Assembly: GCA_022360655.1 (NCBI GenBank)
Contig: JAKSCK010000050.1
Span: 62,001-126,000, forward strand
Origin: Spirochaetales bacterium
GTDB taxonomy: Bacteria; Spirochaetota; Spirochaetia; DSM-2461
Length of the DNA stretch: 64,000 nucleotides
Direction: 5' to 3'
The position numbers and the translations under genes are program-made. The notes beneath the pieces were generated by a model, which was not told the DNA's origin, did not search any database, and saw nothing but the letters and a program-made list of their open reading frames with translations. Shown here piece by piece: positions 1-64,000 of the stretch. Positions within the stretch are counted from its first letter, which is position 1, and every line of letters begins with the position of its first letter.

Positions 1-527
1 CGGGCTGGGATGGGATTTTTGCCGGTTTGGCGAATGGTTCCTATGACGGAATCATCAGTGCTGTGACCATCACCGATGAGCGAAAAGCCGCCATGGATTT
101 TTCTCAAGCCTATTTAAATGCTGGACAGATTCTCTTGGTACCGGCCGCCTACGATGGTCCTGCAACTCTCGAATCATTTTCCGACAAAGTTCTTGGTGCC
201 CAACAGGGCACAACTGGTGACTTTGTGATTGAAGATGCCGGTATTGAACGCCGTGGTTATGACGAAATTGGACTAGCCGTTGAAGACCTTGTGAATGGCA
301 ACCTGGATGGAGTTGTGGTGGACTCCATCACAGCAGCTGATTTTGTGGTGATGAATCCAGCCTACGATGGAACACTCAAGGTGATTGGCGAGCCCTTCAC
401 CACCGAAGAATTTGGAATTGCTGTCAAAAAAGGCAATAGCCAGCTCCTTGAACTTGTCAACCAAGGTCTTGCAGCTGTTCTGGAAGATGGAACCCATGAG
501 GAGATTGTTGAGACATGGCTGAGATAG
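1..527 (+). CDS. Amino-acid ABC transporter substrate-binding protein (C-terminal part)
   Basis: The gene runs in from outside the window; the reading frame is open from base 3 with no start. The visible part begins with residues GWDGIFAGLANGSYDG and continues through a stretch (SAVTITDERKAAMDFS) that is the family signature of periplasmic binding proteins for polar amino acids. Such proteins capture an amino acid outside the inner membrane and deliver it to a permease. The last codons overlap the start of the permease gene by 13 bases, so it is the first visible gene of a three-gene import operon. The ligand cannot be told from this fragment. Confidence 0.9.
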   Translation, partial: GWDGIFAGLANGSYDGIISAVTITDERKAAMDFSQAYLNAGQILLVPAAYDGPATLESFSDKVLGAQQGTTGDFVIEDAGIERRGYDEIGLAVEDLVNGNLDGVVVDSITAADFVVMNPAYDGTLKVIGEPFTTEEFGIAVKKGNSQLLELVNQGLAAVLEDGTHEEIVETWLR

Positions 528-1309
528 CACAAGAACGAGCAACAAAGATTTCCATCCATGATGGAGCACTCCTCCCCGTCAAGGGAGAGCGACGAATCAT
601 TGATTCTTGGCGCATCACCATAGCCTTTGCTGTGATGGCCCTGGTGACCTTGGTGATTTTTGCCAAAGAACCCTACGGGCAGATCTTTTCTGTTGTGGTG
701 AAAGGAGCTCCCCTTACCTTTGGAGTCACAGCTGGAGCCATTTTAGGCGCTGTTGTGATTGGCCTTTTCACCGGCCTGGGACAGATTGCCCGAGGAAGGG
801 CTCTTCGCCTGATCTCTGGAGTGTATGTGGAGCTCATCCGGGGCATCCCCCTCTTAGTGCAGTTGATTTTCATCTATTTTGCCCTGGGACGACTCTTCCA
901 ACTTGATGGACTTCCCGCCGCCATCATTGCCCTCTCGATTTGCTATGGGGCCTATATGGGAGAAATCTTTCGGGCTGGGATTCAATCCATCCCCAAGGGG
1001 CAAATGGAGGCTGCCATGGCCCTGGGTCTCACCCGAGGCCAAGCACTGCGTTATGTGATTTTGCCACAAACCATGCGAGTGGTACTCCCTGCCATTGGGA
1101 ATGAGTTCATTGCCATGCTCAAAGACTCCTCCCTGGTTTCGGTCATTGCCCTCCGGGACATTCTCCGTCGGGGAAGAGAGCATGTTTCGCGCACGTTCTT
1201 GTCCTTAGAAACCTACGCCTTGGTGGCCTTGGTGTATCTCATCATCACCCTGGTGCTCTCAAAACTTGTAGCCATCATGGAAGATAGGATGAACAAACAT
1301 GAAGGATAA
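515..1309 (+). CDS. Amino-acid ABC transporter permease (HisM/GlnP family)
   Basis: Inner-membrane subunit of a polar amino-acid importer, 264 residues. It has a first hydrophobic helix near residues 32-50, several more helices, and the EAA cytoplasmic loop that docks the ATPase ([20 protein letters not shown], followed by P and P residues). The ATG lies inside the end of the binding-protein gene, with GAGGAG about 12 bases upstream, and the stop overlaps the ATPase start by 11 bases; this tight overlap supports one co-translated operon. The roughly 35-residue N-terminal cytoplasmic leader before the first helix is longer than in short GlnP proteins. Family assignment is firm; substrate is not known. 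Confidence 0.9.
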
Positions 1310-2033
1310 TATTGTTGAAATCAAAGGCGCCGAAAAAGACTTTGGCGTGGTGATGGCCCTCAAAGGGGTCAACCTCAATGTTGAACGTGGTGAAGTGGTG
1401 CTCATCATTGGTCCTTCAGGAAGCGGAAAAAGCACCTTACTGCGCAGTGTGAATCATCTGGAAGCTCTCACAGCCGGTAATATCCATGTGGATGGCACCC
1501 CCCTCACCGGTGAGGGAGCGGATATTCGCCAGATCCGCGAAGAAACCGGCATGGTGTTTCAAGATTTCAATCTGTTTCCTCATATGAATGTGATGGAGAA
1601 CATCACCTTGGCTCCCATTAAAGTGAAGGGTCTCTCCAAAAAGCAGGCGGAAAAAAAAGCCGGTGAACTCTTGAAAAAAGTGGGACTGGCTGATCGAGCC
1701 AAGGCCTATCCTGGACAGCTTTCCGGGGGACAGAAGCAGCGGGTGGCCATTGCCCGGGCTCTGGCCATGGAACCCAAAGTGATGCTCTTTGATGAACCCA
1801 CCAGTGCTCTGGATCCTGAAATGGTGAAAGAGGTGCTGGATGTGATGACAGACTTAGCAAAAGGGGGCATGACCATGATGGTGGTGACCCATGAAATGGG
1901 CTTTGCTCGAGCTGCCGCAGACCGGGTGGTGTTCATGGATGAGGGAGAGATTGTGGAGGTGGCTCCACCGGCTCAACTCTTTGATCATCCCCAAGAAGAA
2001 CGCACACGAAAGTTTTTGAAGCACATTTTGTAA
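1299..2033 (+). CDS. Amino-acid ABC transporter ATP-binding protein (GlnQ/HisP family)
   Basis: Cytoplasmic ATPase that powers the importer encoded by the two preceding genes, 244 residues as is usual for the family. Walker A GPSGSGKS is at residues 38-45, the Q-loop in [11 protein letters not shown] near 84-94, the signature LSGGQKQR at 140-147, Walker B with catalytic glutamate in [11 protein letters not shown] at 161-171, and the switch histidine in VTHE. All catalytic residues are intact. The start overlaps the permease stop. A hairpin follows the stop codon within ten bases, so the operon probably ends here. Confidence 0.95.
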
Positions 2034-2039
2034 TTCCAT

Positions 2040-2068
2040 GGCTCTTGGGCATGTTTCGCCCAGGAGCC
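2040..2068 (+). terminator. Hairpin after the amino-acid importer operon
   Basis: Arms GGCTCTTGGGC and GCCCAGGAGCC pair over 11 positions (one G-U) around a 7-base loop, seven bases after the stop codon. There is no clear T-run afterwards, so it may act as an mRNA 3' end stabiliser or a weak terminator. Confidence 0.6.
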
Positions 2069-2080
2069 AAAACACTTTCC

Positions 2081-2110
2081 ACCCCGAAGGCTTGCCTGAG
2101 GGGTCGATCT
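2081..2110 (-). repeat. Conserved-flank GACCCC hairpin element, copy 1 (inverted)
   Basis: Read on the minus strand this is AGATCGACCCC followed by a stem interrupted by a mismatch pair and closing with GGGGT. The AGATCGACCCC start is identical to the copies at 3280 and 45873, but this copy points the other way relative to its upstream gene. It is the only inverted member seen. Confidence 0.5.
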
Positions 2111-2149
2111 AAGAACATGATTTATCCACCATAGAAAAAGAGGTTCAGC

Positions 2150-3271
2150 ATGCGCGATTTTGCCCTAGAGGCCTATTTCTCCCAGTGGGAATTCACAGCG
2201 AAGCATCATATGACGGCCTCGGATGCCCAGAGTATGAGCATTCAAGAATTGCTCAATCTGGCGGGTGAGGGAGCCCAAGAAGAACTGGAACAATGCTGGC
2301 TTGGCTACACTCCCACCTGGGGAGATGAGGAATTGCGGGATTTAATTGCGCAAAACTACGAGCGGATTCAAAGCTCCCAAGTGCTCTGTTTTGCTGGTGC
2401 GGAAGAGGGCCTTTATGTGGCCATGCGCACCCTTCTCCAGCCCGGTGATCACATGGTGGTGTTCACCCCCAATTACCAGGCGGCAGAATCGGTTCCTGAG
2501 GACATCGGTGTGACCATCACCGGAGTGGATTTACGGCCTGAGAATGATTGGTGTCCCCAACCCCAGGAACTGAAAGCAGCCATCACTGCCAACACCCGAC
2601 TGGTTTCGGTGAATTTTCCCAATAACCCCACTGGCTCCATTCCCAGTCAGGAACTGTGGATGGACATCATTGAGATTTGCCGCCACCACAACCTGTATTT
2701 GTTCAGTGATGAGGTGTACCGGGGACTGGAACTCCATCCGCACCACCGTCTTCCCCAGGCCACCGATGTTTATGAGAAGGCCCTGTCTTTGAATGTGCTG
2801 TCCAAATCCTATGGATTCCCAGGCCTCCGTTTGGGATGGATTGCCTGTCAAGAAGCCAAACTCTTGGGTGAGATGGAACGCTATAAACATTACCTGTCCA
2901 TCTGCAATCCGTCTCCCACAGAAACCTTAGGCAAAATGGTGCTTCGCCATGGTTCAAAAATATGGGAGAAAAATCGTCAGCTCATTGCCAGCAATCTGGA
3001 TATTTTGGATGACTTTTTTGCGCATTACCCCCATCTTTTTGAATGGAAACGCCCTCAGGGAGGATGTGTGGCATTTCCTCGTTACCTGGGCGCAGAAGGG
3101 GCCCAAACCTTCTGTCAAAAACTTGTGCAAGAACAGGGGGTTCTGCTTCTTCCTCCTTCGGTGTATGACACCAGCTATGGCCCCTCCCATCCCCAGCACT
3201 TCCGCATAGGCTTTGGCCGAAAGAACATCCAAGAAGGATTAGAGGCCATGAAAGGCGGTTTATCTGTGTAG
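2150..3271 (+). CDS. PLP-dependent aminotransferase, class I/II
   Basis: Fold-type I aminotransferase of 373 residues, predicted cytoplasmic. The PLP-binding region is clear: NFPNNPTG near residues 155-162, SDEVY at 186-190, and the Schiff-base lysine K219 in LSKSYGFPGLRLGW; a substrate-carboxylate arginine probably lies in FRIGFGRKN near the C-terminus. Family members transfer an amino group from an amino acid to a 2-oxo acid. AGAGG six bases before the ATG fixes the start. It follows the amino-acid importer but is separated from it by two hairpins, so shared function is only suggestive. The exact substrate cannot be called. Confidence 0.85.
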   Translation: MRDFALEAYFSQWEFTAKHHMTASDAQSMSIQELLNLAGEGAQEELEQCWLGYTPTWGDEELRDLIAQNYERIQSSQVLCFAGAEEGLYVAMRTLLQPGDHMVVFTPNYQAAESVPEDIGVTITGVDLRPENDWCPQPQELKAAITANTRLVSVNFPNNPTGSIPSQELWMDIIEICRHHNLYLFSDEVYRGLELHPHHRLPQATDVYEKALSLNVLSKSYGFPGLRLGWIACQEAKLLGEMERYKHYLSICNPSPTETLGKMVLRHGSKIWEKNRQLIASNLDILDDFFAHYPHLFEWKRPQGGCVAFPRYLGAEGAQTFCQKLVQEQGVLLLPPSVYDTSYGPSHPQHFRIGFGRKNIQEGLEAMKGGLSV

Positions 3272-3279
3272 AAGGAATC

Positions 3280-3305
3280 AGATCGACCCCGCCAAGGGCG
3301 GGGTC
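3280..3305 (+). repeat. Conserved-flank GACCCC hairpin element, copy 2
   Basis: AGATC leads into GACCCCGCC, loop AAG, GGCGGGGTC: nine perfect pairs, starting nine bases after the aminotransferase stop. A T-rich stretch follows (CTATGTCTTTTTCCCC), so it can work as an intrinsic terminator. Confidence 0.75.
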
Positions 3306-3363
3306 CTATGTCTTTTTCCCCTTTTCCCTTTACCCACAAACTCCTGGCTCGTATCTTGAGAAG

Positions 3364-5214
3364 ATGCCAAAGTCCTCAAAGAACACATCTTCTGGTTCCT
3401 ATCATCGGGAATTGGGAGCACTCAAACCTTATTTTGCCCGCTATTGGCCCGCCTATGCTTTGGGTCTTTTCTTTCTCATCCTCACCGATTTTGGTCAAAT
3501 CGTGATTCCCCGCATTGTGGGTGCTGCTGTGGACATCATTGCCACCCAGCCCAATGCAAAGGTGGTGGGTCAGCGAATGCTATGGGTGGTGGGATTGGCC
3601 CTTTTGGTGGCCCTGGGCCGTTATGGCTGGCGCAACTTCATCATTGGTTCCGCCCGACGCATTGAGAATGATTTGCGCCGGGATTATTACAACAAACTCA
3701 CCACCTTGGGTCCATCATTCTATGGGCAACACAAAGTGGGGGATTTGATGGCCCGGGCCACCAATGATTTGCATTCCATTCGCATGGCCACAGGCATGGC
3801 CCTGATTGCTCTTGTGGATGGAGTCTTCATGAGCCTGGTGATCATCCTGGCCCTCTTCATCAACTATGGGTCCCTGGCCATTCTTCTGATTCTTCCCCTT
3901 CCCCTCATCACCGCCATGGCCTTGTTCTTAGGAAAACTCATTGGGCCCATTTTCAAAAAGGTTCAAGAGCGATTTGCCCGCATCAGCGAGCATGTCCAGG
4001 AAACCTTGGCTGGTATTCGTGTCATCAAATCCTTTGCCAAAGAAGAGCGGTCGCTCCAAAGCTTTGGAACCATCAATACCGAATACGGCAAGGCCAACAT
4101 GGAGATGGTGCGATTCTGGGGCATGCTCTTTCCAGCCATGAGTTTTATTGCCGGGCTTTCTACCCTTTCTCTGCTCTTCTTTGGGGGAAGGAATGTGATT
4201 GATGGACGTCTGAGTCCTGGGGAATTTGTCACGGCTTTAGCGTATTTGGGCATGCTCTTATGGCCGGCCATGGGTGCCGGTTGGGTGGTGAACATGATGC
4301 AGCGGGGGGCGGCTTCCATGAAACGCATCAATGAGGTGCTGCGCCAAGAACCCACCATCACCGATGCCCCTCAGGCCTCCAACACCCCCCCAAAGGGGTC
4401 CATCCAATTCAAGAACACCTCCTACCGCTATCCGTTGGTTCCGGAAAGAGCAACTGAGGAAACAACCAAGAATCAAAGATCCTCTTCTTCAAAGTTGGCA
4501 CAGGACAGCCTTCCCCCCAGGATTCTTCAAGATGTGAATTTCACGGTGGAACAAGGGGAGAACTTTGGCATTCTGGGGCCCACTGGAAGCGGGAAATCCA
4601 CCCTGATGAAGCTCATCCCCCGACTCTTAGACCCCCCCGAGAACAGCCTTCTCATTGGTCAGGAAGACATTCGGACTCTTCGACGCAATGCCCTTCGCCG
4701 AAGCATTGCCATGGTGCCCCAGGACATTTTCCTCTTCTCTGAAACCATCCGAGAGAACATTCTCTTCTCCAAGCCCCAGGCCACATCTGAAGAACTGGAG
4801 CAGGCCGTGGATGCCGCCGGTCTCCGTGCCGACCTTCCCTTCTTCCCCCAGGGGCTGGAAACCCAGGTTGGAGAGAAAGGCGTCACCCTCTCCGGTGGGC
4901 AAAAACAGCGCATTGCCATAGCCCGGGCCCTGATTGCCAATCCAGAAATCCTATTATTGGATGATGCTCTTTCCGCTGTGGATGCTGAAACAGAGGAACG
5001 CATCCTCGAAAACATCTTTACCCTCCGCACCGGACGCACCACCGTGATGGTGAGCCATCGCGTGTCCGCCTTGGCCCGTTGTCAACGCAGCGTTGTGCTA
5101 GAAGAGGGACGAATCACTGCCACTGGAACCCATGAAGAATTGCTGAAGAACAGCCCCTTCTACGCCAATGTGGCCCGTCTTCAAAGTCTTGAGGAGGGCA
5201 TGGATCATGCATAA
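3364..5214 (+). CDS. ABC exporter half-transporter, degenerate-site subunit (MdlA-like)
   Basis: Membrane exporter subunit, 616 residues: six-helix domain at about 25-320, then a nucleotide-binding domain. Walker A GPTGSGKS is at 405-412, Q-loop in VPQDIFLF at 451-458, signature LSGGQ at 509-513. Walker B reads LLLDD (530-534), so the catalytic glutamate is an aspartate (D534), as in the degenerate-site subunit of heterodimeric exporters. The partner is the next gene, overlapping by eight bases. An insert of about 25 polar residues (359-384) sits early in the ATPase domain and is unusual. Members export lipids or hydrophobic drugs; the substrate here is unknown. The start has only a weak ribosome site. 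Confidence 0.88.
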   Translation: MPKSSKNTSSGSYHRELGALKPYFARYWPAYALGLFFLILTDFGQIVIPRIVGAAVDIIATQPNAKVVGQRMLWVVGLALLVALGRYGWRNFIIGSARRIENDLRRDYYNKLTTLGPSFYGQHKVGDLMARATNDLHSIRMATGMALIALVDGVFMSLVIILALFINYGSLAILLILPLPLITAMALFLGKLIGPIFKKVQERFARISEHVQETLAGIRVIKSFAKEERSLQSFGTINTEYGKANMEMVRFWGMLFPAMSFIAGLSTLSLLFFGGRNVIDGRLSPGEFVTALAYLGMLLWPAMGAGWVVNMMQRGAASMKRINEVLRQEPTITDAPQASNTPPKGSIQFKNTSYRYPLVPERATEETTKNQRSSSSKLAQDSLPPRILQDVNFTVEQGENFGILGPTGSGKSTLMKLIPRLLDPPENSLLIGQEDIRTLRRNALRRSIAMVPQDIFLFSETIRENILFSKPQATSEELEQAVDAAGLRADLPFFPQGLETQVGEKGVTLSGGQKQRIAIARALIANPEILLLDDALSAVDAETEERILENIFTLRTGRTTVMVSHRVSALARCQRSVVLEEGRITATGTHEELLKNSPFYANVARLQSLEEGMDHA

Positions 5215-7318
5215 AAAGATTCAACGTTCAACAACCGTATTGGGAAGACTTCTCTCCTACCTCTCCCCCTACCGCACCATGGTGGCCCTCACCCTGGTGG
5301 CCCTCCTTCTGGCCACTGCAGCAGAGCTCACCCTTCCCGTGGTGATTAAACGCACCTTGGATGAGCATGTACTCAACAGCCAGCTTCGATTAGAGGTTTC
5401 CACACTCAAAGAATTTTTGAATTCTTCCACCTTTGAGGAACAACCCTTGAGTCCTCAAGAAGCCCAGGCCCTCCTTCAGGATGGGGAGCTGTTTGGCTCC
5501 TCCCTGTTCCTCCCCCCCAGCCGACTTCTTGAAATTGGCGGTGAATTGGCTCAACAGGGCCGGGAGGAAGGATGGATTGATGCCATGAATTGGCATCTGT
5601 TTACTTCCTCTCCAGAAACCGCTGCCATTGAAGAGTCCCAACCACAACTCTTCCTTTCCCAAGGAGATCGCCGGGCCATACTCAGCTCAGAACTCTCGAA
5701 ACTTCCCCCAGAAGTAAGACGTCAACTGCGCCAGGAGGACTTGAGTTGGCTGAGCAAAGCCTCCCTGCTCTACCTGGGACTTTTGGCCACCGTCCTGATT
5801 TTCACCTTTGCTCAGGTGTACGCCGCCTCGTGGATCGGTCAACGGGTCATGGCCGACCTTCGCCAAGGTCTGTTGGGGCATGTCATGGGGCAAAGCCTCT
5901 CCTATCTGGGACGCACCCCAGTGGGAAGTCTGGTGTCCCGGGTGGCCAATGATGTGGAAACCATCAATGAATTCTTCACCAATGTGACCGTGTCCTTCCT
6001 CCGAGATGGCGCTGTGATGATTGGCGTGGTGACCGTACTCTTTGCTCTAGACTCCCGACTGGCTCTCGTGGCCCTCATCGCCCTCATTCCCGCCCTATTC
6101 CTCATTGTGTTTTTTCGCTCCCGCATGCTGGAATCCTTCCGAAAAGTCCGGGAACGGGTGAGTGCGGTGAACACCTACCTTTCGGAACGCATCAGCGGCA
6201 TGGCCACCCTCCAACTCTTCACCGCCCAAAAACGGAGCCGTCAGGAATTCCAAGAAAAATCAGATGATTTATTAGACGCGGAATTGGGCCAAATGCGCAT
6301 CATGGCCGTATTCCGCCCCATCATTGACCTCATCTCTTCCACCGCTGTGGCCCTCATCATCTGGTATGCCGCAGGTCTTGGAGAACGCAATGTCATCACC
6401 TTGGGAGTACTCATTGCCTTTGTGGAACTGCTCCAAAAGTTCTTCCAACCGGTTTCCGACATTGCGGAAAAATTCAACATACTCCAATCCGCCATGGCCG
6501 GTGGCGAGCGCATCTTCAAACTGATGGATGAATCGGAAAAAATCCCAGATGAAGGAACGCATCCCCTCACCACCGTGCAAGGAAATCTGCAGTTTGAATC
6601 TGTGCATTTCTCCTATGTCCCCGGAGAACCCGTGCTCAAGGGACTAAACTTTTCCATACCAGCCGGATCCACCGTGGCCATTGTGGGAGCCACAGGATCG
6701 GGGAAAACCACCATTGCCAACCTGCTCACCCGTCTTTGGGATCCCAGTCAGGGGCGCATACTCCTCGATGGAAAAGACCTCACCACCCTTCCCCTTTCCC
6801 AACTACGCCAGGCCATCCAGCCCGTGCAGCAGGATGTGTTTCTCTTTGCCGGAACCATTGCTGAAAACATCGCCTTAGGCCTGCCCTTGGATGACCAAGC
6901 CATTCAAAATGCTGCCCGTCTGGCTCGGGCCCATGAATTCATCCAATCCCTCCCCCAGGGCTATGCCACCCCAGTGGCAGAGAACGCCTCCAATCTCTCC
7001 GCCGGACAGCGTCAGCTCATCGCCTTTGCCCGCATCATTGCCCATGACCCGGCCCTCATCATCCTGGATGAAGCCACAGCCAACGTGGACACCGCCACCG
7101 AACACCTTCTTCAAGAAGGCCTTGAAACACTCCTTGAACACCGCACGGCCCTGGTGATTGCCCACCGGCTATCCACCATACGCCAGGCCAACCTCATCAT
7201 GGTGCTGGGACATGGACAGGTGGTGGAATCCGGCACCCATGAGGAGCTGATGGCACTCAATGGCAGCTACCGTCGTCTCTATGAAATACAATTTGCAGAG
7301 GAAGAAACCACCTCATAA
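5207..7318 (+). CDS. ABC exporter half-transporter, catalytic subunit (MdlB-like) with large external insert
   Basis: Partner of the preceding gene, 703 residues from the ATG at 5207, chosen because GAGGAGGG lies eight bases upstream and the reading overlaps the previous stop by eight bases. Walker A GATGSGKT is at 494-501, Walker B LIILDE at 617-622 with intact glutamate, while the signature is LSAGQ (597-601) instead of LSGGQ. Combined with the aspartate in the partner, this gives one degenerate and one active ATP site. Residues about 56-180, between helices 1 and 2, form a polar insert of roughly 125 residues facing the periplasm; normal half-transporters have a short loop there. Confidence 0.88.
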   Translation: MHKKIQRSTTVLGRLLSYLSPYRTMVALTLVALLLATAAELTLPVVIKRTLDEHVLNSQLRLEVSTLKEFLNSSTFEEQPLSPQEAQALLQDGELFGSSLFLPPSRLLEIGGELAQQGREEGWIDAMNWHLFTSSPETAAIEESQPQLFLSQGDRRAILSSELSKLPPEVRRQLRQEDLSWLSKASLLYLGLLATVLIFTFAQVYAASWIGQRVMADLRQGLLGHVMGQSLSYLGRTPVGSLVSRVANDVETINEFFTNVTVSFLRDGAVMIGVVTVLFALDSRLALVALIALIPALFLIVFFRSRMLESFRKVRERVSAVNTYLSERISGMATLQLFTAQKRSRQEFQEKSDDLLDAELGQMRIMAVFRPIIDLISSTAVALIIWYAAGLGERNVITLGVLIAFVELLQKFFQPVSDIAEKFNILQSAMAGGERIFKLMDESEKIPDEGTHPLTTVQGNLQFESVHFSYVPGEPVLKGLNFSIPAGSTVAIVGATGSGKTTIANLLTRLWDPSQGRILLDGKDLTTLPLSQLRQAIQPVQQDVFLFAGTIAENIALGLPLDDQAIQNAARLARAHEFIQSLPQGYATPVAENASNLSAGQRQLIAFARIIAHDPALIILDEATANVDTATEHLLQEGLETLLEHRTALVIAHRLSTIRQANLIMVLGHGQVVESGTHEELMALNGSYRRLYEIQFAEEETTS

Positions 7319-7327
7319 ACAGCCCTT

Positions 7328-7358
7328 AGACCGACCCCGGGGCCGGAAGCCCCGGGGT
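7328..7358 (+). repeat. Conserved-flank GACCCC hairpin element, copy 3
   Basis: AGACCG leads into ACCCCGGGGC, loop CGGAA, GCCCCGGGGT: ten perfect pairs, ten bases after the exporter stop. No T-run follows, so a plain intrinsic-terminator role is incomplete; a stronger terminator comes 30 bases later. Confidence 0.7.
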
Positions 7359-7390
7359 GCTTACCCAAGGTTTGTTCAACCATGGCATAA

Positions 7391-7418
7391 AAAAAGGGCC
7401 CCCTCCGGGGGCCCTTTT
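7391..7418. terminator. Bidirectional terminator between convergent genes
   Basis: GGGCCCCC and GGGGGCCC pair perfectly around a TCC loop, flanked by A5 on the left and T4 on the right. It can stop transcripts of the exporter operon (+) and of the outer-membrane protein gene (-). Confidence 0.85.
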
Positions 7419-7436
7419 CATTGTGATTCTCTTTTC

Positions 7437-8822
7437 TTAGAAATGAAGTCGAACCAAAACATCCGCACCAATGGGCATTTGGCCAAAGCGACGCGTTTTA
7501 AACACTTCATCATGGACTTTCACTTCACCAAAAACTTCAAGGATGAAGAGATCAGCACCAAGTCCTAAGCTCAAGTAGTGGTTGTAGTACTGAGCTCCAG
7601 CCTCAAGAATGCCAAAGAGGGTGAAATTGGCTCCAAATCGCATATGTCCCAGGCTGCGGTTCAAGGCCTCACCAAAATTATCCTCATACTTGATGACATC
7701 TTGGGCATAGCCAATCACATTGTATAAGTCAAAGCTGAACCGAGGCACAAAAACCTTCCAATCAGGCTGCCAGGTGATACCAGCATCCATGTCCAAGGTC
7801 ACTTTGTAATCCAATTTTGATGCAAAGAAAGCACCACTGGAAAAGAGGCCAGCATAACCATTAGCCATGCGGCTGTAATCCACTTCGGTGGATCCCACCA
7901 CATCGTTAAACACCACACCCACACCAAGCTCCGGAGTGGGTCGCCAAAGAGCACCCACATCCACGCCCCAGGAATACCCATAAAGAAGGGAGTTAGGGCC
8001 ATTGATGAGTGATTCAAAATCCGTTGCAGGAATAGGAGCGGAATTGCGTGCCAGAACACCGTAGTTCCCGGTGATACCCAGGGCCAATTTTCCCTCAAAG
8101 AGTTCAAATCCTCCACCCGCAATCACACCCAATTCGCTGTGTACACTGTCTAAGGAAAACGATCGGTTCGATGGATCGATGTTGAAATCACCGGCACCTT
8201 GAACATAAACTCCCGCACCAAAACCATCAATCAAGAATCCCATGTTTCCAGAAACAAGCGTTGACATGGAAATATTCTGGGGTAAGGCATTGTAGAATGC
8301 TTTTGCCTCATCACTCTCAGGTTCGTTAAAAATTTTCTCAACTTTATTCCGCAGGATGGTTTGTTCAGAAGAGTTGTCCGCGAGTTTTTGTGCGGCCTTC
8401 TCCACGGCATCCCGGTCCTTCCAGTTGACAGATGAGGGATCTAAACTCGTTCCATTAAAGAGAGAATCGATAAGGGCATCATTAATGACTCCCGCATCAT
8501 AGAGCTTGGAAAGATCCTTTCCAATCCTTTCAACAGAATTGAGAGAAAAGTCCGTGTCGGCATCCAGCTGCAACTCCTGACTGAGAGTGGTCATTGTTGC
8601 AATAAGACGCACATCATCCGGCTTTGCTCGCAAACCTCCACGACTGGAAATCTCAAAAGCACTTTCCCCTGCTACACCAGCCGGGTTTATGAAGAGGGAT
8701 TGAAATCCTCCACGTTCCCCAATGAAGGGGTCGGTCACAACTTTTTCGGTTTCAAAAAGGGTTCCTGCAAACAGCATCAACGGCAATGCCTGCAAGACGC
8801 TCAATAGGAGCAGTCTTTTCAT
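7437..8822 (-). CDS. Predicted outer-membrane beta-barrel protein (NPAG motif)
   Basis: 461 residues from the ATG at 8822, chosen because AGGAGG lies just upstream and the protein then begins with a signal peptide (MKRLLLLSVLQALPLMLFAG). After it comes FINPAGVAG, a motif seen near the N-terminus of FadL/PorV/TraF-like barrels and related spirochaete surface proteins. The C-terminal half alternates polar and hydrophobic residues with many glycines and ends in phenylalanine (VLVRLHF), the usual barrel insertion signal. A middle segment (about 85-180) is helical and charged. No function can be named; a porin or surface role is inferred. It is monocistronic, with a hairpin in its 5' leader. Confidence 0.7.
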   Translation of the reverse strand: MKRLLLLSVLQALPLMLFAGTLFETEKVVTDPFIGERGGFQSLFINPAGVAGESAFEISSRGGLRAKPDDVRLIATMTTLSQELQLDADTDFSLNSVERIGKDLSKLYDAGVINDALIDSLFNGTSLDPSSVNWKDRDAVEKAAQKLADNSSEQTILRNKVEKIFNEPESDEAKAFYNALPQNISMSTLVSGNMGFLIDGFGAGVYVQGAGDFNIDPSNRSFSLDSVHSELGVIAGGGFELFEGKLALGITGNYGVLARNSAPIPATDFESLINGPNSLLYGYSWGVDVGALWRPTPELGVGVVFNDVVGSTEVDYSRMANGYAGLFSSGAFFASKLDYKVTLDMDAGITWQPDWKVFVPRFSFDLYNVIGYAQDVIKYEDNFGEALNRSLGHMRFGANFTLFGILEAGAQYYNHYLSLGLGADLFILEVFGEVKVHDEVFKTRRFGQMPIGADVLVRLHF

Positions 8823-8835
8823 CGTTTTACCTCCT

Positions 8836-8854
8836 GATCCCTTCGGTAGGGATC
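8836..8854 (-). promoter_or_regulatory. Leader hairpin just upstream of the ribosome site
   Basis: GATCCCT and AGGGATC pair perfectly around a five-base loop, ending next to the AGGAGG of the outer-membrane protein gene. Its position suggests control of translation or message stability of an abundant envelope protein; this is inference. Confidence 0.45.
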
Positions 8855-9124
8855 GGCTTCTGGCCGTATTATGTCTTCGCAACTTTTTGCAATGTTCGTG
8901 CCAAAAGGCCACTACCGCTGATTCTTATGAAGAATTGTGGCGTATCTGGAATCTATCACAGGTAGAACAGTAAATTGAAGCATTTTACTGTCTTTTCGCA
9001 TGGTGGAGTGACACTGTTCACGAAAAACGTGCACAAAAAGATACAGTAGAAGGAATATTTCTACTCCTTTTCTTAGCCATCGGACAGGAGGGCACAGTCT
9101 GAACGGATGCATTAGAGTAGGAAT
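8855..9124. other. Divergent intergenic region with two inverted repeats
   Basis: No gene is visible here. It separates the outer-membrane protein gene (-) from the PsuG-like gene (+). Two inverted repeats stand out: GTTCACG/CGTGCAC at 9016-9034 (one mismatch, A5 spacer) and AGTAGAA/TTCTACT at 9045-9065 (perfect, 7-base spacer). Either could be an operator or a leader structure. Confidence 0.4.
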
Positions 9125-9925
9125 ATGAGCAGCATCCCACTGGACATGAGTGAAGAGGTCACAGAAGCCAAAGGCAACGGACAACCAGTTCTTGCCTTGG
9201 ATTCGTCCTATCTTTGCGCTGGCCCCACCCCTCACTCCCGAATAGAAGCGTTGCTCCAACTTGAAGAGCATACCCGCCAAGAGGGAACCATACCGGCCAT
9301 CCTTGGGATTCTTGATGGACGGCTCAAAATTGGCATGAGCCGGAATGAGTTGGAACAACTTGCAGCCAAAAGCAAACTGTGTCCTCCCGTTCAACGCCGG
9401 GACTTACCCATTCTCTTGGCATCTGGTGGAAGTGGTGTCACGGCCATCTCAGCTGGCATGATCATGTCTCACCTTGCTGGGATTCGTGTCTTTTCTACAG
9501 GACATCTGCCCCACCCCCAATCCCAGAATCACTCCAACCCTGGAGATTGGTTTGAACTCACCCGTACGGAGGTGGCGATTGTGAGCACTGCACAGGATGA
9601 AGCACCCCCACCAAGAACACAATTCTTGGAATTGGAAAACCGAGGTGTTCCTGTGGTGACTTTTCGGATGAGTGAAACCCAAAGTGCACAGATTTCCTCA
9701 TGCCAATCCTGTCGCGTTGATAGTGCAGAAACCCTTGCACGAATGATGCATTCGCAATGGGCTCTGGGGCTTGGAGGGGGGATTTTGATTGTTCAAGCAG
9801 AACAGAACAAATCGTCAAGGAATATGATAAGTCATGATGCACTTGCAACTTTACACCAAGCATGGGAAAGCAATGTGCATTTAGGAACACGTATCGAGGC
9901 AGCTTACACAGCCCTTGCAGGCTAA
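9125..9925 (+). CDS. PsuG/IndA-family protein, degenerate pseudouridine-5'-phosphate glycosidase homologue
   Basis: 266 residues; canonical PsuG is about 300 and cleaves or forms the C-glycosidic bond of pseudouridine 5'-phosphate. The fold is recognisable from the IPAILGILDGRLKIGMSRNELEQLA stretch in part, RRDLPILLASG, GIRVFSTGH and GVPVVTF. But the family's ALESTIIAHG start is ALDSSYLCAG, the GGIGGVHRGAE loop is missing, and the AGAKSILD segment that holds the Schiff-base lysine reads STAQDEAPPP with no lysine. The usual C-terminal tail is also absent. It is probably not a normal glycosidase. Start ATG 9125 has a weak GTAGGA site. No pseudouridine kinase lies next to it. Confidence 0.65.
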   Translation: MSSIPLDMSEEVTEAKGNGQPVLALDSSYLCAGPTPHSRIEALLQLEEHTRQEGTIPAILGILDGRLKIGMSRNELEQLAAKSKLCPPVQRRDLPILLASGGSGVTAISAGMIMSHLAGIRVFSTGHLPHPQSQNHSNPGDWFELTRTEVAIVSTAQDEAPPPRTQFLELENRGVPVVTFRMSETQSAQISSCQSCRVDSAETLARMMHSQWALGLGGGILIVQAEQNKSSRNMISHDALATLHQAWESNVHLGTRIEAAYTALAG

Positions 9926-9940
9926 AGCATAATGGACAAA

Positions 9941-9961
9941 AAGCCACCCGAAGGTGGCTTT
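9941..9961. terminator. Bidirectional terminator
   Basis: AAGCCACC, loop CGAA, GGTGGCTT, flanked by A-run and T-run on opposite sides; T5 follows on the minus strand. It serves the PsuG-like gene and the convergent TetR gene. Confidence 0.85.
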
Positions 9962-9986
9962 AGGCGTAGATCTGGGGAGGTTCAGG

Positions 9987-10535
9987 CTACGCTACGCGGT
10001 TGGCAATGTCCACCATCATGTAATTCAGGAAGTCATCTGCCAGGTCTGCTGATTTACCCTTCTCAGAACGAAGAATGGTGTTCAAACCATAAATAATGGC
10101 GGAAGCCACAGGGACGGCAATCTCAGGACGTCGGCCATTGAGTTCAAGTACATCTTTGAGAGCATTGCGAAGAACATTGTGAATATCATCCGCCACCTTC
10201 TGGTACTTAGTGCCTGTGCTTCCACCAAAAAGAGTCAGCCATTCGGAACGATGATCTTTTTGGAGCTCTTTGAAATTCTCAAGTAAGTAGCTCAACCGCT
10301 CTTCTGCTTTTTCAGGAAGGTTGGCTTTCAAATTCTTGATTTCATCAAAAAGGCTTCCAATGATGGCACCGTACAGATCTTCTTTATTCTTGTAATATCG
10401 GTACAAGTTCCCAACGGTCATGTTGGCATTGGAAGCAATGGAACGCATAGACGCTTTCTCAAAACCACACTTCTTAAACTCTCGTCGTGCAGACTTAATG
10501 ATTCTCTGTCGCACTTCTTCTTTCAATACTTGCAT
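9987..10535 (-). CDS. TetR-family transcriptional regulator
   Basis: 182 residues. The N-terminal helix-turn-helix is typical: a helix from about residue 8, then KCGFEKASMRSIASNANMT and VGNLYRYYKNKEDLYGAI, which is the recognition helix and the following anchor. The C-terminal ligand domain is poorly conserved, as usual. GGGAGG seven bases before the ATG supports the start. Regulators of this family are repressors released by small ligands. The gene stands alone; its target may be itself or the membrane-fusion gene transcribed away from it at 10930, but no shared palindrome is obvious. Confidence 0.88.
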   Translation of the reverse strand: MQVLKEEVRQRIIKSARREFKKCGFEKASMRSIASNANMTVGNLYRYYKNKEDLYGAIIGSLFDEIKNLKANLPEKAEERLSYLLENFKELQKDHRSEWLTLFGGSTGTKYQKVADDIHNVLRNALKDVLELNGRRPEIAVPVASAIIYGLNTILRSEKGKSADLADDFLNYMMVDIANRVA

Positions 10536-10929
10536 ATGGGGCCTCCCAATTTTGTCAACTGAATCACATAGATATCACGATCAGAGATCGTACGTCCAAT
10601 GTTGCGTCTCTCTCCTTGAGGACAAAGAGAACACAGCAAATATTGGTCATCTTCACATATTTCACACATTCCATCCGCTCAGGACACTGAACAAATATTC
10701 TTGAATGATTGGAATGCAAAATATGCAGCATTTACCGAAGGTAACGGTGCTTAGATGTTTTTAAACCACGGTTAACATATCGAGTTTCTTCGATCATAGC
10801 AATGAAAAAACACATAAATAACACATTATGGAGGACATCGATTTACCGTTGTCCCTTATGCCTTGATTAAGAATTTCATTCCATTGCTGGTCTCAAACCA
10901 GTCCTCTCCGTATAATGCAGAGAACGCTC
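10536..10929. promoter_or_regulatory. Intergenic region, divergent promoters
   Basis: About 390 AT-richer bases with no gene I can support. A perfect TATAAT at 10911-10916 precedes the ATG at 10930 by 13 bases, so a transcript from it would have a leader of only about 6-8 bases; the -35 region is poor. A small stem CTGGT/ACCAG lies at 10887-10901 directly upstream of that -10. No TetR-type operator was certain. Confidence 0.4.
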
Positions 10930-12258
10930 ATGAAAACTGTATTAGTATTTGGCACTTTTGATGTTCTTCACCCAGGCCACCAGTGGTTTCTTCAACATGC
11001 AGCCCATCATGGTGAAAAGCTCATTGCGGTTGTTGCTCGAGATTCTTTTGTTGCCCATTGGAAGGGACAAGCTCCGATAACCCATGAAGTGCAGCGTATC
11101 CATGCTCTAAAAAAGAGTGGGTATGTGGATGAAGCTTATCTTGCTGATGCAAGCATTCACACCTACAGCATATTTCAAAAAGTCATTCCCAATATTATTT
11201 GTCTTGGACATGATCAAATCGCCCTCCGAAATGATTTGGAACTGTACTTTCAAGAACATGATATGTCACAGATTTCCATCATCATGTTACCCCCTTGGAA
11301 ACGGGAAAAATACAGTTCTTCTCAGCGAAACAAGGCCCTCAGAGGGGCAGGATCTCTTTCTCAACATCTTTATCGGAAGCCCTTCACCACAGTGATTCAA
11401 TGGCTTTCCATGTCCCTAATATGGTTGATGGCATCTCTTTCTGTTCCTGAACATGCTCATCAAACAGCCGCCCTTTCCCTTCACCTTCCCCTTGCCCTGA
11501 CCGCACTGTTCCATTTTTTTTCTCAAAAAAACCAAGGACTCGCCATACGCGGATTACAATCCTCCCGCAACTGGGCCATTGCCGCGTCTCGAGCAGTGCA
11601 AACCCTTCTTTTCTTCCAAGTGACCAGCAGAATATCACTGGGAGTTACCGGCATGATGCTCATCCTTGGTGTGACACTCATCCTCCCATCAATCAGTCAG
11701 CCACAAAATCGATGGCATCGAATTTTAACTTTGTTGACTGTCCTTGGTATGGTGTTACTCATCATTGGCACAAAGGAAATCACATCTCCATCTTCCCTCA
11801 TTCTTATGCTTTGCGCCTTGAGTCTCTGGTGTGCTGTAGGGTTTATTGAGAATCTGTTTCAACAGAGTGCTGAGCACCGGGAAGTCATCCCTCTATTGAC
11901 CGTTTCACTTCTTTTGTTTCCTGCTGTATGGGAGATTTATGGCTGGCAACAGCAAACGATTCTCTCGTTTTATTGGATCATACCCTTATTGATTTTTGCT
12001 CTTCCTGGAACACTCGCAATACTTGCACCGGAACGTCGTCAACAATCCAATGCACAGGCCATCCACGATTCTACTTTGCTGAGAAATTTACTTGTCGCAA
12101 CCACATTGTTTTTTTCTGCATTGCGAATAAACCCTACAATCACACCAGTTGTGGGAATCGGTGCAGGAATTCTCATCTTAGTAACGCTAATCTCCATCAT
12201 GATGAAGAAAATCAATTCATTCTGTTTTAGCAAAAATCACCACAAAAAAAGGTCATAG
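10930..12258 (+). CDS. Cytidylyltransferase-like domain fused to a polytopic membrane domain
   Basis: 442 residues from ATG 10930. Residues 1-140 are a nucleotidyltransferase of the TagD/FAD-synthase type: VFGTFDVLHPGH with the HxGH motif at 14-17, a lysine in VAHWKGQ, GHDQIALR, and an SSSQRNK motif at 130-136 matching the ISSTxIR region. These enzymes join CMP or AMP from a nucleotide triphosphate to a phosphorylated alcohol. Residues about 152-430 are strongly hydrophobic with some eight to ten helices and match no family I recognise; the D-x2-D-G-x2-A-R motif of CDP-alcohol phosphotransferases is absent. A membrane-bound CDP-linked metabolite pathway is one guess. ATG 10915 is a less likely start because it lies inside the TATAAT. 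Confidence 0.7.
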   Translation: MKTVLVFGTFDVLHPGHQWFLQHAAHHGEKLIAVVARDSFVAHWKGQAPITHEVQRIHALKKSGYVDEAYLADASIHTYSIFQKVIPNIICLGHDQIALRNDLELYFQEHDMSQISIIMLPPWKREKYSSSQRNKALRGAGSLSQHLYRKPFTTVIQWLSMSLIWLMASLSVPEHAHQTAALSLHLPLALTALFHFFSQKNQGLAIRGLQSSRNWAIAASRAVQTLLFFQVTSRISLGVTGMMLILGVTLILPSISQPQNRWHRILTLLTVLGMVLLIIGTKEITSPSSLILMLCALSLWCAVGFIENLFQQSAEHREVIPLLTVSLLLFPAVWEIYGWQQQTILSFYWIIPLLIFALPGTLAILAPERRQQSNAQAIHDSTLLRNLLVATTLFFSALRINPTITPVVGIGAGILILVTLISIMMKKINSFCFSKNHHKKRS

Positions 12259-12286
12259 ACCCTTCTTTTCAAGGATCTATGACCTT
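12249..12286. terminator. Terminator hairpin containing the stop codon
   Basis: AAGGTCATAGA pairs with TCTATGACCTT; A7 precedes the left arm, giving T-run on the minus strand. The TAG stop of the membrane fusion gene lies inside the left arm. It faces nadA on the other strand, so it may work both ways. Confidence 0.75.
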
Positions 12287-12313
12287 CATCCAATAATGGT
12301 CTTTACACCTGAT

Positions 12314-13327
12314 TTATTCTGCGTAGCGGAACATCGCATCCACACAAGAACGGGCACCTTCAAGCACAGAAGGATCAATTTGCACAAAATCCTCTTCACG
12401 AGGAGAAGTGAGGACACGGCGAATGCCTTCCAAACTATTCGATTTCATGTACTTGCAAAGCTGGCAGGTTCCGACAAAATTGCGTCCGGGCATTTCGGCC
12501 TCGATTCGACTCACCAATCCACATTCCGTGAGCATCAAGTAATTTCGATTCTCTTCCATAGACGCAATGGCGCGGAACATCTGGGTTGTACTTCCGGCAT
12601 AATCGGCCTGAGAAACCACTTCGGGACGGCATTCAGGATGGGCCATCACATACAAGTCGGGATAAGACTCTCGAAGGGATGGGATGAGGTTAGGATCAAA
12701 CTCTTCATGAACATAACAACTTCCATCCGTCAAAAGAATTTCTTTCTGGACTCCCCGCTCAGCCATCTCAGCAATGATGTTGGCTCCCATCAAACGATCT
12801 GGTAAGAACAATATTTTATCCGATTCTATGCGCTCAATGATGTCATACACATTTGATGAAGTCACACAGACATCACATTCCGCCTTCACAGCAGCAGTGG
12901 TGTTGATATAACAAACAAAAACATGTTCAGGATGCTGACGACGTAATGCACGCACCTCATCTGCTGTGATGGAATCCGCCAGTGTGCAACCTGCATCCGT
13001 TCCTGGAATCAGCACACTTTTTCCCGGATTGAGGATTTTGGCTGTTTCTCCCATGAATCGAACGGCAGAAAAAACAATGGTATCTTCTGTTGCTGCCAAA
13101 GCATCTTTACTCAATCCATAAGAATCTCCCACCTTATCAGCAACAGAGTACAAAATGATGGGAGGTACATAGGTGTGCGCCAATATGATGGCATTTTTTT
13201 CACGCTTCAGATCCTGAATTTCTTCAACTAAGGGCATCACCCCTTCCACATAAGCGCGTAAATTTTCTTCATCAACCCCAAACCGTAGTCGGCTGAGAGT
13301 CTCAAACAATTGATCAGCGGTCTGCAT
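12314..13327 (-). CDS. nadA: Quinolinate synthase
   Basis: Fe-S enzyme that condenses iminoaspartate with dihydroxyacetone phosphate to quinolinate, the start of de novo NAD synthesis; cytoplasmic. 337 residues from ATG 13327, chosen because GGAGG lies five bases upstream (a longer reading from a TTG at 13339 would put the ribosome site inside the gene). Family motifs are ILAHTYVPP, VRFMGETAKIL, IPGTDAGCTLADS, FLPDRLMG, AHPECRPEV, GSTTQM and GTCQLCKYMKSNSLE; the cluster cysteines probably come from DAGC, TECG and the GTCQLC region. nadB and nadC are not nearby, so the gene stands alone. Confidence 0.95.
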   Translation of the reverse strand: MQTADQLFETLSRLRFGVDEENLRAYVEGVMPLVEEIQDLKREKNAIILAHTYVPPIILYSVADKVGDSYGLSKDALAATEDTIVFSAVRFMGETAKILNPGKSVLIPGTDAGCTLADSITADEVRALRRQHPEHVFVCYINTTAAVKAECDVCVTSSNVYDIIERIESDKILFLPDRLMGANIIAEMAERGVQKEILLTDGSCYVHEEFDPNLIPSLRESYPDLYVMAHPECRPEVVSQADYAGSTTQMFRAIASMEENRNYLMLTECGLVSRIEAEMPGRNFVGTCQLCKYMKSNSLEGIRRVLTSPREEDFVQIDPSVLEGARSCVDAMFRYAE

Positions 13328-13430
13328 GACGGCCTCCAAGGGAGATAAGCATATCCTGGTGAAGGGAATTCATTCAACAAAGCCATAAAGAATCAGACAA
13401 CGTCAACATGAATTCTTTATAGCCTCTTGA

Positions 13431-14552
13431 TCATTTCCCGTTTGCATCCTTTCCACTTTTTTCCCAGCGAGAAACCCAACGAGCAAAGAGAGATTCTCGG
13501 CGAGGGGTTCGCTTTGGAGCATTACCCATGATGCGAGCCACCACAGCAAGATCATCCGTTCGCTCCAAAAGAAGACGCAGCATCACCATCAATGGTACTG
13601 AAAGAAGCATGCCAGGGATCCCCCATATGTATCCCCAGAACAACAGTCCAAAGATCACAGTGATGGTATTCAAACGGAGCCGGTTCCCCATCACCATGGG
13701 ATCAATCACACTCCCAATAACAAACTGAGAAGCTCCAAGACACAGAGCAAGAGCCACCACAGCTCCAAGACCATCAAACTGAATCACCCCCATAAATACA
13801 GGCAGAGCTGAAGCAAGGATGGACCCAATGGAAGGAATAAAATTCAGTAGGAAAGCCAAGAACCCCCAGAAGAGAGCAAATTGCAAACCAAAGGCCAAGC
13901 AAATGAGCCAGGCCAAGACACCAGTCACCAAACTGATCACTGTTTTGATGGACATGTACGCTGCAATACTCTGCTCCGTGGCTTCCCAAACATGGCGCGT
14001 TTCTCCTTGATTCTCCTCACCAAAAACATAGTCAATGAAGGCCGAATACCCTGTAGCCCCAGAAAGAAGGATGAGATAGTAAATCAAAAAAAGCACCGTG
14101 GAAGAACCAAAGCTACTCACCGTTCCTAAGGCCGTTTTTAAGAGTGAAGCGATGGAATCAGGAGAAAAAACTGTGTCCATTTCATTCCAGAGATAATCTG
14201 CATTCAAACCAGGGATTCGTGCGGCCACCCAACCCATAGCAAGATTCACCTTTCTATTAAATTGGCCAGCTAGAACATCTATGTCTGCCACGAGTTGTTC
14301 GATGGTGCTCCCAATCACGGTCACCACAAGCCAGAGAACTCCTAACGTGAGCAGAGCCACAACCCCTGCAATCAATCCACGGGGGATTCTCCGACGTTCA
14401 AGAAAGTTCACCACGGGAAGATTGAGTATGGTGAGTAAAGCGGCCAGGATTAAAGGCAGAATCAATGAGCCCAGAAGCTTCAGTACCGCAAATGTCACGA
14501 TGATGAGCAAAATAAGAAGGATGTTTCGAATCGCCTTCAGGTGGTTTTCCAT
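13431..14552 (-). CDS. AI-2E (TqsA/PerM) family membrane transporter
   Basis: 373 residues with two N-terminal helices (about 8-50), a helix near 60-85, a long soluble stretch, and a C-terminal cluster of helices containing FIPSIGSILASALPVF and GSVIDPMVMGNRLRLN, which are the hallmarks of the AI-2E family permeases. Members include TqsA (autoinducer export) and Na+/H+ antiporters, so the substrate cannot be inferred. GGAGG precedes the ATG by eight bases. The charged C-terminus (RRESLFARWVSRWEKS) is cytoplasmic. It follows pstB on the same strand, but a 175-base gap suggests its own promoter. Confidence 0.88.
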   Translation of the reverse strand: MENHLKAIRNILLILLIIVTFAVLKLLGSLILPLILAALLTILNLPVVNFLERRRIPRGLIAGVVALLTLGVLWLVVTVIGSTIEQLVADIDVLAGQFNRKVNLAMGWVAARIPGLNADYLWNEMDTVFSPDSIASLLKTALGTVSSFGSSTVLFLIYYLILLSGATGYSAFIDYVFGEENQGETRHVWEATEQSIAAYMSIKTVISLVTGVLAWLICLAFGLQFALFWGFLAFLLNFIPSIGSILASALPVFMGVIQFDGLGAVVALALCLGASQFVIGSVIDPMVMGNRLRLNTITVIFGLLFWGYIWGIPGMLLSVPLMVMLRLLLERTDDLAVVARIMGNAPKRTPRRESLFARWVSRWEKSGKDANGK

Positions 14553-14691
14553 GGGGAACCTCCAACCCTGAGACTATACCCTTCCATCCTCGATGGACAC
14601 CAGCATACAGAGAAAACCGCTTCAATCATTCTTACAAATCGAGATCATTCAATGGCATAACTGAATTCTTTGTCCTTTCATGAGATTCAAA

Positions 14692-14705
14692 TTGAACCGG
14701 TTCAA
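14692..14705. promoter_or_regulatory. Perfect 14-base palindrome
   Basis: TTGAACCGGTTCAA lies 22 bases beyond the pstB stop and about 140 bases before the AI-2E transporter start. It lacks a loop, so it is more like a protein-binding site than a terminator. Its user is unknown. Confidence 0.4.
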
Positions 14706-14727
14706 ATACCGTTGTATTCCTCATGAA

Positions 14728-15486
14728 TCACCCAAATCGTCCTTGAATGTAGTCTTCCGTTTCTTTTTTTTGGGGATACTCAAAGAGTTGCCTGGTTTCT
14801 CCATACTCCATGAGTTCTCCTAGGAGAAAAAACGCCGTCTGATCACTGATTCGGGCCGCCTGATGCATGGAATGGGTAACAATCACAATGCTGTACTGCC
14901 TTCGAAGTTCTTCCATTAAATCTTCGATTCGTTGGGTTGCAATTGGATCCAGAGCACTCGTAGGCTCGTCCATGAGAATCACTTCTGGCTCCATGGCAAT
15001 GGCACGCGCAATGCAAAGACGTTGCTGCTGACCACCAGAAAGCCCTAGTGCACTTTTTCTAAGACGATCTTTTACTTCATCCCAAAGGGCTGCTCGGACC
15101 AAAGATTCTTCCACAATGTGCTCTAATTTCTTTTTGTCGCGCAGGCCCTGCATACGGGGTCCATAGGCCACATTGTCTCGAATACTCATAGGAAAGGGAT
15201 TGGGTTTTTGAAAAACCATTCCCACCCGAGTCCGAAGATTTGTAACATCCATGGCATTCTGAATATCTGCTCCATCGAGAGTCACAAGACCATCCCAACG
15301 GCATCCTTCAATCAAATCATTCATGCGATTCAGGGTGCGAAGAAAGGTGGACTTCCCACATCCAGAGGGACCAATGCAGGCCACAACCTGGTTTTTGGGG
15401 ATGGCCATGGTGATATTTTTCAGGGCTTGAAACTCTCCATACCAAAGATTCAAATCTTCTACAGAAATTTTGATGTTCTGATTCAT
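14728..15486 (-). CDS. pstB: Phosphate ABC transporter ATP-binding protein
   Basis: Cytoplasmic ATPase of the high-affinity phosphate importer, 252 residues. Motifs: [14 protein letters not shown] start typical of PstB, Walker A GPSGCGKS, the PstB-specific [12 protein letters not shown]-loop [14 protein letters not shown], signature [14 protein letters not shown], Walker [13 protein letters not shown], switch histidine in VTHSM. The start overlaps the pstA stop by four bases (ATGA). No phoU gene follows; the next gene is an unrelated permease. Confidence 0.97.
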
Positions 15487-16331
15487 GCTGCACTCCCTAT
15501 GCGCTTTTCATATTTCCGGGTGATGGCCCGGGTCACTGAGTTGAGAACAATGACAAACACCACCAAGATGGCCGCCGTGGCAAAAGCCTGCTGGAAGGCA
15601 TTCTCCTCCACGGCTTCTTTGGTGAGATAATAGAGATGTATGGTGAGAGTTCGTCCTGAATCCATCACTGACCGAGGCACATTCTTTGCAATCCCTACGG
15701 TGAGAAGAACGGGGGCCGATTCTCCAACAACGCGGCCAATGGCCAGAATGACAGCCGTCACAATCCCTGGGAGAGCACTGGGAAGAACCACGTTCCAAAG
15801 GGTTTGGATCTTTGTGGTTCCCAGAGCGAGAGAGCCCTCCCGAAAAGAACGTGGAACCGTTTTTAGGGCTTCTTCTGTGCTGGTAATCACAACGGGAAGA
15901 ATCATAATGCTCAGTGTTAAAGATCCTGCAAGAATGGATTGCCCCAGGCCTAAAATCCGACAAAAAACCAAAAGTCCAAAAAGCCCATAGATGATGGAAG
16001 GAATACCTGCAAGCGTTTCCACTGCAAGACGTATAGTGCGTTTCAACTTTGGATTTCGTGCATACTCATTCAAGAACACCGCAGTGATGATACCAATGGG
16101 AAGGGAGACAAGAAGTGATACTCCCACCACATAAAGAGTGGTCAAAAGCATGGGCCAAACACCAACTCTCCAATCTGTTGATGTGAGAAAGGTCCAAGTC
16201 AAACCAGGAGCACCTTGAAGAATCACATAGGCCACAATGAACACCAGAGTGAGAAGAATAAAAACGGTGGCCAAAGCCATCACCCACCAAAGAGCATTAT
16301 CACGGCATTGTTGAGAGATGAATCGCATCAT
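15483..16331 (-). CDS. pstA: Phosphate ABC transporter permease PstA
   Basis: Inner-membrane channel subunit, 282 residues with six predicted helices. Family features are [47 protein letters not shown], and the ATPase-docking segment [20 protein letters not shown]. It overlaps pstC and pstB by four bases on either side, which shows translational coupling in the order pstC-pstA-pstB. Confidence 0.96.
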
Positions 16332-17539
16332 GCATCCTCCATCATTCGAGATTTGAGGGCGAGAACAATTCCATTGAGAACAAGAATGATCAGAAACAAC
16401 ACAATTCCAACAGAAAAAAGAATCCGATTATGACGCCCTTGGGCATAGCCCATCTCCAATGCAATGGTGGCCGTTAATGTTCGAATCCCATCTGTAAAGA
16501 CTCGGGGGATTTGAGGAGAATTGCCCGCAACCATAATCACAGCCATGGTTTCTCCAACAGCCCGAGAAGTGCCCAGAATGGCTCCGGCAAAGATTCCCGA
16601 TTTTGCTGCAGGAACGACGATTCGCCATGCGGTTTGCATCTTACTGGCTCCAAGGGCAAGAGAGCCCTCTCTGTACATCTGGGGTACTGCTCTCATGGAT
16701 GTCTCCGCAAGAGAAATCACCGTTGGGAGCATCATGAGGGCCAGAATAAACATGGCCGCCAACAATCCATTACCAGAAGCCGCCCCAGAGAGTTTTTTGA
16801 TGAGGGGAACCACAACCATAAGGCCAAAAAAGCCATACACAACAGAAGGGATACCAGCCAATAAATCAACTGCACCTCGCACAAATCCACCAACTTTTGG
16901 GGGAAGAAACTCCGAAAGAAAAACGGCTGTCAGCAGAGCAAGAGGAACTCCTACCAGTATCGCTCCAAAGGTTGAGAACAGTGTTGCCACCACCATGGTG
17001 AAAATGCCATAGCGCTTGTTGTATGTTGGCCGCCATTCAGTATCCAATAAAAATTGGGAAAAGAACCCTGTTGGCTGCTGAGGTATCGCAAGATAAAACC
17101 CTCTTATCTGTCCAGCGATTTTGCCTGGATAGGTCACTTCATACACATATTCTTCGGTGTACTTCACCACTCCAGGAGCCGCAGCCACAACATTCACACG
17201 GTGAGCTGGAAGAGGCCTTTCTAAATCAACATCCAAGAGAATGCTCACCTCCTGATCTTGATGTTGAAAGCCAAGCGTATGAAAACCTGGCGATTCACCG
17301 AGTTCCACATATTTTGCATCCCGAGGAAGGGATGAATATGTATAGGCATCTCCATCCAAGGTAAAAGAGGATATGCCAAAAGGAATCACATGCACGGCTT
17401 CAGCAGTTGCTGTAAAAAAAGGGATGGCCCCTTGAATAAAAACAAAGAGAATGATGGCAAGGAGGGCCAGCACAGAGAATGTGGAGATGACCGTAAAGAT
17501 GACCTTGAAAAATTGATCAATACGCTGTTTGCGTCCCAT
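16328..17539 (-). CDS. pstC: Phosphate ABC transporter permease PstC with periplasmic insert
   Basis: Second channel subunit. The C-terminal 230 residues carry the PstC signature: [72 protein letters not shown]. At 403 residues it is about 80-100 longer than usual: between helix 1 (about 18-42) and helix 2 there is a polar, externally facing stretch of roughly 110 residues (about 45-155). Such an insert could contact the binding protein or the periplasm; this is inference. A hairpin separates it from pstS. Confidence 0.94.
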   Translation of the reverse strand: MGRKQRIDQFFKVIFTVISTFSVLALLAIILFVFIQGAIPFFTATAEAVHVIPFGISSFTLDGDAYTYSSLPRDAKYVELGESPGFHTLGFQHQDQEVSILLDVDLERPLPAHRVNVVAAAPGVVKYTEEYVYEVTYPGKIAGQIRGFYLAIPQQPTGFFSQFLLDTEWRPTYNKRYGIFTMVVATLFSTFGAILVGVPLALLTAVFLSEFLPPKVGGFVRGAVDLLAGIPSVVYGFFGLMVVVPLIKKLSGAASGNGLLAAMFILALMMLPTVISLAETSMRAVPQMYREGSLALGASKMQTAWRIVVPAAKSGIFAGAILGTSRAVGETMAVIMVAGNSPQIPRVFTDGIRTLTATIALEMGYAQGRHNRILFSVGIVLFLIILVLNGIVLALKSRMMEDA

Positions 17540-17554
17540 GAATCGTCCTAAAGA

Positions 17555-17577
17555 GCCCCCTCACGGAAGGAGGGGGC
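17555..17577 (-). terminator. Intercistronic hairpin between pstS and pstC
   Basis: GCCCCCTC and GAGGGGGC pair perfectly around seven bases, with only a weak T-rich tail (CTCTTTA) on the minus strand. Partial termination or 3' protection here would make more PstS than channel subunits, as is common in binding-protein operons. Confidence 0.65.
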
Positions 17578-17613
17578 AGATTAAAAGGCGGAGTTAATGC
17601 GCCTCAATGGGCT

Positions 17614-18420
17614 TTAGTTCGCCGGAACCCACTTTGTAGCAGCAATGCTCTGCCCCTCCTCTCCCATCACCCAGTCCAAGAAGGTTTGAGTTTGATGAGA
17701 AAGATCATCCCCTCTGTAGAGAACCAAGAGAGGACGAGCAATGAGAAAAGAACCATTCACCACGTTTTCCACAGTGGCTTCAGCACCCTCCACAGCAACA
17801 CCATGAACCGATGAATCGAGATATCCTAAGGACAAGTAACCAATGGCATCTGGATTGGAAGCCACAGCTGCTTTCACACCGCCATTGCCATCAAATTCTG
17901 AGGCACCAGCCACCAACAGGTCCTTAAAACCCACAATGCCTTCAAAAGCCCCGCGAGTACCCGAACCCGGTTCTCGGCTCACCACAGCGATGGCCCCAGC
18001 CTGACCACCCAATTGACTCCAATCGGTGATTTGGCCTGTGTAAATTTTTTGAATCTGATCTAAAGAGAGTTGCTTCAGGGGGTTGTCAGGATGCACAACA
18101 GGAGCAATTCCATCAAAGGCAATGGCCAGTTCATCCAAACCAAAGCCCTTCTCTTCGGTTTTCAGATTTCGGCTGGCCATGCCCAATTCACTGGTGCCCT
18201 GATTTGCCGCCTTAATCCCATCAGAAGATCCCGTTCCATTGGCATTGATGCGAATCCCAGGGTTGAGCTCACTGTAACGTTCCCCTAAGAGCTCCATCAG
18301 AGGATAAACCGTTGTTGAACCAGAAACTTCAATGGTGTATCCATCCTCTCCTTCACCATTCGCCATCAAGGAGGCCAGTGGGGCCAAGAGAACCAGAACA
18401 AGGATGAGCGATTTCTTCAT
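17614..18420 (-). CDS. pstS: Phosphate ABC transporter substrate-binding protein
   Basis: Periplasmic phosphate-binding protein, 268 residues from ATG 18420; AAGGAG sits eight bases upstream and a signal peptide follows directly (MKKSLILVLVLLAPLASLMA). There is no lipobox cysteine, so it is secreted rather than lipid-anchored. The phosphate site is visible in SGSTTVYPLMELL, NGTGSSDGIKAA, GMASRNL and VSREPGSGTRGAFE. It is the first gene of pstSCAB. The region upstream holds a TATACA -10 candidate but no certain Pho box. Confidence 0.96.
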   Translation of the reverse strand: MKKSLILVLVLLAPLASLMANGEGEDGYTIEVSGSTTVYPLMELLGERYSELNPGIRINANGTGSSDGIKAANQGTSELGMASRNLKTEEKGFGLDELAIAFDGIAPVVHPDNPLKQLSLDQIQKIYTGQITDWSQLGGQAGAIAVVSREPGSGTRGAFEGIVGFKDLLVAGASEFDGNGGVKAAVASNPDAIGYLSLGYLDSSVHGVAVEGAEATVENVVNGSFLIARPLLVLYRGDDLSHQTQTFLDWVMGEEGQSIAATKWVPAN

Positions 18421-18512
18421 TTTGCGACTCCTTCGCGTTTTGACGTATGCCCCCAACTCCAATTCCACGAGGGAGCATTTGAGGACATTGAACGAGGAGC
18501 CTGTTATGTCTT

Positions 18513-18539
18513 TGTATAGGTTCTATGAGATTCCTGTTA
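18513..18539 (-). promoter_or_regulatory. Candidate pstS promoter
   Basis: On the minus strand TATACA (18518-18513) lies 17 bases after a weak -35 TTTAAC. The -35 area contains TTAACA, similar to a single half-site of Gram-positive Pho boxes, with a weaker TTATGT five bases further up. Poor -35 elements are expected at activator-dependent pst promoters. Tentative. Confidence 0.3.
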
Positions 18540-18564
18540 AATCAAAACATAAATTGACGATTCA

Positions 18565-18591
18565 CTCATGGACATGAGGACCATCCATGAG
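18565..18591 (-). terminator. Hairpin after the 18.6 kb envelope gene
   Basis: CTCATGGA and TCCATGAG pair perfectly around 11 bases, 18 bases after the stop of the minus-strand gene. There is no immediate T-run, so termination is uncertain. It also lies at the upstream edge of the pstS promoter region. Confidence 0.45.
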
Positions 18592-18608
18592 CAGCCCCCT
18601 AATCAAAC

Positions 18609-19919
18609 TCAAGAAATCTCTTGAATCCAACGAAGAGACAGCTCAAAATCTCCTGCAGATTGGGGATGAGGTATCCAATCCCGAGGAAGGTCCTGAAGGA
18701 TGATGTCAATAAAAATACGATGTCCCTTTCCAAGCCAACGCAGGGTTCCCCCCACTCCAAAGCGACTCTTTGCCTTCTGAATCGTCATCATAACGGCCAC
18801 ATCCCCTGACCAACCTTGGGACCGATAGTGATCCATGGAAAGGCGTAAAAACGTGTCTTTATGGGGAGACCATTTTCCATACAGAGCCCAGCGAAACCGT
18901 CCTTCGCGAAGCAGACGCCCCGTGACATAGTGCAACCCAAACCAGTCCCAAGACTTTGCCGCGCCAAGATTTTTCAAGGAACAACCGGCCGTTGCTTGCC
19001 AATTCTCCCAGCGCCAACCCCATTCACCACGCACATCCCCTGCATGAGGTTCAGCATGGTCATACTGATGATCCAGAGTCATCTGAAACCCCCTTTGGGG
19101 TCGATATCGCCAATCCCAGGCCACAAAGAATTGCTCCTTCACCACCCGACCCCGCGCATCCCGAAAACTGGGAGCCCTCCACCCTCCCCGTCCCCGCCAG
19201 CGCCATGGACCATCAGACCATTCTCCACTCAAACTCAGAGCCCCTGCGACTGGTGAGAAAGCTCCTCCGGAAAGCATCGCTGTGCTGCTCCCATGAAAGC
19301 TCCCCCACTTTTGTCGCAGTCGCAAACCCACCACACCATGCCAACCTTCGGGAATCTCCATAAGATCTGGATACCACCGCTCCCCTGCAAGAACAGATTC
19401 CCGGCTGCCCAAGACTCCAGCGAAATCCATACGACCTCCCTCCCATTGAAGAGGCTGGGCCCAAAGCCATGCGCGGCCTCCATCCTCCCAAAGCTCCAAT
19501 GCTCCTCCCAGCCTCTCATGAGGCAAGAAGAGAGCCACTCCAAACTGATCAGAGGAAAGACTTCGAAGATTGGCCCGAAAACCGCTTGTTTCACTGGAAC
19601 GGCCCAAATGCTTCTGTTGCGGTTGAACAAGTTCTGCTAAAAAACCTCTTGCTTCTAAACGTCCAATGGCCAGCCATGACCCATGGAGCCCCCCCATACC
19701 TTGAATAGACGCATCAGGTCTCACCTGAAAGTTCATTCCACTGGCATAGCCCCTCAAACGCAAAAGAGCGGTCCATTTCACCCGTCCCTTCCCATCCACA
19801 GCCCAAGAACTCTCCAAGCTGTCTCCATAACTCAATGGAGCCGAGCAAAAGATCAGCATCAAAACACTTTTAAGAAAAAGCGCATGCAACCAAAACTTTC
19901 GGGAAGCAGGGATGAGCAT
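18609..19919 (-). CDS. Hypothetical tryptophan-rich envelope protein
   Basis: 436 residues from ATG 19919, which has GGGGG six bases upstream; an ATG 17 codons earlier has its AGAGG too close. The protein begins with a long signal peptide ending near PLSYG, then consists of glycine- and tryptophan-rich segments with alternating polarity (for example GEWGWRWENWQATAGCSL), the look of an outer-membrane barrel. The last residues are WIQEIS, not the classic terminal phenylalanine. I recognise no family. Competence/helix-hairpin or enzyme motifs are absent. It lies alone between pstS and ackA. Confidence 0.55.
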   Translation of the reverse strand: MLIPASRKFWLHALFLKSVLMLIFCSAPLSYGDSLESSWAVDGKGRVKWTALLRLRGYASGMNFQVRPDASIQGMGGLHGSWLAIGRLEARGFLAELVQPQQKHLGRSSETSGFRANLRSLSSDQFGVALFLPHERLGGALELWEDGGRAWLWAQPLQWEGGRMDFAGVLGSRESVLAGERWYPDLMEIPEGWHGVVGLRLRQKWGSFHGSSTAMLSGGAFSPVAGALSLSGEWSDGPWRWRGRGGWRAPSFRDARGRVVKEQFFVAWDWRYRPQRGFQMTLDHQYDHAEPHAGDVRGEWGWRWENWQATAGCSLKNLGAAKSWDWFGLHYVTGRLLREGRFRWALYGKWSPHKDTFLRLSMDHYRSQGWSGDVAVMMTIQKAKSRFGVGGTLRWLGKGHRIFIDIILQDLPRDWIPHPQSAGDFELSLRWIQEIS

Positions 19920-20006
19920 GATGAGCCCCCATTCCCTGGCGTTCCTCTCATCATTAAGTGTGATTTTCATGCCTCTATTGACCGCTCTGAAGGTCTGTTG
20001 ACTTTA

Positions 20007-20023
20007 GTGCAATTCCCTTGCAC
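20007..20023. promoter_or_regulatory. Inverted repeat in the ackA upstream region
   Basis: GTGCAA, spacer TTCCC, TTGCAC, perfect six-base arms, about 100 bases before ackA and 90 bases before the divergent gene. Position suits an operator; a TTGACT that could be a -35 lies just before it, but no matching -10 was found. Confidence 0.3.
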
Positions 20024-20120
20024 CTCCACCGCTCAATATGACAAACTGATGCCGTTTGAATTTATCTTCGCGCCGCGTTTCTGCACATGATCACGACGCA
20101 TATGCCAACGGAGGCATTTT

Positions 20121-21464
20121 ATGGTTATCCTCACTCTCAACTGCGGCAGTTCCTCCGCTAAGTACCAGGTTTATGATTGGGACAAAAAAGACGTTCTGGG
20201 CGTCGGCCTTGTGGAACGGATTGGTCAAGAAGGCGCCAACTTAGAACACAAAGCTCCTGGAAAGGGCGAATTTGAAACCACCAAGGACTGTCCCAACCAC
20301 GAATCTGCCGTGGCTTGGATTATGGAAACCCTGGTGCACCCATCCCATGGATGCCTCACCACCATGGACGACATCAAAGCCGTCGGGCACCGTGTTGTTC
20401 ACGGTGGAGAAACCTTCACAAAGTCCGTCATTGTGGATGAAAAAGTTCTGGCCGATTTGGAAGCCGTTTCCCACCTTGCTCCCCTTCATAATCCCGCCAA
20501 CCTCACCGGTATTCGAGCCGCTCAGGCCGTACTTCCCAACGTGCCCCACTGTGCCGTGATGGACACCGCCTGGCACCAGACCATGCCCGCCACCAGTTAC
20601 ATGTATGCCCTCCCCTACGACTGGTATCAGAACGAGAATGTGCGGCGCTATGGCTTCCATGGAACCAGCTACATCTACACCGCCAAACGGGCCTCCGTCC
20701 TTCTTGGCAAAGATCCCATGAAAACCAACCTGGTGATTGCCCATATCGGAAATGGTGCCTCCATGTGCGCGGTAAAAGATGGAAAAGGTTATGACACCTC
20801 CATGGGAATGACCCCCTTGGAAGGTTTGGTGATGGGAACCCGATCCGGTGACATGGATCCAGCCATTGTGTCCTACATGATGAAGAGCCGGAACATGAGT
20901 CCAGCAGAAATGGACTCCACCCTCAACAAGAAAAGTGGAATTCTTGGCATCACAGAGCAGTTCATTGACCGCCGGGATGTCTTTGCCGGTGTGGAAAAAG
21001 GGGATGAACGCTGTCAGTTGGCCATGGACATGGAAGCCTACCGCATCCGCAAATATGTGGGTGCTTACTATGCCGCCGTGGGCCGCTTAGATGCCATTGT
21101 CTTCACCGCTGGAGTGGGAGAGATGAATCCCCTCTACCGCCTGAAATCCTTGGAAGGCCTCGAAGCTTTGGGTATCAAGATTGACCCCGAACGCAATGCC
21201 GCTTCCCGCAGCCGCAATGCAGAAACACGAATCTCCACCGATGATTCTCCCGTGGCCGTCTACGTGATTCCCACCGATGAAGAGCTGGTGATGACCGAAG
21301 ATGCCTATGCCCTCATGAACGGCAGCTACGATGTGCATACATCCTTTGAATACTCCTTCCAGAGTGCGGATTACAGCAACAAAGCCCGGGATGCTGCTCT
21401 TCCTGGTGACATTGCCAAAAACCCTGCCCTCGAAGGTGTTTTGGCCCGCCCAGCAAAGGCCTAA
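20121..21464 (+). CDS. ackA: Acetate kinase
   Basis: Cytoplasmic enzyme interconverting acetyl phosphate plus ADP and acetate plus ATP, a main ATP source in sugar fermentation. 447 residues, slightly longer than the usual 400. Signatures: LTLNCGSSSAKY at the start, GHRVVHGGE, FHGTSYIYTAKRA, AHIGNGASM, GMTPLEGLVMGTRSGDMDP, and VFTAGVGEMN. The extra length is a C-terminal tail after DAYALMNG. GGAGG precedes the ATG by seven bases. No pta gene is adjacent. Confidence 0.96.
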   Translation: MVILTLNCGSSSAKYQVYDWDKKDVLGVGLVERIGQEGANLEHKAPGKGEFETTKDCPNHESAVAWIMETLVHPSHGCLTTMDDIKAVGHRVVHGGETFTKSVIVDEKVLADLEAVSHLAPLHNPANLTGIRAAQAVLPNVPHCAVMDTAWHQTMPATSYMYALPYDWYQNENVRRYGFHGTSYIYTAKRASVLLGKDPMKTNLVIAHIGNGASMCAVKDGKGYDTSMGMTPLEGLVMGTRSGDMDPAIVSYMMKSRNMSPAEMDSTLNKKSGILGITEQFIDRRDVFAGVEKGDERCQLAMDMEAYRIRKYVGAYYAAVGRLDAIVFTAGVGEMNPLYRLKSLEGLEALGIKIDPERNAASRSRNAETRISTDDSPVAVYVIPTDEELVMTEDAYALMNGSYDVHTSFEYSFQSADYSNKARDAALPGDIAKNPALEGVLARPAKA

Positions 21465-21476
21465 TTTCCGGATTAT

Positions 21477-21506
21477 AGACCGACCCCGCCACCAAGCGGC
21501 GGGGTC
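21477..21506 (+). repeat. Conserved-flank GACCCC hairpin element, copy 4
   Basis: AGACC leads into GACCCCGCC, loop ACCAAGC, GGCGGGGTC: nine perfect pairs, beginning 13 bases after the ackA stop. It is followed by AAAAG, not a T-run, and a true bidirectional terminator comes next. Confidence 0.75.
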
Positions 21507-21513
21507 AAAAGAT

Positions 21514-21548
21514 AAAAAAACACCGAGCGTATGCCCGGTGTTTTTTTT
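21514..21548. terminator. Bidirectional terminator between ackA and a lipoprotein gene
   Basis: A7 then CACCGAGC, loop GTAT, GCCCGGTG, then T8, with one A-C mismatch in the stem. It serves ackA (+) and the convergent lipoprotein gene (-). Confidence 0.88.
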
Positions 21549-21560
21549 GTTTAATGCAAA

Positions 21561-22586
21561 CTATTTAAAATCAGAAAAGTTGAGCGATTCACTAGGATTC
21601 ATGGCTCCATAAGACACAGAAACAGGATTCCGTCCAATTTCCACCTCATAAGATCCAGAGCTTGGAATGGCTCCTTTCACGGCCAGATTCGTATACCGAA
21701 GGGTCACATTGCATGCCGTGTTGTAGCCCAACTCTGTGGCAAGGGAAAGTTCAATGGTTCCACTCAATGTTCCATCACCATTGAAAGCAGAATCTGATAA
21801 ATAACTTTGGTTAATCATTAGTCCTTTAAAATTTACCACTTGATTGAAGATAAAACTCGTTTTGGAGCGGAAAGTTGCCCAATCCATCTCAAGTCTCATC
21901 TGCATATCTCCGCTGAGTGGCGACTCAAATTTCGTTGTTTTATCCCTGTAAGAATTCATGCTTACAGATCCAAAACCTTCCACCATGATCTGGGATGTAT
22001 ACATTGAAATTTGATAAAGTTTAAAAATACTGGTTGCCAACTGATCTTGACTCTTTTCATTGAAAACTTGGTCAAGAACTAAATCCATCCGCTTATAATT
22101 AGCACTATTGAATTTCAAAGAATCTTTCGAAGCGGATAAGGCAAAATTTGTTGATGGCAATGTTTTAGCTGTGGCATTCTTTATAAAATCATTTGTATTA
22201 ACATCAAATGTACCACCGTACTTTCCCTTATATTCTACAACTTGTGCCAGTTCAATCGTTCCATCGCCAACCGTAAAATTTCCTCTTGTGAGAGAAACAG
22301 GCATGGTCCAAACATCACCATCCTGCTGATTTTTCAGTGTGAACAAACAGTATTTTCCAGTGGCATCCTTGGCAAATCCTGCAGAGGTTTCAAGGGATAG
22401 AATTCGCAACTCCTGATCATCATCACCAACAACGGCCATATAAGACTCATATTCCCCAAGTGCAGGATAGGGATTCACCAGCTCGCCTGCCAATTTTACA
22501 GGTCCCATATCACAAGAAATAAAGAGCGCTGAAAGAAGAAAGGAGGTTACAATATAAATTGTGATTTGTTTCATGGGATTTCTCAT
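21561..22586 (-). CDS. Predicted lipoprotein, unknown function
   Basis: 341 residues. The N-terminus (about 25 residues) is a lipoprotein signal peptide with lipobox LFISC, so the mature protein should be lipid-anchored at Cys25. The rest is polar and beta-rich (for example FNGDGTLSGTIELSLATEL) with no family I know. Its ATG overlaps the stop of the preceding barrel-like gene by four bases, so the two are co-translated and probably work together at the outer membrane. Confidence 0.65.
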   Translation of the reverse strand: MRNPMKQITIYIVTSFLLSALFISCDMGPVKLAGELVNPYPALGEYESYMAVVGDDDQELRILSLETSAGFAKDATGKYCLFTLKNQQDGDVWTMPVSLTRGNFTVGDGTIELAQVVEYKGKYGGTFDVNTNDFIKNATAKTLPSTNFALSASKDSLKFNSANYKRMDLVLDQVFNEKSQDQLATSIFKLYQISMYTSQIMVEGFGSVSMNSYRDKTTKFESPLSGDMQMRLEMDWATFRSKTSFIFNQVVNFKGLMINQSYLSDSAFNGDGTLSGTIELSLATELGYNTACNVTLRYTNLAVKGAIPSSGSYEVEIGRNPVSVSYGAMNPSESLNFSDFK

Positions 22587-23173
22587 ATTTCATACCCCAA
22601 TTTGATGGCAACAGATGAATTGACTTCACTTTTGATTCCTTGTGAAGCGCTATGAATCAAATCCCAAAAACCCCAATCAATGCGGGAATCTAGAGACACG
22701 TAAACATGGTCACCAGCCTGAGCTGACAAACGCATAAATACTGACCATCCAGCATTCAAAGATTCAAAGGAATAATAAGACTCATTTCCAGAAGCTTTCA
22801 TCCAGGAAACCAATGGCCCAGTCCCAACAAAGGCGCTGTACTTCTCATTCAGAGAACCGCCATAACCAATGCCTGCAACATTCTGTAATCCAATTCCGGA
22901 GGTATAGAACTCCCCAATACTGAAAGTTCTTCCCATAAAATCCGTTCCACTCACAGGAAAGAGGACCGAAAGATTTTCGAAATACCCTAAGCCCTCCTGG
23001 CTTGCCAAAGTAAAATCAATTCCCAATGAAAGGAAATCAAACCGTTTGCCCGTATCCGTCATGTACAGGTTCCAGTGCATCGATGGAACCGGATTGAGAC
23101 TTAACGAAGGGGCGGCGCTCAGCGGCAGGAGTACTGCCGACAGCAGAAGAATTAAAACAATTGCACGTTTCAT
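22583..23173 (-). CDS. Predicted small outer-membrane protein
   Basis: 196 residues from ATG 23173, where GAGGAG lies about ten bases upstream; the protein starts with a signal peptide (MKRAIVLILLLSAVLLPLSA). Aromatic and glycine-rich strands follow (GIGLQNVAGIGYGGSLNEKY, VYVSLDSRIDWGFWDL), ending VAIKLGYEI, consistent with a small barrel of eight to ten strands. No family is recognised. It is coupled by ATGA overlap to a downstream lipoprotein gene. The AT-rich 100 bases upstream probably hold its promoter. Confidence 0.6.
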   Translation of the reverse strand: MKRAIVLILLLSAVLLPLSAAPSLSLNPVPSMHWNLYMTDTGKRFDFLSLGIDFTLASQEGLGYFENLSVLFPVSGTDFMGRTFSIGEFYTSGIGLQNVAGIGYGGSLNEKYSAFVGTGPLVSWMKASGNESYYSFESLNAGWSVFMRLSAQAGDHVYVSLDSRIDWGFWDLIHSASQGIKSEVNSSVAIKLGYEI

Positions 23174-23323
23174 TTCATGCTGCTCCTCAATCAAAATTTT
23201 CCCCAATTTATAGAGGAAGAGGAGAAGCATCCACGGGTATTACATTTTTTTAACAAATTATTCTATACTTATTTTAATAGGATTATTTATATGCAAAAAT
23301 CATTGATTTTTTAGGTTTTATAA

Positions 23324-23340
23324 ATAAACACTATGTTTAT
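23324..23340 (-). terminator. Hairpin overlapping the stop of the DJ-1 family gene
   Basis: ATAAACA and TGTTTAT pair perfectly around three bases; the TAA stop (23337-23339) lies in one arm and T-rich DNA follows on the minus strand. A modest terminator. The 23231-23336 gap is otherwise very AT-rich and holds no gene. Confidence 0.45.
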
Positions 23341-23888
23341 TCACAAGGAAATAGCCCTTTTCTCACCTCAAAAAAACGAGAATCCCCAGCCAATACATTC
23401 ACAAGTTTTAAAGCAAATTCCATAGCCGCTCCCGGACCTTCTCCTGTGATAAGATGCCCATCCTCCACCACTGATCCACCAATGTATTTCCCATCTTGGC
23501 AATGGGATTCAAATCCCGGATAACAGGTAAACTGTCGCCCTTGAAGAAGAGCAAATTTTTCTAAGACAACTGCAGGTGCAGCGCAAATGGCTCCAAGATA
23601 ACCCTGAGATTTCACCACAAATCGGCACAGAGATTCCACCTCTGGTGAGGCCGCAAGATTGGAAGCACCTGGCATCCCTCCAGGAAGAATAACAGCCCAA
23701 ACATCACGTGGAGCCACATTCTCTATGCTCATATCGGTGACCACATTTAAGCCTCGACTCCCCCGAGGTTGCAATGTTCCCACTCCTGCCACCACAACAT
23801 CCAATTTGGCCCGACGGAGCACATCAATGGCTGTCACGGCCTCCACTTCTTCAAAACCATTCGCAAGGCAAACAACAATCTGTTTCAT
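23337..23888 (-). CDS. DJ-1/PfpI family protein (YajL/ThiJ type)
   Basis: 183 residues, cytoplasmic. The family nucleophile is the cysteine in LGAICAAPAVV, preceded by ILPGGMPGASNL; the conserved acidic partner is in ANGFEEVEA near the N-terminus. Closest in pattern to YajL/DJ-1, which act in protection of proteins or metabolites from reactive carbonyls; the exact reaction is debated. ATG 23888 has GAGGAG five bases upstream and is preferred over the adjacent GTG. It starts back to back with the YfiH-type gene on the other strand. Confidence 0.88.
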   Translation of the reverse strand: MKQIVVCLANGFEEVEAVTAIDVLRRAKLDVVVAGVGTLQPRGSRGLNVVTDMSIENVAPRDVWAVILPGGMPGASNLAASPEVESLCRFVVKSQGYLGAICAAPAVVLEKFALLQGRQFTCYPGFESHCQDGKYIGGSVVEDGHLITGEGPGAAMEFALKLVNVLAGDSRFFEVRKGLFPCE

Positions 23889-23967
23889 CACGGCTCCTCA
23901 TCCAGGCTCTGTACCTCAATTTCATTCCAGGATAGCCTTTGGCTCAACACCAAGGCAAGGAGCGTCC

Positions 23968-24747
23968 ATGTCCATCCATGGAATGACCAAAGAGATCCAC
24001 CCCGAAGCCATTGTGCATACCTGGAATATTTTTGCTCCCTGGAGACATTGCATGACGGCTGCACTCGTGGCTCAAGAAAGCCCTTGTGGCCCACTGAACC
24101 TGGCCCATCGCCCTCCACGCCCAAGAGAAGAATTGTTGAGGCATCGGCAACGGGTCCACCAAGCCCTGGACCTGCCTCAACTCCCATGGGCCACACTCTC
24201 TCAAATTCATGGAACAACCATCATTCCAGCCCATGAAGCCACAGAGATTCCACAAAAGGGGGATGGGATTCTTCTCACCAAACCCAGAAGTCTTGGAGCC
24301 GTGCTTCTGGCCGATTGTCATCCTGTGGTGATCTACGACCCCATTCTTCACCAGGCTTGTGTTTGCCATGCAGGATGGCGTGGTACCGTTGCGGGAATGG
24401 CTGGCGCAGCTGTTGATGAATTAAAGAAACGTGGCAGCCTCGCGAAAAACCTCATAGCAGGCGTGGGTGGTGGCATTGGCCCCTGTTGCTACCCTGTTGG
24501 AGAAGAAGTGGTGCAGGCCCTCCGCCAGCTACCTGGTCATCCTGAGCGACTCTATTCGCAGCAGGAGGGCGTGTGGTATGCCAACCTTGAAGAAGCCAAT
24601 GCCGCTGTGCTTCAAGAATCGGGTGTGCCATCCTCACAGATTGGACGAGCGGGAATATGCACGGCCTGTCAACCAGGGGAATTTCATTCCTACCGTCGTG
24701 ATGGCCAGAATGCGGGACGGCATGCGGCATTATTCTTTTTAAAATAA
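23968..24747 (+). CDS. YfiH/laccase-domain protein (purine nucleoside phosphorylase-like)
   Basis: 259 residues from ATG 23968, chosen because AAGGAG is six bases upstream; a much longer open frame running back over the DJ-1 gene is only antisense. Metal-site motifs are complete: LADCHPVVIYD, CHAGWRGTVAGM and GIGPCCYPVG supply the His-Cys-His set. Members bind zinc or copper and act as purine nucleoside phosphorylase/adenosine deaminase or polyphenol oxidase; the in vivo role is not settled. Usually near ftsZ or ylmE-type genes elsewhere; not here. Confidence 0.9.
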   Translation: MSIHGMTKEIHPEAIVHTWNIFAPWRHCMTAALVAQESPCGPLNLAHRPPRPREELLRHRQRVHQALDLPQLPWATLSQIHGTTIIPAHEATEIPQKGDGILLTKPRSLGAVLLADCHPVVIYDPILHQACVCHAGWRGTVAGMAGAAVDELKKRGSLAKNLIAGVGGGIGPCCYPVGEEVVQALRQLPGHPERLYSQQEGVWYANLEEANAAVLQESGVPSSQIGRAGICTACQPGEFHSYRRDGQNAGRHAALFFLK

Positions 24748-24750
24748 AAA

Positions 24751-24777
24751 AACGACCACCGCCGGAAGGCGGTGGTC
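24751..24777. terminator. Bidirectional terminator
   Basis: GACCACCGCC, loop GGAA, GGCGGTGGTC, ten perfect pairs. A-rich DNA on the left gives a strong T-run for the minus-strand helicase gene; the plus side is weaker. Confidence 0.8.
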
Positions 24778-24784
24778 AATCTGT

Positions 24785-26644
24785 TTATTTCTTACCAAAA
24801 AGGCGCTGGAAGAATCCCTTCTTCACCGGCTTTTTGTCCTCCACTTTGGGAGGAGCAGGAGCCTTCTGAGCAGGCTGCGGTTTCTGTTTCTTCTGAACAG
24901 GCCCATTATTTCGATGATTCGGCTTGGCATTCCGTTGAGGATTCGAACGCCGTTTGTTTTGGGGTCGCTTTTTCTGAGGAGACTTTTTCCCCGATGGAGA
25001 GGAAGAAACGCCTTCCATCTTGAAATCTTCCCCATACTTTTTACGGTAGTAAGCCAGACGCTCTTCCATACTACTATCCGCACTGATTCGAGCTTCCGTC
25101 ATGCGCTCTTGAGGGCGGGGAACATTGTTGCGCTTGTCCTGCCGGGGTCTTCGTTTCTCATTCCGAGATTGAGGTTTCCGTTCCTGTGAACGTGTGGTGT
25201 TCTCAAAATCATCCAAACTGCCGCCTGCAATGGAGGAAACCGTTGACTGGATCTGCGCCACCCGAGGATCCAAAGGCTTCTTCTTGCGTGAAGGGCCACG
25301 CCGATCCTGTGTTCCCCGTTTGTCCTCAGATTTTTCCTGGCGAGAAGCTTGGGGAGGACGTTTCTCATGGGGAGTCTTTTGTCGATCCCGATTCGAGCTT
25401 CTCTCTCTTTCTCGTCTATCCCGTCCCCGTTGGCCATCGCGCTTATCTTCACCACCCATATCACGGTAACGGTCACGAGGTGCAAAGCGCATCCCTTCGC
25501 TGGAATCTTCCGCAAAGAGTGTTTCTTCCGCCCAGCTCACAGGAATTTTTTGGCCAAGCAATTTTTCAATGGGGCCCAAACCATAGACGTATTCTTCACA
25601 AGCCATGGTCACGGTTTTTCCCTCACGACCAGCACGAGCGGTTCGTCCAATACGGTGAACATAGCTCTCTGCCTCTAAAGGAACATCGTAGTTGATCACC
25701 ATTTCCAAGTCATCAATGTGCAATCCACGTGCGGCCACATCGGTTGCCACAAGGAATTTATGCTTGCCCTTCTTCACATCATCGGTGATGCGGAGACGTT
25801 TGGACTGAGGAAGATCTCCCATAAGGAAAACCACGGAATATCCGTTGACTTCCAACCGCTTGGCCACTTCCCAGGTACTATGACGAGTGTTGGTGAAAAT
25901 CACGGCATTTTCTGGATTATCCCGCTTGAGCAAACCCAAGAGAAGTTTCATCTTCTCATCTTTACCCACATGGTAAAGCTCTTGCGAAACGGTATCGACC
26001 GTCATCTTCTCGGGTTCAATAATCACTTCCCCTGGATCATTCATGTATTCCCAGGCCAGATTTCCAACCCGAGCATTCATGGTGGCACTGAAAAGCAGAG
26101 TATGACGCTCATTGTAGGGACGCATCACTTTTAATATTCGGCGCAGGTCTGGAAGGAACCCCATGTCAAAGAGGCGGTCTGCTTCATCAATCACCAGGAA
26201 TCCAAATTCCTTCATATTGATTTTTCGCTGTTTGGAGAAATCCAGCAAACGCCCCGGTGTTCCAATTAAAACATCCACACCTTGAGCCAGCATTTTTTCC
26301 TGGGCGGCGTACCCAACTCCGCCAAAAATAGCCCCAATCTTGTAGTCCAAGTATTTGGCGAGCTTTTTTCCTTCCCGTTCAATCTGAACAGCCAGTTCCC
26401 GAGTGGGAACAACAATGAGGGCCTTTTGTCCCTTGTATTTTTCTTCTGTTTGTAAGAGTTGAAAAATGCCGAGAAGAAAGGCCGCTGTTTTGCCTGTACC
26501 GGTTTGAGACTGAGCATAAATGTCGCGATGCTCTTTGATGAGTAAGTCGAAGCATTGGGCCTGAACAGGCATGGGAGTTGTAAAACCAGCTTCGTCGATC
26601 CCTTTTTGGATCTTTTCATCGAACCCGAAATCTTGAAATGTCAT
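24785..26644 (-). CDS. DEAD-box RNA helicase with long basic tail
   Basis: 619 residues from ATG 26644 (MTFQDFGFDEKIQKGIDEAG is the family start). Core motifs in order: Q motif MPVQAQ, AQSQTGTGKT, PTRELA, TPGRLLDF, VIDEADRLFDMGF, FSATM, VIFTNT, ATDVAARGLH, HRIGRTARAGREG. It unwinds or remodels RNA with ATP. Residues beyond about 385 form a very long Arg/Lys/Pro/Gln-rich, low-complexity tail ending KKPVKKGFFQRLFGKK, probably disordered and RNA-binding, as in RhlE/CsdA-type helicases of ribosome assembly or cold adaptation. The ribosome site is weak. A small hairpin (GGGCT/AGCCC) lies at about 26667-26681. Confidence 0.93.
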   Translation of the reverse strand: MTFQDFGFDEKIQKGIDEAGFTTPMPVQAQCFDLLIKEHRDIYAQSQTGTGKTAAFLLGIFQLLQTEEKYKGQKALIVVPTRELAVQIEREGKKLAKYLDYKIGAIFGGVGYAAQEKMLAQGVDVLIGTPGRLLDFSKQRKINMKEFGFLVIDEADRLFDMGFLPDLRRILKVMRPYNERHTLLFSATMNARVGNLAWEYMNDPGEVIIEPEKMTVDTVSQELYHVGKDEKMKLLLGLLKRDNPENAVIFTNTRHSTWEVAKRLEVNGYSVVFLMGDLPQSKRLRITDDVKKGKHKFLVATDVAARGLHIDDLEMVINYDVPLEAESYVHRIGRTARAGREGKTVTMACEEYVYGLGPIEKLLGQKIPVSWAEETLFAEDSSEGMRFAPRDRYRDMGGEDKRDGQRGRDRRERERSSNRDRQKTPHEKRPPQASRQEKSEDKRGTQDRRGPSRKKKPLDPRVAQIQSTVSSIAGGSLDDFENTTRSQERKPQSRNEKRRPRQDKRNNVPRPQERMTEARISADSSMEERLAYYRKKYGEDFKMEGVSSSPSGKKSPQKKRPQNKRRSNPQRNAKPNHRNNGPVQKKQKPQPAQKAPAPPKVEDKKPVKKGFFQRLFGKK

Positions 26645-26835
26645 CGTGGATTCAATCCTTGGTGTCGGGGCTACAGAAGCCCTCAGAGTGAGATTTTGCG
26701 CTTTTCGGGGGAATATCCAAAACAAACAATACCAACGGACGCGGCCTCGGAGGAGGAATGCGCCTCTCCGGAATAGATGGATCGGGCCGCGCGGACGAAT
26801 GCATCTCTTGTGCCCCGATAGTTCACTGTAATTTT

Positions 26836-26845
26836 AGTATATACT
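26836..26845. promoter_or_regulatory. AGTATATACT palindrome upstream of the receptor gene
   Basis: A perfect ten-base palindrome 30 bases before the ATG at 26875, in the only AT-rich part of this intergenic stretch. It may be a -10 region or operator. A related longer repeat, TAGTATA/TATACTA, precedes the membrane protein at 35362. The rest of 26645-26835 is GC-rich and holds no gene. Confidence 0.35.
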
Positions 26846-26874
26846 TTATCTTAACTCATGTCGATAGAAGGAAT

Positions 26875-28839
26875 ATGAGTTCTTTAAAGGGGTTTATTTC
26901 TCCCCATACCTTACTCACTCTCCTCCTGTTTTTTCACCTTGTTTTTCCTTCGTTTTCTCAGGAATGGATACTCTTTCCGGCCCAACCCGATTCACGTCCT
27001 TGGACTCTTTTTCACGAACAGAAAGAAGAAGGCCTTGCTTTGCCTCCAGGCCCCCTCCCAGCAGATTGGCAGGATGGAACATACTGGCTCATTGCCCAGA
27101 TTGAGAGAACAGAGGATCAAACTCATCTCTTTCTTCAAGGGCTCCCCATTCACTCCCCCCTTTGGTGGAATTCCAAGGCCATCGGAACACATGAGGCTCC
27201 TGTTGGCCAGATGCCCTCCCCCATCCCTCAGCTTCTTACTTATCCCGATGATTCGTCTTCTGGCCTTTTTATCACCCAGCAATTTCTTTCCGCTCAGTAC
27301 AGCACTCTTCCCCCTCTTCCCGCCTTAATGGAAACACAGGAAGGGATTCAGCAATATGCCATAGCCTTTATCACCCATTTTTTGGTTCCTCTTTTTGGAT
27401 GCCTCGGTGGAATGGGACTCTTCTTTTATGCGCTTCACTTCAGACAGGGACGTAAAGGACGTTACCTTTATCCCGAAGCTGCATACTTTGGTTTGTTTTT
27501 TGCACTCATCTCCCTTCCGGCTCCTCTCGCTGCTTTAGGATTTATTTCTTCGGTCCTTCCGGAATCATTTCCTCTGATTCTTTCCACCCTCGGTTTTCCC
27601 ATCTCCATTCTTTTTTGGCGGCGTATGGTGAGTGGTACTCCCCAGAATCCTGGACTCCAAATCCTCGACATCACAGCCGTGCTTGTGGTGATTCTCTGGA
27701 GCCTTATTCCCATTGTGAATGCACCGATTGAGCTCCGTTCCATCCCCACTTCACTTTTGTTGCCTTGGTATGTGGTGGGCAATGCGGTGTTGGCTGTCCT
27801 TGGGGGAATAGTCATGGTGATGCGTCATCCACGTCGAAAGCACATCACTGCTGCGTTGGGAGCAGCGGCTTTGATTCCAGCCCTTGGATTTCTCCCCTTC
27901 ACCCAAAAACCTTTGCTGGAAGCCTTTAGCACCACACTTTCCAGTTGGGGATTTACCTTGGTGCTTTTTGCCATCATTCCAGCTCTTTCCCACCAATCCC
28001 AACGCCAAAAGCCTGAAGCATCCAAAAAGCCAAACCTTGACTCCATCCCCATTCCTGAGCGAAAACAACCCAAAGAGAGCAAGGTGGAGCCATCTCAAAA
28101 CAGTCCTCAACTGGTGGAATGTCTCCGTTCCACCCTTTACCCTGAGTCCATCCCCTGGGATCCCGACTGGGATCCAGCATCCGCCCGCATGAATGCCCAG
28201 CATCCTTCTACGGGATTTCATGACATGTACTTGGATGAAAATGGACGACTCTTTGGATTTTCTTTCATGGATTCAGGACAATCCACCTTAGAAACCACGG
28301 TCTATGCCCATCTTGTGAAAAGTGAAATTCAACGACGATTCATCCCTGATCTGGACATCCCCCGTTTGTTACGCACTGTTCACCGTCGAACCGTCACCGC
28401 AGCCCTAGCCTCTCACTGCTCTTTGGCAGGACTTTTAGGGCATTTTAAGAATGGTGTGGTGGAATTTGTTCCTTTGGCCCTTCCCCCTGTGCTTCTCCGT
28501 CGGAGTGAGGATGGACGTGTGTCGGCACTTCGGCCGGAAGAAGAGGATCAATCAAATCCAGCTCTGGGCTCTCACGAACTGGCATCTACAGGATTACGCA
28601 CATTTCGGGTGAATATGGCACCTGGCGATGCCTTTGCGGCCTGTGCCCCCCAACTGTTAGAATGCCAATCTCCCTCTGGCAAAAAATGGGGACTGGCTGG
28701 GCTGGCCCGAGCTTTTCGGGAAACATCCTCTGAGCGAGCCGATGGTATGGCTGCAGATATCATTGGTGCTCTCAAGGATTTTATGGGGAGTGATGCCCCG
28801 GAACGACCCTTACAGCTTCTTCTGATTCGACGGCGTTAG
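26875..28839 (+). CDS. 7TM receptor with degenerate SpoIIE/PP2C-like output domain
   Basis: 654 residues from ATG 26875 (AGAAGGA upstream; longer readings lack one). Order: signal peptide (1-28), external domain of about 130 residues resembling 7TMR-DISM extracellular modules, seven helices (about 161-188, 203-225, 232-248, 264-282, 290-316, 324-341, 350-371), Pro/Lys linker, then a SpoIIE-like domain (about 415-654). SpoIIE landmarks are present but altered: GGDFYD is TGFHD (446-450), the DVSGHG segment is MDSGQS (465-470), YTDG after PGD is CAPQ (590-593), and the final DDxT is replaced by PERPL. Normal domains are Mn-dependent serine phosphatases of anti-anti-sigma factors; this one has probably lost catalysis and may bind partners. 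Confidence 0.75.
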   Translation: MSSLKGFISPHTLLTLLLFFHLVFPSFSQEWILFPAQPDSRPWTLFHEQKEEGLALPPGPLPADWQDGTYWLIAQIERTEDQTHLFLQGLPIHSPLWWNSKAIGTHEAPVGQMPSPIPQLLTYPDDSSSGLFITQQFLSAQYSTLPPLPALMETQEGIQQYAIAFITHFLVPLFGCLGGMGLFFYALHFRQGRKGRYLYPEAAYFGLFFALISLPAPLAALGFISSVLPESFPLILSTLGFPISILFWRRMVSGTPQNPGLQILDITAVLVVILWSLIPIVNAPIELRSIPTSLLLPWYVVGNAVLAVLGGIVMVMRHPRRKHITAALGAAALIPALGFLPFTQKPLLEAFSTTLSSWGFTLVLFAIIPALSHQSQRQKPEASKKPNLDSIPIPERKQPKESKVEPSQNSPQLVECLRSTLYPESIPWDPDWDPASARMNAQHPSTGFHDMYLDENGRLFGFSFMDSGQSTLETTVYAHLVKSEIQRRFIPDLDIPRLLRTVHRRTVTAALASHCSLAGLLGHFKNGVVEFVPLALPPVLLRRSEDGRVSALRPEEEDQSNPALGSHELASTGLRTFRVNMAPGDAFAACAPQLLECQSPSGKKWGLAGLARAFRETSSERADGMAADIIGALKDFMGSDAPERPLQLLLIRRR

Positions 28840-28864
28840 TTTAGAAAATCAAAAAAGAGTCGTA

Positions 28865-30130
28865 TTACCGCCAGCGGTCTTCACGAACATCATCCAGAGT
28901 TCGCGCAAATCGTCTCTGACGATAAACCTCAGCAATGGCAGCGGACAATTCCTTGCCATTCCGCCCAGGAGCCACAGCCTCAGCCTGATCACAGCCTTCA
29001 GCCACAAGGGATGAAACAAAAGATTCGCGATGAACTTCAGCTCCAGGAGCGCTCACAGCCACAAGATCAACGGCCCGCCCTTGTTGAGCCAAAGATGAAA
29101 AGGAACACTCTTGTGGATTTCGCACCGAAATCACCTGAATGGAAAAACCCTCTTTCTGTAGCCATTCTGAGGCCTTCACCGCCTCACGAGCCATTGTTCC
29201 TGGAACAATGAGAAGAATGGAACCGGACTCTCCAGAGCCTCCTTTCTTCACAGAAACCATGCTCTCAACGGCCCATGATGATTTGAGAGAAGCTCGAGAA
29301 GAAAGCCCATTGAGGGGTAAAACAATGCAAAGAGGGCCCTGAAGCGTGAGGGAAAAATCAAGAGCTCCCAAGACATCATCCATGGATGCAGGTGTGAGCA
29401 CCTGGGATGAATCAAGTACATTGAAAGGTTGGACAGCCTCCCAACCCCGGCAAAGAAGAATGAGCTTACGCCGATTCAAAAGCCCCGCATCAATGGCCTG
29501 GGCAAAAATCCAGGCCTGAGTCCGCTTCACTGATACAACGGGAATGCAACCAAGATCAGAGGCAGCCCGAGCGGCAAAAACCTGTTGCTGAACATCCTCG
29601 GATTCTCCCAAATCTACATAAGAGGGTTGCCCATCCAACCATTGAACCAGTTCCACATCGGAAATCAAACTGGTGGAGCAAGAAGAAAAGGCCGGAAGTG
29701 CATCCAGTTGAATTTTTTGCTGATCCTCAAAAACTCCATCCCCTTTCAATGCTTTCTTTGGGTCTGGATTTTGAACAATCAAGCACTGCGGTTTTCTGGT
29801 GAATTTCTCAAGAAATTGAAGAAAGGGGGATTTATTCAGTTGAAGAGATGGGGGAACACTCTGATGCTCCTGAAGAATCAATCGGTAGAGTCTCCGATTT
29901 TGCCCCGCTCCCCCCTTGGACACAGAATCCCAGAGAACATCATCAAAGGGATGCATCTCATCTGTGATGCAGAAGACACGTCCACCACGTCCTGCAACCG
30001 TCCCTTTTGTTTGAATTTTCCAATCCTGCTTCCCAAAATGGGGAGACCAAAGAACACGATCAGCACTCTCTACGTTTTCATTCAATTGCTTCAGAAACTG
30101 TTCCACAATCCCTCCCATGGCTGGGTTCAT
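28865..30130 (-). CDS. Transketolase/DXS-like protein lacking the diphosphate-binding domain
   Basis: 421 residues. Residues 170-275 resemble the pyrimidine-binding domain of DXS/transketolase: YVDLGESEDVQQ (E178 matches the catalytic glutamate that activates thiamine), GCIPVVSVKRTQAWIFAQAID, LTPASMDDVLGALDFSL, GPLCIVLPLNG. Residues 300-395 resemble the C-terminal domain (SILLIVPGTMAREAVKASEW). The preceding 160 residues do not look like a diphosphate-binding domain, and the His-containing loop after RGW is shortened. It may be non-catalytic or need a partner chain. The relationship is by pattern only, hence moderate confidence. It follows the small basic protein gene, beyond two terminators. 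Confidence 0.45.
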   Translation of the reverse strand: MNPAMGGIVEQFLKQLNENVESADRVLWSPHFGKQDWKIQTKGTVAGRGGRVFCITDEMHPFDDVLWDSVSKGGAGQNRRLYRLILQEHQSVPPSLQLNKSPFLQFLEKFTRKPQCLIVQNPDPKKALKGDGVFEDQQKIQLDALPAFSSCSTSLISDVELVQWLDGQPSYVDLGESEDVQQQVFAARAASDLGCIPVVSVKRTQAWIFAQAIDAGLLNRRKLILLCRGWEAVQPFNVLDSSQVLTPASMDDVLGALDFSLTLQGPLCIVLPLNGLSSRASLKSSWAVESMVSVKKGGSGESGSILLIVPGTMAREAVKASEWLQKEGFSIQVISVRNPQECSFSSLAQQGRAVDLVAVSAPGAEVHRESFVSSLVAEGCDQAEAVAPGRNGKELSAAIAEVYRQRRFARTLDDVREDRWR

Positions 30131-30186
30131 TCACGAATGAGACCTTCGTTTCAAGGGAATCCCAGGAACCCTTTGAACGCGAAAAA

Positions 30187-30211
30187 GCGGCCGGACGCAA
30201 AGGCCGGCCGC
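30187..30211 (-). terminator. Strong terminator upstream of the transketolase-like gene
   Basis: GCGGCCGG and CCGGCCGC pair perfectly around nine bases and are followed by T5 on the minus strand. Second of two tandem hairpins ending the small basic protein transcript. Confidence 0.8.
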
Positions 30212-30228
30212 CTTGTGACGGGAAGCAA

Positions 30229-30252
30229 AAGCCATTCAAGTCTGAATGGCTT
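30229..30252 (-). terminator. Terminator after the 29-residue basic protein gene
   Basis: AAGCCATTCA and TGAATGGCTT pair around a four-base loop, followed by T4 on the minus strand, ten bases after the stop. Confidence 0.8.
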
Positions 30253-30261
30253 CACAGCAGG

Positions 30262-30351
30262 CTACTTATTCTTGTGCCTGTTCTTCCGCAGTTTCTTCTT
30301 CCGTTTGTGGGTGGCGATTTTCTTTCTTTTGCGCTTACGTCCGCAGGGCAC
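30262..30351 (-). CDS. 29-residue very basic protein (AURKAIP1/COX24-like, probable ribosome-associated)
   Basis: A tiny gene with a GTG start. The product begins MPCGRKRKRKKIATHKRK and ends LRKNRHKNK; 17 of its 29 residues are Lys or Arg. It closely resembles the tiny MPSGKKRKRHK-type proteins of Bacteroidota and other phyla that carry the COX24/AURKAIP1 motif (recalled from general knowledge, not searched). GAGGAG lies eight bases before the GTG, a TTGACC-17-GATAAT promoter lies upstream, and two terminators follow, so it is an independent transcription unit. Composition and size suggest a ribosomal or RNA-binding role. Confidence 0.85.
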   Translation of the reverse strand: MPCGRKRKRKKIATHKRKKKLRKNRHKNK

Positions 30352-30418
30352 TGTAGCGTCTCCTCAAATATTTCTCGCAGCCGGTTCCAAGGCCCGGCGC
30401 GGGGGAAAGCGATAAACG

Positions 30419-30447
30419 ATTATCACCAAAGTCCCCCTCTTGGTCAA
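30419..30447 (-). promoter_or_regulatory. Promoter of the 29-residue basic protein gene
   Basis: On the minus strand TTGACC (30447-30442), 17-base spacer, GATAAT (30424-30419), giving a start near 30412 and a leader of about 60 bases. It begins directly behind miaA. Confidence 0.7.
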
Positions 30448-30457
30448 GAGAGGGCAC

Positions 30458-31432
30458 TCAGAGATTTTCGTTCAAAAACTTCTGAACCGTTTCCTTCATA
30501 CCAGAAGGCCCTTGAATCTCCATCTCTGGATGAAACCAATGCACATCCGGAAGAGAAGAAAAAAAGGTGATTTGCCTTTTGGCATAACGGCGGCTATTTC
30601 GTGCAATCAGGTTTTGAACCTGTTCAAGTTCCGGCTCCCTACCATCTTCAGAGGGAAACCACTCCTGATATCCAATGGCCTTCATACCTGGATGCTCCGG
30701 TCTTGCACCACCAGCACGAAGCTCTGCTACCTCATGGGCCAATCCGGCCTTCATCATGGCATCAACCCGCTGATCAATGCGTTGATAAAGCTCTTCTCGT
30801 TCCCGACGCAATCCAAGGGAAAGAATGGGATAATCCTGGCGCGGTGTATTGGGCACATCAAAGGATGAAAGGGCTTTACCCGTTTGCTCATGCACTTCTA
30901 AGGCACGAAGAAGCCGGTATCGGTCCCTCCGTCCAATCCGCTGGGCACTCACCTCATCCACCTGAAAGAGAGCCTCTCGGATGGCATCTTCATCCTGATG
31001 AATCCACCGTTCCTCCACCCGTTGACGAATCAGGGGATCTGAAGGAGGTGTTTGAGGAAGACCCATCAACCAGGCCTTGAAATAAAACGCCGTCCCTCCA
31101 GAAAGAACCGGAAGATTCCCCCGAGAATGAATCTCTTGAATGCACTCTTGGGTCCGATCGCAAAAATCACCGGCACTAAAACTTTGAGTGTAATCAAGAA
31201 TATCAATGAGATGATGAGGAATCCGCTGGAGAAGGGATGGGGAGGGTTTTGCTGTGCCAATATCCAGCCCCTTGTAGACTTGAAGGGCATCAGCACTGAT
31301 GATTTCCGCTTCTTGAGAAAACATTTCCTCAAGAAGCGCTGTTTTTCCAACTCCCGTGGGACCGAACAAAAGAACGATGCCCCGAGTGTCTTTAGTCCTG
31401 CTTGAGATCGTACTGAACCTCTTCGGTGACAA
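30458..31432 (-). CDS. miaA: tRNA dimethylallyltransferase
   Basis: Transfers a dimethylallyl group to A37 of tRNAs reading U-initial codons. Motifs: P-loop GPTGVGKT, SADALQVYKGLDIGTAKP (usual DSMQVY), IPHHLIDI, FSAGDF, LSGGTAFYFKAWLMGLP, and RDRYRLLRALEV. The start is uncertain: no ATG precedes the P-loop, so I use the TTG at 31432, inside the end of rpoZ; a TTG at 31456 is an alternative. Either gives a 40-65 base overlap with rpoZ and suggests coupled translation. The C-terminal tRNA-binding part (IARNSRRYAKRQITFF) is complete. Confidence 0.92.
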   Translation of the reverse strand: MSPKRFSTISSRTKDTRGIVLLFGPTGVGKTALLEEMFSQEAEIISADALQVYKGLDIGTAKPSPSLLQRIPHHLIDILDYTQSFSAGDFCDRTQECIQEIHSRGNLPVLSGGTAFYFKAWLMGLPQTPPSDPLIRQRVEERWIHQDEDAIREALFQVDEVSAQRIGRRDRYRLLRALEVHEQTGKALSSFDVPNTPRQDYPILSLGLRREREELYQRIDQRVDAMMKAGLAHEVAELRAGGARPEHPGMKAIGYQEWFPSEDGREPELEQVQNLIARNSRRYAKRQITFFSSLPDVHWFHPEMEIQGPSGMKETVQKFLNENL

Positions 31433-31601
31433 TTTCCTTGATGGCCAAAGAAACAATCTTACCGCCAGCGGATTCTAAATCTTCCGAACCGGCAATGCTG
31501 ATTTGCTTGGCACGATGGATGGCCGCATTGGTCAATTCGTACATGTTCTTATCGGTGGACACCAAATTCCCGATGGGAATGCTGGAGACTTTTTTCGCCA
31601 T
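31392..31601 (-). CDS. rpoZ: RNA polymerase omega subunit
   Basis: 69 residues from ATG 31601. The stretch NMYELTNAAIHRAKQISIAG with SLAIKEIVTEEV is the omega pattern (helix with R-A-x-Q and the conserved A-I-x-E-I). Omega helps assemble beta' into RNA polymerase. The ribosome site is GAGGCGG. A TATAAT lies at 31637-31632, about 30 bases upstream. miaA starts within its 3' end. Confidence 0.85.
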   Translation of the reverse strand: MAKKVSSIPIGNLVSTDKNMYELTNAAIHRAKQISIAGSEDLESAGGKIVSLAIKEIVTEEVQYDLKQD

Positions 31602-31631
31602 TTCCGCCTCGATATCTCTGGGTATTCCCCT

Positions 31632-31637
31632 ATTATA
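31632..31637 (-). promoter_or_regulatory. Consensus -10 for rpoZ-miaA
   Basis: TATAAT on the minus strand, 30 bases before the rpoZ start; the -35 region is poor (GGACGA at 17 bases). Confidence 0.45.
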
Positions 31638-31680
31638 GCCAATGGAAGGATTTCTCGTCCAGCATCCCCCCCAAAGAGAG

Positions 31681-31709
31681 ACCAACCCCCGCGTCAGGCG
31701 GGGGTTGGT
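31681..31709 (-). terminator. Hairpin after the DUF2147-like gene
   Basis: ACCAACCCCCGC and GCGGGGGTTGGT: 12 perfect pairs around five bases, about 35 bases after the stop of the secreted protein gene. There is no T-run. It resembles the GACCCC hairpin family in stem style but lacks the conserved flank. Confidence 0.65.
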
Positions 31710-31744
31710 ATAAACTGGATGAAACATCCATATGAGGTCGAATT

Positions 31745-32257
31745 TTACTTTTTCACCTTGGGTATGACTGGGGTCCAATTGGAAGGATTTCCAAAATCTA
31801 ATCCGTCCGGATATTCAGAGGACGAAACGGGTTCCCAGTACTGATTCCGGCCAAAGGGACCAATTTTGCCACGAACAGCGAGTCGCCCATCCGCTTCTTT
31901 CCAAATCTCACAGTCATAAATTTTTCCAAAATCAGGATCAGCAATCTTTCCTCGTTTCCAACGCTTACCCCGGTCTTCCAGTCCCCAGATGATGTCCATT
32001 CCAGCATAGTAGGGGTCGCCTTCCCAAAGGGTGGCTTTGGCAACGGGAGCATTGATGGGGTCACTCATCACACCGCCATCAAAGATGACAATCATGCGCC
32101 CATAGAGTTTTCCCTGCCATTCATAGATGTAGGTGAACATGGTTGACTCGCCTGTGTTGTCATCCACACCACGCCACACACCGGTCACATCATCTGCAGC
32201 AAAGGCCAGAGCCGATGCCATCACAATCAGCAGGGAGATGAGAATCGCTTTTTTCAT
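31745..32257 (-). CDS. Secreted DUF2147-like protein
   Basis: 170 residues with a signal peptide (MKKAILISLLIVMASALAFA) and then GVWRGVDDNTGES, GKLYGRMIVI, WKRGKIADPDFGKIYDCEIW and GPFGRNQYWEPV, which follow the DUF2147 consensus (GxWxxxDDxTGK ... GKIxDPxxGKxY ... GRTQxWxR). These small lipocalin-like periplasmic proteins have no established function. AGGAG seven bases before the ATG supports the start. Monocistronic; a hairpin follows. Confidence 0.8.
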   Translation of the reverse strand: MKKAILISLLIVMASALAFAADDVTGVWRGVDDNTGESTMFTYIYEWQGKLYGRMIVIFDGGVMSDPINAPVAKATLWEGDPYYAGMDIIWGLEDRGKRWKRGKIADPDFGKIYDCEIWKEADGRLAVRGKIGPFGRNQYWEPVSSSEYPDGLDFGNPSNWTPVIPKVKK

Positions 32258-32372
32258 GAATTTCTCCTATCTCAGAAACTGCGAATCATTATATGCGTTT
32301 CCAATACCAAACGTCACGTCTTTTTTCCCCCTCTCACTGGTGTCCTTTGACGGCTTTCGATAAGGTGAGGCT

Positions 32373-33104
32373 ATGGAATTATCGGGACAAACAGCCCTTG
32401 TGACAGGTGCGGGAAAGCGCATTGGACGGGGCATTGCTTTAGAACTGGCAAAAAACGGTGTTTCCCTGGTTCTTCACTATGGCCAATCGGCTCAAGAAGC
32501 AGAGGAAACAGCACATATGGTTCGCCAACTTGGTGTTGATGCGGCTGTGGAAGGCTGTGATCTCTCCCATCCAGATGAAACTCAGAAATGGAGCCAGAAA
32601 ATTTGGCAGAAGTACCCCATTTCTCTTTTGGTGAACAATGCCGCCCATTACCCTAAAAGCACCTACAAAACCATTGATTCCAACATGCTTCAAGCCAGCA
32701 TGGACTTGCTGTTCCTGTCTCCCCTGATGCTCATCAAACAGCTCCATGCCTCCACAGAGTCGGCTGCTGTGGTGAATGTTTTGGACACACGAATGGCAAA
32801 TCAAGATTTTCAGCATGTAGCCTACCACATGGGTAAACGAGCCTTATGGAAAGCCACAAAAGACTTAGCCTGGGAACTGGCCCCTAAAACTCGAGTGAAC
32901 GGAGTGGCGCCTGGAGTCATTTTGGCTCCCCCTGGAGCGAATCAAGATTGGGAATCCCGAATGGCAGGCACGAACCCTTTGGGCCGAATCGGAGAGGTTC
33001 AAGAGGTGGCCAGTGCCGTGTGTTATTTACTTTCAGCCGCCTTCACCACAGGGCAAATTGTGTATGTGGATGGGGGACGTCATCTCAAAGGAGCAGAATC
33101 ATGA
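32373..33104 (+). CDS. Short-chain dehydrogenase, FolM-like dihydromonapterin/dihydrofolate reductase
   Basis: 243 residues, SDR fold: TGAGKRIGRGIA is the NADP-binding glycine motif with an arginine typical of pteridine reductases, NNAAHYP is the structural motif, and YHMGK holds the catalytic Tyr and Lys. The next gene, a FolB/FolX-type aldolase, overlaps by four bases, and this pairing supports a pterin reductase role (FolM/PTR1-like) in folate or tetrahydromonapterin synthesis. Without that neighbour it would be only a generic SDR. GGTGAGG precedes the ATG. Confidence 0.75.
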   Translation: MELSGQTALVTGAGKRIGRGIALELAKNGVSLVLHYGQSAQEAEETAHMVRQLGVDAAVEGCDLSHPDETQKWSQKIWQKYPISLLVNNAAHYPKSTYKTIDSNMLQASMDLLFLSPLMLIKQLHASTESAAVVNVLDTRMANQDFQHVAYHMGKRALWKATKDLAWELAPKTRVNGVAPGVILAPPGANQDWESRMAGTNPLGRIGEVQEVASAVCYLLSAAFTTGQIVYVDGGRHLKGAES

Positions 33105-33496
33105 CAAAGAATTCCGTAGAAAATCTAGATCGCATTGAAATTGTGGGATTGAAGGCTCAAGGGATTCTTGGAGTGTATCCAGAAGAACGTCATGTTCCAC
33201 GAGAAATCATTGTGGATTTTACCATCTACGGAAATCAGCGGTCTGCTGCTCTTTCTGATGATGTGAATCAAACCGTGGATTATGACGCCATGAGCCAGGA
33301 GGTTCGCCAACTCATTGCCAATTCACAATTTGAATTGGTGGAAAGTTTGGCCCAGGCCATTGCAAACCATATTCTGAATCATTCCCTGGCTTACGCTGCA
33401 ACTGTGCGGGTGCATAAGAGGGGAGCCGTGGATGGTACTGCGGATGTGATGATTCAAATCACCCGAGAAAAAGAGTCCAACAACCGGAGTATTTGA
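33101..33496 (+). CDS. Dihydroneopterin aldolase family protein (FolB/FolX)
   Basis: 131 residues from ATG 33101 (AAAGGAG seven bases upstream, ATGA overlap with the reductase). Family residues: GVYPEER (catalytic Glu), VDYDAMSQEVRQLI (substrate-binding Tyr), FELVESLAQ, and the lysine in VRVHKRGAVDG. FolB splits dihydroneopterin to the folate precursor; FolX epimerises dihydroneopterin triphosphate. These cannot be separated from sequence alone. Together with the preceding gene it forms a two-gene pterin operon. Confidence 0.85.
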   Translation: MTKNSVENLDRIEIVGLKAQGILGVYPEERHVPREIIVDFTIYGNQRSAALSDDVNQTVDYDAMSQEVRQLIANSQFELVESLAQAIANHILNHSLAYAATVRVHKRGAVDGTADVMIQITREKESNNRSI

Positions 33497-33569
33497 CACC
33501 CTCAAATTGCACGAGAGGCAAAGAATCGCCAAAACCATGCTGAGATTCGCTTATGCAGAGCGCTTTGCC

Positions 33570-34189
33570 TCACTCGTCCAGAATCTCATAAAGAATTTCG
33601 TATTCTCGTTCAAACCAAATGGTTCCTGGCCCATCATAATAGGCCAGGATGGGTTCTCCTTGCGTTGTTATCCCTTTCTGCTCCAAAAACTCAAGTAGTG
33701 CCTTTTTCTGCAACTGAAATTTTTTTCATTCATGCTTCCAATCCATTGAATAGCAGCCATCTTCCGACGCGGAATACGAACGAGCTGAACATGTTCATCA
33801 GCAGGAATGGGAAGATCTTGAAGACTCCGGTGAGAGGGCATAAAAAAGGAGATTTTCCAGGATCCGGTTTCTCCTGTAACGGATTGCTGAGCAACAGGGG
33901 CCGTCATTGGGATTTTTTCTTCATTGGAGTTTTTTCCGCTGATAAAGCGAAACAGTTTCATAAAAGCATTATTAGGGGCCCATCTTCGTGAACCTTCCAC
34001 TCGAACCTCGGCAATGACAACATCCTCATAAAGCCGTAATTCAATGGTTTCGTTTTTCTCAAGAACAGTGTACATGGGACGTTCCACATCGGCAGCCATG
34101 ACTTCTCCTTGGAAAAAGACACTCAGATTGAGAAGCACCAGTAATGCTTTGAATGAAAATGCACCACGAATCGCGCCATTTACCTTCAT
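33570..34189 (-). pseudogene. SOUL heme-binding family protein, single-base frameshift
   Basis: From ATG 34189 the frame encodes a signal-like N-terminus, then the SOUL domain (YTVLEKNETIELRLYEDVVIAEV, KIPMTAPVAQQ, WKISFFMPS). After NEKNF, in an A7 run (T7 at 33720-33726 on the plus strand), the frame shifts and stops at 33668. In the next frame the family's expected end continues: QLQKKALLEFLEQKG, then GEPILAYYDGPGTIWFERE, stopping at 33570. One extra A restores a full protein of about 205 residues. It is either a recent mutation, phase variation or slippage at the A-run, or a homopolymer sequencing error. SOUL proteins bind heme or lipids; the role here is unknown. Confidence 0.85.
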
Positions 34190-34361
34190 AACCTGAAGTG
34201 TATTCACACCTTTTTATGGAGCAACCCCCACAATAAACAACATTCGCTCAGTACTCTCACAAGGATCCTTTTCCGATTTGAAGAAAATGAAAAAAGAAAC
34301 ACAAGTGATCCCTCATCCATTACGAAAAAACTAGAAAACCGGTTTCATCAGAGTAAAGGAC

Positions 34362-35054
34362 TCAACTCTTTCCTTCAGCTATTTGGATGGGGATGGGAAG
34401 GACATTCCCCTCCCTAAGAATCAAAAAATCGAGAATATCACCACTTTGTGCGGTTGAAACCAGATTGGTGAGAATCTTTTCCTGATGGACCTTAAATCCA
34501 TTCACCTCAAGGATGATGTCACCAAGGGCAAGTTTGGCCTGCTCTGCCGGACTCTCATCATAAATCAATGTGATGAGCAAACCACTTTCAATTCGATGTT
34601 TTCTCAACTGATTTTGTGGAAGAGTTCGAACCAAAAGCCCCAACTTGACTGGTGGTGTCTTAAACTCAACAAGGTAGAAAACAGTGTAAATATAGGATCG
34701 AAAATCCACTTCCAAAACGCTGCCTTTGAGAGTCATGTAAGAGCGGGAGAACGTTTTGGTGTACAGCACTTTGGTGGCGCCATTCTCCAAACAACGCTTT
34801 TGGATTTTGCTCTCTAGAACATTTTTGCTCACTTCAAGCTCTTCTTTCTCAATCAAGAGGTATTGTTGAGCCATGATCTTCAAGAGATCTTCCCGAATGC
34901 TTTCACTTTTCCGGATATCGGCTTCCATTCCCTCTTGAAGGCCCAAAATCTGGTAACCTTCAGTGGATTGCACCTCAGGGAAACTCAAGTAGGCCATGCT
35001 GGCACAACCGGTCCAAAATGTGAGAACAAGACTGCAATACAGAGCAATTCTCAT
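34362..35054 (-). CDS. Lipoprotein with C-terminal PDZ-like domain
   Basis: 230 residues from ATG 35054. The signal peptide ends with lipobox FWTGC, so the protein is probably lipid-anchored. Residues about 160-225 look like a PDZ domain: GLLITLIYDESPAEQAKLALGDIILEVNG, with a buried GDIILEVNG strand. The middle is charged and helical (ESIREDLLKIMAQQYLLIEKEEL). No protease domain is visible, so it may be a peptide-binding adaptor. The ribosome site is weak; a GTG three codons earlier is possible. Confidence 0.65.
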   Translation of the reverse strand: MRIALYCSLVLTFWTGCASMAYLSFPEVQSTEGYQILGLQEGMEADIRKSESIREDLLKIMAQQYLLIEKEELEVSKNVLESKIQKRCLENGATKVLYTKTFSRSYMTLKGSVLEVDFRSYIYTVFYLVEFKTPPVKLGLLVRTLPQNQLRKHRIESGLLITLIYDESPAEQAKLALGDIILEVNGFKVHQEKILTNLVSTAQSGDILDFLILREGNVLPIPIQIAEGKS

Positions 35055-35361
35055 GACGTTCACTCTAAACCATCAAAGGGGAGAGTTCATCCTTTCAAAC
35101 TCCATTGGAGATGTTTTCCAGAACTCTATTGAGGGCCCAAATTGGTAAAGTCGGAATCCTCTAACATTCATTTGGAAAAAATTTCCTGTTGTAGAAATTT
35201 TATGGTTTGGCTTCAGCTCCATTGGAAAGAAGACAAAATGCATAAATCATGGAATGAGAGCTCCTGGAGTTTCATAAGAAAATTCTCTATCAAAAGAGTT
35301 GCCCCAATCTAGTATATGCTATACTAATTTGGTCAATCCTAGAAAAATAAGGAATCAAACA
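35055..35361. promoter_or_regulatory. Divergent intergenic region with TAGTATA inverted repeat
   Basis: No gene is visible in these 307 AT-rich bases. TAGTATA (35310-35316), spacer TGC, TATACTA (35320-35326) is a perfect inverted repeat 36 bases before the next ATG; TATACT inside it may be a -10, with TTGCCC at 35299-35304 as a poorly spaced -35. The related AGTATATACT precedes the receptor gene at 26875. Confidence 0.4.
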
Positions 35362-35844
35362 ATGCCCAATATCCACCTCCTTCTACAAAAGAAAACTCCA
35401 AAATCTGCTGGAGGTCGCATACTGCGGTTATCGGCTTTTTGGGGCATTGGTTTTGTGCTCACACACATTGTCACAGTCCTTGTGACCTGTGTTGTCGAAG
35501 GGGTGAATTGGGGAATCAATGCATGGATCTTAGACTCCATGGGCTTCTTGGCCGGACTCATCTTTGTCGGAATTTGCTGGAAGGCACAGGATCAAGTCTT
35601 TTCATCCTTTCAAAGAGGATTCACCGCCATCCTTATTTGGAGCCTATCCTCTGTCATTTCCCGATTTTTTGACATACTCATGCTTTTTGGAATTCTGAAA
35701 TGGGAAACCATTTACATCACTCCCAACGGAGCTGTTCTCATCTCCAACATCATCAGTGAAATTGTTTTTGGATTCTGTTTCAATCTCATGGCCCTTGTGG
35801 GTACAGTCCTTCTCATAAGAAAACATCGCCAAGAACAATCTTAA
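35362..35844 (+). CDS. Hypothetical membrane protein, four helices
   Basis: 160 residues from ATG 35362 (AAGGA eight bases upstream). Four hydrophobic helices at about 21-43, 50-70, 85-110 and 125-150, with a basic C-terminus (RKHRQEQS). No family is recognised. Its stop overlaps the stop of the convergent rlmN by three bases with no room for a terminator. Confidence 0.65.
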   Translation: MPNIHLLLQKKTPKSAGGRILRLSAFWGIGFVLTHIVTVLVTCVVEGVNWGINAWILDSMGFLAGLIFVGICWKAQDQVFSSFQRGFTAILIWSLSSVISRFFDILMLFGILKWETIYITPNGAVLISNIISEIVFGFCFNLMALVGTVLLIRKHRQEQS

Positions 35845-36932
35845 GATTGATGTCGTTGGGATTTCCCTTCCTTTCCCAACATCCCACAGGCCGCCTCAAT
35901 CCCCTTACCTTTGCTTTTTCGCGTGCGGCACTCTCGGCCGCTGGCACGAATCACAGAATGAAAGGTGTCCATGGTTTCATCATCCGGGGCCTGCCATGGA
36001 GTATTTCCTGTGGGATGATAGGGAATAATATTCACTTTGCCACCCATTCCATCCAGCCATTCCACGAATGCCTCTGCATCCGAAACCGATGAATTTACCC
36101 CTGGTATCACCACATATTCAAAGTACAGGGCATCTTTCGCCTTTGATTGAGGAAGAGCCAGTAAAGCCTGTTTCAATGCTGATAAAGACCACTGCCGATT
36201 GATGGGCATCAACTTATTTCGGAGAACATCATTGGAAGCATTCACACTCACAGCAAGATGCAACGTTCGAAAGGCCTCCTCAGGAAACTGCTGTTCGGAT
36301 TCTCCCAGAGCCTGCAAACCATCCACATGCCCACAGGTAGAAATGCAAATTCGTCGTTTAGGAATCCCTGGACCACGAGGATCAGACAGAACTCGCACGG
36401 CTCGTATAACCTGCTCAAAGTTGTCAAAGGGTTCCCCCATCCCCATGAAAACAATATTTCGGGGAGTCACTCCAAAATCCCGCACCGCGCAGGCCCATTG
36501 GGCTACAATTTCACCGGCATCAAGATTTCGCACCAAACCCATTCTAGCCGTTTCGCAAAAGGCGCAACTCCGCTGACATCCCACCTGACTGGAAAGGCAA
36601 AGGGTGTCCCACTGTGACATGGGAATCAACACTGATTCTGTCAGCAACTCATCATGGAGCTTGAGGGTAAATTTTCGGGTTCCCCCTTCACCAACAACTC
36701 GTCCAAGAGAAGGAAGTTGAGCTGGGAAATCCCGTTCAATTTTTTCTGCCAGCGGCAGAGCTGGCTGAAATTCCTCAATGCTTGAAGCATGTGTATCAAA
36801 TGACTGATGGAGATGACGAAACAGAGCCTCGGCATGATACCGTCCCTTCCCATATTTCTGGGACAAAGCATGCTCCCATTCGGATAGACTCATTCCAAAG
36901 GGCTGAGCCCCAAATTTAATCTTCTGTTTCAT
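35841..36932 (-). CDS. rlmN: Radical SAM methyltransferase RlmN (23S rRNA A2503/tRNA A37)
   Basis: 363 residues from ATG 36932, where GGAGGGGGG lies upstream; a longer reading from 36995 lacks a site. The Fe-S motif is CQRSCAFC (usual CNLACTFC), followed by VFMGMGEPFDN, RRICISTCG, LAVSVNASND, and the methyl-carrying cysteine near the C-terminus in IEAACGML. These residues are all present, so the enzyme should methylate C2 of adenosine. The variant spacing residues around the cluster are slightly unusual. Its end overlaps the convergent membrane protein gene. Confidence 0.92.
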   Translation of the reverse strand: MKQKIKFGAQPFGMSLSEWEHALSQKYGKGRYHAEALFRHLHQSFDTHASSIEEFQPALPLAEKIERDFPAQLPSLGRVVGEGGTRKFTLKLHDELLTESVLIPMSQWDTLCLSSQVGCQRSCAFCETARMGLVRNLDAGEIVAQWACAVRDFGVTPRNIVFMGMGEPFDNFEQVIRAVRVLSDPRGPGIPKRRICISTCGHVDGLQALGESEQQFPEEAFRTLHLAVSVNASNDVLRNKLMPINRQWSLSALKQALLALPQSKAKDALYFEYVVIPGVNSSVSDAEAFVEWLDGMGGKVNIIPYHPTGNTPWQAPDDETMDTFHSVIRASGRECRTRKSKGKGIEAACGMLGKEGKSQRHQS

Positions 36933-37073
36933 GGGTCTTTCCCCCCTCCCCAAATAGACGCTTCTGTCTGGAAAATTAACCGGCAGAGACAACAACCATC
37001 AAGATGATGCCCAAAATTCTTTCATGCATTTTCAAAGGTACAAAATAGCCTCAGGTTTCCCGCTTGGAAACGC

Positions 37074-37102
37074 TTGACGCACCCCAACACCGGGCGTAGT
37101 GT
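37074..37102 (+). promoter_or_regulatory. asnS promoter, probably giving a leaderless or near-leaderless mRNA
   Basis: TTGACG, 17-base spacer, TAGTGT, with the ATG only eight bases beyond the -10. No Shine-Dalgarno sequence is present. Confidence 0.5.
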
Positions 37103-37110
37103 GGTCAACT

Positions 37111-38499
37111 ATGAGCAGAATGACCGTGAAGGCCCTATTGGCCACCCCCGGCGATGGACAAGAGGTTGTCGCCAAGGGTTGGGTGCGCACAAAACGGGAC
37201 AGTAAAAACATCGTCTTTTTCGAAATCAACGACGGATCCTGTCTTTCGAGCCTCCAGGCCGTAGTGGATAAATCGTCTTCCATTTCCCCTGAAACCCTGC
37301 AAAGGATTTTGACCGGAGCCAGTGTTTCCGCAAAGGGACATCTTGTGGCCTCCCAGGGCAAGGGACAGGGAGTGGAACTTCAAGTGGATGAGGTGAAAGT
37401 GATTGGCGACGCACCAGCCGATTATCCTCTCCAGAAGAAGCGCCATTCTTTTGAATTTCTTCGAGAAATCGCCCATCTCCGCCCTCGAACCAACACCTTT
37501 GGCGCCGTCACACGGGTGCGCAATGAGTTGGCTGCAGGTGTTCATGAGTTCTTCCAGGATCGGGGCTTTCTTTGGATTCATACTCCCCTCATCACGGGAA
37601 GTGATGCCGAAGGGGCGGGAAATATGTTCCAGGTCACCACATTGGATGTGGGCAATCCACCCAAAGATGAATCCGGCCAAGTGGATTACGATAAGGATTT
37701 CTTTGGGAAAAAGGCCCATCTCACTGTGAGCGGCCAGCTCCAGGTGGAAAATTTTGCCTGTTCTCTTGGCGATGTTTACACCTTTGGCCCCACCTTTCGA
37801 GCTGAGAATTCCAATACATCCCGTCATCTCTCCGAGTTCTGGATGATTGAACCAGAAATGGCCTTCTGTGATTTGGATGATGATAGAGCCGTGGCTGAGG
37901 CCTTTATCAAGCACCTCTTAAACCGCGTTCTCAACAACTGCGAAGAAGACATGGCCTTCTTTGATCAATGGATTCAAAAAGGCACCATTGACAGCCTCAA
38001 AGAGGTGATTGAAAAACCCTTTGCCCATCTCACCTACACCCAGGCCATGGAAGAACTCGAGAAGGCCAAAGAACCCTTTGAGTTCCGTCCCTCTTGGGGA
38101 ATTGACCTTCAATCCGAACATGAGCGCTACCTCACAGAAAAGGTGGTTGGCGGTCCAATCGCCGTTACTGATTATCCAAAAGACATCAAAGCGTTCTACA
38201 TGAAGATGAATGATGATGGAAAAACCGTACGGGCCATGGACCTACTCGTTCCCCGTCTCGGCGAAATCATTGGTGGAAGTCAGCGTGAAGATGATTTGAC
38301 CAAACTGGAAGCCCGTATTCGCTCCATGGGCATGGAACCCGAGGAATACGATTGGTATCTTGACCTGCGCCGTTACGGTTCGGTTCCCCACAGTGGCTTT
38401 GGCCTTGGATTTGAACGCATGGTTCAGTACGTCACCGGAATGCAAAACATCCGTGATGTCATCCCCTTCCCCCGAGCTCCCAAAACCATTGCCTTTTAG
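37111..38499 (+). CDS. asnS: Asparaginyl-tRNA synthetase
   Basis: Class IIb enzyme charging tRNA(Asn) with asparagine, 462 residues from ATG 37111. An N-terminal OB domain ([25 protein letters not shown]) precedes the catalytic domain. Motif 2 is [24 protein letters not shown] in part, and motif 3 is [21 protein letters not shown]. The [11 protein letters not shown] pattern and [10 protein letters not shown] distinguish AsnRS from AspRS. An ATG three codons later and a GTG upstream are alternative starts. No ribosome site is visible, which fits the short leader. A GACCCC-type terminator follows. Confidence 0.95.
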
Positions 38500-38502
38500 T
38501 TT

Positions 38503-38536
38503 ATATCGACCCCGGGACCGCGACCGGTCCCGGGGT
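38503..38536 (+). repeat. Conserved-flank GACCCC hairpin element, copy 5 (asnS terminator)
   Basis: ATATCG leads into ACCCCGGGACCG, four-base loop, CGGTCCCGGGGT: 12 perfect pairs, followed by a T-rich tail. The flank is TATCGA instead of GATCGA. 38537-38702 holds no other feature I can support. Confidence 0.75.
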
Positions 38537-38702
38537 TTCTCGTTCTCTTCGTTCTTTCAATAACAGTCTCCTCCATCCCCCCTCCAAAGATCCGCCATTC
38601 TTCCCCACAAGAACTTCGATGAACACCCAGATACTGTCCATTCGTTCCACATCAGAGAGGAATACCTTGCAGTCCAGGAGAGCACAAAAAAGGACGAGTA
38701 AA

Positions 38703-38876
38703 ATGAACCATAATGTGTCCGTTGTTGCTACAGCCCGGGAGTTATATCTCATCACCCTACGAGCCGGTATACCAGAGGAACGAGCCAGAGTGCGCACCAT
38801 TCAGCGTCTTTGCCGCCTCTATCCCCGCTACAGCCCTCATGTTCTCAAGCGCATCATTCGGCAAGTCCAGGTATGA
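38703..38876 (+). CDS. Small basic protein coupled to prs operon
   Basis: 57 residues, unrecognised. AGGACGAG lies just upstream of the ATG. The product is helical and arginine-rich (ERARVRTIQRLCRLYPRYSP), with predicted positive charge and no signal peptide. Its TGA overlaps the ATG of the next gene (ATGA), and that gene overlaps prs in the same way, so all three are translationally coupled. A nucleic-acid or regulatory role is possible but nothing shows it. Confidence 0.6.
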   Translation: MNHNVSVVATARELYLITLRAGIPEERARVRTIQRLCRLYPRYSPHVLKRIIRQVQV

Positions 38877-39181
38877 ACACCTTGCCCACCTCAGGACTTT
38901 TATTGCGGGCTCTCCACGTCATTGCAACCAGTCCAAGCAATCCCTTTGAGGATGAGCTTCGAGGTGCCCTGACTCGTTCAAACATGGCCCCTGCCTTTCG
39001 GCATCATTCCTGCTGGAAAGAGATTCCTCCGTCAGAAGTTTCACAGCCCCGCTCCTGGCCACGTCCCATACCAGCCCAAGTAGAAGGCCCCCCTCCCCTT
39101 CCCGTTCCTCGTCATCATGCTCTCAAGAGAGTCGCCTCTGATTCCCTCTCTCCACCTCCTCAGGGTAAAATTGGAGCATGA
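38873..39181 (+). CDS. Proline-rich small protein coupled to prs
   Basis: 102 residues, unrecognised. The N-terminal 60 residues include LLLRALHVIATSPSNPFEDELRG in part, a possible helix; the C-terminal half is rich in proline, serine and histidine (PRPIPAQVEGPPPLPVPRHH) and probably disordered. It overlaps the gene before and prs after it by four bases each, which is the main evidence that it is translated. The start has only a weak AGG. Confidence 0.55.
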   Translation: MNTLPTSGLLLRALHVIATSPSNPFEDELRGALTRSNMAPAFRHHSCWKEIPPSEVSQPRSWPRPIPAQVEGPPPLPVPRHHALKRVASDSLSPPPQGKIGA

Positions 39182-40134
39182 AGAACGACGAGCTCATGAT
39201 TTTCGCCGGTTCTGGCAGTCCTCAACTTGCCGCATCCATTTGTGATTCTCTCGGAGTCCCGCTGCGCCAAAGCATCTGCCACACCTTCTCCGATGGAAAC
39301 ACCTTTGTTCAGGTTCAAGAAAATGTCCGTGGACGCGATGTTTTTGTGGTTCAATCCACCATTCACCGAGCCAATGATCGGTTCATGGAACTCTTGTTCT
39401 GGGTGGATGCTCTTAAAAGAGCCAGTGCAGCTTCTGTCACTGCGGTGATTCCCTACTTCAGCTATGGAAAAGGAGATAAGAAAGACGAACCTCGTGTTTC
39501 TATTCGGGCACGGGTTTGCGCAGATGCCCTTGAAGCTGTGGGATGTGATCGCGTTGTGACAATGGATCTCCACTCACCCCAAATCCAAGGTTTTTTTCGA
39601 ATTCCCGTAGACAACCTCCTTGGAGTGAAAGCCCTTGGTGACCAGGTGATGGCTCAAGGCGTTCGTGACTTGGTTGTGGTGGCAGCAGATACAGGTTTTG
39701 CAGAGGAAGCCCGTCGATTTGCTCGGTATTTAAAAGCACCGGTGGCCATCAGCGTAAAACGACGCCTTGGCCATGATGAAAAAGCCACTGTTCTTGATAT
39801 CATTGGTGATGTAGAAGGAAAAACCGCTTTGATTGTGGATGACTTTGTCATTTCTGGCGGAACCTTGGTGGAAGATGCCGCCAACCTTCGAGAAAAGGGA
39901 GCAAAACGCGTCCTTGCAGCCGTCACCCATGGAGTCTTCTCTGAAGGATCAATGAATCGCATCCAAAATTCCCAAATTGAACGCCTCTATGTCACAGACA
40001 GCGTTGAGCATCGCCCAGAGCCCTTAGCTGCCAAGATCTCCGAAGTTCCTGTGGCGGCCTGTTTTGCCGAGGCCATTCGCCGCATCTCCCAGCGAGAATC
40101 CGTAAGTTCCATGTTCCCAGACAGACCGTCATGA
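39178..40134 (+). CDS. prs: Ribose-phosphate pyrophosphokinase (PRPP synthetase)
   Basis: Makes PRPP from ribose 5-phosphate and ATP for nucleotide, histidine, tryptophan and NAD synthesis. 318 residues. Motifs: FAGSGSPQLA, HTFSDGNTFVQV (the usual Glu after FSDG is Asn), VVQSTIHRANDRFMELLF, DLHSPQIQGFFRIPVDNL, the catalytic-loop lysine in SVKRRLGHDEKA, and the PRPP loop VDDFVISGGTL. The pyrophosphate-site VVVAADTGFAEEARRFA is diverged from VSPDxGGxxRA. The ATG is set by the ATGA overlap with the upstream small gene; an in-frame ATG six codons later would also match the family start. Confidence 0.93.
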   Translation: MKNDELMIFAGSGSPQLAASICDSLGVPLRQSICHTFSDGNTFVQVQENVRGRDVFVVQSTIHRANDRFMELLFWVDALKRASAASVTAVIPYFSYGKGDKKDEPRVSIRARVCADALEAVGCDRVVTMDLHSPQIQGFFRIPVDNLLGVKALGDQVMAQGVRDLVVVAADTGFAEEARRFARYLKAPVAISVKRRLGHDEKATVLDIIGDVEGKTALIVDDFVISGGTLVEDAANLREKGAKRVLAAVTHGVFSEGSMNRIQNSQIERLYVTDSVEHRPEPLAAKISEVPVAACFAEAIRRISQRESVSSMFPDRPS

Positions 40135-40225
40135 AAACGTTACCAAGCCTGGACGCACCACTGGGATTCATCTTATTCTGTGGCCGCAAAACCAAGATGA
40201 AGTCTTTGAACGAAGGAGAGAATAC

Positions 40226-41119
40226 ATGACCTTAGTCATTATGGCCGCCGGTATGGGTAGCCGTTACGGTGGAATCAAGCAGATTGATCCCATGGGTCCC
40301 AATGGGGAAATCATTTTAGATTATTCTGTTCGCGATGCTGCAAAAGCAGGTTTTGATAAAGTTGTTTTTATCATTCGCAAAGATATTGAAGAGGCATTTA
40401 AATCCTCTATTGGAAATCGTTTTGCAGGAAAAATTGATGTCCAATATGCCTTCCAGGAATTGGATGCCCTCCCTGCCGGATACACCGTTCCTGAAGGGCG
40501 AGAAAAGCCTTGGGGAACTGGTCATGCCATTTTGGCTTGCAAAGATGTTGTGAACGAACCCTTCATTGTCATCAATGCAGATGACTTCTATGGTTCTGAT
40601 GCGTTTGCAGAAGGAGCTCGAGGCTTGGCCTCTATGGACCCAGCTTCCTTGGATGGATTCTTGGTGAGCTACCGATTGGCCAATACTCTCAGTCCTCATG
40701 GTCATGTGACTCGGGGTGTTTGTGAAACCCAAGAAGGTTATCTGTCCAGTGTCACAGAGCGCTTTAAAATTGGTCGCAATGCTGAAGGCACTGTTGAGTA
40801 CTATGATGGGGACACTCCCATGCCCCTCACAGGTGAAGAACGCGCCTCCATGAATTTCTGGGGATTCTCTCCAGCCCTGTTCCAGGCCCTGGAAGAACGC
40901 TTCACCGCCTTCCTTGCTGAAAATGGCACTGGACTGAAAACAGAATACCTGATTCCCAGTGAAGTGGATTCCTTGATTCAGGCTGGAAAAATGAAGGTGA
41001 CAGTTCGTTCCACCGATGCCTCCTGGTTTGGTGTGACCTACCCAGAAGACAAGCCTGCTGTAAAAGCTGCCCTGGCCGCTTTGGTAGAAGACGGGACCTA
41101 TCCTTCCCCTCTTTGGTAG
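40226..41119 (+). CDS. Sugar nucleotidyltransferase family protein
   Basis: 297 residues, Rossmann-like NTP-transferase: the start MTLVIMAAGMGSRYGGIKQ is the nucleotide-binding G-x-G-x-R pattern, with the metal aspartates in VINADDFYG and the conserved GTGHAILACKD. Such enzymes join a sugar 1-phosphate to an NTP; the sugar and nucleotide cannot be called (it is not a clear GlmU, RmlA or GalU). GAAGGAGAG precedes the ATG. The SGNH gene starts four bases after its stop, so they are probably co-transcribed. Confidence 0.82.
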   Translation: MTLVIMAAGMGSRYGGIKQIDPMGPNGEIILDYSVRDAAKAGFDKVVFIIRKDIEEAFKSSIGNRFAGKIDVQYAFQELDALPAGYTVPEGREKPWGTGHAILACKDVVNEPFIVINADDFYGSDAFAEGARGLASMDPASLDGFLVSYRLANTLSPHGHVTRGVCETQEGYLSSVTERFKIGRNAEGTVEYYDGDTPMPLTGEERASMNFWGFSPALFQALEERFTAFLAENGTGLKTEYLIPSEVDSLIQAGKMKVTVRSTDASWFGVTYPEDKPAVKAALAALVEDGTYPSPLW

Positions 41120-41123
41120 TCTG

Positions 41124-41855
41124 ATGCATTCCCCTCGTCCTCAGTCCCACCGTATCCTTTTCTGGGGAGATAGCCTCACCGAAGGATTTCCTGGTGTGGC
41201 CTATATCCACAAACTCCAGAAGTGGCACCCTCACTGGGAACTGGTCAATCTCGGACGAGGGGGGGATACAATTTTGAGCATCCAAAAACGACTCGAAAAC
41301 TCCTCAGAAACCGGTGATATAGCCGTTTTTTGGGCAGGAGTGAACGATGTTTTTGCAGACATTGTTCCAGGGTACGCTCTTTTAAAAACAGTACTGAGGC
41401 AAAAGCCCACTAAAAATCTGAACTCTTTTCTCTCTCACTACAGCCAATGCCTTGATCTCCTCTTAGAGCAATGCCAGCATGTACTCACCATTCCACCTCT
41501 CTTCCTTGGAGAACATCCTAAGAATCCCTACAATCTTCGGCTCAGTGAAATGGGTGAGAGGATTCAGAGAATTACAGAAAAAAAGCCTCAATGCTCATTC
41601 CTTCGCATTCATGATTATCTCCCTTTAAAAGAGGAGGAAGCCTCACCATTCCTTCCCACCAACCCTCTGCCACGAGTGGCGGAAAGCTTAGAAAAAAATC
41701 TCTGTGATTCCGATTATGATCAAGCAGCGGAGAGACGAGGACTCCAATGGACCTATGATGGGGTTCATCTCAATAGTGCCGGTGCCGTGACTGTAGCCCA
41801 AGCCTTCTCAGAAGCCCTCACTACGCTCGTAAAATCTCCATCACTCAGATTGTAA
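41124..41855 (+). CDS. SGNH/GDSL hydrolase
   Basis: 243 residues, cytoplasmic (no signal peptide). The four catalytic blocks are clear: WGDSLTEG (Ser nucleophile), NLGRGGDT (Gly), WAGVNDVF (Asn) and DGVHLNSAG (Asp and His). These esterases hydrolyse acyl groups on lipids or sugars. It begins four bases after the nucleotidyltransferase stop, inside that gene's context, hinting at glycan or lipid metabolism. The ribosome site is weak and probably coupled. Confidence 0.85.
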   Translation: MHSPRPQSHRILFWGDSLTEGFPGVAYIHKLQKWHPHWELVNLGRGGDTILSIQKRLENSSETGDIAVFWAGVNDVFADIVPGYALLKTVLRQKPTKNLNSFLSHYSQCLDLLLEQCQHVLTIPPLFLGEHPKNPYNLRLSEMGERIQRITEKKPQCSFLRIHDYLPLKEEEASPFLPTNPLPRVAESLEKNLCDSDYDQAAERRGLQWTYDGVHLNSAGAVTVAQAFSEALTTLVKSPSLRL

Positions 41856-41880
41856 TTTTTCCACCATCAAGGGTATTCCA

Positions 41881-42174
41881 TCACGAATAGACGGCAACTC
41901 CACCACCGGCCCAAAACGCAAAATATCCCTGAATGCCCAATTTTTGGGCCTCTTCTAGAGGTTCAGGATAGTACCATGCCGCATTCTCTAGCATGTCCCC
42001 ATCGGCTTTGATGTGCTTATAAAAAGCATCCCCTTTCCAATGACAGGTGGTTCGATGATCCGAATCCAAAAACAACTCTTGATTCACATCATCTGGGGGA
42101 AAGTAATGATTGCCTTCTACAACAATGGTGTTTTGACTTTCTGCAACAACATGACCATTCCAAAATGCTTTCAT
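41881..42174 (-). CDS. DUF427 family protein
   Basis: 97 residues from ATG 42174 (GGAGATTC upstream; earlier in-frame starts lack a site). Matches DUF427: MKAFWNGHVVAES, VEGNHYFPPDDVN, THCHWKG-like TTCHWKGDAFY, and AAWYYPEPLEEAQ near the C-terminus, ending FWAGGGVAVYS. Family function is unknown; members are small cytoplasmic proteins. It sits opposite the SGNH gene, tail to tail. Confidence 0.88.
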   Translation of the reverse strand: MKAFWNGHVVAESQNTIVVEGNHYFPPDDVNQELFLDSDHRTTCHWKGDAFYKHIKADGDMLENAAWYYPEPLEEAQKLGIQGYFAFWAGGGVAVYS

Positions 42175-42246
42175 CCCAGAATCTCCTTCCCTCAAGACTT
42201 CCAACATCCATCCATGAAAGTCAAATCATCACCATACAAAACAACT

Positions 42247-42292
42247 TGAGCCCCCAGGGATGATGTTTCCAAGGAGGCTCAGGCACTTTTTT
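42247..42292. terminator. Probable terminator hairpin beyond the GH116 gene
   Basis: TGAGCCCCC pairs with GGAGGCTCA except for one mismatch, around a long loop, with T6 on the plus side. On the minus strand, TTGTTTTG follows. It most likely serves the GH116 gene ending at 42344. Confidence 0.4.
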
Positions 42293-42343
42293 AGGAATCA
42301 ATGAATCAAAGACTCAAGAGAAAAGGCCCATCATGGCCACGCC

Positions 42344-44911
42344 CTAATCCATCAAGGATTTTGGTGAGAAAACATGGCATGCCGGTGCTTCTAAAACCAC
42401 ATGTTCCTTCCATTGCACCTCATCTCCCACAGCAAAGGACTTCAATTCCAGATGCCCTCCCAGGAGCTCTAATGTCGCTTCAAAACCTTGATCTTTTTTC
42501 TTTACTTCACAGATTCCCCAGGCCTTTCCATTAGCCCAGAAATAACGACCCTCCTGAGAGTGAAACTGCATTGACTTTTCAACACCTGAATACTCAAATC
42601 CAGAAAGTGCCAAGACATGGGCCCATGATGCCATGGCTCTGGCATAATGATGACCACATTCTGCCTCATCAAAGGGATTGCGCTTGTAACCGTCATACCG
42701 TTCCCTGATGGCCTTCACAATCTCCAGGGCTTCTTCTTCCATCCCCATATAGAGCATGTGTGCCGCCGTTGAATGCTCAAATCCTGTCATCACCTCATTG
42801 CTGTAGGGGAAAGGTTGGGTCGGACGTCCTCCCCGGGGATAAGAGGCCATCAGTAGGGCTTTCTCATCCCCTAAGGCATACCCTCGCATATGATTAAAAT
42901 GATCATGAAAACCATCTTTTGTGTTGTACCGATGCACACTCTTGAGTGCACTCTTGGTTTTCTCCGAATCAAGCAGATTTCCCAGTCCCATTGTTCGAGC
43001 TGTCATGGGCCCTATGAGCTGGTCAATCAAACAACCAGCCCCTAATTGCATGGTGGGATTTCCTAAATCGGCCCGGCTCATGTTCTGATGTATGGAAGAG
43101 GGTGGAAGCTTTGTGGCTGGCTCAATTTGCTGCTCATAATACTCGCCGTTAAACAACGACTCATCCATCTTTTTCTTGCCTGCTGTAGCAAGTCGTTCAC
43201 ATTTCTGAGCAAACTCCCCATCCTTTGCGGCATACCCCATTTCTGCGGCTGCCGTGAGGGCACCAAGATACCAACCCTGCATTTGAGGATTCGGACCAAA
43301 ATATTCCACATCCATGGTATTGTGCTGACAGCCCTCCATCACTCCATCCTCATCTCCATCCCATCCCTGGGGAATCCAGGCAAAAGAAAGGGCCTTTTTT
43401 ACCTTGGGCCAAAACTTTTGCAAGAAATCCTCATCACCAGAGATTTTCCATTCTCGATAGGCTTTCATCACACAGCCCATCTGCCCATCTGCAGCTGCCG
43501 TGGTGCGATGCCACCGATTCTTGGAAAGAGGGAGTTCCGTGCGGAAGTTCATATGACCGGATTTATTGGAAGCATGGAAAAACTCAATCTCACGCATCGA
43601 CTGAGCTAAATCACTGTAGAGATAGGGAGTGGCATGCTCATAATTCCAAACATGGGTGCAATTCCCCATGCAGGACCCCACACTGTCATGAATCCCTTCC
43701 CAACCATAGAATCGTCCATCAGCCGTTCGGAAACAGGTTTGAGTTCGAAGTGTGCTCAAATTAAAGAGAGCCGATTCCTTGATTACAGCGGGATAGGACG
43801 AAGAGCAAAAGGCATGAACAAATTCAACCGTGTCTTGCTCCAATTTCTTCCGTTGAGAAAAAAGGGATTCGGCGGCATGCCAGGCATCCTTGTGCTGAGT
43901 ACAGTAGTAATTTCCAAGGGTTGTGTTTGGGAAAAACCGGGTGCGTCCGGCCACCCGATATTCCAAAGCATTCCAAGATTTTCGATTGGGGAAGTGCCAG
44001 GAAAGCACAAAGGGAATATCCACGCTTTCCTTCGCCTTCAATACCCGCTTCACAGCCAAAGAGGTGACAAAGCTGATGGGTTCTTTTGCCTCTCGTTCCT
44101 CGAGCTCACCATCTTCATACAAATCATCCCAGAAATCTAAGGTGGAATCCCCCCAACGTTTCTGAGCCCAAGAGCTTCGACTCGTAATCACCCCTTCATC
44201 TTGGGTCAATAAGGCCAAGGAGCCCCAATTTGCAGAGGACTTGGGTACGCCTAAAGAATCCATCATCAAACCAGCAAAACCATTTTGACGAATCATACGA
44301 TTCCGGTTATTGCGGGCTCCAGAAAAATCTCTATCTGCCACCCAATTGGGTTTATAATCTCGTCCATCGGCGCCAACACAGTTGATCATGGTACCGCAGA
44401 GAGAAATCTGAAAATCTTTATCACTGTCGTTGGTGATTCGGTAGGTGAGAACGGCCCCTGGCATTCCACTTTTATCACTGTCACCAGGTACCATTGGATT
44501 GAAGGCTTGCAAGCGTGCTTTGAGTGGAACCTGGTCATCAGAGAGGTGAACCTGGGCCAAAGGATACGCAGCATCAAAGCGACATTGATGGAAACGAGGA
44601 AATCCATGATTGGGTACACGGGTTCCCTCAGAGGCCTCATATCCCTCCGTATCCAAAGGACCTTCCAGAAGACGTATTCCCTTCTGACCGCCCCCCTCAT
44701 ACCAGAGGGCAAAGAATGGTGCAATGTAGCGCATTCCCGACACCAAGGTGGGAGTATAACCAATGGCAGGCCGATTCATCATGGCCCAATCTTGGAGATT
44801 TCCTCGTCCCCCCAGGGAAACCGTTCCGGTTCCAAGTCCCCCCAGTGGCATCGCCACGCGGCGCAAGAATTTTCCTTCATAACTCCTCAGAACCGGCCAT
44901 TCCTGTCCCAT
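42344..44911 (-). CDS. GH116 family glycoside hydrolase (GBA2-like beta-glucosidase)
   Basis: 855 residues from ATG 44911, where GGGAGAG lies just upstream and the N-terminus then begins at the family start; a longer reading from 44956 is not supported. GH116 marks: MPLGGLGTGTVSLGGRG near 22-38, an N-terminal beta domain, then an alpha-toroid with FYGWEGIHDSVGSCMGNC, THVWNYEHATPYLYSDL (E425, probable nucleophile), and EGCQHNTMDVEYFG (D534, probable acid/base). No signal peptide, so it acts in the cytoplasm, on imported glucosides or xylosides. The divergent AraC gene is the likely regulator. Confidence 0.9.
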   Translation of the reverse strand: MGQEWPVLRSYEGKFLRRVAMPLGGLGTGTVSLGGRGNLQDWAMMNRPAIGYTPTLVSGMRYIAPFFALWYEGGGQKGIRLLEGPLDTEGYEASEGTRVPNHGFPRFHQCRFDAAYPLAQVHLSDDQVPLKARLQAFNPMVPGDSDKSGMPGAVLTYRITNDSDKDFQISLCGTMINCVGADGRDYKPNWVADRDFSGARNNRNRMIRQNGFAGLMMDSLGVPKSSANWGSLALLTQDEGVITSRSSWAQKRWGDSTLDFWDDLYEDGELEEREAKEPISFVTSLAVKRVLKAKESVDIPFVLSWHFPNRKSWNALEYRVAGRTRFFPNTTLGNYYCTQHKDAWHAAESLFSQRKKLEQDTVEFVHAFCSSSYPAVIKESALFNLSTLRTQTCFRTADGRFYGWEGIHDSVGSCMGNCTHVWNYEHATPYLYSDLAQSMREIEFFHASNKSGHMNFRTELPLSKNRWHRTTAAADGQMGCVMKAYREWKISGDEDFLQKFWPKVKKALSFAWIPQGWDGDEDGVMEGCQHNTMDVEYFGPNPQMQGWYLGALTAAAEMGYAAKDGEFAQKCERLATAGKKKMDESLFNGEYYEQQIEPATKLPPSSIHQNMSRADLGNPTMQLGAGCLIDQLIGPMTARTMGLGNLLDSEKTKSALKSVHRYNTKDGFHDHFNHMRGYALGDEKALLMASYPRGGRPTQPFPYSNEVMTGFEHSTAAHMLYMGMEEEALEIVKAIRERYDGYKRNPFDEAECGHHYARAMASWAHVLALSGFEYSGVEKSMQFHSQEGRYFWANGKAWGICEVKKKDQGFEATLELLGGHLELKSFAVGDEVQWKEHVVLEAPACHVFSPKSLMD

Positions 44912-45013
44912 ACAACTCTCCCTATTCGTGAATGGAGTGGGATGATAGGCTGACAACAGCCCATTCTCAATGGACTTTACAGAAAAAATCTTGCACTTTT
45001 CCGGGAAGGAACC

Positions 45014-45853
45014 ATGAAATCGGAACAGGACTATTTGAGGATTGGAGACTTAATCCGCTTTCAAGTGAATCACTTTGACCATGGGGCGTTCCTCCATTCT
45101 GATCATGGACATGATGTCTTTCCCTATGCACGAATCTATGGAATTCATCCCCATTCTCCTTGCAAATCCAGCACCATTGGAGAACGATCCAACTGGAAGA
45201 ATCGCCTGATTCTGAAGGCCGGTTCCCTCTATTACATTCCCCCCTCCTATGATCTTCGCTACCGCTTTGAAAAAGGGCTCATGATGTTTGCCATCCACTT
45301 TTCCCTCGAACTCATCGATGGACTCGATGCCTATGCCCCTCACGACACGATTCAAGAAGATTCCCAATGCTCACAAGAGATTCTTGATGTTTGGAAGGAA
45401 CTTACAGGTCCATCCTCCCTCAGCCGCGTGATTCGCCTCAAGGGACGACTCTTTAAAATTGGAACACATTTTGCCCACCAATCCCTCATCACTCTTCCCA
45501 TCCTCACAGCCCGAGCCCATCAGTTTGGAGCCCTTCTTACATGGATTCGAAAGAACATTCGCGCCAACCTGCGTATCAACGAACTGGCCGATTTTTGTGA
45601 CAAGAATCCGGACAGTCTGTCCCGGGAGTTTTCTCAGGCCATGGGAATGTCCTTGAAGAGTCATCTGAATCGCGAGCTCATCACGGAAGCCATCCGCCGT
45701 CTCACCTTCACCCAGGAATCTGTGCGCCAAGTGGCATCAGAATTGAATTTCAATGATGAGTATTATTTCAATCGGTTTTTTAAGAAGCATACAGGAAGCA
45801 GTCCAGGAGAATTTCGCAAGCGTTACTCCCCCACCTGCCTGAAGAAATCGTGA
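45014..45853 (+). CDS. AraC-family transcriptional regulator
   Basis: 279 residues. The N-terminal half is a cupin-like sensor domain (LKAGSLYYIPPSYDLRYRFEKG), and the C-terminal 100 residues are the double helix-turn-helix: INELADFCDKNPDSLSREFSQAMG, then VRQVASELNFNDEYYFNRFFKKHTGSSPGEFRK. It is divergent from the GH116 gene with about 100 bases between, the usual arrangement for a sugar-responsive activator of the neighbouring hydrolase. No direct repeats were certain there. GGGAAGGAAC precedes the ATG. Confidence 0.9.
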   Translation: MKSEQDYLRIGDLIRFQVNHFDHGAFLHSDHGHDVFPYARIYGIHPHSPCKSSTIGERSNWKNRLILKAGSLYYIPPSYDLRYRFEKGLMMFAIHFSLELIDGLDAYAPHDTIQEDSQCSQEILDVWKELTGPSSLSRVIRLKGRLFKIGTHFAHQSLITLPILTARAHQFGALLTWIRKNIRANLRINELADFCDKNPDSLSREFSQAMGMSLKSHLNRELITEAIRRLTFTQESVRQVASELNFNDEYYFNRFFKKHTGSSPGEFRKRYSPTCLKKS

Positions 45854-45872
45854 ATGGATTTTTTATGAATTG

Positions 45873-45908
45873 AGATCGACCCCTGGGGGCGCAGCGCCCC
45901 CAGGGGTC
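45873..45908 (+). repeat. Conserved-flank GACCCC hairpin element, copy 6
   Basis: AGATC leads into GACCCCTGGGGGC, loop GCAGC, GCCCCCAGGGGTC: 13 perfect pairs, 20 bases after the AraC stop and eight bases before the convergent aspS stop. No T-run follows on either strand. Confidence 0.75.
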
Positions 45909-45916
45909 ATTATGAG

Positions 45917-47191
45917 TTACGGAGAAACCCGCTTTCGATCACGAGGGAAGAGTGTGGCCTCTTTAATGTTGGCCAAACCAAGAATTTTTTGTGTGATGCG
46001 CTCCAAACCAATGGCAAAGCCACCATGGGGAGGGCAACCATATTTGAAGATGTCCACATAGGCACCCAATTCCTGCTCTGTCATGCCAAATTTTGCCAGA
46101 GCGTCCTGGAACATGGAGTACTCATTGATACGTCGTCCACCTGTGGTGATTTCGAGTCCACGGAAGAGCAAGTCAAAACTCATGGTTTTCTGACCATCAG
46201 GGTAGGTGTAGAAGGGACGCTTTCGACGTGGAAAAGCATTCACAAACACCATCGGAATACCATGCTCTCGTTCGGCCCAATCACAAAGAACACGTTCCGC
46301 TTCTGGATTCACATCCAGAGCACGCTTACCCGTTTCCGCCTTAAAGATGGCCTTGGCCTCATCATGGGAAATGATGGGTGCATTCTCACAGGACTCAGGA
46401 GAAGGGACTGTGGCCCCCCAAACATCAAGATCTTGGGCATTTTCCTGAGCCACAGTTTCAAAGAGATAGGCCATGAAACGACGCTCCATTTCCATGAGGG
46501 GCTTTTCGGATTCAATAAAGCCCATTTCAATGTCCAAGGAAACATACTCATTGATGTGCCGGGGCGTTTCATGCTTTTCCGCTCGATAAGCATGTCCAAT
46601 TTCAAAAACGCGTTCTAAGCCGCTGGCCACCATGGTTTGCTTATAGAGCTGGGGAGACTGAGCCAGGTAGGCGGTTTGCCCAAAGTAATCCATGGAAAAG
46701 AGATTGGTTCCCCCCTCAGATCCTCCACCAATGATTTTGCTGGATTTGATTTCCGTAAATCCTTGGCTCCGGAAAAACTCGCCAAAGGCTTTCACACAGG
46801 TGGCCTGAATTCGGAAAATCGACTGAATTTTGGGGTTCCGAAGAGAAATCATTCGATGATCAAGAATGGCATCAAGGCCCAAAGACGCCGGATCCTGGTT
46901 CACAGGAACCGGGAGATCGGGGGCAGCTTCGGCTAAAACATCATAGCTTTCCAGCCGAACCTCAGCTCCACCAGGAGCCTTATCATTGGCCGCAATGGTG
47001 CCACGAGCCTGAATGACCGATTCCACAGGAAGGGGAAATTCCCCATCGGTCACCAACTGAATCATTCCGGAGCGGTCGCGCAGGATGACGAAGACCACCC
47101 CGCCCAGATTACGCACCCGATGGACCCACCCGGCCACCTCCACAGCTTCGCCGATCCGTCCGATTGCTTCTTGCGCTAAGGTTCTGTCCAT
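45917..47191 (-). CDS. aspS: Aspartyl-tRNA synthetase, archaeal type, probably non-discriminating
   Basis: 424 residues from ATG 47191 (AAGGA upstream; a GTG seven codons earlier is weaker). It lacks the GAD insertion and length (about 590) of bacterial AspRS and follows the archaeal/eukaryal AspRS2 pattern: GWVHRVRNLGGVVFVILRD, RAEKHETPRHINEYVSLDIEMGF, and GGFAIGLERITQKI. At the tRNA-binding domain H24 and P73 (NDKAPGGAEV) match residues reported for non-discriminating AspRS2, which charges both tRNA(Asp) and tRNA(Asn). Directly upstream lies gatBAC, whose product corrects Asp-tRNA(Asn), so the neighbourhood fits an indirect Asn pathway. Confidence 0.88.
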   Translation of the reverse strand: MDRTLAQEAIGRIGEAVEVAGWVHRVRNLGGVVFVILRDRSGMIQLVTDGEFPLPVESVIQARGTIAANDKAPGGAEVRLESYDVLAEAAPDLPVPVNQDPASLGLDAILDHRMISLRNPKIQSIFRIQATCVKAFGEFFRSQGFTEIKSSKIIGGGSEGGTNLFSMDYFGQTAYLAQSPQLYKQTMVASGLERVFEIGHAYRAEKHETPRHINEYVSLDIEMGFIESEKPLMEMERRFMAYLFETVAQENAQDLDVWGATVPSPESCENAPIISHDEAKAIFKAETGKRALDVNPEAERVLCDWAEREHGIPMVFVNAFPRRKRPFYTYPDGQKTMSFDLLFRGLEITTGGRRINEYSMFQDALAKFGMTEQELGAYVDIFKYGCPPHGGFAIGLERITQKILGLANIKEATLFPRDRKRVSP

Positions 47192-47305
47192 TTCCGTCTT
47201 CCTTATTTGCACCTTGATCGTTCCAGGTGTTCAGATTCCTTACTGTTCATCATACTCGTCGCTGGGAGTCTTATTAAAGGCCCCAGAGAAAGGTTGTTCT
47301 ATGAG

Positions 47306-47349
47306 AACGGCCGCCTTGATGTGATGGGAATCACTCCAAAGCGGCCGTT
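47306..47349. other. Long imperfect hairpin between aspS and gatB
   Basis: AACGGCCGC and GCGGCCGTT form a nine-pair outer stem; inside, GTGAT and ATCAC form a second one. No clean T-run lies on the minus side. It may slow or process the gatCAB transcript before aspS. Confidence 0.4.
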
Positions 47350-47366
47350 TTGGGGAAAGCGTGTTC

Positions 47367-48803
47367 TTAGAGTCCCAGGGCCTTATCCAACACCTGATTG
47401 GCCACATTGGGTGCAGCCTGACCATCACTGGCTCGCATGATTTGCCCCATAAGCCATCCGCGCTGACGCACATCCCCATCACGCACAGCATCCGCAACAG
47501 CAGAATGCTCATGAAGAACAGCATCAACAATGGTTTGCAACTCGGCCGGATCACTGATTTGGGTCCAACCCTGCTTTTTCACAATGGCCTCAGGATCTGC
47601 GTTCTCTGTGAACACCATATCCAAAACTTTTTTGGCAATTTTCCCACTGATTTTGCCTGAAGAAATGAGATTCAAGAGAGATCCCATTCGAGCGGAGGTC
47701 AGAGGACTCTGAGCCAAAGAGATTTGCTCACGGTTGCAGAGTTTGCGCACATCAGAAGACAACCAAGCGGCCACAGTGCGAGCATCTGCCCCTGCTTGAA
47801 CGGTTTCTTCAAAGAAATCTGCCGTACTTTTCTCATCATGGAGAAAATCTGCCTGTTCTGGAGTGAGATGATACTCTTGAGCCATCCGGTTCTTGCGGGC
47901 CAAAGGAAGCTCCACGAGGCTGGTCTCCACACCGGCCATAAAGGCCTCATCAGGACGGAAGGGTGGGATATCAGGTTCTGGAAAATATCGGTAATCATCG
48001 GCGGCTTCTTTGCGCCGCATGGTTTCTGTGATATCCCGGTTTTCATTCCAAAGCCGCGTTTCTTGAACCAGGCTTCCTCCCCCATCCAGAACTTTGGCCT
48101 GACGTTCAATCTCGTGATTGAGGGCCAAACGCACAAAACGGGGCGAGTTCATGTTCTTCAGCTCAACTTTGGTTCCAAGGCCCTTCCCTGGAAGATTGAT
48201 GGAAATATTGGCATCGCATTTCATGGAGCCTTCATCCATGTTTCCATCACTCACGCCCAAATAACGCACAAGACGCTGGAAGCTCCGTAAAAAAGCCTCG
48301 GTCTCTTCACCTGATCGCAAATCGGGTTCGGTAACAATCTCCAGAAGGGGATATCCTGCCCGATTGTAATCCAAAAGGGTGACATCACCAGCATGAATCA
48401 TCTTACCAGCATCTTCTTCCAGATGAACATCATGAATGCGAATGCCACGAATACCATCGTCAAATCCCGCTTCCATCATGCCATTTAAACCAACAGGTTC
48501 AGCAAACTGGGAGATTTGGTAATTCTTGGGCATATCGGGATAAAAGTAGTTTTTCCGAGCAAAAGAGGTGGTTTTTGCTGTTTGACAACCCAATGCCCGC
48601 GCCACAAGATATCCCAATTCCATGGCCCGCTCATTCACGGCAGGCAACGCACCAGGATAGCCCATACACACCGGACAAACATTCACATTGGGATCGTCCC
48701 CATAGCGTGCAGGACAGGAACAGAACATCTTTGATTCTGTTTTCAAGTGAATATGAATTTCTAAGCCAATAAATACGTCATATTTCTCGTGGGCGCGGCT
48801 CAT
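47367..48803 (-). CDS. gatB: Asp/Glu-tRNA amidotransferase subunit B
   Basis: tRNA-binding kinase subunit of GatCAB, 478 residues. Conserved start with IGLEIHIHLKTESKMFCSC, zinc-type cysteines CPVCMGYPGALP, KNYFYPDMPKNYQISQ, DVHLEEDAGKM, DYNRAGYPLLEIVTEPD, and DEGSMKCDANIS in the catalytic cradle, followed by the C-terminal helical YqeY-like tail (about 330-478). It activates the misacylated tRNA with ATP before amidation. Its ATG overlaps the gatA stop (ATGA). The order gatC-gatA-gatB is complete. Confidence 0.97.
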   Translation of the reverse strand: MSRAHEKYDVFIGLEIHIHLKTESKMFCSCPARYGDDPNVNVCPVCMGYPGALPAVNERAMELGYLVARALGCQTAKTTSFARKNYFYPDMPKNYQISQFAEPVGLNGMMEAGFDDGIRGIRIHDVHLEEDAGKMIHAGDVTLLDYNRAGYPLLEIVTEPDLRSGEETEAFLRSFQRLVRYLGVSDGNMDEGSMKCDANISINLPGKGLGTKVELKNMNSPRFVRLALNHEIERQAKVLDGGGSLVQETRLWNENRDITETMRRKEAADDYRYFPEPDIPPFRPDEAFMAGVETSLVELPLARKNRMAQEYHLTPEQADFLHDEKSTADFFEETVQAGADARTVAAWLSSDVRKLCNREQISLAQSPLTSARMGSLLNLISSGKISGKIAKKVLDMVFTENADPEAIVKKQGWTQISDPAELQTIVDAVLHEHSAVADAVRDGDVRQRGWLMGQIMRASDGQAAPNVANQVLDKALGL

Positions 48804-50191
48804 TGTAAACTCCCAATGTCCAAAGCTCCCTCAGGTGTTTCTAAGGGGAAGGTTTTTTCAAGCTCTTTGGCCAAAGCAAAAAGTCGCTCTTCACCAAATG
48901 CTGGAGCCATCAACTGCATACCAAGGGGTAAACCACCAGAGAGACCAGTAGGAATGGCCAAGGCTGGTAAACCAGCAAGGTTGGCAAGGCAGGTGAACAC
49001 ATCTGCGGTTTTTTGACGATACTCATCCATTCCACCCTCACCTTTCTTAAAGGCTTGTGTGGGGAACACTGGCATTAAAATGGCAGAAGCATCCTGGTAT
49101 ATTGCGGCCAGTTCTTGGCGAATGAGAGTACGGACTTTTTGAGCCTGGCCATAATACTGATCCTGGAAGCCAGAACGCAGCACATAGGTTCCAAGAAGGA
49201 TTCGGAGTTTCACTTCATCTCCAAAACCTTCATGACGCGCTTTCCGCATCAGTTCAGCCGGATTTTCAGCAAAAGTGGGAGCCATGCCATAACGGATGCC
49301 ATTGAATCGGGCCAGATTGGCACTCGCCTCTGCTGTGGCAATGGTGTAATACGCTGGAACAATCAAATTCAAACTTTGGAGAGACACTCGTTTGATAGGG
49401 TGCCCAAGAGCTTCCAAAGCATCAATGGCCTGACGGTAGGCCTCAGCAACCGGCGCATCCAGTACACCCTCATCCAATTCAAGAACAGCAATGGTTCCAT
49501 TGGTTTGGTCTGAGGAGCAGGAACCTGCGGTTCCGCTCTGATCCATTGAATCCAAACCTGCCATCACGCGGAAGCTTTCTTTAAGAAGTTGCAAATCTCG
49601 GGCCATGGGCCCAATCACTTCAAGGGAGGAGGCGTAGGCGGTTAAACCAGAACGAGAGATGCTTCCATAGGTGGGTTTCAATCCATAAACACCACAGAAC
49701 GATGCAGGCTGGCGAACAGAGCCTCCTGTATCACTTCCTAGGGCTAATGGAACAAGTCCAGCCGCCACAGCTGCGGCACTTCCACCACTGGATCCACCAG
49801 CAACATAATCCAGATTCCAAGGGTTGGACGTATTGCCCAAGGCCGAATTTTCGCAGGAAGACCCCATACCAAACTCATCCAGATTGGTTTTCCCAACCAT
49901 AAGAGCCCCTTCCGCCACCAAACGCTGAATGGCTGTGGCAGAATAGGGAGAAATGAGATTCTCTAGGATCCGAGATCCACAGGTGAGAGGCTGACCCTCC
50001 ACGGCAATATTGTCTTTAACGCCAACCGGAATACCACTCAAACTTCCTGTCTTTTGAGAAGACACGACTTGAGGGGAAAAACTTAAGAAGCTTCCCACGC
50101 GGCCATCAATATCGCGCAGAGCCTGAACATACTGGGCGAATTTCTCTGAATCTGCAGTGAGAGCAGACCAAAGTTCAGCGGTGCTTTGCAT
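48800..50191 (-). CDS. gatA: Asp/Glu-tRNA amidotransferase subunit A
   Basis: Glutaminase subunit, 463 residues, amidase-signature family. The catalytic triad is present: lysine in [14 protein letters not shown], cis-serine in [14 protein letters not shown], and nucleophile serine in [16 protein letters not shown]. It releases ammonia from glutamine and channels it to GatB. The conserved zinc-free GatA end ([20 protein letters not shown]) is intact. It starts 11 bases after gatC ends and is coupled to gatB. Confidence 0.97.
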
Positions 50192-50202
50192 AGTAACCTC
50201 GA

Positions 50203-50487
50203 CTAAAGGACGTTCGGAATAAGAATAAACTCGTCTTCGGCTTCTGGAGCCGCATCGAGGAATCGATCCGTATTATCAAAAGATACTGCGGAATCGGGAC
50301 GCACCCGATTATCACCTGCAAAGGCATGGGTTGTGGGTTCTAAACCCTCCACGTTTGCCTGGGACATCGTGAGAAAGAGTTCCTTCATGCGCTCAGCTTC
50401 AGAAGCAAGGCGAACTGCTTCACCTTCATCTAACTCAAGCCGGGCCAGCTCAGCGGTCAGAGACCATTCATCTTGGGATGGGACCAT
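50203..50487 (-). CDS. gatC: Asp/Glu-tRNA amidotransferase subunit C
   Basis: 94 residues, the small belt subunit that holds GatA and GatB together. Family pattern: LTAELARLELDEGEA at the N-terminus, the middle helix, VEGLEPTTHAF, NRVRPDSAV and the tail FILIPNVL. It is the first gene of gatCAB. There is no Shine-Dalgarno; instead TATAAA lies five bases before the ATG, so the mRNA is probably leaderless. Confidence 0.92.
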   Translation of the reverse strand: MVPSQDEWSLTAELARLELDEGEAVRLASEAERMKELFLTMSQANVEGLEPTTHAFAGDNRVRPDSAVSFDNTDRFLDAAPEAEDEFILIPNVL

Positions 50488-50492
50488 GGGAT

Positions 50493-50521
50493 TTTATACC
50501 TGCGGTCTGGGAGGGTGTCAA
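50493..50521 (-). promoter_or_regulatory. gatCAB promoter, probably leaderless
   Basis: On the minus strand a consensus TTGACA (50521-50516), 17-base spacer, TATAAA (50498-50493); the ATG of gatC starts six bases after the -10 ends, where transcription should begin. Confidence 0.8.
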
Positions 50522-50546
50522 TAATGGCAACCAAATGCCATAAAAT

Positions 50547-52073
50547 TCAATGATCTGGAAATTGGCGTTGAAGATGAGCCAAAGCGTCCTTCTGTTGAAG
50601 AAATAGCTCCACCAATTCCGGATCAAATCGCCGTCCTTTTTCCTCTTCAATGTAGGTTATGGCTGCAGAGAAAGACCAGGCTGCACGGTGCTGCCGACCA
50701 TGAGTGAGAGAATCAAAGGAATCGCAGAGAGCCACAATTCGAGCCTGGAGTGAAATGGCCTCTCCAGAAAGTCCATTAGGATACCCACTTCCATCATAGT
50801 TTTCATGATGCTGAAGACAAATCATCGCGGCTTCCTGAAGCAATGGACGGGAAGAACCTCGCAAAAGACGATAGCCAATTTCCGTATGGGACTGCATCAC
50901 GTGCCTTTCTTCATCATTGAGGGATTCAGGCTTCAGAAGAATCTCATCAGGAATTCCAATCTTTCCAATATCATGCAATGCAGAAGCCATCCGTAAAGCA
51001 TTGGCTGAAGATTCATCAAATCCAACCTTCATGGCCAATAATCCACAAAGTTCACCCACGCGCCGAACATGTTGTGCCGTATCACGAGTGCGGGTTTCCA
51101 CCACTTCACCAAGACGAACAACCAGCTCTTCCTGTGTTCCTTCAATTTCCTGATTAAGGCGCAAATTTTCAAATGCAACGGCAACATTCCCTGCAAAAAC
51201 TTCCAAGAGCTGTCGATCCTGAGCTTCCAGTCGTTTATCACTTCGAATGCAGACGAGCATGCGAATCCGCCTGGCATCTTCATAGAGGAACACGGAGTTG
51301 TTGCGAATCAATAAACTCCTTCCACGACGCTTCAACGACTTTAATTCATCAAAAACATCGTTTCCCAAAACCTCTGGAGGCGCTCCTCCTCCTGGAAGAA
51401 CAAAATCACCATCAGCAGCAATGGTTCGAAACCCTCGATGATCTTGAACTGCACAATACGCGTTCCTTGGTGCACCAAGGAGCCGTCGCAACGCTCCATA
51501 CACTTCGATGGCCAATTCGCTAACACTTCTGGCCCAATACAAATCCGCAGAAAGCCGACTGATCCCCTCCAAACCATCTCGATGTCGTTTCAACCGTTCC
51601 TGTTGAACTTCCAAGGCCATCAAATCCCGATAGTTCCGAAGCGCCGTCATCACCAACGTGTGCAATCTTTGAGCAGTAAGCTCTGTTTTTTCCTCATAGT
51701 CATTGATGTCATAATCCACAATCACCCGGCGGCTTGGAGCCCGTCCTGGCTGACCTGTACGGAGAACAATGCGCATATGAGGATTACCCAGTTCTTCCCG
51801 TATAAAAGACACCAATTGAAGTCCTGCATCTCCCTCTTCCATCACAACATCAAGAAGAGCCAGTGCGATTCCTGATTCTGAATGCAAAAGGGCCTGTGCC
51901 TCTGCACGGCTATAAGCGCTTAAAAACTCAATTCCTTGGTTTTCAAATTGCAAGTCACGGAGAACCGTTCGAGTGATCATGTGCATGCCCGGATCATCAT
52001 CCACAATGAGAATCTTCCAGGCACCAGGAGGATAATATCCCTGCGGACGTGAAAATCGTCCGCCCTCACTCAC
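50547..52073 (-). CDS. Response regulator with HD-GYP output (c-di-GMP phosphodiesterase)
   Basis: 508 residues in three parts: receiver domain (DDD at 25-27, phospho-acceptor D75 in LALLDVVME, K129), a middle DUF3369/GAF-like sensor region (about 150-305), and an HD-GYP domain with ALHDIGKIGIP (HD at 367-368), QHHENYDGSGYPNGL (HHE and GYP at 422-432). It should degrade c-di-GMP when phosphorylated. Its ATG overlaps the stop of the upstream diguanylate cyclase gene (ATGA), so synthesis and breakdown proteins are co-translated. No histidine kinase is nearby; the kinase must come from elsewhere. Confidence 0.92.
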   Translation of the reverse strand: MSEGGRFSRPQGYYPPGAWKILIVDDDPGMHMITRTVLRDLQFENQGIEFLSAYSRAEAQALLHSESGIALALLDVVMEEGDAGLQLVSFIREELGNPHMRIVLRTGQPGRAPSRRVIVDYDINDYEEKTELTAQRLHTLVMTALRNYRDLMALEVQQERLKRHRDGLEGISRLSADLYWARSVSELAIEVYGALRRLLGAPRNAYCAVQDHRGFRTIAADGDFVLPGGGAPPEVLGNDVFDELKSLKRRGRSLLIRNNSVFLYEDARRIRMLVCIRSDKRLEAQDRQLLEVFAGNVAVAFENLRLNQEIEGTQEELVVRLGEVVETRTRDTAQHVRRVGELCGLLAMKVGFDESSANALRMASALHDIGKIGIPDEILLKPESLNDEERHVMQSHTEIGYRLLRGSSRPLLQEAAMICLQHHENYDGSGYPNGLSGEAISLQARIVALCDSFDSLTHGRQHRAAWSFSAAITYIEEEKGRRFDPELVELFLQQKDALAHLQRQFPDH

Positions 52074-55000
52074 AGTCCTTCCTCCATCACCACAGCATGG
52101 GATGTTGGCAAGATTTGGGGAGGTGTGCCATTGACCATAGATTCTGGCAAGTCTGGCAAGATTCCGGCAAAACAGGCCCTATTTCGACCTGCATTTTTTG
52201 CCGCATACAACGCTTGATCTGCCAATTCCACCACTTCCACATCCTCTCTACCTGGAATTATGGTTGCAACACCAATGCTGAGGGAAAGAAAATCTGACGA
52301 TGATGAAAAAGCATGGGGAATTCCAAGATTTTGGACCGACGTCATCAATTGATTGGTCATGGTGATGGATGCATCGGCACCATGTCCAAGATAGAGTGCT
52401 GTGAATTCTTCTCCACCATACCGGGCCACGATATCGGTTGATCTACCAAAAACCTGAGAAAGTACAGAACCCAACTGATGCAAGGCCTCATCCCCACGAA
52501 CATGCCCATAGTTATCATTGTAGAGTTTGAAAAAGTCCACATCCAACATAAAAAGAGTCAGGGATAAACGATTTCTGCGCGCTGTCAGAATGGTTTGATG
52601 CAAGGCCTGATCAAAACCCCGTCGATTCAGCAAGCCAGTTAAACTGTCATTCATTGTGAGTTTTTCAAGACGGTGGTTGGTCTCAAGAACACAACGACGG
52701 GCCTCTTCCAACTCCTCCACTTTCTCTTTTAAAAGCTTGCCTTCCCGCAATTTCACAAAAACACCTGCCCCAATCATGGCCATGAGAAGATAGAGAATTA
52801 AGGCCCAAGGAGTGGTCCAAAAAATGGGTTGAACAACAATCTCTGGCCCCTTTACAGACTCAAAATGAGTCTCATCATTACGGCGACCACGAACTTCCAA
52901 CACATAATGTCCTGGAGGAAGTTTGGCATAGGTCACACTTTGAGCTTCATGTGCCGTGATCCATTCCTGTTCTAACCCAAGGAGTCGATATTCAAAACGA
53001 AGTAAACCATTCAAACTATGATCCACGGCATCAAAGGAGAGGGTGAACATGTTTTGATGGGGTTTCAGACGGAGAGGCGAAGTCAACGGAAAATCAGAAG
53101 AATAGTTCCACCGTTCGCCCATCACTCGAAACTCATTTATGAAGACATTGGGGTTGGTTTTTTCTTGAGGGAAAACCAACGATTCATAGGACCAGATTTG
53201 TCCTATGGCCCCAAGGAGCATCCCATGTGAGGAGGTGTAGAGAAGACTTTTGACTGGTCCGGCCGGCTGAAATGCATCCTCCGTTCCAATGGAATGAAGA
53301 TAGGTTCCATCTGCATCAAATAGATAGATCTGAGAACCATCGGAAGCCCAAACGTTCCCCTCATCATCTTGGGCAAGAGCGCTCATGGGAAGCGTCCCTT
53401 GGGGAAGGTCAAGGGGTTCAAATCCTTCGTCCACTCCACGATACAAAACAATTCCCGATGTGGTCCCCACCCATAATGTTCCTTTTGGATCACTCAACAG
53501 GGCCAGTACACCGCCCTCAGGTAAACCCTGAGGCATCTTCTCATCACTATTCCACGTTTTTACAAGATTCCCAGAAGCATTAAACACCCGCAGATTCTCC
53601 GAACATCCGGCCCAAAGAGAACCATATCGATCCACAAGCAAAATCTGAGGAACTTCTTGAGGGGAGAACTCAAAACGTTGTGGAGGTTGGCCATCAAGTG
53701 GCAAAAGAAAGAGCCGACCATCGTCGAGAGAAATCCATATCCCACCACTGGTTTCTGCCATCGCAAGTACGGCTCCACCCTCCATATTGGGCCAACTGGG
53801 ATGAACCACATGTCCCGGAACAAAAGTATCCATTTGAGGAAGATACACTTGTGGTCCTTGGTCACTCCCCACCCAAATTCGACCAAAAGAGTCCTCCATA
53901 AGGGCACAGAGCTTTTTTCCTGCCAAAACAGGAAACCCCAATGGTGTTCCTTCAAAACGACTCATTTCTCCTGAAAACCGATGGATTCGAACCAGCCCCC
54001 CCTGAGAACTCCCAGCCCAGAGGTCTCCACGACGATCTTCTAATAAGACATCAAGACTTCCCGCCGGTAGACTCTCTCCGTCATGACGTCGGATGTACTT
54101 CAGATGATTCTCCAAGTGTTTATAGGAACACCACAAACCATCATGGGCCGTTCCTAACCAAACCTGTCCATTCTCATCAGAAAAAATGGATTCGACTCGA
54201 CTAGCCGGTAATTTGTAGGGATGGGAAGCATCTGATTGGCAATCATTCCTGAGCACTCCATTCTCAAAAATGAGGATTCCCCCATTGGGCTTGGCAATCC
54301 AAAGCCAACCCTCCTCATCCCAATTTATGGAGTGAATTCCATCTGGAATGAGAATGGATTGAATCAGTGTTCCTGACTCAATTTTTTGAAGAAGCCCATC
54401 ACTTCTTCCAATCCATATGCTGCCCTGAGAGGCTGCAAGGGTCTCTCCATTTCTAAAATCATACACATGGCGAAAGAGTCCTTGATGGGCATCCCACACC
54501 TTCAGTCCATCCTGAGCCAGAACCCAAATGGTCCCCGATTCATCCACCACCATGGCTTGGAAGATCAAATCTTCATGAATCCCTGTATCTTCCCACGGAA
54601 TTGGAGCAAAACGATCTCCATCAAAGAGAAGAGGGGCTGTTGAAGTCAGAACAAATAGGGAACGATCCAAAGTGGATGCAAATCCAAGAAGCGGTTCTCC
54701 TTCTCCCACCAATGCGGAAAAGGAGAAAAACGCATCCTGAGAAAAACTGTATAAAGCAGGTCCTGCGGATGTTCCAACCCAGAGTTCATCTCTCTCGGAA
54801 ATGTAATTGACGCACGTGATGGAATCAGAAGGAAGTTGGGGATAATCTTGTTGTGAATAGGCCGTTAATTGTTGCCCATTATAAGAGAACAAACCATGGG
54901 GTGTTCCCAGCCAGATATTTCCTCGTGGCCCAATGGTTAAAGAATTGATGCTCTGCAATTGGCGAGAGGGATCACGATGGGAACGAAAGAACATTTCTTC

Positions 55001-55075
55001 CCCATTGAGGACGTCATGGGAGAAAAACATGAGAACAATAATGATGCAACGGGAAACCCTGTTGAAATGAACCAT
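52070..55075 (-). CDS. Beta-propeller sensor diguanylate cyclase
   Basis: 1001 residues from ATG 55075 (a GTG four codons up is possible; neither has a good ribosome site). Signal anchor, then about 650 residues of two-component-type propeller repeats (for example LWVGT, IWLGT, WAGS), a Y_Y_Y domain (about 665-740), one transmembrane helix near 755-775, a short coiled coil, and a GGDEF domain with catalytic GGEEF and an I-site RxxD five residues before it (GRSTDIVARYGGEEF). It senses an external ligand and makes c-di-GMP. No kinase domain is present, unlike most propeller sensors. Coupled to the HD-GYP gene. Confidence 0.9.
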   Translation of the reverse strand: MVHFNRVSRCIIIVLMFFSHDVLNGEEMFFRSHRDPSRQLQSINSLTIGPRGNIWLGTPHGLFSYNGQQLTAYSQQDYPQLPSDSITCVNYISERDELWVGTSAGPALYSFSQDAFFSFSALVGEGEPLLGFASTLDRSLFVLTSTAPLLFDGDRFAPIPWEDTGIHEDLIFQAMVVDESGTIWVLAQDGLKVWDAHQGLFRHVYDFRNGETLAASQGSIWIGRSDGLLQKIESGTLIQSILIPDGIHSINWDEEGWLWIAKPNGGILIFENGVLRNDCQSDASHPYKLPASRVESIFSDENGQVWLGTAHDGLWCSYKHLENHLKYIRRHDGESLPAGSLDVLLEDRRGDLWAGSSQGGLVRIHRFSGEMSRFEGTPLGFPVLAGKKLCALMEDSFGRIWVGSDQGPQVYLPQMDTFVPGHVVHPSWPNMEGGAVLAMAETSGGIWISLDDGRLFLLPLDGQPPQRFEFSPQEVPQILLVDRYGSLWAGCSENLRVFNASGNLVKTWNSDEKMPQGLPEGGVLALLSDPKGTLWVGTTSGIVLYRGVDEGFEPLDLPQGTLPMSALAQDDEGNVWASDGSQIYLFDADGTYLHSIGTEDAFQPAGPVKSLLYTSSHGMLLGAIGQIWSYESLVFPQEKTNPNVFINEFRVMGERWNYSSDFPLTSPLRLKPHQNMFTLSFDAVDHSLNGLLRFEYRLLGLEQEWITAHEAQSVTYAKLPPGHYVLEVRGRRNDETHFESVKGPEIVVQPIFWTTPWALILYLLMAMIGAGVFVKLREGKLLKEKVEELEEARRCVLETNHRLEKLTMNDSLTGLLNRRGFDQALHQTILTARRNRLSLTLFMLDVDFFKLYNDNYGHVRGDEALHQLGSVLSQVFGRSTDIVARYGGEEFTALYLGHGADASITMTNQLMTSVQNLGIPHAFSSSSDFLSLSIGVATIIPGREDVEVVELADQALYAAKNAGRNRACFAGILPDLPESMVNGTPPQILPTSHAVVMEEGL

Positions 55076-55238
55076 GGATCTGTTCACGATAAATCATAAA
55101 CAGTCATTCAGTCACCCCAAATATCTGGAGAGTTTCTTCCAATTTCTGATTTTTTGGTGCCACAAATTCCGTTGAGGAAGAAAACGCCACTCGACACCTT
55201 CGTCCTCAACGGAGAATCATATTTCAAGCAATCACTGA

Positions 55239-55257
55239 GGATTAAATTGCTTAATCC
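55239..55257 (-). terminator. Hairpin overlapping the gltD stop
   Basis: GGATTAA and TTAATCC pair perfectly around five bases and contain the TAA of gltD. There is no T-run. 55076-55238 holds no gene. Confidence 0.4.
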
Positions 55258-56681
55258 TGACCTTGCAACCAGCGATGAACAGCATCGGCAGCCTTTCGTC
55301 CACTGGCAATCGCTCGAACAACCAATGACGCACCACTCACGGCATCACCAGCAGCAAATATCCCATTGATGCTGCTTTGCCATTCGTCAGTCCGAATGTT
55401 TCCACGAGGATCAAGAGCCACCCCTGGATCAGAAACAGCCCGACCATGCTCCACATGGAGAAATCCCATGGAAAGCAGAACCAAGTCCAACTCTAACGTA
55501 AACTCACTCCCCTCCACTGGCTTCATGGTTGGACGTGCTCCTTTTTCACCAGGAATCCATTCCACATTCCGGAAGTGACCAGCACAAACCTTGCCATTTC
55601 GCTCTTCAAAACCAAGCGTTTCCACAGCCCAACGGCGCTCCACACCTTCTTTATGACTTGAGGAGGTTCGGAGGATTCGGGGCCATGCAGGCCATTCTGG
55701 ATTGTGGTTTTCCTTCCAGTCTCGGGGTTGAGGCATGATTTCAAACTGATACACTGCCGCCGCACCTTGACGACGAGCGGTTCCAACACAGTCCGAACCT
55801 GTATCACCACCACCAATGACCAGAACACGCTTTCCTCCCGCGTCTATGTCCTCTTCATTGTAGGCTTCTTCACCAACACGCCGATTGGACTGCCCCAGAT
55901 ATTCCAGGGCAAAGTGAACTCCACCCAATTGCCGTCCAGGAACATTGAGGTCTCGAGGAGCCCCTGCTCCCATGGCAAAGAGAACAGCATCAAATTTTTC
56001 CCGGAGATAACGAATGGAAAGATCCTCTCCAACAACAACCCCGGTTTCAAAGCGGATGCCCTCTGCAACCATCTGTTCAAACCGTCGATCAAGAACCCAT
56101 TTGTCTAATTTAAAATCGGGGATTCCATATCGAAGCAATCCACCTGGGCGCTTATCTTTTTCAAAAACAGTCACACTGTGCCCAAGTCGGCGAAGCTGTT
56201 GAGCCGCGGCCATTCCTGCTGGGCCTGAACCCACAACAGCCACAGATAATCCACTCTCAACTTTCGGAGGTCGGGGAGTCACCCAACCTTCGGAAAAGGC
56301 TTTTTCGACAATGGCCCGCTCAATTTGACGGATTGCCACAGGGGCATCATTGATGGCCAGAGTGCATGAGGTTTCACAGGGAGCAGGACAAATTCGACCC
56401 GTCACTTCTGGGAAGTTATTGGTTAATTCTAGCCGTTCATATGCTTCTCGCCATTGTCCTCGCCAAACAGCGTCATTCCATTCGGGAATCAAGTTGTCGA
56501 CTGGGCATCCAATGTTGTGGCAGAAGGGAGTTCCGCATTCCATGCAACGCCCTCCCTGCTCCTTAAGCTCTTCCACACTCTGCCCAATTGTCACATCACG
56601 GTAATCACCAAGACGCTCGGAAACAGGACGATACTCATCCCAAAGTCGTTCAAATTCTAAGAATCCATTGGTTTTGCCCAT
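55251..56681 (-). CDS. gltD: Glutamate synthase small subunit
   Basis: 476 residues. N-terminal cysteines for the Fe-S clusters (CMECGTPFCHNIGCPVDN, CPAPCETSC), FAD-binding GSGPAGMAAAQQL and NADPH-binding IGGGDTGSDC. The subunit takes electrons from NADPH to the large subunit, which makes two glutamates from glutamine and 2-oxoglutarate. The ATG shares its A with the gltB stop (TAATG), showing direct coupling; GAGGAGG sits nine bases upstream. Confidence 0.96.
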   Translation of the reverse strand: MGKTNGFLEFERLWDEYRPVSERLGDYRDVTIGQSVEELKEQGGRCMECGTPFCHNIGCPVDNLIPEWNDAVWRGQWREAYERLELTNNFPEVTGRICPAPCETSCTLAINDAPVAIRQIERAIVEKAFSEGWVTPRPPKVESGLSVAVVGSGPAGMAAAQQLRRLGHSVTVFEKDKRPGGLLRYGIPDFKLDKWVLDRRFEQMVAEGIRFETGVVVGEDLSIRYLREKFDAVLFAMGAGAPRDLNVPGRQLGGVHFALEYLGQSNRRVGEEAYNEEDIDAGGKRVLVIGGGDTGSDCVGTARRQGAAAVYQFEIMPQPRDWKENHNPEWPAWPRILRTSSSHKEGVERRWAVETLGFEERNGKVCAGHFRNVEWIPGEKGARPTMKPVEGSEFTLELDLVLLSMGFLHVEHGRAVSDPGVALDPRGNIRTDEWQSSINGIFAAGDAVSGASLVVRAIASGRKAADAVHRWLQGQD

Positions 56682-59600
56682 TAGACGTACACCTCCTCAG
56701 TGATTGCTGTGGTATCCGCACTCCGGCTTTCTCGTTCTCGCATCTTCTCTAAAGCCTTGCGGTATTCAATGGGCATGACTTTGACAAACCTTGGCAAACT
56801 CTCTTCCCAGGAAGAAAGGATTCCATCGGCGACACGACTTCCTGTGAGGGCACGATGCCGTTCAATGAGCTCTCGAAGGACTTTGGCATCCTCTGCTAAA
56901 ACAACCGGCTCAATGTCCACCATTTCCAAGTTACAGCGGGTATCAAAGAGCTGATTATCATCATAGACATAGGCTGTTCCACCAGACATACCAGCGGCAA
57001 AGTTCACACCGGTATGACCAAGAACCACCACGGTCCCACCCGTCATGTACTCACAACCATGATCACCAACACCTTCAACAACCGCCACGGCACCAGAGTT
57101 ACGAACCGCAAATCGCTCACCAGCCATACCGCCAATGAAGGCTTCACCACTGGAAGCACCAAAGAGATTCACATTTCCCGTGATGATGTTTCGATGCCCA
57201 GAAAATGTGGCCGAACGAGAGGGTTTGAGCACCAATTGTCCGCCAGAAAGTCCCTTTCCAAAATAGTCATTGGACTCCCCTTCCAGGGTGAAGGACACAC
57301 CCTTTGCCAAGAAGGCACCAAAACTCTGGCCTGCCGTCCCCACAAAGTTCACCTTAATGCTATCTTCAGGAAGCCCTTTCGACCCCCAACGCTTTGTCAC
57401 AGCATAACTTAAGGTTGCTCCTACACTCCGATGGCGGTTCCGAACCTCACGGTCCAGCTCAACGGTTTTCCCTTCCTCGATTGCGCTCTTGCAATCTGCC
57501 ACCAACAACTCATCCAAAGAAGGCTCTTCATCCTTCAACTGGCTGGAAGTGCAACGCAAACTTCCCCCCTGAGGAACTTCAGGTTGGGCAAGAATCTTGG
57601 AGAAGTCGAGTCCTGAAGTTTTGTAATGCTCCACGGCATCATCCACACAGAGCCGATCCACACGTCCCACCATCTCATCCAGCTTACGGAATCCCAGTTC
57701 GGCCATGATTTCCCGAAGTTCCTGGGCAATAAAACGCATAAAATTGATGAGATGTTCTGGTGTGCCACCAAAACGCTTGCGAAGTTCAGGATTTTGGGTG
57801 GCCACGCCCACAGGACAGGCATTGGTATGGCAGGCCCGCATCATCACACAACCCAAGGTCACCAAAGTTGCTGAACCAAAACCAAATTCTTCTGCACCAA
57901 GGAGGGCTGCAACGGCCACATCACGGCCTGTCTTGAGCTGACCATCCACTTGGACACGGATTCTGTCCCGCAGGCCATTCATCACCAGCACCTGCTGGGT
58001 TTCTGCTAGTCCAAGCTCCCACCAGGTTCCAGCATATTTGATGGAACTCAAGGGACTGGCACCAGTACCACCATCACCACCTGAAATCAACACCATATCG
58101 GCCTTACCCTTGGCCACACCAGCAGCAACTGTTCCCACTCCAGCCTCTGCCACAAGCTTGACAGAAACACGGGCTTTGGGATTGGCATTCTTCAGGTCAA
58201 AAATGAGCTGAGAAAGGTCCTCAATGGAATAGATGTCATGATGAGGTGGAGGACTAATGAGCATCACACCAGGGGTGGTGAATCGCACTCGAGCAATCTC
58301 TTCATTCACCTTATGTCCAGGAAGCTGTCCACCTTCACCTGGTTTTGCTCCCTGAGCCATTTTTATCTGAAGTTCATCACAGTTGGCCAAGTACGCAGAG
58401 TTGACTCCAAATCGACCAGAGGCAATTTGCTTGGTTCGACTTCTCCGATCAGAACCATCCGCATCTGGTGTGTACCGAGCTTCATCTTCACCACCCTCAC
58501 CAGAATTGCTGCGTCCACCTAAGGCATTCATAGCAATGGCAATGGTTTCATGGGCCTCTTGGCTGATGGAACCATAGGACATAGCCCCTGTGGTGAAGCG
58601 TTTGACAATCTCCTCCACGGGCTCCACTTCCTCAAGTGGAATGGATTGGCCAGGAACAAAATTAAAGAGACCTCGAAGGGTGTTCAATCCTCGGGCTGTA
58701 TCATTAATGATGGATGAATATTCCTGAAATGCTTCAAAGTCACCGGAACGCACGGCCTTATGCAGAGCCACTACGGCTTCTGCACCAAAGAGTCGTCGTT
58801 CTCCATTCTGACGTTCTGCATACACTCCGCCGCTTTCAAGTCGGGCAGCATACACATTGTCATCGGCCCATGCTTTTTGGTGACGAGTCAAGAGATCATC
58901 TAAAATGGTTTGGAGATTGATACCGCCAATGCGGCTGACGGTACCAGTGAAATAGGTTTCTGTGACCGATTCATCAATACCAACAGCCTCAAAAATTTTC
59001 GCTCCACGGTAACTCCGAATTGTTGAAATGCCCATCTTGGACATCACCTTCAACAATCCTTTTTTTACCGCTTTGATATAGGACTCCATGGCCTGCTGCA
59101 GAGAAACATCGGATCCAAGATATCCCCGCTCTTTGATTTCAGGGAGGGCCTCAAACACCAGATAGGGGTTCACACCACTACAGCCATAACCAATCAAGGT
59201 GGCAAAATGATGAACTTCCCGAACCTCACCAGATTCCAATATCAAACCAGCAAGATGACGTTTTTCTTGGCGTATCAAATGATGATGAACGGCGGCAACT
59301 GCAAGGAGGGCTGGCACAGCCGCTTTTTCCCGAGAAACACCCCGGTCAGAAAGAATCACCAAGGATGCTCCTTGATCAATCTGAGCCTCGGCATCTTTGC
59401 AGATTCCCTCCAGCACAGAGGTGATGTTGATTTCCTCCTGTGCATCAAAGAGAAGACTCACTGTGTTCACACCAAATCCATCGATTTTTGTGCGGCGCAA
59501 ACGCTTGATATCATCATTTGTGAGAACAGGATGTGCCAATTTCAACTGGCGGCAATGGGCAGGTGTTTCATCCAAGAGATTCCGCTCCCGTCCCACAAAA

Positions 59601-61201
59601 CTCATCAATGACATCACCAAGTTTTCCCGATAGGGATCAATGGGAGGATTGGTGACCTGGGCAAAGTGTTGGCGGAAATAATCATACAGAAGGACCGGTT
59701 TCTCTGAGAGAACAGCAAGAGGGCCATCATTCCCCATGGAGCCAAGAGGTTCCTGGCCATTCGTGGCCATGGGAGCAATCACCTTCCGAATATCTTCATA
59801 GGAGTATCCAAAGGCTTTCAAGCTGTGGCGGAGATGCTCCGTATCTCCTTTGGGATCTTGGGGAGCCTGGAGCAGACCGGAAAGTTCAATCTTTTCTTCA
59901 GAAAGCCAACGGCGGTAAGGTTGAGAACGGCTAATTCGGCTCTTCACCTCATTATCTCGAACCAGACGCCCCTGTTCTGTGTCTACAATGAAGATTTTCC
60001 CTGGAGCAAGGCGTCCCTTTTCCAAGACATCATGGGGAGAAATTTCAATAACACCGGCTTCCGAAGCCATCACAACCAAGCCATCTTTTGTGACGGTATA
60101 CCGCCCAGGGCGCAAACCATTCCGGTCTAAAGTGGCTCCAATCCGTATACCATCGGTGAAGGCCATGGCTGCAGGTCCATCCCATGGTTCCATCACAGCA
60201 GCGTGGTATTCATAGAAGGATCGCTTATCCTCAGACATGTGATAACGAGTTCCAAAAGCCTCTGGAATCATCATCATGGTGGCATGTTCCATGGGACGGC
60301 CAGCCTGCGTGAGCAACTCAAAAACATTATCAAAGACTGCAGAATCACTTCCATCATCAGCAACAATGGGAAACAATTTCTCAATCTCATCACCAAAGAG
60401 CTCAGAGGAGAGACTGGCCTGCCGAGCATGCATTGTATTACGGTTTCGGCGAATGGTATTGATTTCGCCATTGTGGGCAATGTAGCGGAAGGGCTGAGCC
60501 AAGGGCCAGGATGGGAAGGTATTGGTGCTGTAGCGCTGATGAACCAAAGCCAAAGCACTCACCATGGTTTTATCTTTCAAATCAGGATAGAACGTGAGGA
60601 ACTGAGGAGCTACAAACATCCCCTTGTACACCATTGTACGAGAAGATAAAGAGCAAATATAAAAGTCTTCGCTATCATAATCCTTTTGCCGGACTGCCTC
60701 TTCTAGCCGCTTCCGCAGAACATACAAACTTCTCTCTATGGAGGATTTTTCCTGGAGGGGCACAACAAAAAGCTGGGCAATGTGCGGCATGGAATGACGA
60801 GCAATGTCCCCAAGACAATCTGGATCAACAGGAACATCCCGCCAACCTAAGACTCTCCATCCCTCTGCTTTACAGGTTTTTTCAACTTCAGATACTGCGG
60901 TTTTTCGGGAAGATGATTCATGAGGAAGAAAGAGCATTCCTGCTCCATACTGTCCTTCTTCTGGCAAAGAAAACTCTACCTGAGCATCCAGAAAGGCATG
61001 GGGAAGCTGCATCAGCATACCAGCTCCATCACCAGTCTTTTGATCTCCACCAACTGCACCTCGGTGTTCCAAATTCAAAAGGATTTCGACGCCCTTAGCG
61101 ATGATGTCGTGACTCTTTTCCCCGTTGATCTGTGCCACAAAGCCAACACCACAGGCGTCGTGCTCAAAGGCTGGATCGTAGAGGCCTTGGGCCTTCTTCA
61201 T
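56681..61201 (-). CDS. gltB: Glutamate synthase large subunit
   Basis: 1506 residues from ATG 61201 (GAGGAG upstream; a longer reading from 61231 would not fit the propeptide). Glutaminase nucleophile C17 follows a short propeptide in DACGVGF; the [3Fe-4S] cysteines are in CVMMRACHTNACPVGVATQ; FMN-binding GGDGGTGASPLSSIKYAG; C-terminal beta-helix with GGTAYVYDD. It uses glutamine amide to aminate 2-oxoglutarate. A promoter and a near-perfect inverted repeat lie immediately upstream. Confidence 0.97.
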   Translation of the reverse strand: MKKAQGLYDPAFEHDACGVGFVAQINGEKSHDIIAKGVEILLNLEHRGAVGGDQKTGDGAGMLMQLPHAFLDAQVEFSLPEEGQYGAGMLFLPHESSSRKTAVSEVEKTCKAEGWRVLGWRDVPVDPDCLGDIARHSMPHIAQLFVVPLQEKSSIERSLYVLRKRLEEAVRQKDYDSEDFYICSLSSRTMVYKGMFVAPQFLTFYPDLKDKTMVSALALVHQRYSTNTFPSWPLAQPFRYIAHNGEINTIRRNRNTMHARQASLSSELFGDEIEKLFPIVADDGSDSAVFDNVFELLTQAGRPMEHATMMMIPEAFGTRYHMSEDKRSFYEYHAAVMEPWDGPAAMAFTDGIRIGATLDRNGLRPGRYTVTKDGLVVMASEAGVIEISPHDVLEKGRLAPGKIFIVDTEQGRLVRDNEVKSRISRSQPYRRWLSEEKIELSGLLQAPQDPKGDTEHLRHSLKAFGYSYEDIRKVIAPMATNGQEPLGSMGNDGPLAVLSEKPVLLYDYFRQHFAQVTNPPIDPYRENLVMSLMSFVGRERNLLDETPAHCRQLKLAHPVLTNDDIKRLRRTKIDGFGVNTVSLLFDAQEEINITSVLEGICKDAEAQIDQGASLVILSDRGVSREKAAVPALLAVAAVHHHLIRQEKRHLAGLILESGEVREVHHFATLIGYGCSGVNPYLVFEALPEIKERGYLGSDVSLQQAMESYIKAVKKGLLKVMSKMGISTIRSYRGAKIFEAVGIDESVTETYFTGTVSRIGGINLQTILDDLLTRHQKAWADDNVYAARLESGGVYAERQNGERRLFGAEAVVALHKAVRSGDFEAFQEYSSIINDTARGLNTLRGLFNFVPGQSIPLEEVEPVEEIVKRFTTGAMSYGSISQEAHETIAIAMNALGGRSNSGEGGEDEARYTPDADGSDRRSRTKQIASGRFGVNSAYLANCDELQIKMAQGAKPGEGGQLPGHKVNEEIARVRFTTPGVMLISPPPHHDIYSIEDLSQLIFDLKNANPKARVSVKLVAEAGVGTVAAGVAKGKADMVLISGGDGGTGASPLSSIKYAGTWWELGLAETQQVLVMNGLRDRIRVQVDGQLKTGRDVAVAALLGAEEFGFGSATLVTLGCVMMRACHTNACPVGVATQNPELRKRFGGTPEHLINFMRFIAQELREIMAELGFRKLDEMVGRVDRLCVDDAVEHYKTSGLDFSKILAQPEVPQGGSLRCTSSQLKDEEPSLDELLVADCKSAIEEGKTVELDREVRNRHRSVGATLSYAVTKRWGSKGLPEDSIKVNFVGTAGQSFGAFLAKGVSFTLEGESNDYFGKGLSGGQLVLKPSRSATFSGHRNIITGNVNLFGASSGEAFIGGMAGERFAVRNSGAVAVVEGVGDHGCEYMTGGTVVVLGHTGVNFAAGMSGGTAYVYDDNQLFDTRCNLEMVDIEPVVLAEDAKVLRELIERHRALTGSRVADGILSSWEESLPRFVKVMPIEYRKALEKMRERESRSADTTAITEEVYV

Positions 61202-61220
61202 GACTGATCTCCTCGTCTTT

Positions 61221-61246
61221 CTTAACGGCAATCTATTGCCGCTAAG
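61221..61246. promoter_or_regulatory. Inverted repeat overlapping the gltB -10, candidate operator
   Basis: CTTAACGGCAAT, two bases, ATTGCCGCTAAG: 12-base arms with one mismatch. It covers the promoter's -10 end and transcription start, a classic repressor position. It is not the archaeal NrpR site (GGAA-N6-TTCC). Confidence 0.6.
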
Positions 61247-61274
61247 AATAGATAATCGCCATTCTCAGTGTCAA
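61245..61274 (-). promoter_or_regulatory. gltBD promoter
   Basis: On the minus strand TTGACA (61274-61269), 18-base spacer, TATTCT (61250-61245), about 45 bases before the ATG. A second possible -10, TATAAT, lies about 30 bases further upstream. Confidence 0.65.
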
Positions 61275-61388
61275 TACTCTGATATTATACGACATTTTTG
61301 CCATATAACATGAACACACCATCAACAAACCATGAACAGAATTATCACGAATGAAGAGTCTCTTTTCGAGCAATAGCACTATTTTCGT

Positions 61389-61434
61389 AAAAAAAAGGCT
61401 CAAGAACTGCCATTATTGGCAAAGTTCAAGAGCC
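61389..61434 (-). terminator. pyrG terminator
   Basis: A two-part stem (GGCTC/GAGCC, then GAACT/AGTTC, then GCCA/TGGC) closed by a TTAT loop, followed by T8 on the minus strand. Lies about 60 bases after the pyrG stop. Confidence 0.85.
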
Positions 61435-61491
61435 TTATACATCATCTGTATCTTTGAAGGAGAATTTACTGAGAATCCTCCACAAAGAGAA

Positions 61492-63084
61492 TTAGAGAAT
61501 GGCCGCAATAAAATCGCGGAAGAGAGGTCCTGCCTTCAGGGGACTCGAGGTGAATTCAGGATGAAATTGAACACCGACAGCCCAGGGATGATCAGGCCAC
61601 TCTGTGGATTCCACAAGTTGACCATCGGGTGTAAAGCCAGAAAAGATCAATCCAGAATTCACAAATTGTTCTCGCCAGGCATTATTCACTTCATAACGGT
61701 GACGATGACGTTCTTTCACCGCACCGGAGCCATATGCCTGATGAATGAGCGTTCCTTCCAGAACCTTTGATTCACTGAGACCAAGGCGCATTGTTCCACC
61801 GAATTGGGTCACATCCACCTGTTCTTCCAGAAGGGCAATAACATTATTCTCTCCATCCGGAGTGAACTCACTGCTATTGGCATCAAGAACACCAAGGACA
61901 TTTCGGGCCCATTCTATGACCTGAACCTGCATTCCCAAGCAAATCCCTAAGTAGGGAATTTTCTTCTCTCGAGCCACTCGAGCGGCCTCAACCATACCGT
62001 TGATTCCACGCTCTCCAAAACCACCTGGAATCAGGATTCCATCCACACCCTCTAAGGCTTTTTCTGCCTCTTCCGATGTTGTGAGCAACTCTGAATCAAT
62101 CTTTCGAATCTTGATGCGAACACCATTCGCAATGGCTCCATGAACCAAGGATTCATCAATGGATTTATAGGAATCACCAAGCTCGGTGTATTTCCCTACC
62201 ATGGCCACCTCAACAGTTTGCTCAGCATTCTTCCAGGTTTCTGCCACCTCAGCCCAACCACTGAAGGAATCTTTCTTGCAGGGTAAATCCAGACGATCAC
62301 ACACTACTTTATCCAACCCTTGCTGACGATAAACAACAGGAATTTCATAAATGGTGGTGGTCACATCATGGGCAGACAAAACACATTCATAATCGATATT
62401 GGTGAAATTTGCGATTTTTCGCTTCATTCCATCTTCCATCTCCGATGCAATACGACAAAGCAAGACATCTGGCTGGATTCCAATTTCACGGAGTGTTTTC
62501 ACCGAATGCTGTGTTGGTTTGGTTTTGAGTTCCCCTCCTGTGACAGTGGGGATTAGAGAGACATGAACACTTAAGGCGTTTCGCCGTGAACGTTCATGGA
62601 TGATTTGCCGAACCGCCTCGAGGAATGGAATGGACTCAATATCCCCCACAGTGCCACCAATTTCCACAATGGTGACATCAATTCCATCCTGTTCTCCCAA
62701 TGAATATATGCGTCGTTTGATTTCATCTGTGATATGGGGTACCACTTGGACACATTTCCCCAAGTAGTCACCTTTTCGCTCTTTGCGAATCACTTCCTGA
62801 TAAACTTGTCCGGTTGTGATGGAGTTTGCCGCACTCAATGGGGAGGAGGTGAACCGGGCATAATTACCCAAATCCAAATCGGTTTCTGCGCCATCGTCGG
62901 TCACAAAAACCTCACCGTGCTGATAGGGACTCATCGTCCCGGCATCAACATTCAAATAGGGGTCAATCTTAATCATGCAGACTGACAATCCCCGACTTTC
63001 CAAAAGGCTCCCAAGAGAAGAGGCCGCAATGCCCTTACCAAGACTGGAGCATACGCCGCCGGTGACGAATATGTACTTCCTCAT
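61492..63084 (-). CDS. pyrG: CTP synthase
   Basis: Converts UTP to CTP with glutamine amide nitrogen. 530 residues: synthetase domain starting KYIFVTGGVCSSLGKGIAASSLG, DPYLNVDAGTMSPYQHGEVFV, EIGGTVGDIESIPFLEA; glutaminase domain with nucleophile in PYLGICLGMQ and the catalytic His-Glu pair in VQFHPEF. The ATG has no ribosome site; a TTGACC-18-GATAAT promoter ends eight bases before it, so the mRNA is probably leaderless. It sits between gltBD and the NrpR-like gene. Confidence 0.97.
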   Translation of the reverse strand: MRKYIFVTGGVCSSLGKGIAASSLGSLLESRGLSVCMIKIDPYLNVDAGTMSPYQHGEVFVTDDGAETDLDLGNYARFTSSPLSAANSITTGQVYQEVIRKERKGDYLGKCVQVVPHITDEIKRRIYSLGEQDGIDVTIVEIGGTVGDIESIPFLEAVRQIIHERSRRNALSVHVSLIPTVTGGELKTKPTQHSVKTLREIGIQPDVLLCRIASEMEDGMKRKIANFTNIDYECVLSAHDVTTTIYEIPVVYRQQGLDKVVCDRLDLPCKKDSFSGWAEVAETWKNAEQTVEVAMVGKYTELGDSYKSIDESLVHGAIANGVRIKIRKIDSELLTTSEEAEKALEGVDGILIPGGFGERGINGMVEAARVAREKKIPYLGICLGMQVQVIEWARNVLGVLDANSSEFTPDGENNVIALLEEQVDVTQFGGTMRLGLSESKVLEGTLIHQAYGSGAVKERHRHRYEVNNAWREQFVNSGLIFSGFTPDGQLVESTEWPDHPWAVGVQFHPEFTSSPLKAGPLFRDFIAAIL

Positions 63085-63092
63085 GGGATTTC

Positions 63093-63122
63093 ATTATCCC
63101 AAATCCTCTGGGTGAGGGTCAA
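63093..63122 (-). promoter_or_regulatory. pyrG promoter, probably leaderless
   Basis: On the minus strand TTGACC (63122-63117), 18-base spacer, GATAAT (63098-63093), then eight bases to the ATG. Confidence 0.65.
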
Positions 63123-63230
63123 CGGCAGAGTTTCAAAGAGTAGAAGAAAGTCTCTAAGATTTTCCAGCTCAGCATCATTGCTCATGGTGCAAAGAAGGGA
63201 ATGGCGAAAAACGGAAGGCTTTCATATTCC

Positions 63231-63263
63231 TGGCAATTCCCAAAATAATCCTGGGAATTGCCA
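63231..63263 (-). terminator. Hairpin after the NrpR-like gene
   Basis: TGGCAATTCCCA and TGGGAATTGCCA: 12 perfect pairs around nine bases, 23 bases past the stop. No T-run follows. Confidence 0.6.
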
Positions 63264-63285
63264 TCATAAAAGATGCAACAAATCT

Positions 63286-64000
63286 CTATTTCAATCGGGA
63301 AAGACGCAGGGAAAGCTCATCTGAAGGAAAGAGCTTTTGATACTCCACCAAACCGGAGAGAGCCTTGGATTCCAGAGGAATACCCTCTTCTACTAAGGGA
63401 GCTATGGCATTCAAACCACCAGCCACCACCATTCCGGTTCGCCCATCGCCCACAGGAATGTCCAAGAGAGTCTGGCTGGGGTAACCCAGTTTCAAAAATC
63501 CACCAAGTCCCCGAGAAGAGAGTTTGGCATCGGTTTCCAATGCCAATTCCCTGGCAGAAGCCGGGATTTCTCGGAAACTGGCACCAATTAACCCATTCCC
63601 CTCACGCGCAGCCTCACCGGTTCGAGTCATCCCACTGGTGATGTACACCTCCAACGGATCAAGGCTTGTTCCATCATAACGAATGATGGCTGTAAATCGG
63701 TCTGGAGCCCTGTCATGGATTTCTAATAATCCCCCAAACACACTGGTGACAGGAATTCCAGCCTTAATGAGAGCTCCATTCATCGTAATGGAACACACCG
63801 TTCCAATTCCCATCTTCCCCGCTGGAATCACTTGGTCTCCCACCTGCTCTCCTTCATCAAGAAGAGCCATCAGCTGGCCATTGGCCAAACCAGAGGAAAA
63901 TACAGGAGGAACTAAGGCCGCCACAGCATCTCTTTGGTCCTTGCCTACCAAGGACATGTTCACCAAAACAGAGCCTTCCCCAAGAACAGGGTCAAAACTC
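63286..64000 (-). CDS. NrpR-like (DUF128) regulatory domain protein, N-terminal part outside window
   Basis: The frame is open to the window end; 237 residues are visible including the C-terminus. The pattern IGTVCSITMNGALIKAGIPVTS, SVFGGLLEIHDRAPDRFTAIIRYDGTSLDPLEV and NGLIGASFREIPASARE is that of the NrpR effector domain, known from archaeal repressors of nitrogen-assimilation genes that respond to 2-oxoglutarate. A second domain and a helix-turn-helix would lie beyond the edge. It is next to pyrG and near gltBD, so nitrogen control is plausible. Confidence 0.75.
   Translation of the reverse strand, partial: SFDPVLGEGSVLVNMSLVGKDQRDAVAALVPPVFSSGLANGQLMALLDEGEQVGDQVIPAGKMGIGTVCSITMNGALIKAGIPVTSVFGGLLEIHDRAPDRFTAIIRYDGTSLDPLEVYITSGMTRTGEAAREGNGLIGASFREIPASARELALETDAKLSSRGLGGFLKLGYPSQTLLDIPVGDGRTGMVVAGGLNAIAPLVEEGIPLESKALSGLVEYQKLFPSDELSLRLSRLK

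Follow-up and report, generated by a model that had tools for sequence, protein, structure and literature searches.

Does a spirochaete receptor whose SpoIIE-type phosphatase domain has lost most of its metal ligands still take part in signaling, and if so, in what capacity? The question is raised by a gene in a 64,000-nucleotide stretch of DNA (the window) from the genome of an uncultured spirochaete, assembled in 273 contigs. An initial annotation had described its product as a seven-transmembrane receptor with a SpoIIE domain that had lost acidic metal ligands, and had suggested that it might bind an anti-sigma partner rather than dephosphorylate it. The boundaries given there, 26875-28839, are correct, with an open frame running uninterrupted from an ATG at 26875 to a TAG at 28837-28839 and encoding 654 residues. 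Four congeneric orthologues share 25-34% identity and the same synteny with this protein, and in the public record orthologues are found in Spirochaeta sp. MAGs, a Spirochaetaceae MAG and the Olavius algarvensis spirochete endosymbiont. The full-length AlphaFold model comprises an N-terminal helix, a β-rich outer region, seven long helices and a C-terminal α/β domain, with low confidence outside the last of these (Table 1).

Table 1. Features of the receptor gene and its neighbors (window coordinates; residue numbers in parentheses)
Feature	Coordinates	Strand	Basis
Coding sequence (654 aa) of a membrane protein ending in a degenerate SpoIIE/PPM domain	26875..28839	+	open frame, orthologues, synteny
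Predicted signal peptide (1-28)	26875..26958	+	hydrophobic N-terminus, model helix 10-26
Putative extracytoplasmic β-rich domain (~29-152)	26959..27330	+	low-confidence model strands; profile match to canonical 7TMR-DISM/SpoIIE N-terminus
Seven predicted membrane helices (~154-377)	27334..28005	+	low-confidence model; hydropathy scan
Proline-rich linker without coiled coil (~376-410)	28000..28104	+	6 prolines in 35 residues
SpoIIE/PPM-fold domain (411-654)	28105..28836	+	Pfam PF07228, 24.4 bits; Foldseek to Rv1364c RsbU domain, E 1.3e-9
Ligand motif 1: SGD-x-YD to STGFHD (445-450), ligand D to G447	28207..28224	+	alignment, profile
Ligand motif 2: DVSGHG to MDSGQS (465-470), D466 retained	28267..28284	+	alignment, profile
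Ligand motif 3: YTDG to CAPQ (590-593), ligand D to P592; orthologues YTP	28642..28653	+	alignment, profile
Ligand motif 4: DDLT to RPLQ (644-647), Q647 invariant	28804..28815	+	alignment
DEAD-box RNA helicase, divergently transcribed, syntenic marker	24785..26725	-	Pfam DEAD/Helicase_C; same neighbor family-wide
Relic of 1-deoxyxylulose-5-phosphate synthase (DXS), syntenic marker	28865..30130	-	weak Transketolase_C only; full-length DXS here in sister genera
Gene presumed to be miaA, syntenic marker	30458..31456	-	recurrent neighbor

To establish the affinities of the C-terminal domain we compared it with profiles and structures of the SpoIIE/PPM fold. The Pfam SpoIIE profile (PF07228) gives a borderline score with the window protein, 24.4 bits in hmmscan (cut-off 25) and 27.6 bits in a genome search, and it matches 5/5 of the orthologues. 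The domain modeled alone reaches a pLDDT of 78 and a pTM of 0.76, and Foldseek searches with the predicted fold recovered the RsbU domain of Rv1364c, SiaA, RsbX, SpoIIE and RssB with E values of 1e-9 to 1e-6, while profile searches of PDB sequences recovered no match. These profile matches and the predicted structure place the domain in the SpoIIE/PPM fold family PF07228. With the full-length model, the PPM domain was the sole region matched among the Foldseek matches listed, the outer domain being unmatched. The Pfam 7TMR-DISM_7TM profile detects the canonical relatives but neither the window protein nor its orthologues. Profile-profile comparison with hhalign aligned the outer domain and first helices with those of canonical 7TMR-DISM/SpoIIE receptors (probability 94.9%, E 4.8e-8, 216 columns, with the later helices uncovered). 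The protein displays the 7TMR-DISM layout, namely seven helices (residues 154-377 in the low-confidence model) following an outer domain homologous to that of known members, and the receptor-plus-SpoIIE layout recognized at the outset is upheld. NCBIfam contains no family for the window protein, and no relative was found in viral contigs.

Aligned with some 40 related SpoIIE domains, the motifs of the window protein fall naturally on the SGD-x-YD, DVSGHG, YTDG and DDLT motifs of the canonical members. Three of these four are acid-free (STG, CAPQ and RP), and the aspartate of the second, D466, stays. The aspartate of the first motif is a further metal ligand in the PPM family. Against a profile of canonical members the window copy has G, D and P at ligand columns 1 to 3, with the last column unaligned; in two orthologues that column is occupied by V-P. 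The four congeners display the motifs [AS][TS]GFH[DE], MDxG and YTP, followed by xPLQ or FSLQ, and G447, D466, P592 and Q647 are invariant across the five congeneric proteins. The replacing residues G447, P592 and Q647 are conserved in relatives, as the initial annotation had proposed to look for, and the sequence motifs that it quoted (MDSGQS, PGD at 583-585, CAPQ and SPSGKKWG) are all present; its claim of ligand loss holds for three motifs and has to be restricted to these, the ligand of the second having been kept. Further, 16 of the 52 invariant domain columns covered by the canonical profile differ from the residue held by at least 60% of the canonical relatives, and these include the D-to-G and D-to-P changes at two ligand columns where the canonical relatives are 100% D.

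An alternative alignment that recovers the acidic ligands, which had been named as the finding that would overturn the proposal, was sought and rejected: the invariant acidic residues of the domain in the five orthologues are D429, D466, E484 and D585 only, and D466 alone occupies a ligand position. Chance or a frameshift as the cause of the degenerate motifs was likewise rejected, on the strength of the open frames and the dN/dS values given below. The ligand loss is neither misalignment nor gene decay. The set of four aspartate motifs binding two metals that defines an active SpoIIE/PPM phosphatase is lacking in all five species alike, and from the chemistry of this loss we infer that the domain would not catalyze the reaction. 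The retention of D466 counts against a pseudophosphatase. It also bears on the possibility that the protein has kept enzymatic activity, at an active site that was rebuilt or binds one metal and draws on D466, D429, E484, D585 and H449: both D466 and H449 are invariant and lie near the old site in sequence, and the domain is under strong purifying selection. However, both of the other single-aspartate ligands have become G and P, the last pair is gone, and the replacements vary between genera, unlike what is expected of one new active site; we regard a surviving enzyme as very improbable.

Within the protein, conservation is highest in the SpoIIE domain, which is under purifying selection. Among the five orthologues, invariant columns number 57 of 244 in this domain, 15 of 210 in the membrane part and 11 of 137 in the outer region. 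For the closest congener pair (G024/G023), dN/dS is 0.157 across the domain, compared with 0.212 for the remainder of the protein, and pairs from the other genera have domain values of 0.128, 0.120 and 0.080, with dS near saturation in some of these pairs. This conservation, together with the low dN/dS, argues that the domain is not functionless, and we consider it very likely that the protein is both catalytically inactive and functional.

In 15 genomes from three genera the gene occupies the interval between the DEAD-box helicase gene on one side and DXS, or its relic, with miaA on the other: five complete copies and one cut by a contig end in the genus of the window (g1), and copies in 6/6 genomes of a second genus (g3) and 3/3 genomes of a third (g4). 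All 14 readable copies have a degenerate SpoIIE domain and none has the canonical ligand set. A comparison of the motifs shows that: 1) In g3 the third motif takes the forms VSCS, VSAS, VSSS or TSRS and the remaining motifs are unrecognizable, motifs 1, 2 and 4 having been read from a low-identity alignment. 2) In g4 the motifs are RRDFFDF or QRELFDF; FQ, FE or FDTPEE; CNDV, CNEV or CNET; and E[AS]D, so that several ligand positions are D-to-E changes, which makes loss of activity less certain in this genus. Judged from these alignments, ligands have been lost from three of four motifs in g1, apparently from all in g3 and partially in g4, and each genus is degenerate in its own way at the locus. 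The gene is missing from this locus in two congeners (G019 and G021) and in four g5 genomes (L079, L080, L087, L088, L090 and L091), where the helicase gene directly adjoins the DXS relic or DXS. These absences are what would be expected of a pseudogene on its way out, but 14 complete copies have intact frames, the domain dN/dS is 0.08-0.16 and the gene has been kept across three genera, making such decay hardly conceivable.

Two further observations concern the neighborhood. A segment of about 70 bases immediately upstream (26796-26871) is 87-90% conserved with three congeners and 83% in G020, and adjoins the poorly conserved N-terminus. It contains a sigma-70-like promoter directed at the helicase gene (TCGACA-17-TATACT), and the receptor start codon lies about 10 bases beyond the -35 box of this promoter, such that the helicase and receptor genes may share control. 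On the other side, the DXS relic (28865-30130, minus strand) encodes 421 residues with a weak Transketolase_C match only, while sister genera have a full-length DXS at the same place. The DXS N-terminal domain is found above transketolase level in 0/9 genomes of the window's genus (best E 7e-13) and in 17/17 other family genomes (E ≤ 2.4e-109), and HMG-CoA reductase is present in 9/9 genomes of the window's genus versus 0/17 of the others. This pattern points to a genus-wide swap of the MEP pathway for the mevalonate pathway, with a DXS fragment retained.

Sampling of 70 other SpoIIE domains in the family recovered 54 with all ligands, 10 with all readable ligands and 6 with D-to-E changes only. 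Five of the best 24 relatives, proteins of the 7TMR-SpoIIE type (L037, L039, L041, L042 and L046), have separately lost at least one ligand, and these alignments show ligand loss to be a repeated event among receptors of this type. Also conserved in the family are two SpoIIE proteins in tandem, each about 700 residues long (L002, L013, L137, L142, L138 and L177). The second protein of the pair has a D-to-E change at the DVAGKG ligand (EVAGKG, EVAGRG or EVEEKG), and in one genome motif 1 has a D-to-E change as well.

The segment linking the last helix to the domain offers a second point of departure from the active receptors. All 13 canonical relatives examined have here a proline-free linker of coiled-coil appearance, 19-56 residues long (in one case the short length reflects the small number of helices detected by the scan). 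Four of the five g1 proteins have 3-6 prolines in the linker, the window protein having six in 35 residues. The equivalent linker of RsbU forms a coiled coil, through which the phosphatase dimerises and is switched on (PMC12143880). The g1 proteins lack both the ligands, in three of four motifs, and the coiled-coil transmission linker, while g3 and g4 keep longer helical linkers. Neither the loss of the coiled-coil linker nor the family-wide syntenic depth of the degenerate domain figured in the initial annotation. The linker bears on the suggestion that the protein forms dimers with an active SpoIIE paralogue in its own cell and so tunes the activity of that paralogue. RsbU and SpoIIE are established cases of PPM domains regulated through dimerisation (PMC12143880), and the same genome encodes four canonical SpoIIE proteins; yet the dimer-making linker is gone in the window's genus and the gene has no linkage to those paralogues, and we hold a dimer regulator to be rather improbable.

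With regard to origin, the membrane part of the g3 proteins matches that of the canonical 7TMR-DISM/SpoIIE receptors (89%, E 2.3e-6), and profile comparison detected no relation of the g4 membrane part to the other locus proteins. A quick tree of the domains united all the locus proteins (SH-aLRT 87) inside the 7TMR-SpoIIE clade (95*), with a warning of long branches. A more careful tree joined g1 and g4 (90/94) and left g3 apart on a very long branch; a single clade of locus proteins was not rejected by the AU test (p 0.32), and with g4 removed from the tree, g1 and g3 stay separate. As the trees do not settle the origin, synteny is the main argument that the locus proteins of the three genera have one origin. 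The ancestor would have been a receptor of the 7TMR-DISM class whose SpoIIE-type PPM phosphatase was active, and of this phosphatase the fold would have been kept and the metal site lost.

We propose that the protein is a membrane-anchored pseudophosphatase that signals by binding, perhaps to a candidate STAS anti-anti-sigma protein, a reading that we favor with some reserve; that it works by protein binding of some kind is, taken separately, likely. The outer and seven-helix part would sense a signal or anchor the protein, and the former substrate face would keep a cytoplasmic client bound at the membrane. As client, the phospho-STAS anti-anti-sigma protein dephosphorylated by the active paralogues would be the likeliest, in which case the partner switch would face competition from the receptor or be titrated by it. 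A single strong STAS match was detected in the genome, on contig C84; it has a DSSG phosphorylation motif, and its neighbors are two HATPase-type kinases and a small protein resembling PilZ. This count is a lower bound, the search having left out PF13466 (STAS_2). Phospho-STAS being the natural substrate of SpoIIE/RsbU phosphatases, we put this protein forward as the best candidate client. The region around it (L182, G000:C84:8000-13000) appears to be a conserved module encoding, in order, a kinase of 181 residues, the STAS protein of 112 residues (DSSG), a protein of 108 residues that we presume, by eye, to be PilZ-like and a kinase of 174 residues. Many genomes of the family contain paired HATPase hits comparable in size and spacing, and in G003 and G006 such a pair is found about 27 kb from the pseudophosphatase gene, on one contig with it. 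No partner-switching genes (STAS or HATPase kinase) were found beside the receptor gene, its neighbors being the helicase, the DXS relic and miaA, with the STAS and kinase genes on another contig, and none of the orthologues has an operon partner. As a lone gene between two opposite-strand genes, its operon context indicates no client, which counts against the favored reading. A STAS protein or kinase as the partner is a possibility that we would rate somewhat below even, and the client and the direction of control are offered purely as a hypothesis.

The precedent of RssB, in which a dead PPM domain serves as an adaptor, makes a sigma factor or another client possible. Such an adaptor would bind a sigma factor or other protease substrate, with the receptor controlling whether this client is delivered or is sequestered at the membrane. 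RssB, whose PPM domain is inactive, acts as adaptor for sigma-S (PMC5468089, PMC12143880), and its domains (3f79 and 3f7a) are among the Foldseek matches, but RsbU, SiaA, RsbX and SpoIIE outrank it there, the window protein is membrane-bound and of different architecture, with no REC domain, and degradation machinery is absent nearby; an adaptor of this type strikes us as unlikely.

Several known systems resemble the binding receptor that we favor. The active 7TMR-DISM/SpoIIE receptors of spirochaetes (e.g. L098 of G017) share with the window protein the signal peptide, outer β domain, seven TM helices and C-terminal SpoIIE fold, and its domain nests with theirs in the tree; they keep, however, all the ligands and a proline-free coiled-coil linker of about 50 residues, and the window protein has neither. 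RsbU, SpoIIE, SiaA, RsbX and Rv1364c share the fold (Foldseek E 1e-9 to 1e-7), an LxP motif at the domain start and the DVSGHG-type aspartate, but they are active partner-switch phosphatases, while the window protein is acid-free at three of four metal-ligand motifs. RssB of E. coli is likewise a PPM fold without phosphatase function that evolved from an active phosphatase (PMC5468089, PMC12143880), and by alignment, profile and Foldseek the window protein too is a PPM fold lacking catalytic ligands. RssB is nevertheless cytoplasmic, REC-regulated and gammaproteobacterial, in contrast to a membrane receptor of another phylum and another origin, and a Pfam scan found no RssB-type N-terminal receiver domain in the window protein. 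The eukaryotic PP2C pseudophosphatases TAB1 and PHLPP2 have lost metal ligands but still fold as phosphatases and serve in binding (PMC5468089; PMC12002173); the binding role is in our case a proposal, and their origin and architecture are unrelated. In the literature searched, bacterial pseudo-PPM domains are represented by RssB (PMC5468089, PMC12143880), and we found no open-access paper on bacterial receptor-borne SpoIIE pseudophosphatases. The pseudo-PPM protein as a kind is already known; what is new, within the scope of these searches, is the receptor architecture, the phylum and the depth of the synteny.

In its fullest form, our proposal is of a lineage of receptor-borne pseudophosphatases, kept vertically at one locus in at least three spirochaete genera, that captures phospho-STAS at the membrane instead of dephosphorylating it, a picture that we advance tentatively and regard as doubtful in its entirety. 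If true, it would be a second, unrelated and membrane-bound case of a pseudo-PPM protein, present in many genomes and with active relatives in the same cells, and the SpoIIE fold would have been reused for binding in sensory receptors. Counts of SpoIIE proteins would then overstate the number of phosphatases, and the active relatives, the D-to-E paralogues and the complete loss in three genera would form a natural series in which the passage from phosphatase to scaffold may be tested.
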